A stretch of 37,406 nucleotides of DNA. It comes from Oscillospiraceae bacterium (GTDB lineage: Bacteria; Bacillota; Clostridia; Oscillospirales; Oscillospiraceae). The translations under genes were made by a program, and so were the position numbers. Numbering within the stretch: position 1 is the stretch's first letter; every line of letters begins with the position of its first letter. Shown here in pieces: positions 1 through 37,406 of the stretch. Under the pieces are notes generated by a model. That model was given only the letters and a program-made list of their open reading frames with translations, ran no database searches and was not told the origin of the DNA. The DNA lies in the NCBI GenBank assembly GCA_017552325.1, contig JAFZQE010000050.1, forward strand, positions 1 through 37,406, read 5' to 3'.

Positions 1-928
1 CGACGGTCACGTTCTCCAGCAGCGCGTCGCGCTTGATGGCGTTGTAGATATCGGGCTCGGAATCCTGGTCGAGGTTGATGACCTTGGCATAGCAGCCGCC
101 CTCGAAGGTGAACACGCCGTTGTCGTCCCAGCCGTGCTCGTCGTCGCCGATCAGCAGGCGCTTCGGGTCGGTGGACAGGGTGGTCTTGCCGGTGCCGGAG
201 AGGCCGAAGAAGATCGCGGTGTTCTCGCCGTTCATGTCGGTATTGGCCGAGCAGTGCATCGCGGCGATGCCCTTGAGCGGCAGGTAGTAGTTCATCATCG
301 AGAACATGCCCTTCTTCATCTCGCCGCCGTACCAGGTGTTGATGATGACCTGCTCGCGGCTGGTGACGTTGAAGGCCACAACGGTCTCGGAGTTGAGGCC
401 GAGCTCCCTGTAGTTCGTGCAGCGGGCCTTGCTGGCGGTGTAGACCACAAAGTCGGGCTCGAAGTTCTCGAGCTCCTCCTCGGTGGGCTTGATGAACATG
501 TTGCGCACGAAGTGGGCCTGCCAGGCGACCTCCATGATAAAGCGGATGGCCATGCGGGTGTCCCTGTTCGCGCCGCAGAAGGCGTCGACCACGTAGAGCT
601 TCTTGTTGCACAGCTCGTCCTGCGCCAGCTTCCTGACGATATCCCAGGTCTCCTGCGTCATCGGGTGGTTGTCGTTTTTATATCCCTCGCTGGTCCACCA
701 CACGGTGTCGCGGGAGGTATCGTCCATGACGATGTATTTGTCCTTGGGGGAACGGCCGGTGTACACGCCGGTCATGACGTTGACGGCGTCAAGCTCGGTG
801 ATCACGCCCTTGTCGAAGCCCTCGAGGGACGGATCCATCTCGTCCCGGAAAAGCTGCTCGTAGCCGGGATTGCGGATGATCTCGGTCGCGCCGGTGATGC
901 CGTATTTGCTCAGATCAAGGATAGACAT
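1..928 (-). CDS. pckA: Phosphoenolpyruvate carboxykinase (ATP), 3' end outside window
   Basis: Catalyses the ATP-dependent interconversion of oxaloacetate and phosphoenolpyruvate in the cytoplasm; in fermenting anaerobes it often runs towards oxaloacetate. About 309 residues are visible of a usual length near 530, and the C-terminus lies beyond base 1. Seen in order: the substrate loop GRSPKDKY, the KKGMFS and MHCSAN segments of the active site, a P-loop GLSGTGKTT with Lys at residue 248, and then GDDEHGW and FEGGCYAK. The start is the ATG at 928 ([10 protein letters not shown]), preceded on the minus strand by GGAAAGAGG. It has its own promoter (962-990), is separated from the upstream Ig-repeat gene by a strong terminator, and appears to be monocistronic at its 5' end. 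The motifs leave little room for another assignment. Confidence 0.97.
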
Positions 929-961
929 ATATCAAACCTCTTTCCTTTAAAAGATAGTTTT

Positions 962-990
962 ACTATATCACAAGAATCCTCCTGCGTCAA
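962..990 (-). promoter_or_regulatory. pckA promoter
   Basis: On the minus strand, TTGACG (985-990) and TATAGT (962-967) are separated by 17 bp, placing the start point about 20-30 bases upstream of the pckA ribosome binding site. It lies between the upstream gene's terminator and pckA. Confidence 0.75.
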
Positions 991-1013
991 TCGCGCCGGG
1001 GCCGGATTGCGCG

Positions 1014-1050
1014 CAAAAAGCCCCCCGGAGGATCTTATCCTCCGGGGGGC
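1014..1050 (-). terminator. Terminator of the transglutaminase-like/Ig gene
   Basis: A perfect 14-bp stem (1020-1033 with 1037-1050), a 3-base loop and a following T-run on the minus strand. It lies 6 bases after the stop codon at 1057-1059 and insulates pckA. Confidence 0.93.
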
Positions 1051-1056
1051 TGGTTT

Positions 1057-3474
1057 TCAGTTGACCGTCAGCGTGGCCGCTGCGGAAATGACGCTGCCGT
1101 TGATGTCCGTGATCTTGCAGCGGTACTGATAGCCGCTGCGGTAGCTCTTGGCCTCGACGGAGAGGCTGGCCGTCACCGCGCTGTCGCCGCTGCAGTTGGT
1201 CCAACTGTCCGTCTCGCTCTTGCGGAACTGCCACTGATAGCTCGGAGAGACGCCGCCGACAGTCACGGTAAAGACCGCGGTCTCGCCGAGCGCCGCCGTC
1301 ACGTCCTGCGGCTGCCCGGTAACGACCGGGAGCGCTTTCAGCACAGCCGCTTCGGTAGTCACGCTTCCGACGCTGTTGCTGACCTTGCAGCGGTACTGAT
1401 AGCCGTTGCGGTAGCTCTTGACCTCGACGGAAAGGCTGGCCGTCACGGCGCTGTCGCCGCTGCATTTGGTCCAGCTGTCCGTGTCGTTCTTGCGGAACTG
1501 CCACTGATAGCTCAGGCCCTCGCCGCTCGCCTGCACGGTGAACACCGCCGTCTCGCCGATGGCGGCAGACGCGGCAGCGGGCTGTCCGGTGATGGTGGGC
1601 GCAGACGCCACGCTCAGAACGGCGGCTTCGGAGTTGACGCTGCCCGCGGCGTTGCTGACCGCGCAGCGATAGCGGTAGCCGTCGCGGTAGCTCTTGACCT
1701 CGACGGAGAGGCTGGCCGTCACGGCGCTGTCGCCGCTGCACTTGCTCCAGCTGTCCGTGCCGGGCTTGCAGAAGTACCACTGATAGCTCAGGCCATCGCC
1801 GCTCGCCTTTACAGTGAAGCTCACCGTCTCGCCGGGCGCGGCGCTCGCATCCTGCGGCTGCGCCGTGATCGTGGGCAGGAGCAGAAGACTCGCCGCCTCG
1901 GAATAGGTGCTGCCGAGGCTGTTCTTGACCAGGCAGCGGTACTGGTAGCCGCTGCGGTAGGCCTTGGCCTCGACGGAGAAGGAAGCCGTCGCGGCTTCAT
2001 CGCCGCTGCACTTGCTCCAGCTCCCGTCGGCGGTCTTGCGGAAGTACCACTGATAGCTCAGGCCGCCGCCGACTGCCTGAACGGAGAAGATCGCCGTCTC
2101 GCCTGTCGACACGCTCTGATCCAGGGGCTGCGTTTCGATCTCGGGCTTGGTCTGCTCCTTGACCGTCAGCTTTGCCGTATTGGAATAGACGCTGCCGGCT
2201 GCATTCTTCACCTGGCAGCGGTACTGGTAGCCGTCGCGGTAGCTTTTTGCCTCGATGCTGATGGTATCGCTCTGCGCGCTGCTGCCGCTGCACTTGCTCC
2301 AGCTGCCCGAGCTGCTCTTGCGGAAATACCACTGATAGCTCAGGCCGGAGCCGCTGGCCTTCACCGCAAATTCGGCCGTGTCGCCCACATAGGCCGTCAC
2401 GCTCTTCGGATTCTTGCTGATCTCGGGCTTGTTCAGCAGCGCGTCGAGGTCGATGTCCTCCGTGCCCATCGGATACTGACGGGTAAAGGAGAGCAGCGAA
2501 TACTCCCTGTTGCGGGTATGGCCGGTGAAGGACTCGCTCCCCTTCAGCAGCCAGGCGCGGCTCGTGCCGCCGGCGTCGAGGGCGGCGTCGGCATTGTAGT
2601 AGAGCTCGCCGATGCGCGCGATGTTCCAGGCGTGATCCTGCGCGTTCGCGCGGCCGAGGATCACCCGGCAGTCGACGCCCGCCTCCAGCAGCAGGCGGTA
2701 CATCAGAACGGAGAAGCCCCGGGCGCTGCCCGAGCCGCCGATCAGCGCGCTGTAGGCGGTGTTCGTCTCATCGTCGCCGGAGCTGTCAAGGGCAGTGTGG
2801 CCGCAGACATAGTCGTACACGCGCAGGACCTTTTCCTGCTCGCTCAGGCCGCTTAGACTCAGCCCGCTGAGCAGAGAGGCGACCGCCGTGTCGACCGCGG
2901 ACTCCTCATCCTCCGTCGTCAGATAGCGAAGCTGGATTTGACCCTCGTAGTCATAGCCCGTGCTCGTGGGGATCTCGGCGCAGCTGAGATTGCCGGAGAC
3001 GAAGTGGATCAGGAGGTAGTCGCCCTGCTTCGGCGCGCCGGTGTGCGCGCAGGCGGCAGTAGCCAGGTCCTTGACCGTCACGTCGAGCGCCTCTTCCGCA
3101 TGCATCAGAAAGTAGACCGTGTCGCTGCGCAGGACCATCTCCCGCCGGAGGATGGCGGCCAGGCCGTCCATGCCCTCGCACTCCTCATAGATCACGATCG
3201 GCGGGTCTTCCTCATTCCGCACCGCCATGGTCTCGACAGCCAGGGCCTCCGCCAGGTCAGCATACAGCGGGTTGACGTATGTATCGCTGATCGTCCTGCT
3301 TACGACCGAAGCTGCGGGCTCATGGACGGTGGCGGCAGGGATCTGCTCTTCCTCCGCAGTCTCCAGCTCCTCGATCGAAATGATCTCGATCTCCTCCGCC
3401 GCCGCGGAGAGCGGCAGCAGCGTGATCAGCATCAGAACGCCGAGAAGCAGAGCCAGGATATTCTTTATTTTCAT
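1057..3474 (-). CDS. Secreted protein: transglutaminase-like domain plus five Ig-like repeats
   Basis: 805 residues. There is an N-terminal signal peptide (MKIKNILALLLGVLMLITLL, cleavage probably after SAAA), followed by an acidic linker. Residues about 200-310 resemble a transglutaminase-like (Transglut_core) domain, with DHAWN (His281) and an Asp at 296, but the position expected to hold the nucleophilic Cys is Ala251 (context GSGSARGF), so the fold is probably catalytically dead. Residues about 348-805 are five Ig-like repeats of roughly 90 residues, each with SYQW, W.KCSG and YRC motifs. There is no LPXTG, choline-binding or SLH anchor; the protein ends on the last repeat. Start at 3474 with AAGGAAGGA upstream and its own promoter. 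The four other genes of this repeat family in the window share the C-terminal architecture. Likely extracellular or envelope-associated; ligand unknown. Confidence 0.9.
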   Translation of the reverse strand: MKIKNILALLLGVLMLITLLPLSAAAEEIEIISIEELETAEEEQIPAATVHEPAASVVSRTISDTYVNPLYADLAEALAVETMAVRNEEDPPIVIYEECEGMDGLAAILRREMVLRSDTVYFLMHAEEALDVTVKDLATAACAHTGAPKQGDYLLIHFVSGNLSCAEIPTSTGYDYEGQIQLRYLTTEDEESAVDTAVASLLSGLSLSGLSEQEKVLRVYDYVCGHTALDSSGDDETNTAYSALIGGSGSARGFSVLMYRLLLEAGVDCRVILGRANAQDHAWNIARIGELYYNADAALDAGGTSRAWLLKGSESFTGHTRNREYSLLSFTRQYPMGTEDIDLDALLNKPEISKNPKSVTAYVGDTAEFAVKASGSGLSYQWYFRKSSSGSWSKCSGSSAQSDTISIEAKSYRDGYQYRCQVKNAAGSVYSNTAKLTVKEQTKPEIETQPLDQSVSTGETAIFSVQAVGGGLSYQWYFRKTADGSWSKCSGDEAATASFSVEAKAYRSGYQYRCLVKNSLGSTYSEAASLLLLPTITAQPQDASAAPGETVSFTVKASGDGLSYQWYFCKPGTDSWSKCSGDSAVTASLSVEVKSYRDGYRYRCAVSNAAGSVNSEAAVLSVASAPTITGQPAAASAAIGETAVFTVQASGEGLSYQWQFRKNDTDSWTKCSGDSAVTASLSVEVKSYRNGYQYRCKVSNSVGSVTTEAAVLKALPVVTGQPQDVTAALGETAVFTVTVGGVSPSYQWQFRKSETDSWTNCSGDSAVTASLSVEAKSYRSGYQYRCKITDINGSVISAAATLTVN

Positions 3475-3516
3475 CAGGATGTCCTTCCTTTTCGATTCAA
3501 GGCTTTTCTTCTTGAC

Positions 3517-3544
3517 ATTATATCCGAAACGGCGGACTTGTCAA
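3517..3544 (-). promoter_or_regulatory. Promoter of the transglutaminase-like/Ig gene
   Basis: Minus-strand TTGACA (3539-3544) and TATAAT (3517-3522), both consensus, separated by 16 bp, about 45 bases upstream of the start codon at 3474. Confidence 0.85.
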
Positions 3545-3565
3545 GTTGAAGTCCTTTCCAAGAAG

Positions 3566-3601
3566 AGCGGACGCCGTGTCCTCCCGGAGACGGCGTCCGC
3601 T
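3566..3601 (-). terminator. Hairpin after the small gene at 3610
   Basis: A perfect 12-bp GC-rich stem (3566-3577 with 3590-3601) lies 8 bases downstream of the TAA at 3610-3612. The minus-strand tail is CTTCTTGG, so the T-tract is poor. It is probably a terminator but a weak one. Confidence 0.6.
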
Positions 3602-3609
3602 GTGATGTC

Positions 3610-3990
3610 TTATACGAGGCCGCCCGGCTCATCCGGCTGATCGGCCTTCGGCTCGGCATACTCCTCGACGGTGATCGCCGGATTGCCCGCGCAGATCGTT
3701 TCCCTGAGGCGCTCCGCGCTCTTCGCGCGCTCCACCATCAGGATCAGGGGCTTTTCCGCGCCGTAATCCAGACGCAGCTTGACGACCGGCACGCCGCGGC
3801 CGCAGCAGCACTGCGGATAATACAGCGAAGGCTGCGTGCGCAGCGCCGTGATCGCCGACAGAGGCAGATACTGCCCCTCGAAATAGACGGCGTTCTTCGA
3901 CACCTTGTATTTTTCAATGCTCTCGGCTTCCTTCCGGTCCGCGCGGACGTCCGGAAGCTCTTTTCCTTCGACGATGCAGGTCCAGGCCAT
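3610..3990 (-). CDS. Conserved-looking small protein of unknown function
   Basis: 126 residues, with no signal peptide or membrane segment. I do not recognise the family. The middle reads like a small all-beta PH-like or bacterial PH-type fold: YFEGQYLPLSAIT, then a Cys cluster (QCCCGRG), then VVKLRLDYG and PLILMVERAKSAERL. The alternating hydrophobic strands followed by a helix are what I base this on, and it is weak evidence. The start at 3990 is supported by AAAGGAG 8 bases upstream and by a promoter at 4018-4047. It is a single gene, divergent from the pantothenate operon; the two promoters are back to back within 80 bases. The three consecutive cysteines could bind metal, but nothing else supports that. 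Confidence 0.75.
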   Translation of the reverse strand: MAWTCIVEGKELPDVRADRKEAESIEKYKVSKNAVYFEGQYLPLSAITALRTQPSLYYPQCCCGRGVPVVKLRLDYGAEKPLILMVERAKSAERLRETICAGNPAITVEEYAEPKADQPDEPGGLV

Positions 3991-4017
3991 AATGATCTCT
4001 CCTTTTCTTTTTTCTTT

Positions 4018-4047
4018 ATCCTACCACAGGCGCGCCCCTGCTTTCAA
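4018..4047 (-). promoter_or_regulatory. Promoter of the gene at 3610-3990
   Basis: Minus-strand TTGAAA (4042-4047) and TAGGAT (4018-4023) separated by 18 bp, about 28 bases upstream of the start codon. Confidence 0.5.
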
Positions 4048-4069
4048 GTCTTTTTCTTGCCGTGATTTC

Positions 4070-4098
4070 TTGACAAACGCGGGGAAAACGTCTATCAT
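4070..4098 (+). promoter_or_regulatory. Promoter of the pantothenate operon
   Basis: Plus-strand TTGACA (4070-4075) and TATCAT (4093-4098) separated by 17 bp. Transcription would start near 4105 and give a leader of about 45 bases. No riboswitch-like structure is apparent beyond a short CCGGG/CCCGG hairpin. Confidence 0.85.
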
Positions 4099-4150
4099 AG
4101 CCTTGCGCCGCACCGGGCCTGACCCGGGCGACAGCAGAAAGGAATTGAAT

Positions 4151-4759
4151 ATGGAAAACGCAAATCGCCGCACGGACGTGCAGAAGATGGCCGTTCTGTC
4201 GATCCTGATCGCGCTGATCATCGCGCTGCAGGTGTTCAGCACCTTCATCAAGTTCGGCCCGTACAACATCACGCTGGCTCTGACGCCCGTCATCATCGGC
4301 GGCGCGCTCTACGGCCTCGGCGCGGGAACGCTGCTCGGCGGCGTCTTCGGTCTGGTCATCCTGCTGATCGGGATCCTCGGCTGGGACGGCGGCGGCACGA
4401 TGGCCCTGATCCAGATGCGCCCCGTCGCCTGCATCGGCATCATCCTGCTGCGCGGCCTCTGCGCCGGCTTCCTCTCCGCGCTGGTTTTCCGGCAGCTTTC
4501 AAAGAAAAGCATCCACGCCGGCTCTCTCGGCGCGAGCATCGTCTGCCCCGTGGTCAACACCGCGATCTTTGTCATCGGCATGGTGCTGTGCTTCGGCGAC
4601 ATCCTGGCTCCCGGCGCGCAGGAGAAGGGACAGAGCATCCTGGTCTACACCATCATGGCGCTGGCGGGGATCAACTTCGTCATCGAGCTGATCGTCAACG
4701 TCGCGCTGGCCTCCGGCATCACGACCTTCCTCCGCTACAGGATGGGAAGAAAGGAGTAA
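4151..4759 (+). CDS. ECF transporter S component, probably for pantothenate
   Basis: 202-residue integral membrane protein with about six hydrophobic segments and no ATPase domain, as expected for the substrate-binding S subunit of an energy-coupling factor transporter. It would work with shared EcfA/EcfA'/EcfT subunits encoded elsewhere. The N-terminal QKMAVLSILIALIIALQV helix is typical of S components that dock on EcfT. The start at 4151 is chosen because AAAGGA lies 7 bases upstream and because more upstream in-frame starts would fall before the promoter. The gene is followed after 4 bases by coaX, which points to pantothenate (PanT-like) as substrate. This specificity is inferred from context only; the S-component assignment itself is firm. 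Confidence 0.88.
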   Translation: MENANRRTDVQKMAVLSILIALIIALQVFSTFIKFGPYNITLALTPVIIGGALYGLGAGTLLGGVFGLVILLIGILGWDGGGTMALIQMRPVACIGIILLRGLCAGFLSALVFRQLSKKSIHAGSLGASIVCPVVNTAIFVIGMVLCFGDILAPGAQEKGQSILVYTIMALAGINFVIELIVNVALASGITTFLRYRMGRKE

Positions 4760-4763
4760 GCCC

Positions 4764-5525
4764 ATGATCCTCGGAATCGACGTCGGCAACACCAATATCG
4801 TGATCGGCTGCCTGGATGAAGGCAGCGTCAGCAACACGGTGCGCGTGCGCACCGAGGTCGGCACCGCGGCGGAGTTCGGCATCAAGCTGCGCCAGCTTTT
4901 CGACTTCTTCGGCATCGACAGCCACGGCTTCGAGGGCGCGATCCTCTCCTCCGTCGTACCGCCTGTGACCGAGCCGCTCAAGCAGGCCGTCGAATGGCTG
5001 ACCGGGGTCAAATGCCTGCTGGTCGGCCCCGGGATGAAGACCGGGATGAACGTGCGCATCGACGATCCGGGCACCCTGGGCTGCGACCTCGTCGTCGGCG
5101 GCGTCGCGGCCATCGCGGAATACGGCGCGCCGCTGATCGTCCTCGACCTCGGCACCGCCACGACGATCACACTGATCGACGAAAACAAATGCTTCCGCGG
5201 CGGCGCGATCCTGCCCGGCGTCAAGCTGAGCTACTCGGCCCTCGCCGCAGGTACAAGCCTACTGCCGGATATCTCCATCACCCCGCCGAAAAAGTGCGTC
5301 GCCACCAACACGGTCGACTGCATGCGCTCCGGCGCGGTGTTCGGCACCGCCGCCACGATCGACGGCATGGTCGAGCGCATGGAGGCAGAATACGGACAGC
5401 GCTGCACCGTCGTCGCCACCGGCGGAATCGCGTCCAGCATCGTCCCCTACTGCAGGCGGGAAATCATCTGCGACGATATGCTCCTGCTCAAGGGACTCTG
5501 GGTGCTGTATAAAAAGAACACCTGA
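4764..5525 (+). CDS. coaX: Type III pantothenate kinase
   Basis: 253 residues, close to the usual 250-260. Phosphorylates pantothenate in the first committed step of coenzyme A synthesis, in the cytoplasm. It belongs to the ASKHA fold: DVGNTNIVIG at residues 5-14 is the phosphate-1 motif, LDLGTATTITLID is phosphate-2, and VATGGIAS near residue 218 is the adenosine motif; CoaX signature regions GGAILPG and SVVPPVT are also seen. CoaX enzymes need a monovalent cation and are not feedback-inhibited by CoA (family knowledge). The start at 4764 has GAAAGGAG upstream, overlapping the end of the S-component gene, so the two are co-transcribed as uptake followed by phosphorylation of the same vitamin. 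Confidence 0.97.
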   Translation: MILGIDVGNTNIVIGCLDEGSVSNTVRVRTEVGTAAEFGIKLRQLFDFFGIDSHGFEGAILSSVVPPVTEPLKQAVEWLTGVKCLLVGPGMKTGMNVRIDDPGTLGCDLVVGGVAAIAEYGAPLIVLDLGTATTITLIDENKCFRGGAILPGVKLSYSALAAGTSLLPDISITPPKKCVATNTVDCMRSGAVFGTAATIDGMVERMEAEYGQRCTVVATGGIASSIVPYCRREIICDDMLLLKGLWVLYKKNT

Positions 5526-5550
5526 GGCTTTCCGCAACATGCAAAGCATC

Positions 5551-5580
5551 AAGCCCGGCTCAGTAAGCCGGGCTTTGTCC
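5551..5580 (+). terminator. coaX terminator, possibly bidirectional
   Basis: A perfect 10-bp stem AAGCCCGGCT/AGCCGGGCTT (5551-5560 with 5566-5575) followed by TTGTCCTG. The convergent pyruvate kinase gene would also run into it on the minus strand, after the AT-rich repeat array. Confidence 0.85.
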
Positions 5581-5592
5581 TGTTCATTATTG

Positions 5593-5662
5593 TTTACATA
5601 ATATAATTGACGTAATATAATAAACATAATATTATTTACATATTATCATTCACATAATTTTC
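5593..5662 (-). repeat. 14-bp AT-rich tandem repeat array, five units
   Basis: Five consecutive 14-bp units at 5593, 5607, 5621, 5635 and 5649. In plus-strand sense the consensus is TTTACATAATATTA; in the sense of the neighbouring minus-strand gene it is TAATATTATGTAAA. The last two units overlap the end of the pyruvate kinase gene and encode its final residues and stop codon. Related arrays occur at 14080, 17546 and 30425, all in the same orientation and all at the 3' end of a minus-strand gene. Function unknown. Confidence 0.85.
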
Positions 5663-6604
5663 TGCCTCGCGGACGGTCTGCGCCATATAGCGGATCGCCT
5701 CAACCGGGTGGGCGCCGACGGCGGTCTCGCCGGTGAGCATGACCGAGGCCGCGCCGTCGAGCACGGCGTTGAAGATGTCGCTGACTTCGGCGCGGGTCGG
5801 CACCGGGCTGCGCTCCATCGAGGCGAGCATCTGCGTGACGACCATGAAGGGTTTTTGTGCGCTGCGGCAAGCCGCAGCAATACGTTTCTGGAGAACCGGC
5901 AGCTCCCACAGGGGGCCGCTGTTGCCGAGGTCGCCGCGCGCGATGACGATCTCGTCGGCGGCGGGCAGCAGCTCGTCCAGCCGGGCGACGCCCTCGCGGT
6001 TCTCGATCTTGGCGAAGATGCGGATCCCCTCTCCCCCGGCCCCGTCCAGCGCGGCGCGCAGGGCCTCCAGGTCGGCGCGGCAGCGCACGAAGGGCTGCAT
6101 GACCCCGGTCACGCCGAAGTCGTGCGCGAGGGTGAGGTTTTGCCGGTCGGCCTCCGTCAGCGGCGGCAGGCGCAGTTCGACGCCCGGCAGCGCGACGCTT
6201 TTGCGCGACGAAAGCGTCCCGCCGCGCAGGACGAGGGCGCTGTCGGCGTTATGCGCGCAAAGCAGCAGCTTTCCGTCGTCGAGCAGGATCTCCTGTCCGG
6301 GTGCGATCTCGCTTCGTATCTCCGGCGCGAGGAAATCGAGGGGCACGGTCTCGCCCTCGCGCAGCGCGAGCGGCGCGGGCAGCGCCTTGACGCGCATCTC
6401 CGGGCCCTGCATGTCGATCAGCAGCTTCGGCGACATGCCGCAGCGGCGGCCGGCCTCGCGCAGCGCCTCGACCATGGGCGCGGCCTCCGGCAGCGTGACG
6501 TGCGAGAGATTCAGCCGCACGCCCGTCATCCCCTGCCGCAGCATGGCCTCCAGCGTATCCGCCGAGGCGCAGGCCGGGCCGAGGGTCCCGTACACGTCGA
6601 CCAT
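5636..6604 (-). CDS. pyk: Short pyruvate kinase lacking the C-terminal domain
   Basis: 322 residues against about 470-590 for typical bacterial pyruvate kinases. The barrel and the B-domain lid are present: TLGPA near the N-terminus, RLNLSH, DMQGPEMR, FAKIENREG (catalytic Lys and the Mg ligand Glu), IARGDLG (Mg ligand Asp) and MLTGETAVG. The sequence ends right after the barrel's last helix (YMAQTVREAEN), so the C-terminal allosteric domain is absent. The final residues YVNDNM and the stop codon are encoded inside the 14-bp repeat array, which suggests that the repeat truncated or capped the gene. GDLG is followed by NSGPLWELP rather than the usual VEIP. The start codon lies 3 bases after the pepP stop, so the two genes form an operon. 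It may be a functional barrel-only enzyme or a decaying copy. Confidence 0.88.
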   Translation of the reverse strand: MVDVYGTLGPACASADTLEAMLRQGMTGVRLNLSHVTLPEAAPMVEALREAGRRCGMSPKLLIDMQGPEMRVKALPAPLALREGETVPLDFLAPEIRSEIAPGQEILLDDGKLLLCAHNADSALVLRGGTLSSRKSVALPGVELRLPPLTEADRQNLTLAHDFGVTGVMQPFVRCRADLEALRAALDGAGGEGIRIFAKIENREGVARLDELLPAADEIVIARGDLGNSGPLWELPVLQKRIAAACRSAQKPFMVVTQMLASMERSPVPTRAEVSDIFNAVLDGAASVMLTGETAVGAHPVEAIRYMAQTVREAENYVNDNM

Positions 6605-6607
6605 CGC

Positions 6608-8431
6608 TTATTTCTCCAGCGGCGCGGTCTCTTCCGCGAGCCAGGCGCGCTCGTCCTCGTCCAGCCAGGGAGAGAGCAGGCGGCAGACCTTCGCGTGGTA
6701 CCCGTTGAGCTGCGCAAGCTCGCGCTCGCTCAGCATCTCAGGCAGGATCGCGCGGCGCTCGTAAGGCACCATCGTGACCGGTTCGAAGCCCATGAACTGC
6801 CCCATCTCCGTCTGCTGCCCCCTGACGCAGAGCATCAGGTTCTCGATGCGGATGCCGTACTGCCCGGCAAAGTACAGGCCGGGCTCGTCTGAGGTCAGCA
6901 TGCCCTCCTCGAAGGGCGCGCCGCTGTTCTGGTCACGCAGGCGCAGGCCCTGCGGGCCCTCGTGCACGTTCAGCAGATAGCCAACGCCGTGGCCGGTGCC
7001 GTGGTTGTAGTCAAGGCCCAGCTCCCAGAGCGGCATGCGGGCCAGGATATCGAGGTTGACGCCGGTACAGCCCTGCTTGAAGCAGGCGGCCGCCACATCC
7101 AGATGGCCGCGGAGCACGGCGGTGTAGTGCCGCTTCTGCTCCTCGGTCAGTTCTCCGATCGCCACGGTGCGGGTGATGTCGGTGCTGCCCTGGAGGTAGT
7201 GCCCGCCGGTATCGACCAGCAGGAAGCTGTTATCGCGCACCGGGATGTTCGACTCCTCGGTGGCCTCGTAGTGGACGATCGCGCCGTGCTCGCCGGCGGC
7301 AACGATCGGCGAAAAGCTCTGGTCGACGAAATCGGGGCGCTCACGGCGGAAGCCCAGCAGCTTGTCGCTGACGTCGAGCTCGGTGATCTCGCCGCGCGCG
7401 ATCGCGCCGCTCTTCTCCTCCTCACGCAGCCAGCGGATCATCCTCGTCACGGCCACGCCGTCCTGCACATGCGCCTGGCGCACGTTTTCCATCTCGACGG
7501 GGTTCTTCTTCGCCTTGGCGAGGGTGCTGGGGTTGGGGCGGTCGATCAGCTTCACGCCCTCGGCCACCGCGCCGATCAGCGCGACGTTGGTGCGTGCGCG
7601 GCTGAGCAGCAGAGACTGCCCGGCAGGCAGCGCGCGCAGGTCCTCATAGACCTGCAGATAGGGCCTCACGGTCACGCCGTCGGCCGCGAGCCTCCCTTGC
7701 AGCCCGTCCGGAATCGCCTCGGGCGCGGCGTAGAGGATCGCGTGGTCGGCGCTCAGAAGCGTGTAGGAATAAAAGACAGGGCTGTAGGCCACGTCGCAGC
7801 CGCGCAGGTTATAAAGCCAGGCAATATCATCCAGCGAGGCCAGCAGATGCCAATCTGCTCCGAGCTCGGCCATCTTCCCGCGCAGCAAGGAAAACTTGTC
7901 TGCGCGGCTCTGTCCGGCATAACGCTCGTCCAGCTCCCAGATCGGGTGCGCCGGGAAGGGCGGGCGATCCGTCCAGAGCTCGCCCACGAGGTCGAGGGTC
8001 TCGGCAAAGCGGATCTCCTTGCCCGAAAGCGCGCTCTTCAGCATGCGGGCATAGCCGTCGGTGACGGTGCGGCCGTCGTAGCCGAGGCACTGACCGTCTT
8101 TCAGCGTCTGTTTGAGGTATTCCGGGATCGTCGGCACGCCGGGCTCGCCCATCTTGCGCAGCTCGATCCCGGTGCCGCGGAGCTGCTCGGCGGCGGCAAG
8201 GAAATAGCGCCCGTCCGTCCAGAGCCCGGCCTCGTCCTGCGTGACGACGAGGGTGCCGGCACTGCCGCGAAAGCCCGAGAGCCACTTGCGGCACTTGAAA
8301 TAGCTGTCCACATATTCCGAGGCGTGGAAATCGTCGGTCAGCACGAGATAGGCGTCAACGCCGTTTTCGCGCATCTTCTCCCGCAGCGCGGCCACGCGCG
8401 CGCGGATCACGGGGTTTTCAAAATCGCTCAT
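6608..8431 (-). CDS. pepP: Xaa-Pro aminopeptidase (M24B metallopeptidase)
   Basis: 607 residues, the long three-domain form resembling eukaryotic aminopeptidase P1. It removes an N-terminal residue preceding proline from peptides, using two metal ions, in the cytoplasm. There are two creatinase-type N-terminal domains (about 1-300) and a C-terminal pita-bread catalytic domain. Ligands seen are VDTGG and STDITRT (two Asp, near 400-412), HGTGHGVGY (His, near 480), DEPGLYF (Glu, near 515) and RIENL (Glu, near 527). The start MSDFENPVIR at 8431 is preferred because AAAGGAG lies 10 bases upstream; a start 28 codons earlier would run through the putative -10 element and the ribosome binding site. 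First gene of an operon with pyk. Confidence 0.95.
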   Translation of the reverse strand: MSDFENPVIRARVAALREKMRENGVDAYLVLTDDFHASEYVDSYFKCRKWLSGFRGSAGTLVVTQDEAGLWTDGRYFLAAAEQLRGTGIELRKMGEPGVPTIPEYLKQTLKDGQCLGYDGRTVTDGYARMLKSALSGKEIRFAETLDLVGELWTDRPPFPAHPIWELDERYAGQSRADKFSLLRGKMAELGADWHLLASLDDIAWLYNLRGCDVAYSPVFYSYTLLSADHAILYAAPEAIPDGLQGRLAADGVTVRPYLQVYEDLRALPAGQSLLLSRARTNVALIGAVAEGVKLIDRPNPSTLAKAKKNPVEMENVRQAHVQDGVAVTRMIRWLREEEKSGAIARGEITELDVSDKLLGFRRERPDFVDQSFSPIVAAGEHGAIVHYEATEESNIPVRDNSFLLVDTGGHYLQGSTDITRTVAIGELTEEQKRHYTAVLRGHLDVAAACFKQGCTGVNLDILARMPLWELGLDYNHGTGHGVGYLLNVHEGPQGLRLRDQNSGAPFEEGMLTSDEPGLYFAGQYGIRIENLMLCVRGQQTEMGQFMGFEPVTMVPYERRAILPEMLSERELAQLNGYHAKVCRLLSPWLDEDERAWLAEETAPLEK

Positions 8432-8464
8432 GAAAAGAGATCTCCTTTCGGCTTTTTCGCTTCG

Positions 8465-8473
8465 ATTGTAGCA
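8465..8473 (-). promoter_or_regulatory. Possible extended -10 promoter of pepP-pyk
   Basis: Minus-strand TGC followed by TACAAT (-10 at 8465-8470) lies about 35 bases upstream of the pepP start. No convincing -35 is visible, so this would be an extended -10 promoter. Confidence 0.45.
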
Positions 8474-8504
8474 CAGAGAGCCTGAAAATACCAGTACCGG
8501 CATG

Positions 8505-8548
8505 AAAAAACGCAAAACGCAAAAGCACGGCGCGGAGCGCCGTGCTTT
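8505..8548 (-). terminator. Terminator of the C39-like/Ig gene
   Basis: A perfect 12-bp stem (8522-8533 with 8537-8548) and a 3-base loop, followed on the minus strand by T-rich sequence (TTTGCGTTTTGCGTTTTTT). It lies 16 bases after the stop codon at 8565. Confidence 0.88.
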
Positions 8549-8564
8549 CGTTTCTCTGTTCGGT

Positions 8565-10733
8565 TTATTTCGTCACGGTGAGCACAGCCGCTTTGGTATA
8601 GACCGAGCCCGCGGCGTTGGTGACGCGGCAGCAATAGCGGTAGCCGTTTCGATAAGAATAGGCGTCCACCTTCAGCGTGGCCGAGGTGCTGCCGGGCAGC
8701 GTGCATTTTCTCCAGCTGTCCTCTGTGCTCTTGCGGAAGTACCACTGGTAGCTCTCTGCGCCGGAAGCCTTGACCGTCAGCTTCACGGTCGTCCCGGCCT
8801 TGGCCGTCACGCTCTGCGGCTGGGTCGTCACGCTTGGCTTCGTGATGACGGTCAGCTTCGCGGCGGAGGAGAAGGTCGTGCCGGCGATGTTGCTCAGGCG
8901 GCAGCGGTACTGATAACCGCTGCGGTAGGCCAGCGCTTCCACGTGAAGCGTCGCCTCGACGGCGTCGGAGCCGCTGCACTTTTTCCAGCTGTCTGTGCTG
9001 CTCTTGCGGTAGTACCACTGGTAGCTCTGCACATCGGAAGCCTTGACCGTGAATCTGGCCGTCCTGCCGACGATCACCTCCGCGCTCTTCGGCTGGGTGC
9101 TGACCGACGGCTTATCGACCGCGAGCTTCCATACCGCGTAGAGCACCGCGGGCGCTTCCACGGTATACTGGCCGCCGGGCTGGTAGGAGGCGACGCTCGC
9201 GCCGCGCTTCGTCGCCCAGCCGAGGAAGCTGTAGCCGCTGCGCACCGGCTTCTGCGAGCTCAGCGTCAGTGCCGTTCCGCGCGTCTTGGTCTGCGCGGCG
9301 GGCGCGCCGCTGCCGCCGTTGGCGTCATAGGTGACGGAGAAGCTGTTCACCGTGCCGACGGTGAAGCCCTGCGACACCAGCGTGACCTCGGGCTCAGACC
9401 ATTTGAGCGTCTTCCCGTCCGTGCTGTAGTAGCTGCGGCAGAGTGCGGTGACGACATAGGTGTAGGCGCCGGTGCCGAGGTTCTGGAATTGGAGCGCGTC
9501 GGACACACCGCTCTGATAGAGGGAATAGACCTTCCTCCCAACATCGGCGGTGCCGGACATTTTCGGGTTTGCTTCCGTATCCGCGCCGACATAGACCGCG
9601 GCGGTCACCGAGCTGATGGTGTTGACGCCGGCAACCACCTTGCCGCGGATATAGAAGGGATAGCCGGGATCCTGCTGGTAGGGCAGTTCCAGCTCCGAGA
9701 CCGTGACGTCGCCGAGCAGCGGGGTCCCCGCGCCGAAGTAGCCTGCGCAGACATAGCCCTCCACACCGGAATCGGTCTTGCCCTTGTACCAGTAGGCGCC
9801 GGAGGCGTTTTTCACCAGAGAGACGGCGGTGAAGCGCTGACCGGCGGAAAGCTTGACCTTGAGCTCGGAGCTCGCGTCGACCGTATTCGAACAGGGCAGA
9901 CTGCGGACCGAGACGGTCCCGGTGGCCTTGAGGCTGCGGTAGCTGGGATAGAAGCTGCAGCGGCTGAGATAGGAGGAGACGCTCGCCTCGAAGGAGGCGG
10001 TGGCAGCGGTGCCGTCGCAGACGACCTGATAGGTCTCGTCGCTCAGCGGCTTGAGGTCGTAGCCGATCTCGCCCATATTCTCCAGGAGGTACGAGGTCGC
10101 GCAGGGGTCAATGCAGAGGAAATTGTAGGCGCTCAGATTCTGTCCGGAAACGACGTATTCAAAGCCGACGATCGCCACATAGTGGTGATAGGTCCGCGGG
10201 CCCCAGACAAGGGCGACGACCGGATTGCCGGCGCAGAGCTCCTTGTAGATATACTCGTAGGCGTCGTTGGTGTCCAGGAAATTCATGCTGACGTAGTTGC
10301 CCCAGCTCCACTGACACCAGGCGTCATACTCGGAGGTGCCGCTGTTGTACTCGCTGAACTGATGGGGCACGCCGTCAAGAATCGTGCGGCAGTAGGCCAG
10401 GGAGAAGCAGGCGCAGGCCTGCCCGCCGTGCTGGTGCTCGACCTGCTCGATCAGCGACCAGTCGACGTTCAGAACCAGGCGGCCGTAGGGGTGCGAACCG
10501 GCGGGCTTTGGCTCCGTCTCGACCGTAAGCTCTTCCTCGCCGCCGATGATGGAGATCAGCTCGGCGCCGATCTCTTCCTCGCCGACCCATTCGGAGCCGC
10601 CCTCTTCCTCGATGGGCTCTATTTCGATCACGCCGGGATCCTCCCCGTCCTCAGCCGAGGCGCTCAGCGGCAGAAAGCTGAGCGTCATCAGCAGACAGAG
10701 CAGCAGGGAGATCCATCGTTTTCTCTGTATCAT
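8565..10733 (-). CDS. Secreted C39-like cysteine peptidase with SH3-like, InlB-type and Ig-like domains
   Basis: 722 residues. A signal peptide (SLLLCLLMTLSFLPLSASA) is followed by an acidic linker. Residues about 80-260 resemble a C39-type papain-fold peptidase: GGQACACFSLAYC would supply the oxyanion Gln and nucleophilic Cys, HHYVAIVGF the His, and CIDPC the Asp. Then come a bacterial SH3-like segment (SVRSLPC to GYVCAGYFG), a Listeria-Bacteroides (InlB B) repeat from FSVTYDANGGSG to LYAVWKL, and two Ig-like repeats from about residue 543. The start at 10733 has AAAGGA 9 bases upstream and a consensus promoter; a start 18 codons earlier lacks a ribosome binding site. No wall anchor is seen. 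It is probably an extracellular peptidase or peptide-processing enzyme attached to the envelope; the target is unknown. Confidence 0.87.
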   Translation of the reverse strand: MIQRKRWISLLLCLLMTLSFLPLSASAEDGEDPGVIEIEPIEEEGGSEWVGEEEIGAELISIIGGEEELTVETEPKPAGSHPYGRLVLNVDWSLIEQVEHQHGGQACACFSLAYCRTILDGVPHQFSEYNSGTSEYDAWCQWSWGNYVSMNFLDTNDAYEYIYKELCAGNPVVALVWGPRTYHHYVAIVGFEYVVSGQNLSAYNFLCIDPCATSYLLENMGEIGYDLKPLSDETYQVVCDGTAATASFEASVSSYLSRCSFYPSYRSLKATGTVSVRSLPCSNTVDASSELKVKLSAGQRFTAVSLVKNASGAYWYKGKTDSGVEGYVCAGYFGAGTPLLGDVTVSELELPYQQDPGYPFYIRGKVVAGVNTISSVTAAVYVGADTEANPKMSGTADVGRKVYSLYQSGVSDALQFQNLGTGAYTYVVTALCRSYYSTDGKTLKWSEPEVTLVSQGFTVGTVNSFSVTYDANGGSGAPAAQTKTRGTALTLSSQKPVRSGYSFLGWATKRGASVASYQPGGQYTVEAPAVLYAVWKLAVDKPSVSTQPKSAEVIVGRTARFTVKASDVQSYQWYYRKSSTDSWKKCSGSDAVEATLHVEALAYRSGYQYRCRLSNIAGTTFSSAAKLTVITKPSVTTQPQSVTAKAGTTVKLTVKASGAESYQWYFRKSTEDSWRKCTLPGSTSATLKVDAYSYRNGYRYCCRVTNAAGSVYTKAAVLTVTK

Positions 10734-10807
10734 TCGATACCATCCTTTTATGACGGATATACAAAAACACGCGGAAATGAGGGGCATAAAACCACATTTA
10801 CCCTACT

Positions 10808-10835
10808 ATTATAGCGAACGCAAGCAAAATGTCAA
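10808..10835 (-). promoter_or_regulatory. Promoter of the C39-like/Ig gene
   Basis: Minus-strand TTGACA (10830-10835) and TATAAT (10808-10813), both consensus, separated by 16 bp. This is the same spacing as at the transglutaminase-like paralogue. Confidence 0.87.
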
Positions 10836-10861
10836 GAAAAAGACGTCATTTTGCAACAACT

Positions 10862-10918
10862 CCCCCGCTTCCACCCCGGAGAGACCGGCTCCCGGGCCGA
10901 AAGCGGGGGGCGTTTTTG
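10862..10918. terminator. Hairpin between the LRR/Ig and C39-like/Ig genes
   Basis: CCCCCGCTT (10862-10870) pairs with AAGCGGGGG (10901-10909) around a GC-rich 30-base loop that can itself fold. The T-run (GCGTTTTTG) is on the plus-strand side, although the gene that ends here (stop at 10931) is on the minus strand. It probably acts as the minus-strand terminator without a good T-tract. Confidence 0.45.
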
Positions 10919-10930
10919 CTTTGGATCAAC

Positions 10931-12835
10931 CTATCGGACGGTCAGGACCGCGGCCTCGCTGGTCACAGCGCCTGCGGCGTTTGAGACGCGGCAGCGATAG
11001 CGGTAGCCGCTGCGGTAGTGCTTCGCCTCCACGAACAGAGTCCGGGCAGTGCCCTCGCTGCATGCGTGCCAGGCGGTCTCGCCGGGTTTTTGGAAATACC
11101 ACTGATAGCTCAGGTCGAGCCCCGTGACTTTTACGCTGAAGCTGACGGTCTCCCCCGCCGCGGCGCTCACGTCGGCGGGCTGGCCGCCGATCACGGGCTT
11201 CCGGATAACGGTCAGCATGACCGCCTCGCTCGTCGCGCTCCCGGCCTCGTTCGTGATCACGCAGCGGTAGCGATAGCCGCTGCGGTAGCTCTTCGCCTCC
11301 ACGCGGAGAGTATCCGTGTCGAAGCCCGAGCCGCTGCAGCGGAGCCAGGAGCTGCCGCCGCTTTTCAGATAATACCACTGATAAACAAGGCCCTCTCCTT
11401 CGGCGGCGACGCGGAAGACGGCGGTCTCGCCGGTCACGGTCTTCACGTCGGCAGGCTGTACCGTAACGCGCGGCTGCGCGATCACGGTCAGCACGGCAGC
11501 CGCGGAGCGCACCGTCCCTTCCGCGTTCGTAACCCTGCAGCGGTATTGATAGCCGCTGCGATAGCTCTTCGCCGTCAGACGGTAGACCGCGCCGCGGGCT
11601 TCCTCGCCGCTGCAGTTGTGCCAGCTGTCCGAGGCGTTCTTTTTGAACTGCCACTGATAGCTGCCGTTTGTCCCGGCATAAGCGCCGACGCGGAATTCGA
11701 CCTTGGCGCCGGGCACGGCGCGGACGTCCTGCGGCTGCGCATAGATCACAGGCTTCCCGTCGGCAGCCACGGCCAACCCGGCGTCGACGAACAGCCAGCC
11801 GCTCTCGGCGTAATAGCCCATCCCGCCTTCCCCATCGTCCCAGGATTCGCCCTGCAGATAGACCTCGCGGAGCGTCGGACAGGATGTCAGATCGAGAAAA
11901 ACAAGCGGATTTCCGGCGCAGTCAAGCCCTGAAAGCACGCCGCAGCCGCCGAGATTCAGACTCTGAAGCGCGTTTCGGCCGCAGCTCAGGCTCTCCAACG
12001 CCGCGTGGCCGCTCAGATCGAGGCTTTTCAGCGCGTTCCCGTCGCAGGCGAGAAAGACAAGCGCGGGCTGCGCGCTCAGATCGAGAACCGTCAGCGCGTT
12101 GTCCGCGCAGCTCAGGCTCTGCAGCGCCGTGTTCTTTGACAGCTTCAGCCGGCTCAGACAGTTCCGGGAGCAGTCGAGCATGACAAGCGCGGTGTTTTTG
12201 GACAGATCCAAAGTCTGGATCTGGTTTTCCTCGCAGGCGAATTCCTCCAGAAGTGGGTTATGGCTCAGATCGAGCGCGGCGAACTGGTTGCAGGAGCAGT
12301 CCAGCGCCTTTAGCGCCGTGTTTTTGCTCAGATCCAGCTCCGAGAGCTGATTGCCGAAACACCAGAGCAGCTCCAGCGCCGGGCAGCCGCTCAGATCGAG
12401 CGAGAAAAGGGCGTTGTCATAGCAGTGGATCACCCGCAGGCTGCCGTTTTGGCCGAGCTTCAGGCTCATAAGCTGATTCTCCTGGCAGCTCAGCTCGGTC
12501 AGCGCGGTGTTTTTGCTCAGATCGAGCTCTGTCAGCGCGTTGCCGCAGCAGTTGAGCCGCTCCAGGGAGGTGAAGTATTCCACGCCCTTGAGCGACGCGA
12601 TCCCGCCGTAGGCGCAGTCGATCTCGGTCGCCGCGGCGCGTTCCTCACTTCCGAGGATCCCGCTCTGATTGGTGTCGAAATTCTCGCTGACGTAGCTGCG
12701 GAAGGCGGCGTCCGGGAAGTTGTTCTCGTTGATCGCAACGCTTCCCGCGGCCTGCGCCTGCGGCGCAAGGCCCGGCGCGCCCAGGATCAGCAGCGCGGCG
12801 AGAATGAATGACAGGATCGGCTTTTGTGCTTTCAT
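10931..12835 (-). CDS. Secreted leucine-rich repeat protein with three Ig-like repeats
   Basis: 634 residues. A signal peptide (SFILAALLILGAPGLAPQAQA) precedes INENNFPDAAFRSYV, a capping motif common in clostridial LRR proteins, with an EF-hand-like loop FDTNQSGIL. Residues about 75-320 hold roughly eleven LRRs of about 21 residues with the pattern LDLSKNTAL..L.C..N.L, including the repeated Cys/Asn ladder typical of this class. Three Ig-like repeats follow from about residue 360 to the end. The start at 12835 is supported by GGAGG 6 bases upstream and a promoter at 12885-12913; longer in-frame extensions cross that promoter. It belongs to the same family as the other four Ig-repeat proteins by its C-terminus, but its LRRs are a different type from the BspA-like pair. 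Likely a surface ligand-binding protein. Confidence 0.88.
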   Translation of the reverse strand: MKAQKPILSFILAALLILGAPGLAPQAQAAGSVAINENNFPDAAFRSYVSENFDTNQSGILGSEERAAATEIDCAYGGIASLKGVEYFTSLERLNCCGNALTELDLSKNTALTELSCQENQLMSLKLGQNGSLRVIHCYDNALFSLDLSGCPALELLWCFGNQLSELDLSKNTALKALDCSCNQFAALDLSHNPLLEEFACEENQIQTLDLSKNTALVMLDCSRNCLSRLKLSKNTALQSLSCADNALTVLDLSAQPALVFLACDGNALKSLDLSGHAALESLSCGRNALQSLNLGGCGVLSGLDCAGNPLVFLDLTSCPTLREVYLQGESWDDGEGGMGYYAESGWLFVDAGLAVAADGKPVIYAQPQDVRAVPGAKVEFRVGAYAGTNGSYQWQFKKNASDSWHNCSGEEARGAVYRLTAKSYRSGYQYRCRVTNAEGTVRSAAAVLTVIAQPRVTVQPADVKTVTGETAVFRVAAEGEGLVYQWYYLKSGGSSWLRCSGSGFDTDTLRVEAKSYRSGYRYRCVITNEAGSATSEAVMLTVIRKPVIGGQPADVSAAAGETVSFSVKVTGLDLSYQWYFQKPGETAWHACSEGTARTLFVEAKHYRSGYRYRCRVSNAAGAVTSEAAVLTVR

Positions 12836-12884
12836 GGCTTTCCTCCGGGAAACGGCGGGGCGGACGGCGTTCGCTTTCACCCCC

Positions 12885-12913
12885 ATCATACGCAAAAAGC
12901 GGCGGTTTGTCAA
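12885..12913 (-). promoter_or_regulatory. Promoter of the LRR/Ig gene
   Basis: Minus-strand TTGACA (12908-12913) and TATGAT (12885-12890) separated by 17 bp, about 50 bases upstream of the start codon and divergent from the promoter at 12963. Confidence 0.87.
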
Positions 12914-12962
12914 ATGAAGCCCCATTCCCCCGAAAGGCCGCGCGCTGTTTCCCGACGGTGAA

Positions 12963-12991
12963 TTGACGGGAAAAGCCGCCTGTGATATGAT
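12963..12991 (+). promoter_or_regulatory. Promoter of the TIGR04076/phosphatase operon
   Basis: Plus-strand TTGACG (12963-12968) and TATGAT (12986-12991) separated by 17 bp, about 30 bases upstream of the start codon at 13023. Confidence 0.83.
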
Positions 12992-13022
12992 GTTTTCAAA
13001 TCGGAAGCCGGGAGGAATTACC

Positions 13023-13286
13023 ATGCCGAGGGTGAAGCTGACGATCACTGAGAGCCGCTGCCGCAGCGGTCTGTGCCGCGCAGGCGAGAGCTTTGTCGTC
13101 GAGGATCTCTGTCCGCCGCTCTGCCAGGAGCTGTGGCACAATATCTACCCTTACGTGTTCGCCCTGCGAAACGGTGCGGAGCTCGACTGCGGGGAAACGC
13201 GGCTGCGCGCCTTCGACGCCGCCTGCCCGGACGGCGGGAGGGTGAAGATCCGCGGCGAAGTCGTCGAAGAGGAGGAAGAAGCATGA
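13023..13286 (+). CDS. TIGR04076 family protein
   Basis: 87 residues, cytoplasmic. The pattern PRVKLTITESRCR, CPPLC.ELW..IYP, then a C-terminal CPDGGRV.IRGEV is what I recall of the small TIGR04076 family of anaerobes; no biochemical function is established for it as far as I know. The Cys-rich segments (CRSGLC, CPPLC, CPDG) are suggestive of metal or redox chemistry, but that is inference. The start at 13023 follows GGAGG by 7 bases. The stop codon TGA overlaps the ATG of the next gene (ATGA), so the phosphatase is translationally coupled to it. Confidence 0.85.
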   Translation: MPRVKLTITESRCRSGLCRAGESFVVEDLCPPLCQELWHNIYPYVFALRNGAELDCGETRLRAFDAACPDGGRVKIRGEVVEEEEEA

Positions 13287-14011
13287 AGCTGCTGCTGATC
13301 CGGCACGGCGACCCGGACTATGAGACCGACAGCCTGACGCCGACTGGCCAAAGGGAGGCCGAGCTGCTCGCCGAACGCATCGCGCCGCTGCCCGTCAGGG
13401 ACTACTATGTCTCCACGATGGGCCGCGCCCTCGCCACCGCCGCGCCGACCCTGGCGAAGGCCGGACGCGAGGCGATCCCCTGCGACTGGCTGCGCGAGTT
13501 TCAGATCCCGGTCCCCCGGCCGGACAGGGAGGGGCTGTACCACATCCCCTGGGACTGGCTGCCGCAGGACTGGCTGGCCGATCCGATCCTGCTCGATCCT
13601 TTTCGCTGGCACGAGCACCCGGTCTTCGCCGGCTACGGCGTCCGCGAGTACTACGACCGCGTCTGCGCCGCCTTCGACGGCGTGCTCGCTGAACACGGCT
13701 ACGTCCGCGAGGGGCCCCTCTATCGCGCCGAGCGGCCCAACGGCGACACGCTGGTCTTCTTCTGCCATTTCGGGCTGAGCTGCGTGCTGCTGAGCCATCT
13801 GATGCACTGCTCGCCGATGGTGCTCTGGCACGGTCTGGCGATGGCGCCGAGTTCGGTCAGCGTCGTCAACAGCGAGGAGCGCCGCCCCGGTCTCGCCTCC
13901 TTCCGCGCCGCCGCGCTGGGCGATATCTCGCACCTGTACGTCAAGGGGCAGGAGCCCTCCTTCTCCGCGCGCTTCTGCGAGATCTACGGCAACGGCGAAC
14001 GCGTGGACTGA
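13283..14011 (+). CDS. Histidine phosphatase (phosphoglycerate mutase-like) family protein
   Basis: 242 residues. The N-terminal LLIRHGDPDY holds the RHG motif, with the phospho-accepting His at residue 8; the second active-site His is His162 (FFCHFG). Between them is a region with several Trp residues (WDWLPQDWL) that probably shapes the substrate pocket. The family removes phosphate from small molecules; the substrate here cannot be read from the sequence. It is longer than typical CobC-like members (about 200) and lacks the signatures of true cofactor-dependent phosphoglycerate mutase. The start ATG lies inside the stop of the preceding gene (ATGA overlap), and no independent ribosome binding site is needed. 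A strong terminator follows. Confidence 0.9.
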   Translation: MKLLLIRHGDPDYETDSLTPTGQREAELLAERIAPLPVRDYYVSTMGRALATAAPTLAKAGREAIPCDWLREFQIPVPRPDREGLYHIPWDWLPQDWLADPILLDPFRWHEHPVFAGYGVREYYDRVCAAFDGVLAEHGYVREGPLYRAERPNGDTLVFFCHFGLSCVLLSHLMHCSPMVLWHGLAMAPSSVSVVNSEERRPGLASFRAAALGDISHLYVKGQEPSFSARFCEIYGNGERVD

Positions 14012-14039
14012 GGCCGATCCGAACATCGGCATACGCCAA

Positions 14040-14079
14040 CGATCCCCCGCATCCGTCATGGGATGCGGGGGATCGTTTG
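14040..14079. terminator. Bidirectional terminator between the phosphatase and TRAP permease genes
   Basis: A perfect 15-bp stem (14040-14054 with 14061-14075) with a 6-base loop, followed by TTTGTTT on the plus strand. It ends the phosphatase operon and, on the other strand, the convergent TRAP permease gene, from which it is separated by the 14-bp repeat array. Confidence 0.88.
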
Positions 14080-14135
14080 TTTACATAATTTTATTTACAT
14101 ATTATTATCTACATAAAATCCTTAACATAATTTTA
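14080..14135 (-). repeat. 14-bp AT-rich tandem repeat array, four units
   Basis: Four consecutive 14-bp units at 14080, 14094, 14108 and 14122, in plus-strand sense TTTACATAATTTTA, TTTACATATTATTA, TCTACATAAAATCC and TTAACATAATTTTA. The last three bases of the fourth unit are the stop codon of the TRAP permease gene. Same family and orientation as the array at 5593. Confidence 0.85.
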
Positions 14136-16154
14136 TGAGTCTGCCGCTTCCTTCTTCTCCCTGCGGACGAGATAGCGCTGGAACAGCAGCACGGCCGCAA
14201 GCAGCAGAACGCCGATGACGTCGGTGATCGTCTGCGGATCCATCATCAGCAGGCCGCCCGCGCCGATCGCCAGCCGCAGCAGCGGGTGCATCGGCCGGAA
14301 GAGGTAGCCGTTGAGCGCGGCCGCCACGCCGAAGATGCCGATCACGGAGCTGACCACGACGAGGACCACCTGCAGCGGCGTCGTGTCGATCAGGAGCATG
14401 GCCGGGTTCATCGCAAAGATATAGGGCACGATGAAGGCCGCGATCGCGAGCTTTGAGGCGTTGAAGGCCGTTTTCATCGGCGGAGCCTTGGCGATGGCCG
14501 AGCCCGCGTAGGCCGCGAGCGCGACCGGCGGCGTGATGTCCGCGACGATGCCGAAGTAGAAGACGAAGAAATGCGCGGCGACGTCGGGGACGCCGATGGT
14601 GATGAGGATCGGCGCGCAGGTGGAGGCCATGATGCAGTAATTGGCCGTGGTTGGCACGCCCATGCCGAGCACGATGCAGCAGAGCATCGTCAGCGCCAGC
14701 GCGATCAGCACCCTGCCGCCGGAGACGGTGACGACCGCCGTGATCAGCTTCGAGGCCAGACCGGTGGAGGTGATGCTGCCCGCGACCAGACCGGCCATCG
14801 CGCAGGCCACCGCCACGGTGATCGTGCTGCGCGCGCCGGATTCCAGCGCGTCGATGATCTTGCTGAAATTCAGGCCGTTGTCCTCCGCCGCGTCGGGCTG
14901 AGCCTCAGCGCCTTCCGCCTTTTTCTTTGTGAGCGCCGGGATACGGTTGAACAGGCCGACGAGGATCGCAACGCCGATGGCGACCGCCGCGGCGAACTGC
15001 ATCGTGTGGCGGTTCGTCGCCACGAGCCAGACCAGAACGACCAGCGGCAAAAGCAGGTAGCTCATCGGCAGCAGTTTCCGCAGCTTCGGCAGCTCGTCGC
15101 GCGGGATGCCGCGCAGGCCGAGCTTCCGGGCCTCCAGATGCACGGCGATGTAGATGCCTGTGAAGTACAGCACCGCAGGCAGGATCGCCTTCAGCGCCAC
15201 CTGTCCGTAGGGAATGCCCATGTACTCGGCCATCAGGAAGGCCGCCGCGCCCATGATCGGGGGCATGATCTGACCGCCCGTGGAGGCCGCCGCCTCCACC
15301 GCGCCGGCGAATTCGCCCTTGTAGCCGGTGCGCTTCATCATCGGGATCGTCACCGAGCCGGTCGTCACCGTGTTGCCGACCGAGGAGCCGGAGACCATGC
15401 CGCAGAGCGCGGACGAGATCACGGCCACCTTGGCCGGGCCGCCGGCCGAAGCGCCGGCGACGGAATTGGCGAGGTCGATGAAGAAGGCTGATATGCCCGT
15501 TTTCTCCAGGAAAGCGCCGAAGATGATAAATACGACGATGTACTTCGCGCAGACGGTGATGGGCGTGCTGCGGATGCCGGTGTCGGCGTAGAAGAGGTCA
15601 TAGATCACCTTGCCGAAGCGGACGTTGATGAAGGCGTAGATCAGCAGCGCGCCGACCACGCAGAGGATCGGAATGCCCACGCAGCGGCGGCAGAGCTCCA
15701 TGAAGGAGAGGATCGCCGCGACCGCCATGGCGACCATGATCGGATCGCGCGTCGCGCGGGTCGCCATCGCGATGATGCTGTGGGCGTTGGCCGCGAAATA
15801 GAAGAAGGGCACCGCGCCGACGAGCATCAGCAGGATGTCGTACCAGGGCAGCGAATTGACCTTTACATGCGTCTTCTTGATGGGATAATACAGATAGCCG
15901 ATGATCAGGATAACGCCGAGAAAGATGTTCAGGCGCTCCTCGGGCATCATCGTGCTGAACAGGGTCACATAGATGCAATACAGCGAAAAAACTGCGCAGA
16001 AATAGCGCAGGATCTGCTTCGGGCGTCCTTCCCATATCCTGACGTTGGACTCCCGATCGTATTTTTTCATGACCTCGTCCAGAGATTCGGCGCTTGTTTC
16101 GACAGGAGCTCCGTCCGCGATCGCTTCTTCCTGTCTTCTCTTTTCCTCGTTCAT
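14133..16154 (-). CDS. TRAP transporter fused permease (DctQM type)
   Basis: 673 residues. Sodium- or proton-driven uptake permease in the cytoplasmic membrane. After a charged cytoplasmic N-terminus (about 55 residues), the small-subunit (Q-like) helices are followed by the large M-type transporter domain, the 4TM-12TM fusion usual for TRAP-TAXI systems. Conserved M-domain segments include SGSSVGNTVTTGSVTIPMMKR, EAAASTGGQIMPPIMGAAAF, GMGVPTTANYCIMA and ADITPPVALAAYAGS. The start at 16154 has GGAGA 5 bases upstream. It lies directly downstream of the TAXI binding lipoprotein, from which it is separated by a stable hairpin. The substrate is unknown; TAXI systems generally take organic acids. 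The stop codon is supplied by the repeat array. Confidence 0.95.
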   Translation of the reverse strand: MNEEKRRQEEAIADGAPVETSAESLDEVMKKYDRESNVRIWEGRPKQILRYFCAVFSLYCIYVTLFSTMMPEERLNIFLGVILIIGYLYYPIKKTHVKVNSLPWYDILLMLVGAVPFFYFAANAHSIIAMATRATRDPIMVAMAVAAILSFMELCRRCVGIPILCVVGALLIYAFINVRFGKVIYDLFYADTGIRSTPITVCAKYIVVFIIFGAFLEKTGISAFFIDLANSVAGASAGGPAKVAVISSALCGMVSGSSVGNTVTTGSVTIPMMKRTGYKGEFAGAVEAAASTGGQIMPPIMGAAAFLMAEYMGIPYGQVALKAILPAVLYFTGIYIAVHLEARKLGLRGIPRDELPKLRKLLPMSYLLLPLVVLVWLVATNRHTMQFAAAVAIGVAILVGLFNRIPALTKKKAEGAEAQPDAAEDNGLNFSKIIDALESGARSTITVAVACAMAGLVAGSITSTGLASKLITAVVTVSGGRVLIALALTMLCCIVLGMGVPTTANYCIMASTCAPILITIGVPDVAAHFFVFYFGIVADITPPVALAAYAGSAIAKAPPMKTAFNASKLAIAAFIVPYIFAMNPAMLLIDTTPLQVVLVVVSSVIGIFGVAAALNGYLFRPMHPLLRLAIGAGGLLMMDPQTITDVIGVLLLAAVLLFQRYLVRREKKEAADS

Positions 16155-16201
16155 CGCAGTCTCCGTTTCTTCGCCGCCGCGGCGGCGCAGGTATTCAGCG
16201 A

Positions 16202-16238
16202 CGCGGACCTCGCAGCCTGAAAGGCCGCGGGGTCCGCG
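16202..16238 (-). promoter_or_regulatory. Intercistronic hairpin between the TAXI lipoprotein and permease genes
   Basis: CGCGGACC (16202-16209) pairs with GGTCCGCG (16231-16238), with further GC-rich pairing possible in the loop, and no T-tract follows. Its position just after the lipoprotein stop is typical of mRNA-stabilising hairpins that keep binding protein more abundant than permease. Confidence 0.55.
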
Positions 16239-16260
16239 CTGTGCGGAAGCTTATTGCTTG

Positions 16261-17208
16261 TTATCCGTTGACCGTGAAGCCCTTTTCGGCAAAGAACTTC
16301 ACAGCGCCGGGATGATAGGGCACATCCGTTACGGAGGCGGCGAAGGCGAGGTCGAGCTCCTTGGCCTTGTCATGCGCGAGGCTGTCGGCATTGTTGAAGA
16401 CAGCGGACAGGAAGTTGTACACGTCCGCGTCCTTGACGTCGTTGCGGGCGATGACGACCGCGCCGACGGCGACCGTGCTCACGTCCTCAGGCGTGTTGTA
16501 GACCGAGGCGGGGATCACGTACTTCGTGTAGTAGGGCGAGGAGGCGGTCAGCGCGCTGATATGCTCGTCGTCGAGGCTGACCAGGTAGACGGGATTGGTG
16601 GCGGCCAGCGAGGTGACGGCGTTCGTCGGAGCGCCGGCCACGACAAAGGCGGCGTCGATCTGGCCGTCCTTCAGCGCCTCAGCGCTGTCGCCGAAGCTTT
16701 GGTAGGTGGGCTTGATGTCGTCCTCGCTCAGGCCGTAGGCGCTGAGGATATCGATCGCGTTGAAGTAAACGCCGGAACCGGAGGCGCCGATGGACACCTT
16801 GCGGTCGGCAAGGTCGGCGACGGTTTTGATATCGGGATTCAGGGTGACGATCTGGACCTGCTCCATGTAGAGCGCGGCGACGACGGAGAAGCCGCTGACG
16901 GCGCCGGTCTCGGCAAACAGGCGGCTGCCAGAATAGGCGTAGGCCATAACGTCAGACTGCACAAAGCCGAAGTCCGCGTCGCCGGCATCCAGGGACTCGA
17001 TGTTCGCCTTCGAGCCGCCGGAGGCGATGGCGGTGATCTTGGTGTCGGTGACTTCGCTGATCTTCTGCGACATCACGCCGCCGAAGGCGAAATAGGTACC
17101 CTGGTCGCCGCCGGTGGTGAAGACCAGGTCGCGCGACTTTTTGGCGCTGCAGGCGCACAGGCCGAGCAGCAGGCACAGGATAAGCAGAGCGGCAAGAAAT
17201 CTTTTCAT
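16261..17208 (-). CDS. TRAP transporter solute-binding lipoprotein, TAXI family
   Basis: 315 residues. The N-terminus (MKRFLAALLILCLLLGLCAC) is a signal peptide with candidate lipobox cysteines at its end, so the mature protein is probably lipid-anchored outside the membrane. The mature part has TAXI-family signatures: FTTGGDQGTYFAFGGVMSQKI at the front, SGGSKANIESLDAGDADFGFVQSD, then VSIGASGSGVYFNAIDILSAYG and the DAAFVVAGAPT segment. It captures the solute and delivers it to the fused permease encoded next. The start at 17208 follows GGAGG by 7 bases; an in-frame start 24 codons upstream has no ribosome binding site and would spoil the signal peptide. The upstream region holds an extended -10 promoter and an inverted repeat. 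Confidence 0.94.
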   Translation of the reverse strand: MKRFLAALLILCLLLGLCACSAKKSRDLVFTTGGDQGTYFAFGGVMSQKISEVTDTKITAIASGGSKANIESLDAGDADFGFVQSDVMAYAYSGSRLFAETGAVSGFSVVAALYMEQVQIVTLNPDIKTVADLADRKVSIGASGSGVYFNAIDILSAYGLSEDDIKPTYQSFGDSAEALKDGQIDAAFVVAGAPTNAVTSLAATNPVYLVSLDDEHISALTASSPYYTKYVIPASVYNTPEDVSTVAVGAVVIARNDVKDADVYNFLSAVFNNADSLAHDKAKELDLAFAASVTDVPYHPGAVKFFAEKGFTVNG

Positions 17209-17314
17209 AACAAATCCTCCCAAAATGATGATTTGCGGCTTCCCTGTCGGGCGGATCCAGTTCCCCCGTCGGATTATCATTCATCATCATACCGTTGCAG
17301 CAAAGCCGCCAAAA

Positions 17315-17341
17315 CTTTAGTGAATTAGCGAATCACCAAAG
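17315..17341. promoter_or_regulatory. Candidate operator of the TRAP operon
   Basis: CTTTAGTGA (17315-17323) and TCACCAAAG (17333-17341) form an inverted repeat with 8 of 9 positions matching and a 9-base spacer. It begins a few bases downstream of the expected transcription start, where a repressor would block the promoter. The regulator is not identifiable from this window. Confidence 0.5.
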
Positions 17342-17352
17342 TATACTGCTAT

Positions 17353-17361
17353 ATTATAGCA
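17353..17361 (-). promoter_or_regulatory. Promoter of the TRAP operon (extended -10)
   Basis: Minus-strand TGC then TATAAT (17353-17358). The -35 position reads TATCTT, which is weak, so the extended -10 would carry recognition. The -10 lies within a short palindrome (GCTATATTATAGC). Confidence 0.6.
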
Positions 17362-17437
17362 TCCTCTTTTCCGGAAAGATAGTCTTCAAGTTTGCAAAAT
17401 AGATAGGGTTCAATCTGCCGGATTTTGTTTATTTTTT

Positions 17438-17464
17438 ATAAAAAAATCCGGCAAAATGCCGGTT
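17438..17464 (-). terminator. Terminator of ugd
   Basis: Minus-strand stem CCGGCA/TGCCGG (17462-17457 with 17453-17448) followed by ATTTTTTT. It lies about 120 bases downstream of the ugd stop. Confidence 0.82.
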
Positions 17465-17511
17465 CCGTCAAGGAAATTCGCTTTACAGCCGCCATTTTCC
17501 CCGGGAATGCA

Positions 17512-17543
17512 CATCGCCCGCCTCCGGAAAGAGACGGGCGATG
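17512..17543 (-). terminator. GC hairpin after ugd
   Basis: CATCGCCCG (17512-17520) pairs with CGGGCGATG (17535-17543), with three further CTC/GAG pairs after one mismatch. There is no T-tract on the minus strand. It sits directly after the repeat array, in the same layout as at the pyk and TRAP genes; it may pause polymerase or protect the 3' end, with the terminator at 17438-17464 doing the release. Confidence 0.5.
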
Positions 17544-17545
17544 GA

Positions 17546-17573
17546 TTCACATAATTTTGTTTACATAATGTTT
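17546..17573 (-). repeat. 14-bp AT-rich tandem repeat array, two units
   Basis: Two consecutive units, TTCACATAATTTTG (17546-17559) and TTTACATAATGTTT (17560-17573), 12 bases downstream of the ugd stop codon. Same family and orientation as the arrays at 5593, 14080 and 30425. Confidence 0.75.
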
Positions 17574-17585
17574 GACGCCCTGATG

Positions 17586-19052
17586 TCAATCCCTGCGGAA
17601 GAGATCGCGGGTGTAGACCTTGTCTTTCACGTCGTCGAGGCAGGAGTCGTAGCGGTTGGCGAGGATGCAGCCGCTCAGTTCCTTGAAGCGGCGCAGATCG
17701 TTGACGACCGGCGAACCGAAGAAGGTCTCCCCGTCCGGCAGGCTCGGTTCGTAGATGATGACCGAAGCGCCCTTGGCCTTGATGCGCTTCATGACGCCCT
17801 GGATCGAGCTCTGGCGGAAGTTGTCGGAATTGACCTTCATCGTCAGCCGGAAGACGCCGACCGTCACCGGCTTCTCCTGATCCGGGCTGTATTCGTTGCT
17901 GCCAGAGTAGGAATAGGCTCCGGCCATCTCCAGCACCCGGTCGGCTATGAAGTCCTTGCGGGTGCGGTTGCTCTCGACGATGGCGGAGATCATGTTCTGC
18001 GGCACATCGTTGAAATTGGCGAGAAGCTGCTTGGTGTCCTTCGGCAGACAGTAGCCGCCGTAGCCGAAGGAGGGGTTGTTGTAATGCGCGCCGATGCGCG
18101 GATCGAGGCAGACGCCGTCGATGATCTCGCGGGTGTTCAGGCCTTTGCTCTCGGCATAGGTGTCCAGCTCATTGAAATAACTGACGCGCAGCGCCAGATA
18201 GGTGTTGGCGAAGAGCTTGACGGCCTCGGCCTCGCTCGGACCCATGATCAGCTTCGGCACGTCCTCCTTCAGCGCTGCCGCAGCCAGCAGCCCGGCGAAG
18301 GTCTCCGCCTCCTTCCGCTGTCCGGCTTCCGCCCCCACGATGATGCGCGAGGGGTAGAGATTGTCGAACAGCGCCCTGGATTCGCGCAGGAACTCCGGCG
18401 AGAAGAGAATGCGCTCGGAGCCGAAGCGCGCCCTGGCGGCCTTCGTGTAGCCCACCGGGACTGTGGACTTGATGACGATCGTCGCTGCCGGATTGAGCCG
18501 GAGCGCCTTTTCGATCACGTCCTCGACGGCGGAGGTGTCAAAGAAATTCTTCTTCGTGTCGTAATTGGTCGGCGTGGCGACGATGACGTAGTCCGCGCTC
18601 CCGTAGGCGAGCTGCTCGTCGAGAGTCGCCGTCAGATCCAGGCCGCCCTCGCGCAGGGCCTGTTCGATCTCCCCGTCGCGGATTGGGGACCGGCCGCGGT
18701 TGACCATGTCTGCCTTCGCCTGAGTGCGGCAGGTGGCAAAGACCTTGTTCTGACGCGCCAGCAGCACCGCCATCGACAGCCCCACATAGCCGAGCCCCGC
18801 TACGGCGATCACCGGCTTTTTGCCGGACGGAAGCGCGGGCTCTTCGGTGTACAGCGCGGCGGCGTCGAAGCCGAGGATCTCCGCCAGCACGTCGAGCTGG
18901 TCGAGCGAGGGCTTGTAGTCCTCGTTTTCCAGCCTGCCGAGCATCGAGCGGTGGATCCCGCTGCGCTGCGCCAGCTCCGCCTGTGTCATTTGCTGCTCAC
19001 GGCGGCAGCGCTTGACCGTTTCCGCCAGCTTTTTTGAGGAAAACTTTTTCAT
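17586..19052 (-). CDS. ugd: UDP-glucose 6-dehydrogenase with N-terminal XRE helix-turn-helix
   Basis: 488 residues. The C-terminal ~410 residues are a HasB-like nucleotide-sugar dehydrogenase that oxidises UDP-glucose to UDP-glucuronate with two [11 protein letters not shown] Rossmann motif after residue 80, [19 protein letters not shown], and the catalytic Cys335 in [10 protein letters not shown]. The first ~70 residues are an XRE/Cro-type DNA-binding domain ([16 protein letters not shown], then [14 protein letters not shown]), fused in frame with no internal ribosome binding site evident. The start at 19052 follows AAAGGAG by 10 bases. The promoter region contains two inverted repeats that could be its own operators, so the protein may act as both enzyme and autoregulator. 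It is divergent from the MBOAT/DHHW operon. A nucleotide-sugar dehydrogenase of slightly different specificity (for example UDP-ManNAc) is less likely. Confidence 0.93.
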
Positions 19053-19069
19053 TTTCCGATAAGCTCCTT

Positions 19070-19088
19070 TGTTATGTCGTTTATAACA
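19070..19088. promoter_or_regulatory. Inverted repeat in the ugd leader, candidate operator 1
   Basis: TGTTAT (19070-19075), a 7-base spacer, and ATAACA (19083-19088): a perfect 6-bp inverted repeat immediately upstream of the ugd ribosome binding site and about 11-30 bases downstream of the predicted transcription start. Confidence 0.55.
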
Positions 19089-19110
19089 TCATATATTACG
19101 CAAATATGAT
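19088..19110. promoter_or_regulatory. Inverted repeat over the ugd -10, candidate operator 2
   Basis: ATCATAT (19088-19094), a 9-base spacer, and ATATGAT (19104-19110): a perfect 7-bp inverted repeat covering most of the ugd -10 hexamer (19106-19111) and the expected start point. A bound dimeric XRE protein would block transcription. Confidence 0.6.
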
Positions 19111-19134
19111 ATCACAGGCGTCTTTTTCTGTCAA
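19106..19134 (-). promoter_or_regulatory. ugd promoter
   Basis: Minus-strand TTGACA (19129-19134) and TATCAT (19106-19111) separated by 17 bp. Confidence 0.85.
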
Positions 19135-19187
19135 CGGATAGTTTTCGGATCGGAACGGCTGTTTCCGGCGGCATCGGCGAAAAATGC

Positions 19188-19216
19188 TTGCAAAAAGGCG
19201 GTGTTTTTTGTAAAAT
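19188..19216 (+). promoter_or_regulatory. Promoter of the MBOAT-DHHW operon
   Basis: Plus-strand TTGCAA (19188-19193) and TAAAAT (19211-19216) separated by 17 bp; leader of about 65 bases. It diverges from the ugd promoter with about 55 bases between the two -35 elements. Confidence 0.75.
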
Positions 19217-19290
19217 AATTGTTTGTACGGGCCCGTACCCTCGAAGCCCCTGACGAACTGCCGAGAACGAAAGAAACGAGGAGCCCCTCC

Positions 19291-20691
19291 ATGGTTTTTT
19301 CCAGTCTGACCTTTCTGTTTCTGTTTTTGCCGATCCTGTATCTGCTGCTGTTCCTGTCGCGCTCACCGCGCTGGCGCAACGGCGTGCTGATCGCCGCCTC
19401 CCTGCTCTTTTACGGCTGGGGCGAGCCGGTCTGGATCCTCGCCATGCTCTTTTCCACGGCGGTCAACTACCTCTGCGCGCGCGCGATCGACGCCACCGAG
19501 CGCAAGGGGCTGCGCAGGCTCTGCCTCGTTGTCGGCGTGATCGCCTCGATCGCCTTCCTGTTCTACTTCAAATATGCCGCCTTCCTGCTCAACACCGTGC
19601 TGTCCTTCACTTCCGTGAGCTGGCGGATGGACTCGCCGCAGCTGCCGATCGGCATTTCCTTCTACACCTTCCAGATCCTGACCTACACGGTGGATGTCTA
19701 CCGCCGCAAGGCACCGGTGCTGAAAAACCCGCTGCGTCTGCTGCTGTACATCAGCTGCTTCCCGCAGCTGATCGCCGGGCCGATCGTCCAGTACGGCGAC
19801 ATCGCCGACCAGCTGGAGGAACGGCAGATCAGCGTGCCCGATTTCGCCGAGGGCATGCAGCGCTTCGTCAAGGGCCTGGCCAAGAAGGTTCTGCTTGCCA
19901 ATCTCTGCGGTGCGGCGCTGGAGGAGCTGACGCTGGCCGGGACGGGCACGGCTCTCTCCGTGGGCGGGGCATGGCTCGCCGGTCTGCTGTACACGCTGCA
20001 GATCTACTACGATTTCTCCGCCTACTCCGACATGGCCATCGGCCTTGGCCGGACGCTTGGCTTCCGCTATAAGGAGAACTTCCTCTTCCCCTACGGTTCC
20101 TCCTCCATCACCGAGTTCTGGCGGCGCTGGCACGTCTCGCTCGGCAGCTTTTTCCGCGACTACGTCTATATCCCGCTCGGCGGCAACCGCCGCGGCACGG
20201 CGCGGACGATCTTCAACATGCTGGTCGTCTGGGCGCTGACCGGCCTCTGGCACGGCGCAAGCTGGAACTTCGTCGTCTGGGGCGCCTATTACGGCGTGCT
20301 GCTGATCCTCGAGCGCTTCGTGCTCGCGAAGGCGCTGGAGAAGGTGCCGAAGCTCCTGCGCTGGCTGCTGACCTTCGTGATCGTCCTGATCGGCTGGATC
20401 ATCTTCTATTACACCGATTTTTCCGCCGTCTGGCAGCACGTGCTGGCGCTCTTCGGTATCGGCGGCGCCGGCTGGATCGACGCGCAGACCGTCGCCGTCG
20501 CTCGCAAGTACACGGTCTTCCCGCTGCTCTGCCTGCTGCTGAGCCTGCCCTGGGTCCCTGCCCTCGGCAAGGCGATGCCGGAAAAGCTGCGCGACTTCCT
20601 ACAGCCGATCGTCACCGTCGTTCTCTTCGCCGTCTCGGTGCTCTTCCTCGTCGGGCAGAGCTATAACCCCTTCATCTACTTCCGTTTCTGA
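19291..20691 (+). CDS. MBOAT family O-acyltransferase (AlgI/DltB-like)
   Basis: 466 residues, polytopic membrane protein with about ten hydrophobic segments. Family members move an acyl group, usually acetyl, across the membrane for O-modification of an exocellular polysaccharide. Signatures seen: SLLFYGWGEPVW near the N-terminus, SFYTFQILTYTVDVYR, the FWRRWHVSLGSFFRDYVYIP segment near residues 275-295, and the catalytic His321 in GLWHGASWNF. It is closest in pattern to the AlgI branch. The start at 19291 has GAGGAG 7 bases upstream; an in-frame ATG 24 codons earlier is within the promoter region. It is followed after 8 bases by two DHHW genes, the usual partner of AlgI-type MBOATs, so the product is probably an O-acetylated envelope glycan. 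Confidence 0.93.
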   Translation: MVFSSLTFLFLFLPILYLLLFLSRSPRWRNGVLIAASLLFYGWGEPVWILAMLFSTAVNYLCARAIDATERKGLRRLCLVVGVIASIAFLFYFKYAAFLLNTVLSFTSVSWRMDSPQLPIGISFYTFQILTYTVDVYRRKAPVLKNPLRLLLYISCFPQLIAGPIVQYGDIADQLEERQISVPDFAEGMQRFVKGLAKKVLLANLCGAALEELTLAGTGTALSVGGAWLAGLLYTLQIYYDFSAYSDMAIGLGRTLGFRYKENFLFPYGSSSITEFWRRWHVSLGSFFRDYVYIPLGGNRRGTARTIFNMLVVWALTGLWHGASWNFVVWGAYYGVLLILERFVLAKALEKVPKLLRWLLTFVIVLIGWIIFYYTDFSAVWQHVLALFGIGGAGWIDAQTVAVARKYTVFPLLCLLLSLPWVPALGKAMPEKLRDFLQPIVTVVLFAVSVLFLVGQSYNPFIYFRF

Positions 20692-20699
20692 GGTGCGGC

Positions 20700-22103
20700 A
20701 TGAAGCGTCCCTATTTTCGACTTGCCGCCGTTTACCTCTGCCTGCTGGCGGCCTTCTGCCTCGGTCTCGGGGAGCTGCTTCTGGCAGAGAAAGAAGAGCG
20801 GCCCTCCTACACCGAAAACCGCATGCTGCGGGGCTTTCCCGCGCTCACGGCCGCCTCGCTGCGCGACGGCAGCTTTATGGACGGCTTTGAGGCCTGGCTT
20901 TCCGACGCCTTTTTCTTCCGCGAGGAGGCCGCCGCCTTCTCTGACGGTACAAAAACGCTCTTTTCTCTCCGCTCCGACGATCCCGCGGCCGCCGTCGTCC
21001 CCGAGGCGCAGGCCTGGGCGCTGGACGAGGAGGAGCAGCGGGAGCTGGACGAGCTGATCGAAGAGATCGCCTCGGAGACCCCGTCCCCCACGGCTTCCCC
21101 GCAGGATGTCGAAGAGGAAGAAGCGCCTGCAGCCGCCGCGCCGCTCGCTTCGGCGGAGGCCTTCCGCCGTCCGACCCCGGAGGTGACGCAGAGCGCCTCG
21201 ATCTGGACGGAGAAGGCCGACGGCCGCCGCTCGGTCTATGAGAGCTTTCCCGCGGATCATATCGCCGTTCTGGCGCGTGTCCTCAACGAATACCGCGCCG
21301 CCCTGCCCGCCGACGGGACCGTCAGTCTGCTCAACCCGATGGTCGCCGACCTGGCCAACACCGTGCTGCAGGAGCACACGGCCGTGGACTGGGGCTGCGA
21401 TCTGGACGAGGTGCTGCAGCCTTATCTGGACGAGGGTGTGCGCTTTTACGATCAGACAGATATCCTGAGGCCCTATGTCGGGCTCTATACGCTGTATCCG
21501 ACCGTCGACCATCACTGGCATCCCATCAGCGCCAAGCTCGCGCTGGACGCGATGCTGAGCGATCAGGGGCCGGTGCCCAACGGATATGACGAATACCGCT
21601 ACTGGCTGGACAATGTCCACGACGCCGGGCCCTTCACGGCACAGGAGCTGGAAGCTGTCACGCGCAGCATCGAACAGGTGCCGGTGACGGTGCTGAACGC
21701 GCCAGCGGAAAGCTACTGCCTGGAGCGGCTGACGGAGCTGTCTCCCAGCAAGCTGATCGACCATGAGGATTCGCTGGCCTATGCGCAGTATTTCGGCGGC
21801 AATCTTCATACCTGGCGTCTTTTCGTCACCGGCTTCCACACAGGACGGAGCGCCATGGTCATCGGCGACAGCTTCGACCTGCCCTTTATCGCCTATCTCT
21901 TCCCCTATTACGACCGGATCCTCGTCACCGACTTCCGCGACGGCGGCTACTCCCGCGCGGAGGCCGGCGCGAACGTCAGCGAATACATCGCCGAATATGA
22001 GGTCAGCGATGTGTACATCATCTACTGCAGTTATTTCTCTCTCAACACCGACACGGTGCAGGATCGGCTGGAGCGCTATTTCTTCATGGTTTACGACCGC
22101 TGA
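20700..22103 (+). CDS. DHHW family protein 1 (AlgJ/AlgX-like)
   Basis: 467 residues. An N-terminal membrane anchor or uncleaved signal (LAAVYLCLLAAFCLGLGELL) leads to an extracellular domain. Residues 30-85 (ERPSYTENRML.GFP, then FEAWLSDAFFFREEA) are the typical entry region of this family. A low-complexity acidic/proline linker spans about 100-155, and the family motif VDHHWHP has Asp270-His271-His272-Trp273. A Ser in VIGDSFDLPF near residue 390 resembles the GDSF nucleophile loop of SGNH-like acyltransferases. With the MBOAT upstream, it is predicted to transfer acetyl groups to a glycan outside the cell. Tandem paralogue of the next gene; their first ~85 codons are nearly identical at the DNA level, unlike the rest. 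Confidence 0.9.
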   Translation: MKRPYFRLAAVYLCLLAAFCLGLGELLLAEKEERPSYTENRMLRGFPALTAASLRDGSFMDGFEAWLSDAFFFREEAAAFSDGTKTLFSLRSDDPAAAVVPEAQAWALDEEEQRELDELIEEIASETPSPTASPQDVEEEEAPAAAAPLASAEAFRRPTPEVTQSASIWTEKADGRRSVYESFPADHIAVLARVLNEYRAALPADGTVSLLNPMVADLANTVLQEHTAVDWGCDLDEVLQPYLDEGVRFYDQTDILRPYVGLYTLYPTVDHHWHPISAKLALDAMLSDQGPVPNGYDEYRYWLDNVHDAGPFTAQELEAVTRSIEQVPVTVLNAPAESYCLERLTELSPSKLIDHEDSLAYAQYFGGNLHTWRLFVTGFHTGRSAMVIGDSFDLPFIAYLFPYYDRILVTDFRDGGYSRAEAGANVSEYIAEYEVSDVYIIYCSYFSLNTDTVQDRLERYFFMVYDR

Positions 22104-22127
22104 TCCTCGCCTCAGGCAGAGTTTCCT

Positions 22128-23501
22128 ATGAAAAAACGCAGACAATTGATCGCCGTATACCTCTGCCTGCTGGCGGCCTTCTGCCTCGGTCTCGGGGAGC
22201 TGCTTCTGGCGGACAGGGACGAGCGGCCATCCTATACCGAAAACCGCATGCTGCAGGGCTTTCCCGCGCTCAGCGCCGCCTCGCTGCGCGACGGCAGCTT
22301 CATGGACGGCTTTGAGGCCTGGCTTTCCGACGCCTTTTTCTTCCGCGAGGAGGCCGCCGCCTTCTCCGAGGGGACGAAGGGCCTGTTTTCAGTGACGGAT
22401 CCGGAGGCCTTTGATCCGGGCCTCGACCAGGACCGGCTGTTTGAGGCCGACGAAACGCAGCAGCAGGATCTGCAGGAGGCGCTGCAGCAGGAGCTGAACA
22501 CGCCCGAGCCTGTCTCCGCAGGGGCGGAAGCTGCGGCGACCGGCGATACCCTCGGCGCGCCGCAGGGGCACGCGGCCGGAAAGGCCGAGTTCTGGCTGGA
22601 GCGTTTGGACGGAACGCGCTCGGTCTACGCCGAGGTCTCCGCCGAGAATCTGGACAACCTGGCCCGCATCCTCGGCGAATACCGCGCGGAGCTGCCTGAG
22701 GACGGGACGCTGCATCTGATCTGCCCCCCGGTCTCCTCGATCGCCAACCAGGTCATCCGCGACGGCAATTTCAGCGCCTGGGGCAGCAGCCTGTCGGAGC
22801 TCCTGCAGCCCATCGTCGGCGAGGGCATTGTGATCCACGACAGCTTTCCGGCCGCGCAGCCCTACATCGGCAGCGAGCGGCTGTATCCGACCGTCGACCA
22901 CCACTGGCATCCCTTCCTCGCCTGCGAGACGGTAAAGCTCATGCTGGAGGGACAGGGGCTCGAGGCCGGAGATTTCTACGACTACCTCTATACCCTGGCC
23001 AATTCGCCCTACACGGGGGCCTATACGGAGCAGGAGCTGCGCGCGCTGGACATCAACGCGGAGCTCGTGGAGGTCATGGTACCGCGCGCGCCGGCCGAGA
23101 GCTACATCCTCACGCATCTGACCGAGCGCAGCGACAGCGTCCTCATCGACCCGGACGCGCAGGGCTACCGGCAGTATCTGAGCGGCACGCGCGCCCCCTG
23201 GCGGCTGTTCATCGGCGGCTACCACACCGGGCGGCAGGCCCTGGTCATCGCCGACAGCTTCGGCAACTGCCTGATCCCATATCTGCTGCCCTATTACGAC
23301 GAGGTGCTGTCGACGGACTTCCGCGACAACGGCTACGCGATCTACGAGGCCGGCGCGAACGCGCGGGACTACATCCGCGAGTACGGCGTCGACGACATCT
23401 ACATCATCCTCTGCTCGGGAACGCCGCTGGACGGCGAAGTCGTGCAGGATCGATTTGAACGCTATTTGTATCTGGACTACGAGGCGCTGATGAAGCGCTG
23501 A
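22128..23501 (+). CDS. DHHW family protein 2 (AlgJ/AlgX-like)
   Basis: 457 residues, same layout as the preceding gene: membrane anchor (IAVYLCLLAAFCLGLGELL), ERPSYTENRML entry region, variable linker rich in Gln/Glu (about 95-145), DHHW motif at residues 257-260, and VIADSFGNCLIPY as the counterpart of the GDSF-like loop. The substitution of Gly by Ala before DSF is a difference between the paralogues. It starts 24 bases after the upstream stop and is part of the same operon. Two non-identical copies beside one MBOAT may serve different acetylation sites or glycans; alternatively one is redundant. Confidence 0.9.
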   Translation: MKKRRQLIAVYLCLLAAFCLGLGELLLADRDERPSYTENRMLQGFPALSAASLRDGSFMDGFEAWLSDAFFFREEAAAFSEGTKGLFSVTDPEAFDPGLDQDRLFEADETQQQDLQEALQQELNTPEPVSAGAEAAATGDTLGAPQGHAAGKAEFWLERLDGTRSVYAEVSAENLDNLARILGEYRAELPEDGTLHLICPPVSSIANQVIRDGNFSAWGSSLSELLQPIVGEGIVIHDSFPAAQPYIGSERLYPTVDHHWHPFLACETVKLMLEGQGLEAGDFYDYLYTLANSPYTGAYTEQELRALDINAELVEVMVPRAPAESYILTHLTERSDSVLIDPDAQGYRQYLSGTRAPWRLFIGGYHTGRQALVIADSFGNCLIPYLLPYYDEVLSTDFRDNGYAIYEAGANARDYIREYGVDDIYIILCSGTPLDGEVVQDRFERYLYLDYEALMKR

Positions 23502-23522
23502 GGCTCCGGACCGGAGGCATGC

Positions 23523-24968
23523 ATGGAACATCGACGGGACAACCGAAAAGCGATCATCCTGACGCTGCTGATCACGACGCTGCTCTTCTTTGCGGCGATC
23601 GGCGGCGCGCTGCTGCTGCGGCAGCAGATCCCCGTCATCCGGGAAAAGCGGCTGAACGAGGCTCTCGAGCAGGGCGACCTGGCCCGCGCGCGGGAGCTTG
23701 CCGCAGAGCTCGGCGACGAGGAAAAGGCGCGGGGCTATCTGACGGAATGCGACTACCGCGAGGCGCTGGCGCTGATGGACGAGGCTCGCTGGGAGGAAGC
23801 GGAAACGCTGCTGTCAGCCGCGGCAGGATATAAGGACGCTGCGGACAGGAAAAACGAGTGCGCCTATCAGATCGCCGCGCAGTATGCGGAGGCCGGTCAG
23901 TGGGAAGAGGCGGAAACGCGCTTCCTCGCGCTCGGCGGCTACCGCGACGCGCTCGAGCGCTATGACGAGTGCCGCTTCCGCCGCGCGCAGGCGCTGGAGG
24001 AGAGCGGCGCGGTCAGCGAGGCCGCCGCGCTCTATTCCCTTCTCGGCGACTATCCCGGAGCGCGCGAGCGTCTGTTCGCGATGGCGGCGGCCGTGACCGG
24101 GATCGAGGATCCGGAGGCGGCCGTGGCAGCGCTCCAGGGTCAGACGCCGGAGGAGCTCGCGCACATCGCCGCGCTCGGCAGACAGCGCGAGGCGCTGCCG
24201 CGCGGCGTGATCGCCGTCGGCTTTTATCACACGCTCGGTCTCTGCGCGGACGGGACCGTCCTCGCCTGCGGGGACAACAGCTTCGGCCAGTGCGAGGTCT
24301 CGGCCTTCCGCGATGTGACGCAGGTCGCCGCCGGCGCCTGGCACAGCCTGCTGCTGCACAGCGACGGCACGGTCAGCGCGGTCGGGCGCGAGAGCGAGGG
24401 CCAATGCGAGGTAGCAGAGTGGAAAAACGTAGTGCAGATCGCCGCCGGGGATTACGCGAGCTTCGGCCTCTGCGCCGACGGGACGCTGCTGTGCACCGGC
24501 TACAACGACTATTCGGTCCCCGAGAGCTGGCGCGGGCTGCGCGCCGTCACCGCGGGCTCCTATTATACGGCCGCGCTGCGGCAGGACGGAAGCGCCTGGA
24601 TCGATCCCGCGCTGAACGGGGGCGAGGCGCTGCAGGGTCTGGTCGATCTCGCGGTCAACACAGGCTTCGGCCTCGGCCTGCGGGCCGACGGCAGCGTCGT
24701 CGGCGTCGGCTTTGAGCCGGAGGGCTGGGTGGATATCCTCTCCATCTCGGCGAGCGGAACCGTGGTGCTGGGGCTTCGCGCCGACGGGCACGTGCTCTGT
24801 CACGCCTTCCGACAGCGCGATCTGCTGCCGCTGGACGGTGTGAGCGACGCGGTGGCCATCGCCGCGGGCGGGACGCACAGCGCCGTCGTGCTGCGCGACG
24901 GGAGCGTGCTTGTCTTCGGCGACACTTCCCGCGGTCAGGGCGATACGGGTTCCTGGAAGCTGTTCTGA
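23523..24968 (+). CDS. Membrane-anchored helical-repeat and RCC1-type propeller protein
   Basis: 481 residues. A short basic N-terminus and one membrane helix (about 11-32) leave the rest outside the cell. Residues about 40-200 are Ala/Glu-rich helices with a repeating pattern (ALEQGDLARARELAAE, ALMDEARWEEAETLLSAAAGY, QYAEAGQWEEAETRFLALGGY), resembling TPR-like repeats. Residues about 220-481 hold five to seven RCC1-type blades, seen as G..HT..L..DGTV...G.N..GQC and HS.VVLRDGSVLVFGD. RCC1 propellers bind proteins or ligands; in bacteria their roles are mostly unknown. The start at 23523 has GGAGG 5 bases upstream; the ATG four bases earlier is out of frame. Last gene of the MBOAT-DHHW operon, so it may scaffold that envelope acetylation machinery (inference). 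Confidence 0.88.
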   Translation: MEHRRDNRKAIILTLLITTLLFFAAIGGALLLRQQIPVIREKRLNEALEQGDLARARELAAELGDEEKARGYLTECDYREALALMDEARWEEAETLLSAAAGYKDAADRKNECAYQIAAQYAEAGQWEEAETRFLALGGYRDALERYDECRFRRAQALEESGAVSEAAALYSLLGDYPGARERLFAMAAAVTGIEDPEAAVAALQGQTPEELAHIAALGRQREALPRGVIAVGFYHTLGLCADGTVLACGDNSFGQCEVSAFRDVTQVAAGAWHSLLLHSDGTVSAVGRESEGQCEVAEWKNVVQIAAGDYASFGLCADGTLLCTGYNDYSVPESWRGLRAVTAGSYYTAALRQDGSAWIDPALNGGEALQGLVDLAVNTGFGLGLRADGSVVGVGFEPEGWVDILSISASGTVVLGLRADGHVLCHAFRQRDLLPLDGVSDAVAIAAGGTHSAVVLRDGSVLVFGDTSRGQGDTGSWKLF

Positions 24969-24988
24969 TTCAAAAACCGGATAAAGAA

Positions 24989-25017
24989 GCCGCCCGGGCA
25001 AAGCCCGGGCGGCTTTT
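24989..25017. terminator. Bidirectional terminator
   Basis: A perfect 11-bp stem GCCGCCCGGGC/GCCCGGGCGGC (24989-24999 with 25003-25013), loop AAA, followed by TTTT on the plus strand and TTCTTTAT on the minus strand. It ends both the RCC1 gene and the convergent BspA-like gene. The same stem recurs between the two BspA-like genes near 27631-27657. Confidence 0.9.
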
Positions 25018-25045
25018 CTATGCACTATAATCTAAGCGCCAAGCA

Positions 25046-27544
25046 CTAACTGACTGTGAGCGTCGCGGCGCTGGAGTACACGTAGCCCTGGTCGTTCGTC
25101 ACCTTGCAGCGGTACTGGTAGCCGCTGCGATAGCTCTTGGCCTCGACGGAGAGCGTCGCCGTCGTCGCGCCGGTGCCGGTGCACTTTTTCCACTCGCTGG
25201 TCTCGCTCGTGCGGTAGTACCACTGGTAGCTCGACGCGCCGTCGGCCTTGACGGTGAATTTGACCGTCGTGCCGGAGCTCGCGGTCTTGCTTGAGGGCTG
25301 GGTCGTGATGACGGGCTTGACCGACACCGTCAGGGTCGCGGCGCTGCTGTAGACATAGCCCGCGCTGTTCGAGACCTTGCAGCGGTACTGATAGCCGTCG
25401 CGGTAGCTCTTGGCCTCGACGGAAATGCTCGCCGTCGTCGCGTCGGAGCCGCTGCATTTCTTCCATTCGCCGGTGCTGCTCGTCCGGTAATACCACTGAT
25501 AGCCCGTCGCGTCGCTTGCCTTGACCGTGAATTTCGCGGTCTTGCCGACGTAGACCTTCGCGGACTTGGGCTGTGTCGTGACCGTGGGCTTGCTGCCCAC
25601 CGTCAGGGTCGCGGCGCTGCTGTATTTGTAGCTCAGCGGGTTGGAGACCTTGCAGCGGTACTGATAGCCGCTGCGGTAGCTCTCCGCCTTGATGGAGAGC
25701 ATCGCGGTCTTGGCGCCCGTCGCGGTGCTCTTCTTCCACTCGCCTGTGCTGCTCGTCCGATAGTACCACTGATAGCTCAGCGCGCCGCCGGTCGCCTTGA
25801 CGGTGAACTTCACCGTCGTCCCGACCGAAGCGGTCTTGCTCGCGGGCTGCGTCGAGATCGCGGGCTTCGTGAGACCGACCCATTCGATGCCGTTTGAACC
25901 GTAATTCTTCATGACGGAATCCGTCCAGCCCGCTTCGTTCTCCGGATAATAGGCGGTGAGCGGTCCGGCTTTATAGAAGCAGTAGCTTCCGAATTCCGGC
26001 GCGCTGCCCTTGAACACGACTTTCTCCAGAGCCCTGCAGTTTTCAAAGCATTCATAGCCGACTGACGTCACGCCGGCCGGGATCGTCACCGATTTGAGGG
26101 AATCCATGTCTTCGAACAGGCACTCGCCCAGAGCGCTGATCCCGGAGCCGACCGAGACGCTCGTGCATTCCTGCCAGAGCGCGCGGAAGTCGGGCGTATC
26201 TTCAAAGAAGTCCCAGGTCGCGCCGCTGCCGCTCAGCGTCAGCTTGCCGCTTTTGCTCATCGACCAGGTCACCGATTCGCCGATCCTGTCGTCGCATTCC
26301 CAGCTGACGCTGCCGCCGTAATTCAGCATCTTGTCGGCGGTCCAGTCGTCAACGGGATAGTAATAAGCCGTGAATACGCTTCCATAGAAGGCGTCGTCGG
26401 AGATCTCCGGCGCATGTCCGAGGAAGAGGATCCCTGATTCCTCACAATCGGCAAGGGCTTTGCTTCCGATCTTCGTCACACTCGCCGGGATCTTAAACGC
26501 TGCCAGACCGCAGCCGTTGAAGCAGGAGCGGCCGATCTCAGTCAGGGTATCCGGCAGGACGACCTCGGTCACCCTGTACAAACCGTAGAAAACGCCGTCG
26601 TTCAGCACGGTCACGCCGTCGCTGACAAAAGCGGAAAAGATCTTATTCTCCAGCTTTGCGAAGCTGGCTCGGGCTGGGGGACCGGACGCAGGGAGATAGG
26701 ACCATGTTTCGCCGCTTCCGTTCAGCGACAGCCGGAAGAGAGCCGTGTCCAGATCCCACTCGATGTCGTCGCCGCACCAGCCATGCCAGCCCTCCCACCA
26801 GGTCACGCTGCCAGAGTAGTCCCCGCGGACAGACTCGGTCCAGGTGCTGTCATTGGGCGGATACCAGGCGCGCATCTGCGGCGTATTGGAAAAAACGTCG
26901 CTGGCCATGCTCGGCGCACTTCCCAAAAAGCTGAATTCCGCCAGGGATCTGCAGTAGGCGAAGGCCAGCGCCCCGATGCTCGGCTTGCCGCAGATCGTCA
27001 CCCGCTTCAGATTGTTGCAGGTCTCAAAGGCCATTCCTCCGATCGCGGTGACCGATTCCGGGATGCAGACAGACGTAAGCCTGTGGCACATGACGAAAGC
27101 GCCCTGCCCGATCCTTTGGACGTCATCCGTGATCGAATAGCCGGTCTTCGGGTCCAGCGTCATGTTGATGCAGCCGTAAAACGCGTAATTTCCGATCGAC
27201 TCGATGCCGTAGCCGATCTCAAGCACTTTGATCTGAGTGCGGTTATCGTACCACGGCGCTTTGTTGCCGTTCAGGTCATAGTCAACCATGTCGCCGTAGC
27301 CGGTAAGGCTGAGAATACCGTCGCTGTTCAGCGACCAGCTGATATGGTCGCCGCAGGTGCCGTTAGCCTGTATCTCCGCACCGGGGCCGGGCGGGCTCTG
27401 CTCCGGCTCGTCGGCGGGCTCGACGATGGGGATGAGTTCTTCTTCCGTCTCCGGATCGATGATCTCGATGTCCTCGGCCGCCGCCGCCGGGATCAGCGAC
27501 AGCGCCAGCACGAGGCAGAGCAGGAAGGCAAGAAGCCGTTTCAT
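25046..27544 (-). CDS. Secreted BspA-like leucine-rich protein with three Ig-like repeats (paralogue A)
   Basis: 832 residues. Signal peptide LAFLLCLVLALSLIPAAAA, then an acidic/proline linker (EDIEIIDPETEEELIPIVEP). Residues about 60-555 contain three modules, each opening with a CGD..W.L....L.L.G.G motif and followed by BspA-type (LRR_5) repeats such as LPDTLTEIGRSCFNGC and IPAGVTSVGYECFENC, and each closing with an AYYP....W strand. Three Ig-like repeats follow from about residue 560. The first Ig repeat has Ser (WKKSTATG) where the other two have Cys, leaving its YRC cysteine unpaired. The start at 27544 follows GGAGG by 8 bases; an extension of 26 codons has no such support. No wall anchor. 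Probably a surface adhesin or binding protein, paired with the next paralogue. Confidence 0.9.
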   Translation of the reverse strand: MKRLLAFLLCLVLALSLIPAAAAEDIEIIDPETEEELIPIVEPADEPEQSPPGPGAEIQANGTCGDHISWSLNSDGILSLTGYGDMVDYDLNGNKAPWYDNRTQIKVLEIGYGIESIGNYAFYGCINMTLDPKTGYSITDDVQRIGQGAFVMCHRLTSVCIPESVTAIGGMAFETCNNLKRVTICGKPSIGALAFAYCRSLAEFSFLGSAPSMASDVFSNTPQMRAWYPPNDSTWTESVRGDYSGSVTWWEGWHGWCGDDIEWDLDTALFRLSLNGSGETWSYLPASGPPARASFAKLENKIFSAFVSDGVTVLNDGVFYGLYRVTEVVLPDTLTEIGRSCFNGCGLAAFKIPASVTKIGSKALADCEESGILFLGHAPEISDDAFYGSVFTAYYYPVDDWTADKMLNYGGSVSWECDDRIGESVTWSMSKSGKLTLSGSGATWDFFEDTPDFRALWQECTSVSVGSGISALGECLFEDMDSLKSVTIPAGVTSVGYECFENCRALEKVVFKGSAPEFGSYCFYKAGPLTAYYPENEAGWTDSVMKNYGSNGIEWVGLTKPAISTQPASKTASVGTTVKFTVKATGGALSYQWYYRTSSTGEWKKSTATGAKTAMLSIKAESYRSGYQYRCKVSNPLSYKYSSAATLTVGSKPTVTTQPKSAKVYVGKTAKFTVKASDATGYQWYYRTSSTGEWKKCSGSDATTASISVEAKSYRDGYQYRCKVSNSAGYVYSSAATLTVSVKPVITTQPSSKTASSGTTVKFTVKADGASSYQWYYRTSETSEWKKCTGTGATTATLSVEAKSYRSGYQYRCKVTNDQGYVYSSAATLTVS

Positions 27545-27627
27545 GTGCGTTTCCTCCTTGAATCGGTTTTTCGTGATGGAACAAATGCATATGGGAAAAA
27601 TCAGTATCTTCCCACGCGGCATAAGGA

Positions 27628-27660
27628 CAGAAGCCGCCCGGGCTTTGCCCGGGCGGCTTT
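27628..27660. terminator. Terminator of BspA-like paralogue B
   Basis: The same GCCGCCCGGGC/GCCCGGGCGGC stem as at 24989-25013, here with loop TTT on the plus strand. On the minus strand it follows the stop codon at 27690 by about 30 bases and is followed by TTCTGTCC, so the T-tract is poor in that direction; some readthrough into paralogue A is likely, since paralogue A has no strong promoter of its own. Confidence 0.75.
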
Positions 27661-27689
27661 TCTAAGCACTAAGATCTAAGCGCCAATCA

Positions 27690-29735
27690 CTAACTGACCG
27701 TAAGCGTCGCGGCGTTCGTGTAGACGTAGCCGTCGGCGTTGGAGACCTTGCAGCGGTACTGATAGCCGCTGCGGTAGCTCTTGGCCTCGACCTGCAGGAT
27801 CGGGCTCGTCGCGCTGTCGCCGCTGCACTTCTTCCAGGTCCCGTCGGCAGGAGTCCGGTAGTACCACTGGTAGCTCTCGGCGTTCGAGGCCTTGACCTTG
27901 AAGCTCACCGTTTCGCCCTTCGCGGCGGTCGCATCCGTCGGCTGGAGCGTGATCGACGGCTTGGCGGAGACCGTCAGGGTCGCTGCGCTCGAATACACAT
28001 AGCCCTTGGCGTTGGTGACCTTGCAGCGGTACTGATAGCCGCTGCGGTAGCTCTTCGCCTCTACGGACAGGGACGCGGTCACAGCGCTGTCGCCGCTGCA
28101 CTTGGCCCAGCTGCCGCTGCTGCTCTTGCGGTAGTACCACTGGTAGCTCAGCGAGCCGCCGCTGGCCTTGACCGTGAACTTCACGGTCTGGCCTGCCGAG
28201 GCCGTCTTGTCCGAGGGCTGGGTCGTGATCGCGGGCTTGGTCATTTCCGTCACGGTCAGCGTGGCGGCCTTGCTGTACTTGTAGCCCAGGAAGTTCGAGA
28301 CTCTGCAGCGGTACTGGTAGCCGCTGCGGTAGCTCTTCGCCTCGACGGACAGGGTCTTCGTCGTCGCGCCGGTGCCGGTGGACTTCTTCCACTCGCCGGT
28401 GCTCGAGGTGCGGTAGTACCACTGGTATTTCAGCGCGCCGCCCGAGGCCTTCACCGTAAACTTCAGCGTGTCGCCCGCCGCGCCGGACTGATCCGAGGGC
28501 TGGGTCGTGACAGAGGGCTTGGACACCGCCACCCAGGTCAGGCCGTCCGGGCCGCTGCCGACGATCTGATAATCGGTGTAGAAGCTCTGGATGAGCTCCT
28601 CGCTCCAGTTGGGATTGTCCCCAGGATAGTAGATCGTGGCGGTCACGCCCTCATAGGTACCCCAGCCGTAGCCGGTCGGATCGCCCAGACAGTAGACGTT
28701 CTTCAGCGACTTGCAGTTATAGAAAAGGTTCTCCATGACGAGCCGCGGCGCGTCGGGGAAGGTGAACTCCGTCAGCCCGGAGTTCATGAACGCGCCCATG
28801 ACGATCTTGTCCATGCCGGCGGGGATTCGGCAGGTCTTCATGTTGGTCAAACCTGCGAAGGACCAGGCGCCGATCCCTTCCTTCCCGTCCGTGATGTAGA
28901 CGTCGTCAAACTGATCCATGATCGGGATGAACATGGACTCGCCCTCTTCGGCGCTGGCCTGGACCATGCCCGTGCCGTAGATCGTCAGCGTGCGGTCCTT
29001 GATCTCCCAGTAGGCAAAATCGCCGCAGAAGTTCACCTTTTTCCAGGTCAGCGTTCCGTCGGCGGGAGCTTCCGCGTCGCCGTTGATGTGATGATTCAGA
29101 TAGTAATCCTTGATCTTCGCGCTGGTCCAGGTCGAATTGCCCTTCGGGTAGAAGACCGTGGCGGTCACGTTGTTGAAGCAGGCGAAGTTCAGATCCGGCG
29201 CGTCGCCGTGGAAGGCGATCTGCGTGAGCGGGCAGTCCTCAAAGGCCCAGCCGACGATCGTTTCCAGCGCTTCCGGGAAAGAGACCTCGACCAGACCGGA
29301 GCCCTTGAAGGCGGAGTTGCCGATGCTGGTGATCGTCGATGAGAAGTCGACCTCTTTCAGGTTGACAAAGTTCATGTAGAAAGCCCAGGAGCCGATGCCG
29401 GTCACGCCGTAGGAGAAATAGACTCTCTCCACCTTGTCGGCATAGGCCGCGTAAGAGGGCGGATCGTCCGGATAGTCCCACATCTCGCCGGTACCGAAGA
29501 TTTCCAGCGTGCCGACGTCGTTCAGCTCCCACTTGAGGTCGTCGCCGCATTTCCCTTCGGCGATGATTTTGTTGGGAACCGGCTCCGCCATCGTTTCGGC
29601 GGGCTCTGGGTCAACGATCGCGATGAGTTCCTCTTCCGGCTCGACCGAGACGATCTCAATGTCCTCGGCCGCGGCGGCCGGGATCAGCGTGAGCGCCAGC
29701 ACGAGACACAGAAGCAGAGCAAGAATGCGTTTCAT
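27690..29735 (-). CDS. Secreted BspA-like leucine-rich protein with three Ig-like repeats (paralogue B)
   Basis: 681 residues. Signal peptide LALLLCLVLALTLIPAAAA and linker (EDIEIVSVEPEEELIAIVDP) almost match paralogue A. Residues about 65-400 hold two CGD-initiated BspA-type (LRR_5) modules, for example VDFSSTITSIGNSAFKGSGL and CRIPAGMDKIVMGAFMNSGL, one module fewer than paralogue A. Three Ig-like repeats run from about residue 405 to the C-terminus; again the first has WKKSTGTG in place of the Cys-containing form. The start at 29735 has GGAGG 7 bases upstream and a good promoter. Same direction as paralogue A, 145 bases upstream of it; their 3' flanks and terminators are duplicated. Likely a surface protein. 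Confidence 0.9.
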   Translation of the reverse strand: MKRILALLLCLVLALTLIPAAAAEDIEIVSVEPEEELIAIVDPEPAETMAEPVPNKIIAEGKCGDDLKWELNDVGTLEIFGTGEMWDYPDDPPSYAAYADKVERVYFSYGVTGIGSWAFYMNFVNLKEVDFSSTITSIGNSAFKGSGLVEVSFPEALETIVGWAFEDCPLTQIAFHGDAPDLNFACFNNVTATVFYPKGNSTWTSAKIKDYYLNHHINGDAEAPADGTLTWKKVNFCGDFAYWEIKDRTLTIYGTGMVQASAEEGESMFIPIMDQFDDVYITDGKEGIGAWSFAGLTNMKTCRIPAGMDKIVMGAFMNSGLTEFTFPDAPRLVMENLFYNCKSLKNVYCLGDPTGYGWGTYEGVTATIYYPGDNPNWSEELIQSFYTDYQIVGSGPDGLTWVAVSKPSVTTQPSDQSGAAGDTLKFTVKASGGALKYQWYYRTSSTGEWKKSTGTGATTKTLSVEAKSYRSGYQYRCRVSNFLGYKYSKAATLTVTEMTKPAITTQPSDKTASAGQTVKFTVKASGGSLSYQWYYRKSSSGSWAKCSGDSAVTASLSVEAKSYRSGYQYRCKVTNAKGYVYSSAATLTVSAKPSITLQPTDATAAKGETVSFKVKASNAESYQWYYRTPADGTWKKCSGDSATSPILQVEAKSYRSGYQYRCKVSNADGYVYTNAATLTVS

Positions 29736-29793
29736 AAGGGTTCCTCCTTTTCTCCGTTCGAACACTTTACCAATTTAAACTATCCCAATATGT

Positions 29794-29822
29794 ATATTAC
29801 CTTGTTTTCCCATGTTAGTCAA
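29794..29822 (-). promoter_or_regulatory. Promoter of BspA-like paralogue B
   Basis: Minus-strand TTGACT (29817-29822) and TAATAT (29794-29799) separated by 17 bp, about 60 bases upstream of the start codon. Confidence 0.75.
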
Positions 29823-29840
29823 GACTTATCACCCGGCTTG

Positions 29841-29883
29841 CGAAAAACACGCCTCCCGAAGAAAAACCTCCGGGAGGCGTGTT
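29841..29883 (-). terminator. Terminator of the capEFG-vanZ operon
   Basis: A perfect 13-bp stem (29846-29858 with 29871-29883) and a 12-base loop, followed by TTTTT on the minus strand; the stem abuts the vanZ-like stop codon at 29884. Confidence 0.9.
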
Positions 29884-30342
29884 TCATCCTGTTTTTTTGC
29901 GGACGCGGCGCTCCGACAGCCACTTGCACAGCAGCAGGAACAGAACGCCGAGAATGACGCCGAGGCAGTCGATGCCGACGTCGTAAAACCGCGGCCCACG
30001 GCCGGGCACGAAGAACTGGTGCAGCTCGTCCGTGGCGGCGTAGACCGTGCCGATGACCCAGGACCAGAGCCAGGCGCGGCGGATGGGCCGGTGCCTGCGC
30101 AGCGCACCCAGATGCAGGCGCAGCGAAAAGCCGAGCGCGGCGAATTCGAGGATATGCGCCGTCTTACGGACGATGAAGGAGACGGTGTGCCTGATCTGCT
30201 TTTGCCGCGCGGCGGGCAGAGACTTGAAATCGGGCAGGAAGAGTTTGATCAGGCGCGTGACCCAGCCGTCGCTCGTTCCGCTCGACTGCCTGACCGGCAT
30301 GGCGGAGAAATAAAAGATCACGCCCATGATCATCAGCACCAT
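29884..30342 (-). CDS. VanZ family membrane protein
   Basis: At least 152 residues, with about four membrane helices. Recognised by FYFSAMPVRQSSGTS near the N-terminus, KTAHILEFAALG in the second helix, ATDELHQFFVPGRGPRFYDVGIDCLG in the third-fourth helix region, which are hallmark VanZ-type segments. VanZ of enterococci gives low-level teicoplanin resistance; most homologues have no known role beyond the envelope. The start is uncertain: the ATG at 30342 has no ribosome binding site and begins inside the first helix, whereas the frame stays open upstream and AAGGGAG precedes an in-frame ATC at 30396, which would give IEKKGKWWSDPRVWLSLL as a normal basic lead-in. Last gene downstream of capG. 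Confidence 0.85.
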   Translation of the reverse strand: MVLMIMGVIFYFSAMPVRQSSGTSDGWVTRLIKLFLPDFKSLPAARQKQIRHTVSFIVRKTAHILEFAALGFSLRLHLGALRRHRPIRRAWLWSWVIGTVYAATDELHQFFVPGRGPRFYDVGIDCLGVILGVLFLLLCKWLSERRVRKKTG

Positions 30343-30424
30343 CAGCAGGCTCAGCCAGACGCGGGGATCCGACCACCATTTTCCCTTTTTCTCGATGACG
30401 GCTCCCTTCTTTCCAGGCGTAAAG

Positions 30425-30452
30425 TTTACATAATATTGTTAACTATGATTAT
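30425..30452 (-). repeat. 14-bp AT-rich repeat, one clear and one degenerate unit
   Basis: TTTACATAATATTG (30425-30438) matches the family consensus; the next 14 bases (TTAACTATGATTAT) are a degenerate copy overlapping the capG stop codon (30449-30451). Same orientation and same position relative to the gene end as the other arrays, but here no hairpin follows before the vanZ-like gene. Confidence 0.6.
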
Positions 30453-31633
30453 TCCTTGCGCCAGACCATGCGGTTGACGATGTTCGTATAGGACTGGATG
30501 AGCCTGACGACCTTGTCGGAGACGTTCTCCTCGACATAGTCCGGCACCGGGATGCCGTCCGCGCCGTCGGCGCGCATGCGCACGGCGGTGTCCACCGCGG
30601 CGAGGAGGCCCTTTTCGTCGATGCCGGCCAGCACGAAGCAGCCCTTGTCCAGCGCCTCGGGACGCTCGGTGCTGGTGCGGATGCAGACCGCCGGGAAGGG
30701 GCGGCCGACCGAGGTGAAGAAGCTGCTCTCCTCCGGGAGAGTGCCGCTGTCGGAGACGACGGCGAAGGCGTTCATCTGCAGGCAGTTGTAGTCGTGGAAG
30801 CCGAGGGGCTCGTGCCGGATCACGCGCGGATCAAGCCTGAAGCCGCTCTCCTCCAGGCGCTTGGCCGAGCGCGGGTGGCAGGAGTAGAGGATCGGCATGT
30901 CATAGCTCTCGGCGAGGCGGTTGATCGCGCCGAAGAGCGAGAAGAAGTTCTTGTCCGTGTCGATGTTTTCCTCGCGGTGGGCGGAGAGGAGGATGTACCT
31001 CCCCTTCTCCAGGCCGAGCCGGGCAAGGACGTCGCTGCTCTCGATGTCGGCGAGGTTCCTGTGCAGCACCTCGGCCATCGGGCTGCCGGTCACGAAGCAG
31101 CGCTCCTTCGGCAGGCCGCACTCGGCGAGATAGCGGCGCGCGTGCTCGGAGTAGGCGAGGTTGACGTCGCTGATGATGTCGACGATGCGGCGGTTGGTCT
31201 CCTCCGGCAGGCACTCGTCCTTGCAGCGGTTGCCGGCCTCCATGTGGAAGATCGGGATGTGCAAGCGCTTGGCGGCGATGGCCGAGAGGCAGGAATTCGT
31301 ATCCCCAAGCACCAGCAGCGCGTCCGGCTTCACGGCGCGCATCAGCTTGTAGGAGCAGTTGACGATGTTCCCCACCGTCGCGCCGAGATCGTCCCCCACC
31401 GCGTCCATGCAGACCTCGGGCGGCTCGATGCGCAGGTCGCGGAAGAAAACGCCGTTGAGCGTATAGTCGTAGTTCTGGCCGGTGTGGGCCAGAATCGTGT
31501 CAAAATAGCGGCGGCACTTTTCGATCACCGCCGACAGGCGGATGATCTCCGGCCGGGTGCCGACGATGATCAGCAGCTTCAGCCGGCCGTTTTCGGAGAA
31601 ATGAATGTCGGAATAATCAAGCCTGGGCGCCAT
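30449..31633 (-). CDS. capG: UDP-N-acetylglucosamine 2-epimerase family enzyme, probably UDP-FucNAc synthesis
   Basis: 394 residues, non-hydrolysing WecB/CapG type, cytoplasmic. Motifs: GTRPEIIRLSAV at the N-terminus, TGQNYD, VLGDTNS, HMEAGNRC, LPEETNRRIVD, LSAHREENID and the SDSGTLPEESSFF nucleotide-binding loop. In the CapE-CapF-CapG (WbjB-C-D, FnlA-B-C) route, this enzyme epimerises C2 of UDP-N-acetyl-L-pneumosamine to give UDP-N-acetyl-L-fucosamine. The WecB reaction (UDP-ManNAc) is the alternative, but the two preceding genes are the CapE and CapF enzymes, which decides the call. Starts 14 bases after capF, with AAGGGG upstream. Its stop codon touches the AT-rich repeat. Confidence 0.93.
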   Translation of the reverse strand: MAPRLDYSDIHFSENGRLKLLIIVGTRPEIIRLSAVIEKCRRYFDTILAHTGQNYDYTLNGVFFRDLRIEPPEVCMDAVGDDLGATVGNIVNCSYKLMRAVKPDALLVLGDTNSCLSAIAAKRLHIPIFHMEAGNRCKDECLPEETNRRIVDIISDVNLAYSEHARRYLAECGLPKERCFVTGSPMAEVLHRNLADIESSDVLARLGLEKGRYILLSAHREENIDTDKNFFSLFGAINRLAESYDMPILYSCHPRSAKRLEESGFRLDPRVIRHEPLGFHDYNCLQMNAFAVVSDSGTLPEESSFFTSVGRPFPAVCIRTSTERPEALDKGCFVLAGIDEKGLLAAVDTAVRMRADGADGIPVPDYVEENVSDKVVRLIQSYTNIVNRMVWRKE

Positions 31634-31647
31634 AATAAAACCCCTTT

Positions 31648-32847
31648 TTATACGTCTTCCCGGAAGGTGTCCGGGTTTGCCGGGTCAAAGCATTCGTTGG
31701 CCCACATCAGCGTGACGAGATCCTCGGTGTCGGAGAGGTTGACGATGCTGTGGGTGTAGCCGGGCAGCATGTGCACGGCCTCGATCTTTTCGCCGCTGAC
31801 CTCGAATTCCAGAATCTCCTCCGAGCCGATCCGCCGCTGGCGGATCAGGGCGTGCCCGGAGACGACGATGAACAGCTCCCACTTGCTGTTATGCCAGTGC
31901 TGCCCCTTCGTGATCCCGGGGCGGGAGATGTTCACGCTGAACTGGCCGCAGGCGGCGCTCTTCAGCAGTTCCGTGAAGCTGCCGCGCGCGTCGCTGTGCA
32001 TCGTGAGCGGAAAGACCGCCCGCTCGGGCGGGAGATAGCTCAGATAGGCCGAATAAAGCTTTTTGGCAAAGCTCCCGGCCGGGATCTCCGGCAGCAGCAG
32101 GGTCTCCGGCTGCTCACGGAAGCGGCGCAGCAGCGCGACGATCTCGCCCAGCGTCGCCCGGTGCGTCACCGGGCAGGCGCAGTAGGGGCCGTCCTCGTCA
32201 AAGACCGCCGTCACGTCCTCGAAGCGGGCGCGGTGCTCCTTCCCCTGCAGAGCCAGCAGCATCTCAGCGACCAGGTCGTCGATGTACAGCAGCTCCAGCT
32301 CGACCGAGGGATCATTGACCCGGATCGGGAGATCGCGCGCAATGTTGTGGCAGAAGGTCGCCACCGCGGAGTTGTAGTTCGGGCGGCACCACTTGCCGAA
32401 GAGGTTCGGGAAGCGGTAGACCAGCACGCGCGCGCCGGTCTCCTTCGCGTAGGCGAAGCAGAGCTCCTCCCCCTCCCGCTTGCTGCGGCCGTATGCACTG
32501 TCGCCGAAGCGGCCGGAGAGGCTCGCCTGCACGGAGCTCGAGATCATGACGGGACAGCGGTTCCCCGCCGTCTTCAGCGCGTCCAGCAGCGTTTCCGTCA
32601 GCGTAACGTTGCCCTCGCGGAATTCTTCGGTGCGCTCGGGGCGGTTGACGCCGGCGAGGTGGAAGACGAAGTCTGCCTCCACGCAGTACCGGGCCAGCTC
32701 CTCCGCCGTGCTCTCGCGCGTATAGCGGAAGATCTCTTCGATCGACAGCTCCGGAAAGCGGCGATCCTTGCCGTCCCGGATGTTTTTCAGCGCCTCGCAG
32801 AGGTTTTTGCCGACAAAGCCTCCGGCGCCGGTAACGAGGATCTTCAT
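31648..32847 (-). CDS. capF: Bifunctional UDP-sugar epimerase/reductase CapF type
   Basis: 399 residues. The N-terminal ~250 residues form a short-chain dehydrogenase domain with TGAGGFVGKNL and the catalytic YGRSK; the C-terminal ~115 residues form a cupin with HWHNSKWELF and a later LPGYTHSI, the expected zinc ligands. In the Staphylococcus CapF paradigm the cupin performs the C3 epimerisation of the CapE product and the SDR domain then reduces C4 with NADPH, giving UDP-N-acetyl-L-pneumosamine. The length and two-domain order match CapF/WbjC/FnlB. It starts one base after the capE stop, so it is tightly coupled to capE. Cytoplasmic. Confidence 0.94.
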   Translation of the reverse strand: MKILVTGAGGFVGKNLCEALKNIRDGKDRRFPELSIEEIFRYTRESTAEELARYCVEADFVFHLAGVNRPERTEEFREGNVTLTETLLDALKTAGNRCPVMISSSVQASLSGRFGDSAYGRSKREGEELCFAYAKETGARVLVYRFPNLFGKWCRPNYNSAVATFCHNIARDLPIRVNDPSVELELLYIDDLVAEMLLALQGKEHRARFEDVTAVFDEDGPYCACPVTHRATLGEIVALLRRFREQPETLLLPEIPAGSFAKKLYSAYLSYLPPERAVFPLTMHSDARGSFTELLKSAACGQFSVNISRPGITKGQHWHNSKWELFIVVSGHALIRQRRIGSEEILEFEVSGEKIEAVHMLPGYTHSIVNLSDTEDLVTLMWANECFDPANPDTFREDV

Positions 32848-32848
32848 C

Positions 32849-33877
32849 TCAGCAGTCCCCGCCGAAGAGCTTCAGCCTGCGCAGCAGCGCCTTCATGCCC
32901 TCGAGGTCCAGACGCTCGGTGTTGTGCGAGGTGTAGGACCCGTGCAGCGCGAGGCGGCTGTCGCCCCTGCTGAAGTAGTTGTCGTAGTTCAGATCGCGGT
33001 TGTCGGCCGCGATGCGGTAGAAGCCGGGCAGATCCTCCGCGCGCAGCATCTCCTCCGCGGTCACAAGCGTCTCGTACAGCTTCTCGCCATGGCGCGTGCC
33101 GATGCAGCTCACGCCGAGCGCGGAGCCCTTGAGCTCCAGCACCGCCTGCGCGAGGGTCTCGATCGTCGCAGCCGGAGCCTTCTGGACGAAGAGGTCGCCC
33201 TGCCGCCCGTGCTCGAAGGCGTAAAGCACCAGCTCCACCGCGTCGGCAAGGGTCATCATGAAGCGCGTCATCTCGGGATTCGTGACGGTCAGCGGCTTGC
33301 CCGCCGCGATCTGCTCGCAGAAGAGCGGGATCACCGAGCCGCGCGAGGCCATCACATTGCCGTAGCGCGTCAGGCAGAGCACCGGGTCGCCGGGCAGCAT
33401 CTGCCGCGAGCGGGCGATGACGTTCTTCTCCATCAGCGCCTTGCTCATGCCCATCGCGTTGATTGGGTAGGCGGCCTTGTCGGTGGACAGGAAGATCGCC
33501 TTCTTCACGCCGTTGGCGACGCAGGCGCTGATGACGTTGTCCGAGCCGACGACGTTCGTGCGCACGGCCTCCATCGGGTAGAACTCACAGGAGGGCACCT
33601 GCTTGAGCGCCGCCGCGTGAAACACGTAGTCCGCGCCGCGGAAGGCCCCGGCGATGGAGCCGTAATCGCGAACGTCGCCGATGTAGAAACGGATCTTGCG
33701 CGCCGCCTCCGGCAGCTTTTTCTGATATTCGTGGCGCATATCGTCCTGCTTTTTCTCGTCGCGGGACAGGATGCGGATCTCGCCGACGTCAGTGGCGAGG
33801 AAGCGATCGAGCACGGCGTGCCCGAAGGAGCCGGTGCCGCCGGTGATGAGCAGGATTTTATCGGTGAACAGTGACAT
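32849..33877 (-). CDS. capE: UDP-GlcNAc 4,6-dehydratase/5-epimerase CapE type
   Basis: 342 residues, cytoplasmic SDR enzyme. TGGTGSFGHAVLDRFL is the NAD-binding loop, FHAAALKQVP and STDKAAYPINAMGMSK follow; the active-site motif is M-x3-K (MGMSK), as in CapE and FlaA1-type inverting dehydratases, not the common Y-x3-K. It starts the pathway from UDP-GlcNAc to UDP-N-acetyl-L-fucosamine, a capsule or O-antigen sugar. PseB/FlaA1 share this first step, but the following capF and capG exclude a pseudaminate pathway here. The start at 33877 has GAGGGA about 4 bases upstream. First gene of the operon; its promoter is overlapped by a perfect inverted repeat. Confidence 0.94.
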   Translation of the reverse strand: MSLFTDKILLITGGTGSFGHAVLDRFLATDVGEIRILSRDEKKQDDMRHEYQKKLPEAARKIRFYIGDVRDYGSIAGAFRGADYVFHAAALKQVPSCEFYPMEAVRTNVVGSDNVISACVANGVKKAIFLSTDKAAYPINAMGMSKALMEKNVIARSRQMLPGDPVLCLTRYGNVMASRGSVIPLFCEQIAAGKPLTVTNPEMTRFMMTLADAVELVLYAFEHGRQGDLFVQKAPAATIETLAQAVLELKGSALGVSCIGTRHGEKLYETLVTAEEMLRAEDLPGFYRIAADNRDLNYDNYFSRGDSRLALHGSYTSHNTERLDLEGMKALLRRLKLFGGDC

Positions 33878-33915
33878 ACGATCCCTCTTTCTGCGCTCTG
33901 CCGGGCAGAGGCCGC

Positions 33916-33938
33916 ATAATCATCCATTTAATGATTAT
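33916..33938. promoter_or_regulatory. Inverted repeat over the capE -10, candidate operator
   Basis: ATAATCAT (33916-33923), a 7-base spacer, and ATGATTAT (33931-33938): a perfect 8-bp inverted repeat that overlaps the capE -10 (33934-33939) and the expected start point. Confidence 0.62.
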
Positions 33939-33962
33939 AACCGATTCGTCATCCAAAGTCAA
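33934..33962 (-). promoter_or_regulatory. capEFG promoter
   Basis: Minus-strand TTGACT (33957-33962) and TATAAT (33934-33939) separated by 17 bp. Confidence 0.88.
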
Positions 33963-33981
33963 CGATTCCGCCGCAGGGCGA

Positions 33982-34010
33982 TTGACCGCGCAGGAAAAGG
34001 GCGCTATAAT
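33982..34010 (+). promoter_or_regulatory. Promoter of the DUF218 gene
   Basis: Plus-strand TTGACC (33982-33987) and TATAAT (34005-34010) separated by 17 bp; divergent from the capE promoter with 19 bases between the two -35 elements. Confidence 0.87.
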
Positions 34011-34058
34011 GGAAAAAAGCCTCGCGCGCGGGGCAGATCGCAAAGGAGGCTGCCTGCC

Positions 34059-34883
34059 ATGAGCCGGACTGCCGTTGAAAAAGCCGCGACGCCGGGGATC
34101 GCCCGGCGTGTCGCCGGAGACGCGCTGCTTGCGCTGTTCTCCGCCTATACCGCGACGCTCTCCGTCCAGATGCGGCGGCGGATCCGGGCGGTCGTTCTGA
34201 AGGACGGCTATCGGGAGGTATTCCGCTATGAGCTCGGCCTCTGCGGCCTTCTGCTGCTGAGCGCGGCCGACCTGCGCTTCGGCTTTCTCACCGATCCCGG
34301 GCGGAACCGGCTGAGGATCGCAAGAAGAACAGCGGGCGGCGCGATCCACGCCGTCTCCGCCGCCGCGCTCCTCTTCGCCGGAAAGATCGCCGCGGGCGGC
34401 CGTATCCGCTCCGAAGGCGGCGCCCCGCACGCGATCGTGCTCGGCATGGCGCTGGAGAACGGAGCGCCCACGAAGGATCTGCTGCTTCGGCTGGATGCCG
34501 CCGCGCAGTACCTGCAGCAAAACCCGGAGGCCGTTCTGATCCTGACGGGCGGCAATCCGGACGAAAGGGGCCGGACGGAGGCTGCGGTCATGCGGGAGCT
34601 GCTTGCCGCGCGCGGCGTCCCGGAGGAGAAAATGCTCCTCGAGGACAAGGCGGAGACGACCATCGAGAATTTTGAAAACACCGCGCGGATGCTCGACCCC
34701 GCAAAGCCCGTGGCGCTGATCAGCAGCGACTATCACATGGACCGCGCCGTCGGCACGGCGAGAACCGCAGGCTTTACGGATATCCTCCGTTTCCCGGCTC
34801 CCTCCGACCCGCGCTCCTACGGCACGAATCTGATGCTGGAGCTCATCATGGAGATCAACGAGCTGACCTTCAAAAAGCGTTAG
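34059..34883 (+). CDS. YdcF/ElyC-like DUF218 family protein
   Basis: 274 residues. Hydrophobic stretches at about 55-72 (YELGLCGLLLLSAADL) and 95-115 (AIHAVSAAALLFAGKIAA) suggest membrane attachment. Residues about 125-265 are a DUF218 domain: HAIVLGMALENGAPTKDLLLRL, ILTGGNPDERGRTEA, LLEDKAETTIENFENT and LISSDYHMDRAV. DUF218 proteins such as SanA and ElyC affect envelope integrity; their reaction is not established. The start at 34059 is chosen for AAAGGAGG 9 bases upstream; the ATG at 34009 overlaps the -10 element. Monocistronic, with its own terminator, divergent from capE. Confidence 0.9.
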   Translation: MSRTAVEKAATPGIARRVAGDALLALFSAYTATLSVQMRRRIRAVVLKDGYREVFRYELGLCGLLLLSAADLRFGFLTDPGRNRLRIARRTAGGAIHAVSAAALLFAGKIAAGGRIRSEGGAPHAIVLGMALENGAPTKDLLLRLDAAAQYLQQNPEAVLILTGGNPDERGRTEAAVMRELLAARGVPEEKMLLEDKAETTIENFENTARMLDPAKPVALISSDYHMDRAVGTARTAGFTDILRFPAPSDPRSYGTNLMLELIMEINELTFKKR

Positions 34884-34890
34884 AAACAGT

Positions 34891-34925
34891 ACGAAGCCGG
34901 AGACGCTGTCTCCGGCTTCGTTTTT
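34891..34925 (+). terminator. Terminator of the DUF218 gene
   Basis: A perfect 14-bp stem (34891-34904 with 34908-34921), loop GCT and a T-run to 34925. It also faces the end of the convergent DUF4428 gene. Confidence 0.93.
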
Positions 34926-34944
34926 GTATGTTTTTTGCCCGCTC

Positions 34945-35739
34945 TCAGGCGTTTACCGTGCTGCCGCAGTATTCGCAGCAGCCGTTGGCGTCGGGAATGG
35001 TGGTCGCGCCGCAGTGCGGGCAGAGCACCGCGGTCTTCGGCGCTTTCTGCGTGTTGATCTCCTTTCGCAGGTCCGTCCGCATCCGGTCGAGCGTCTGCTT
35101 GATCTCGTTGCCCATCTTGAGGAACTCGTTATAGTCGTTCAGGCGGATGTTGTGGATGGCGGGGACGCCCGCGCGCTGAACGCGGAAGGAGCCGGCCATG
35201 CCGCCCATCGCCGTCTCGCCGGTCTTGATATAGCCGTTGGACAGGGAGTAGCGGATCTCGTCAAAGAAGGGATGGTTGACGCGGATCGTCACATAGAAGT
35301 TGTAGGAATACTCAAAGCGCGGCGGATTGTAGCTGACGGAATGCCCGTCCTTGTCGGTGCGCTTGAGCTCGTGGCGCGATTCCTGGATGTCCAGATCGCA
35401 GCCGGTGACCTGCGAACAGTCCAGAATGTCGGGGTTGGCGCTCTTCAGATCGCTCGCGGAGGTGACGGCGAGCTTGCCGGCGTCCTCGTCGAGGAGGACC
35501 TTGGTGTATTTGCCGAGGCTGCGCGTGGTGTGGAAAGCCGCGACCGCCGCCCTGTTCTCCTCGCGGTAGTCGAGCTGCGCCTGGATATCCGCCTTTGTGC
35601 TGTGCCGCCGTTCGTTGAACCAGGGCGAGAGCTTGGCGGCGCAGTCCTTGCACATGTTGCCGTCCTCCAGCTTTTTGTTGCCGAGCAGGCCGATCTTGCC
35701 GCCGCAGAAGTCGCAGTATTTCTTATCAAACAGACCCAT
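34945..35739 (-). CDS. DUF4428 zinc-ribbon protein
   Basis: 264 residues, no signal peptide or membrane helix. The N-terminus is a DUF4428 zinc ribbon (YCDFCGGKIGLLGNKKLEDG, then MCKDCAAKL), and the C-terminus a second zinc ribbon (LCPHCGATT, CCEYCGS). Between them, about 60-200, is a beta-rich domain (VLLDEDAGKLAV, YNFYVTIRVNHPFFDEI) of the kind seen in other DUF4428 proteins, followed by a charged helix (about 200-230). Function unknown; two zinc ribbons around a beta domain suggest a protein-interaction role. The start at 35739 has GGGAGG 6 bases upstream and a good promoter; extension by 39 codons would cross that promoter. Monocistronic. Confidence 0.88.
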   Translation of the reverse strand: MGLFDKKYCDFCGGKIGLLGNKKLEDGNMCKDCAAKLSPWFNERRHSTKADIQAQLDYREENRAAVAAFHTTRSLGKYTKVLLDEDAGKLAVTSASDLKSANPDILDCSQVTGCDLDIQESRHELKRTDKDGHSVSYNPPRFEYSYNFYVTIRVNHPFFDEIRYSLSNGYIKTGETAMGGMAGSFRVQRAGVPAIHNIRLNDYNEFLKMGNEIKQTLDRMRTDLRKEINTQKAPKTAVLCPHCGATTIPDANGCCEYCGSTVNA

Positions 35740-35827
35740 GTCAATCCTCCCGTTCATTTCGTTCGGTCCGCTCCTCCGGGAGCGGACGCAGCCGTTTTCG
35801 CCGCTTGACGGCGCTGCCTTCGAATTA

Positions 35828-35856
35828 ACTATATGCGATCGGCAAAGGCTTGTCAA
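35828..35856 (-). promoter_or_regulatory. Promoter of the DUF4428 gene
   Basis: Minus-strand TTGACA (35851-35856) and TATAGT (35828-35833) separated by 17 bp. Confidence 0.85.
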
Positions 35857-35968
35857 GCGCTTTCTCCGGGCCTGCGGGGCGGCAGGTTTAAGAATTCTTC
35901 ACTGTATTTCCGGAACATTCCGCGCTAAGATACGTCTGTCCCATATGAATTCAAGCGGGAGGTTCGCT

Positions 35969-36376
35969 ATGAAAGAGTTTCTGTATACGGTCATGGGCTG
36001 GATCGGGCGCGTGCACGACGCGATCCTGCGCCTCAACGACAGCCACGAGCTGTGTCTTTCCGACAAGGCCCTGCATTTTCTCGTGATCGGGCTGGTCGGC
36101 ATGCTCGGGATCTTCGCCGTCTATCCGCTGTTCAAATGGCTGAGCCGAAAGGGGCATATCCTGGCGGTCGCGTGGATCTACGTGTTCACAATGGTGCTCG
36201 GCCTGACCCTGGCCATTGAGATCGGCCAGAAGGTCAGCGGCACCGGCACGATGTCCTTCGCCGATATCGTCTCCGGCGTGATGGGCTTCCTGTATATGTT
36301 CGCCGTTTACGCCCTGATCCGTTCCATTGTGCACGTCGTCCGGGGCAAGCGGAGCGGCAGACAGACCGAAGAATGA
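35969..36376 (+). CDS. Small membrane protein, possibly VanZ-like
   Basis: 135 residues with about three membrane helices. DKALHFLVIGLVGML, EIGQKVSGTGTMSFADIVSG and a last helix MGFLYMFAVYALI recall the layout of VanZ-like proteins (K/D-x-x-H-F in an early helix, then E-x-x-Q and D-x-x-x-N/G), but the match is loose, so I leave it as a membrane protein of unknown function. The start at 35969 has GGGAGG 6 bases upstream. No clear promoter was found between it and the divergent DUF4428 gene, and no clear terminator after it, although a T-rich stretch runs into the eno leader. Confidence 0.8.
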   Translation: MKEFLYTVMGWIGRVHDAILRLNDSHELCLSDKALHFLVIGLVGMLGIFAVYPLFKWLSRKGHILAVAWIYVFTMVLGLTLAIEIGQKVSGTGTMSFADIVSGVMGFLYMFAVYALIRSIVHVVRGKRSGRQTEE

Positions 36377-36439
36377 TTTTTGTGCAATTTTTTCCGGCAG
36401 GCTGTTCAAGTTTTTCTTTCCTTTTGGCCGACGATAGGA

Positions 36440-36445
36440 TATAAT
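36440..36445 (+). promoter_or_regulatory. Probable -10 of eno
   Basis: A consensus TATAAT lies 63 bases upstream of the eno start. The -35 position is only T-rich, so this call rests mainly on the -10 and its location. Confidence 0.5.
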
Positions 36446-36447
36446 AA

Positions 36448-37406
<959 letters not shown>

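Follow-up and report, generated by a model that had tools for sequence, protein, structure and literature searches.

The window analyzed here is a stretch of 37,406 nucleotides from an Oscillospiraceae bacterium (GCA_017552325.1; contig JAFZQE010000050.1, positions 1 to 37,406). On its minus strand lies a gene that joins an XRE-type helix-turn-helix (HTH) to a UDP-glucose dehydrogenase (UGDH). The features of this gene and its upstream region are as follows.

17586–19052, minus strand: HTH-UGDH fusion gene, 488 aa, a single open frame with an ATG start (Pfam and NCBIfam)
18864–19016, minus strand: XRE/HTH_3 DNA-binding domain, residues 13 to 63 (PF01381; E = 9.1e-12)
18927–18956, minus strand: recognition-helix segment, residues 33 to 42 (alignment of 56 fusions; limits assumed after XRE folds)
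18312–18809, minus strand: UGDH NAD-binding domain, residues 82 to 247 (PF03721)
17964–18233, minus strand: UGDH central domain, residues 274 to 363 (PF00984)
17628–17855, minus strand: UGDH UDP-binding domain, residues 400 to 475 (PF03720)
18048–18050, minus strand: Cys335 codon, in a GGYCLPKD motif
19064–19069, minus strand: ribosome-binding site AAGGAG, 11 nt from the ATG, read off the sequence
19070–19088, no strand: perfect leader palindrome, TGTTAT-N7-ATAACA, with half-sites of the family type spaced 2 bp wider; an alternative operator register
19075–19091, minus strand: top-scoring site for the family operator, TGATGTTATAAACGACA, located in the leader with its start 39 bp ahead of the ATG
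19088–19110, no strand: perfect palindrome over the −10 element, ATCATAT-N9-ATATGAT
19106–19134, minus strand: fusion-gene promoter, TTGACA-17-TATCAT with TG before the −10 element (11 of 12 consensus matches)
19188–19216, plus strand: weaker promoter-like site (9 of 12 matches) of a divergent acyltransferase gene (MBOAT by Pfam)

The sequence-only reading of this locus had proposed an XRE HTH joined to a complete UDP-glucose dehydrogenase with Cys335, and the Pfam domains and a residue alignment bear this out. The protein scores 45.3 bits against HTH_3 (PF01381; Pfam cutoff, 23), and each of the three UGDH domains lies above its own cutoff. It passes the NCBIfam subfamily cutoff for nucleotide sugar dehydrogenases (TIGR03026; 283.7 versus 189.8 bits) and falls short of the equivalog cutoff for Ugd (NF011631; 520.7 versus 757 bits), which is still its best-matching equivalog. 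An alignment of 40 rows (30 fusions, the window protein among them, and 10 stand-alone enzymes) shows T197, E220, E224, K279, N283, C335, and D339 to be invariant. We take these to be the expected catalytic residues, and Cys335 to be the catalytic cysteine, with roles carried over from the Streptococcus pyogenes UGDH. The fusion is predicted to oxidize UDP-glucose with NAD+, and it combines a complete enzyme and a DNA-binding domain in one protein, as a trigger enzyme would.

The window fusion gene appears to stand alone, since the next same-strand open reading frame (ORF) begins about 300 bp downstream. The downstream genes are, by eye, those of a TRAP-type transporter (16261–17280 and 14133–16154, minus strand; solute-binding protein and fused membrane subunit). 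On the other side, the acyltransferase gene is followed by two tandem related ORFs of 467 and 457 aa with near-identical N termini (20700–23501, plus strand), perhaps, again by eye, a duplicated O-acetylation partner.

Two palindromes had been described in the promoter and leader of the gene, and both (19070–19088 and 19088–19110) exist as described, with perfect arms. Taken alone, they are marginal. Within 100 bp of the fusion ATG on its upstream side, there are two perfect inverted repeats with arms of at least 6 bp and gaps of 0 to 15 bp, and one with arms of at least 7 bp. When this DNA was shuffled 500 times, the mean was 0.35 for the former, with two reached in 4.8% of trials, and 0.07 for the latter, with one reached in 6.8%, so that the observed counts are barely past chance (P of about 0.05 to 0.07). 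The genome bin (2.09 Mb; about 75% complete) contains TGTTAT-N7-ATAACA just once. Neither exact palindrome recurs among the 61 other fusions described below, for each of which 300 bp of upstream DNA was searched.

HTH-UGDH fusions are widespread, mostly in Bacillota. Within the genus, 15 of 102 genomes carried 16 fusion genes (E limit, 1e-15), and a close enzyme without the HTH was present in many other genomes of the genus among the matches listed. A sample of the class (391 genomes) gave four further fusions, and a sample of the phylum (398 genomes; query without about the first 14 residues; E limit, 1e-18) gave the window's fusion only. A scan of genome contigs, covering the best 80 of at least 590 relatives, placed fusions in records labeled Lachnospiraceae, Ruminococcus, Erysipelotrichaceae, Selenomonas, Mogibacterium, Streptococcus suis, Enterococcus, and Spirochaetales. 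The ugd matches at G082:C50, G060:C59, and G068:C53 are part of open frames that span about 770 aa, and the matched stretch contains one stop. The comparison set consists of 62 fusion loci and 75 stand-alone ugd loci, with start codons picked by script. The frameshifted fusion L037 and three loci cut by contig ends (L095, L097, and L123) are excluded from the 75; L114 and L115, near-copies of L038 and L042, are counted within the 62 and kept outside the tree and covariation sets; L001 and L002 are not part of the locus set.

By sequence comparison, the HTHs of the fusions are kin: that of the window matches all 61 others at an E value of <1e-3, the best match being that of L033 (56% identity over 71 residues; E = 7e-29). 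In the alignment of 56 fusions, R35 is present in 53, E42 in 55, and N34 and S39 in 45 each, the window having H34 and G39 at the last two positions. In a quick tree of the UGDH domain (135 rows), the fusions cluster strongly (8 label changes versus 44 in shuffles), and the window lies on a long branch beside stand-alone rows. An AU test on 54 chosen rows, a set without seven fusions that fall elsewhere in the large tree (L039, L049, L050, L053, L055, L061, and L075), did not reject one fusion clade that includes the window (P = 0.87). With six HTH queries, no split or relic HTH was found at an E value of 1e-3 near the ugd genes of six stand-alone loci, of which four belong to the main fusion clade or adjoin it.

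What the fusions share upstream is a 17-bp operator, TGTYR-N7-YRACA. The exact pattern occurs within 300 bp upstream of 40 of the 62 fusions and of none of the 75 stand-alone genes, each of which had at least 193 bp of upstream DNA. Among the first 56 fusions, it lies upstream of 36, against a mean of 0.26 and a maximum of 4 for shuffled upstream regions. The motif first came to light on reading through the upstream regions, and a gap scan that assumed no sequence bore it out: of 55 fusion upstream regions, 34 had 5-bp arms separated by 7 bp, compared with 12.1 ± 2.6 after shuffling and with 9 of the 52 loci that were at that stage classed as stand-alone; gaps of 3, 5, 9, 11, and 13 bp were likewise raised, for most as expected from the shared center. 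When genes were grouped at 80% identity, the operator was present in 16 of 28 fusion-only clusters and 0 of 15 stand-alone-only clusters (P = 1.5e-4 by Fisher's test), and one mixed single-linkage cluster had it in 7 of 13 fusions and 0 of 47 stand-alone genes. Leave-one-out matrix scores of at least 12 were reached by 46 of 62 fusions and 0 of 75 stand-alone genes. The exact operator is absent from 22 of the 62 fusions, and 16 score below 12.

A strong promoter-like site lies within 150 bp of 33 of 62 fusions but of only 7 of 75 stand-alone ugd genes, so that many of the latter may be intra-operon and part of the operator contrast may stem from that; among the genes with such a site, the operator is found in 27 of 33 fusions and 0 of 7 stand-alone genes. 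The stand-alone ugd genes of L134, L124, and L078 directly follow the end of another ORF, by eye an epimerase C terminus, and may lack a promoter of their own. In two genomes that also carry a fusion, G039 (L208) and G065 (L016), the stand-alone ugd has no operator. One stand-alone locus, L077, has a weak site-like match (10.6) at −182. Within the fusion loci, the sites are concentrated upstream of the fusion genes, with 61 in 21.7 kb (350 bp upstream of each gene) and 15 in the other 477 kb of these loci. In L050, a strong match (22.7) at +32 falls inside the coding sequence, shortly after the start codon, and doubles as codons for HTH residues. In L037 (Clostridium polysaccharolyticum; from position 5001), the frame of the fusion gene is broken by a frameshift, maybe a sequencing error or the mark of a decaying copy; this locus has no exact operator and a near-operator at −33 (score, 14.5).

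Fusions also occur on plasmids (L205, Butyrivibrio; L206, Enterococcus hirae; L207, Enterococcus faecalis). We examined three of the four plasmid records with a full-length match, in regions of 6.4 to 8.4 kb that were outside the matrix training set; the two Enterococcus records are near-copies of each other. In each of the three (Butyrivibrio fibrisolvens D1, with the fusion WP_073386844.1, E. hirae, and E. faecalis), the top two matrix hits are a leader site (at −38, −31, and −33, respectively) and an upstream site (at −132, −155, and −157), which lie on either side of the promoter. Transposase genes near the fusion in both Enterococcus records suggest that the self-regulated unit can move as a cassette.

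It had been suggested that conservation of upstream sites and of the recognition helix in orthologous fusions be checked, and for the family the outcome is positive. The palindromes themselves fared less simply as operators: a 17-bp family operator exists, and its match in the window overlaps both of them, but the conserved site is neither palindrome as first read. Sequence comparison places a cognate operator at the fusion's own promoter, exact in much of the family and nonexact in the window. We consider it probable that the fusion is a trigger enzyme that has kept its catalytic residues, has gained an XRE HTH, binds a dedicated operator at its own promoter, and represses that promoter. Autoregulation is the part of the original trigger-enzyme proposal that the family operator supports. 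Given the leader position of the operator, its binding likely represses the fusion gene. The enzyme dimer would present two HTHs to the palindromic operator, and binding in the initially transcribed leader, alone or looped to an upstream site, would repress the fusion gene together with the downstream epimerase, where one is present. Occupancy would be set by the amount of enzyme and probably also by substrate, product, or NAD(H), and the supply of UDP-glucuronate would thereby be kept in check. That a nucleotide sugar or NAD(H) tunes the regulation is suggested by analogy with trigger enzymes.

The layout of the sites around the promoters, which were chosen by a simple consensus score and of which some picks are doubtful, bears on how this repression might work. 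The commonest operator position is in the leader, where sites mostly begin 24 to 40 bp past the predicted −10 element. Two exact sites lie 96 to 162 bp apart in 17 of the 62 loci, and three more loci have pairs at 33 to 43 bp only. It is possible, judging from this layout, that the fusion bridges two operators. A wider proposal, which we hold tentatively and think somewhat less likely to be true than false, is that the fusions form a horizontally spread class in which the UGDH oligomer bridges two operators around its promoter in a loop that opens or closes with the bound nucleotide sugar or the NAD(H) state, so that the committed step toward UDP-glucuronate would set its own transcription with no separate regulator. 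Site-to-site distances are not significantly phased on the helix (P = 0.08 to 0.90), and leader positions are likewise not nonuniform.

The upstream sites could also be read differently, with the fusion binding its own promoter mainly as an activator or dual regulator from a class I-like upstream site and the leader site limiting expression. In 11 fusions from several lineages, the upstream site (center about −104 from the inferred start) begins 103 to 106 bp before the end of the −10 element, and upstream positions relative to the −10 element are nonuniform in helical phase (Rayleigh P = 0.003 to 0.01; 23 hand-listed positions with no correction for kinship). Furthermore, five members of the genus have the upstream site only, at about −105, with no exact leader site, and simple leader repression fits these ill. 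Against activation, sites past the start point are the commonest and fit repression, the hexamers of many promoters are near enough to consensus to work without an activator, and the window has a leader site and no upstream one. We regard activation as unlikely to be the main role.

Autorepression by the family operator need not extend to the window itself, whose protein may have lost the family specificity, so that the site at 19075–19091 would be a relic or chance match and the HTH would act elsewhere or nowhere. Besides the long branch in the tree, this reading is favored by H34 and G39 in the recognition helix, by the lack of an upstream site, and by a mismatch in the operator, the third base of which departs from the consensus at a strongly conserved position; the same departure is found in the leader sites of L066, L100, and L102. 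On the other hand, with a matrix of 55 exact sites from which the window locus was left out, the site scores 17.5, the next best place in the 37 kb scores 3.84, and only 1 of 3,000 random 300-mers of the same base composition scores as high. This sole strong hit sits in the leader, where many relatives keep theirs, the HTH remains a close match to that of L033, and the promoter is strong and intact. A loss of specificity in the window accordingly seems improbable, to about the same degree as activation. The exact register of the window site is less clear, because the matrix favors 19075–19091, whereas relatives that also have H34 use TGTTA half-sites, as in the 19-bp palindrome (three of the three with exact sites).

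The case that the fusion's own HTH binds the operator is strong, and it draws on a comparison of operator bases with HTH residues in 36 fusions with exact sites, a set that does not include the window. For base 4 of the half-site (C or T), residues 34 and 36 are the top two predictors of 80 tested, and for base 5 (A or G), residues 41, 38, 36, and 34 are in the top six, together with residues 13 and 47, which lie outside the recognition helix. S34 pairs with C at base 4 in six of six cases, and A36 pairs with A at base 5 (mean G share of 0.06 over nine). Many positions beat their own shuffles in this test, as expected from shared descent, and the independent tree pairs, none of which goes against the trend, are too few to reach significance (three for and none against in the best coding, P = 0.25; fewer informative pairs in other codings). 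Among further cases, L117, L118, and L175 fit the trend, L189 fits it with a one-mismatch site, and the plasmid-borne L205 (T36, with T at base 4) departs from the base 4 trend.

This tracking of base preferences by recognition-helix residues argues against an unlinked XRE repressor that binds the operator while the fusion carries its HTH as a passenger or for oligomerization only. So does the occurrence of the operator with fusions and not with stand-alone ugd genes, even within the mixed 80%-identity cluster. A few fusions have a degenerate HTH or no sites (L020 and L083), as a passenger HTH would allow, but the two fusions with the most degenerate HTHs by eye have no site, and we judge a passenger HTH to be very unlikely. 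Least credible of all is an RNA hairpin that governs translation in place of a protein operator. The palindrome does lie in the 5′ leader with complementary arms, but many loci have this motif ahead of the predicted −35 element as well, outside the transcript, and its TGT/ACA half-site identity is kept even though mismatched arms occur.

With autorepression by the fusion as the preferred reading, we looked for targets beyond its own gene. No wider regulon was visible in 25 genomes with an exact, tighter 17-bp pattern: of 44 sites, 21 were at fusion promoters, and the other 23 compare with 30 for a reversed-pattern control, so that at this sensitivity nothing stands out elsewhere. In the window's own genome, there were seven one-mismatch sites, compared with five for the control.

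Control of the divergent acyltransferase operon, which the sequence-only reading had raised as a further possibility, finds no support in these control-level counts or in the gene neighborhoods, which were called with a simple longest-ORF caller. A divergent neighbor lies beside 37 of the 62 fusions, and the 30 examined were of mixed types; Polysacc_synt_2 was the commonest match (in four), and MBOAT was found in the window alone. We therefore dropped the idea that the acyltransferase is a conserved target. On the downstream side, we examined 26 of 38 same-strand neighbors, among them 11 NAD-dependent epimerases of the nucleotide-sugar kind, 3 galactokinase-like proteins, and 2 that themselves belong to the UGDH family.

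To our knowledge, few trigger enzymes carry a fused DNA-binding domain, and those that do are mostly catabolic or vitamin enzymes. If the proposed mechanism is right, the HTH-UGDH fusions would be trigger enzymes in a pathway that feeds capsules and exopolysaccharides and would provide a feedback circuit that is simple and self-contained. Their defined operator occurs in dozens of bacteria, most of them from the gut, and also on plasmids. The natural pairs of recognition-helix and operator variants are test material for XRE specificity. Among the open-licence papers that our searches listed, no title or abstract opening describes the fusion or its operator. Because three plasmid records annotate the gene just as a nucleotide sugar dehydrogenase, its regulatory half goes unseen.

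The two-site loci resemble the gal operon under GalR, in which the promoter lies between an upstream operator and another in transcribed DNA, the two being separated by about 110 bp and brought together in a loop. The likeness lies in the two flanking operators of many HTH-UGDH loci, where a loop is suggested by the site layout; GalR is not an enzyme. On the enzyme side, the solved UGDHs of the Ugd/HasB type (PDB accession numbers 3phl and 1dli) align with residues 82 to 488 of the window protein, with three domains and the catalytic cysteine. The aligned part of these structures starts at the Rossmann fold, with no match to the HTH that the window protein has.

Trigger enzymes have been described in general terms (PMC3901225, as far as its accessible text goes), and the accessible portion of the main text of PMC5882156 makes no mention of dehydrogenases. 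The nearest analogues of HTH-UGDH are BzdR and PutA. BzdR, as presented in the accessible part of PMC3602430, pairs an XRE HTH with a metabolite-sensing, shikimate kinase-like domain. It is similar to HTH-UGDH in having the same type of HTH N-terminal to an enzyme fold. The enzyme domain of BzdR has become an effector sensor for a different pathway (PMC3602430), whereas the apparent target of HTH-UGDH is its own gene. Nor does the enzyme domain of HTH-UGDH look noncatalytic like that of BzdR, since all 30 of the 62 fusions that were aligned keep the expected catalytic residues unchanged. Trifunctional PutA, in the accessible part of PMC5293562, joins a ribbon-helix-helix (RHH) domain to an enzyme and is an autogenous repressor of its own genes. 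PutA uses an RHH fold and governs the put regulon (PMC5293562), whereas HTH-UGDH has an XRE HTH joined to a sugar-nucleotide dehydrogenase, and no target was detected beyond its own promoter. Both are enzymes that carry a DNA-binding domain, and the fusion may thus be seen as a trigger enzyme in the style of PutA (PMC5293562).
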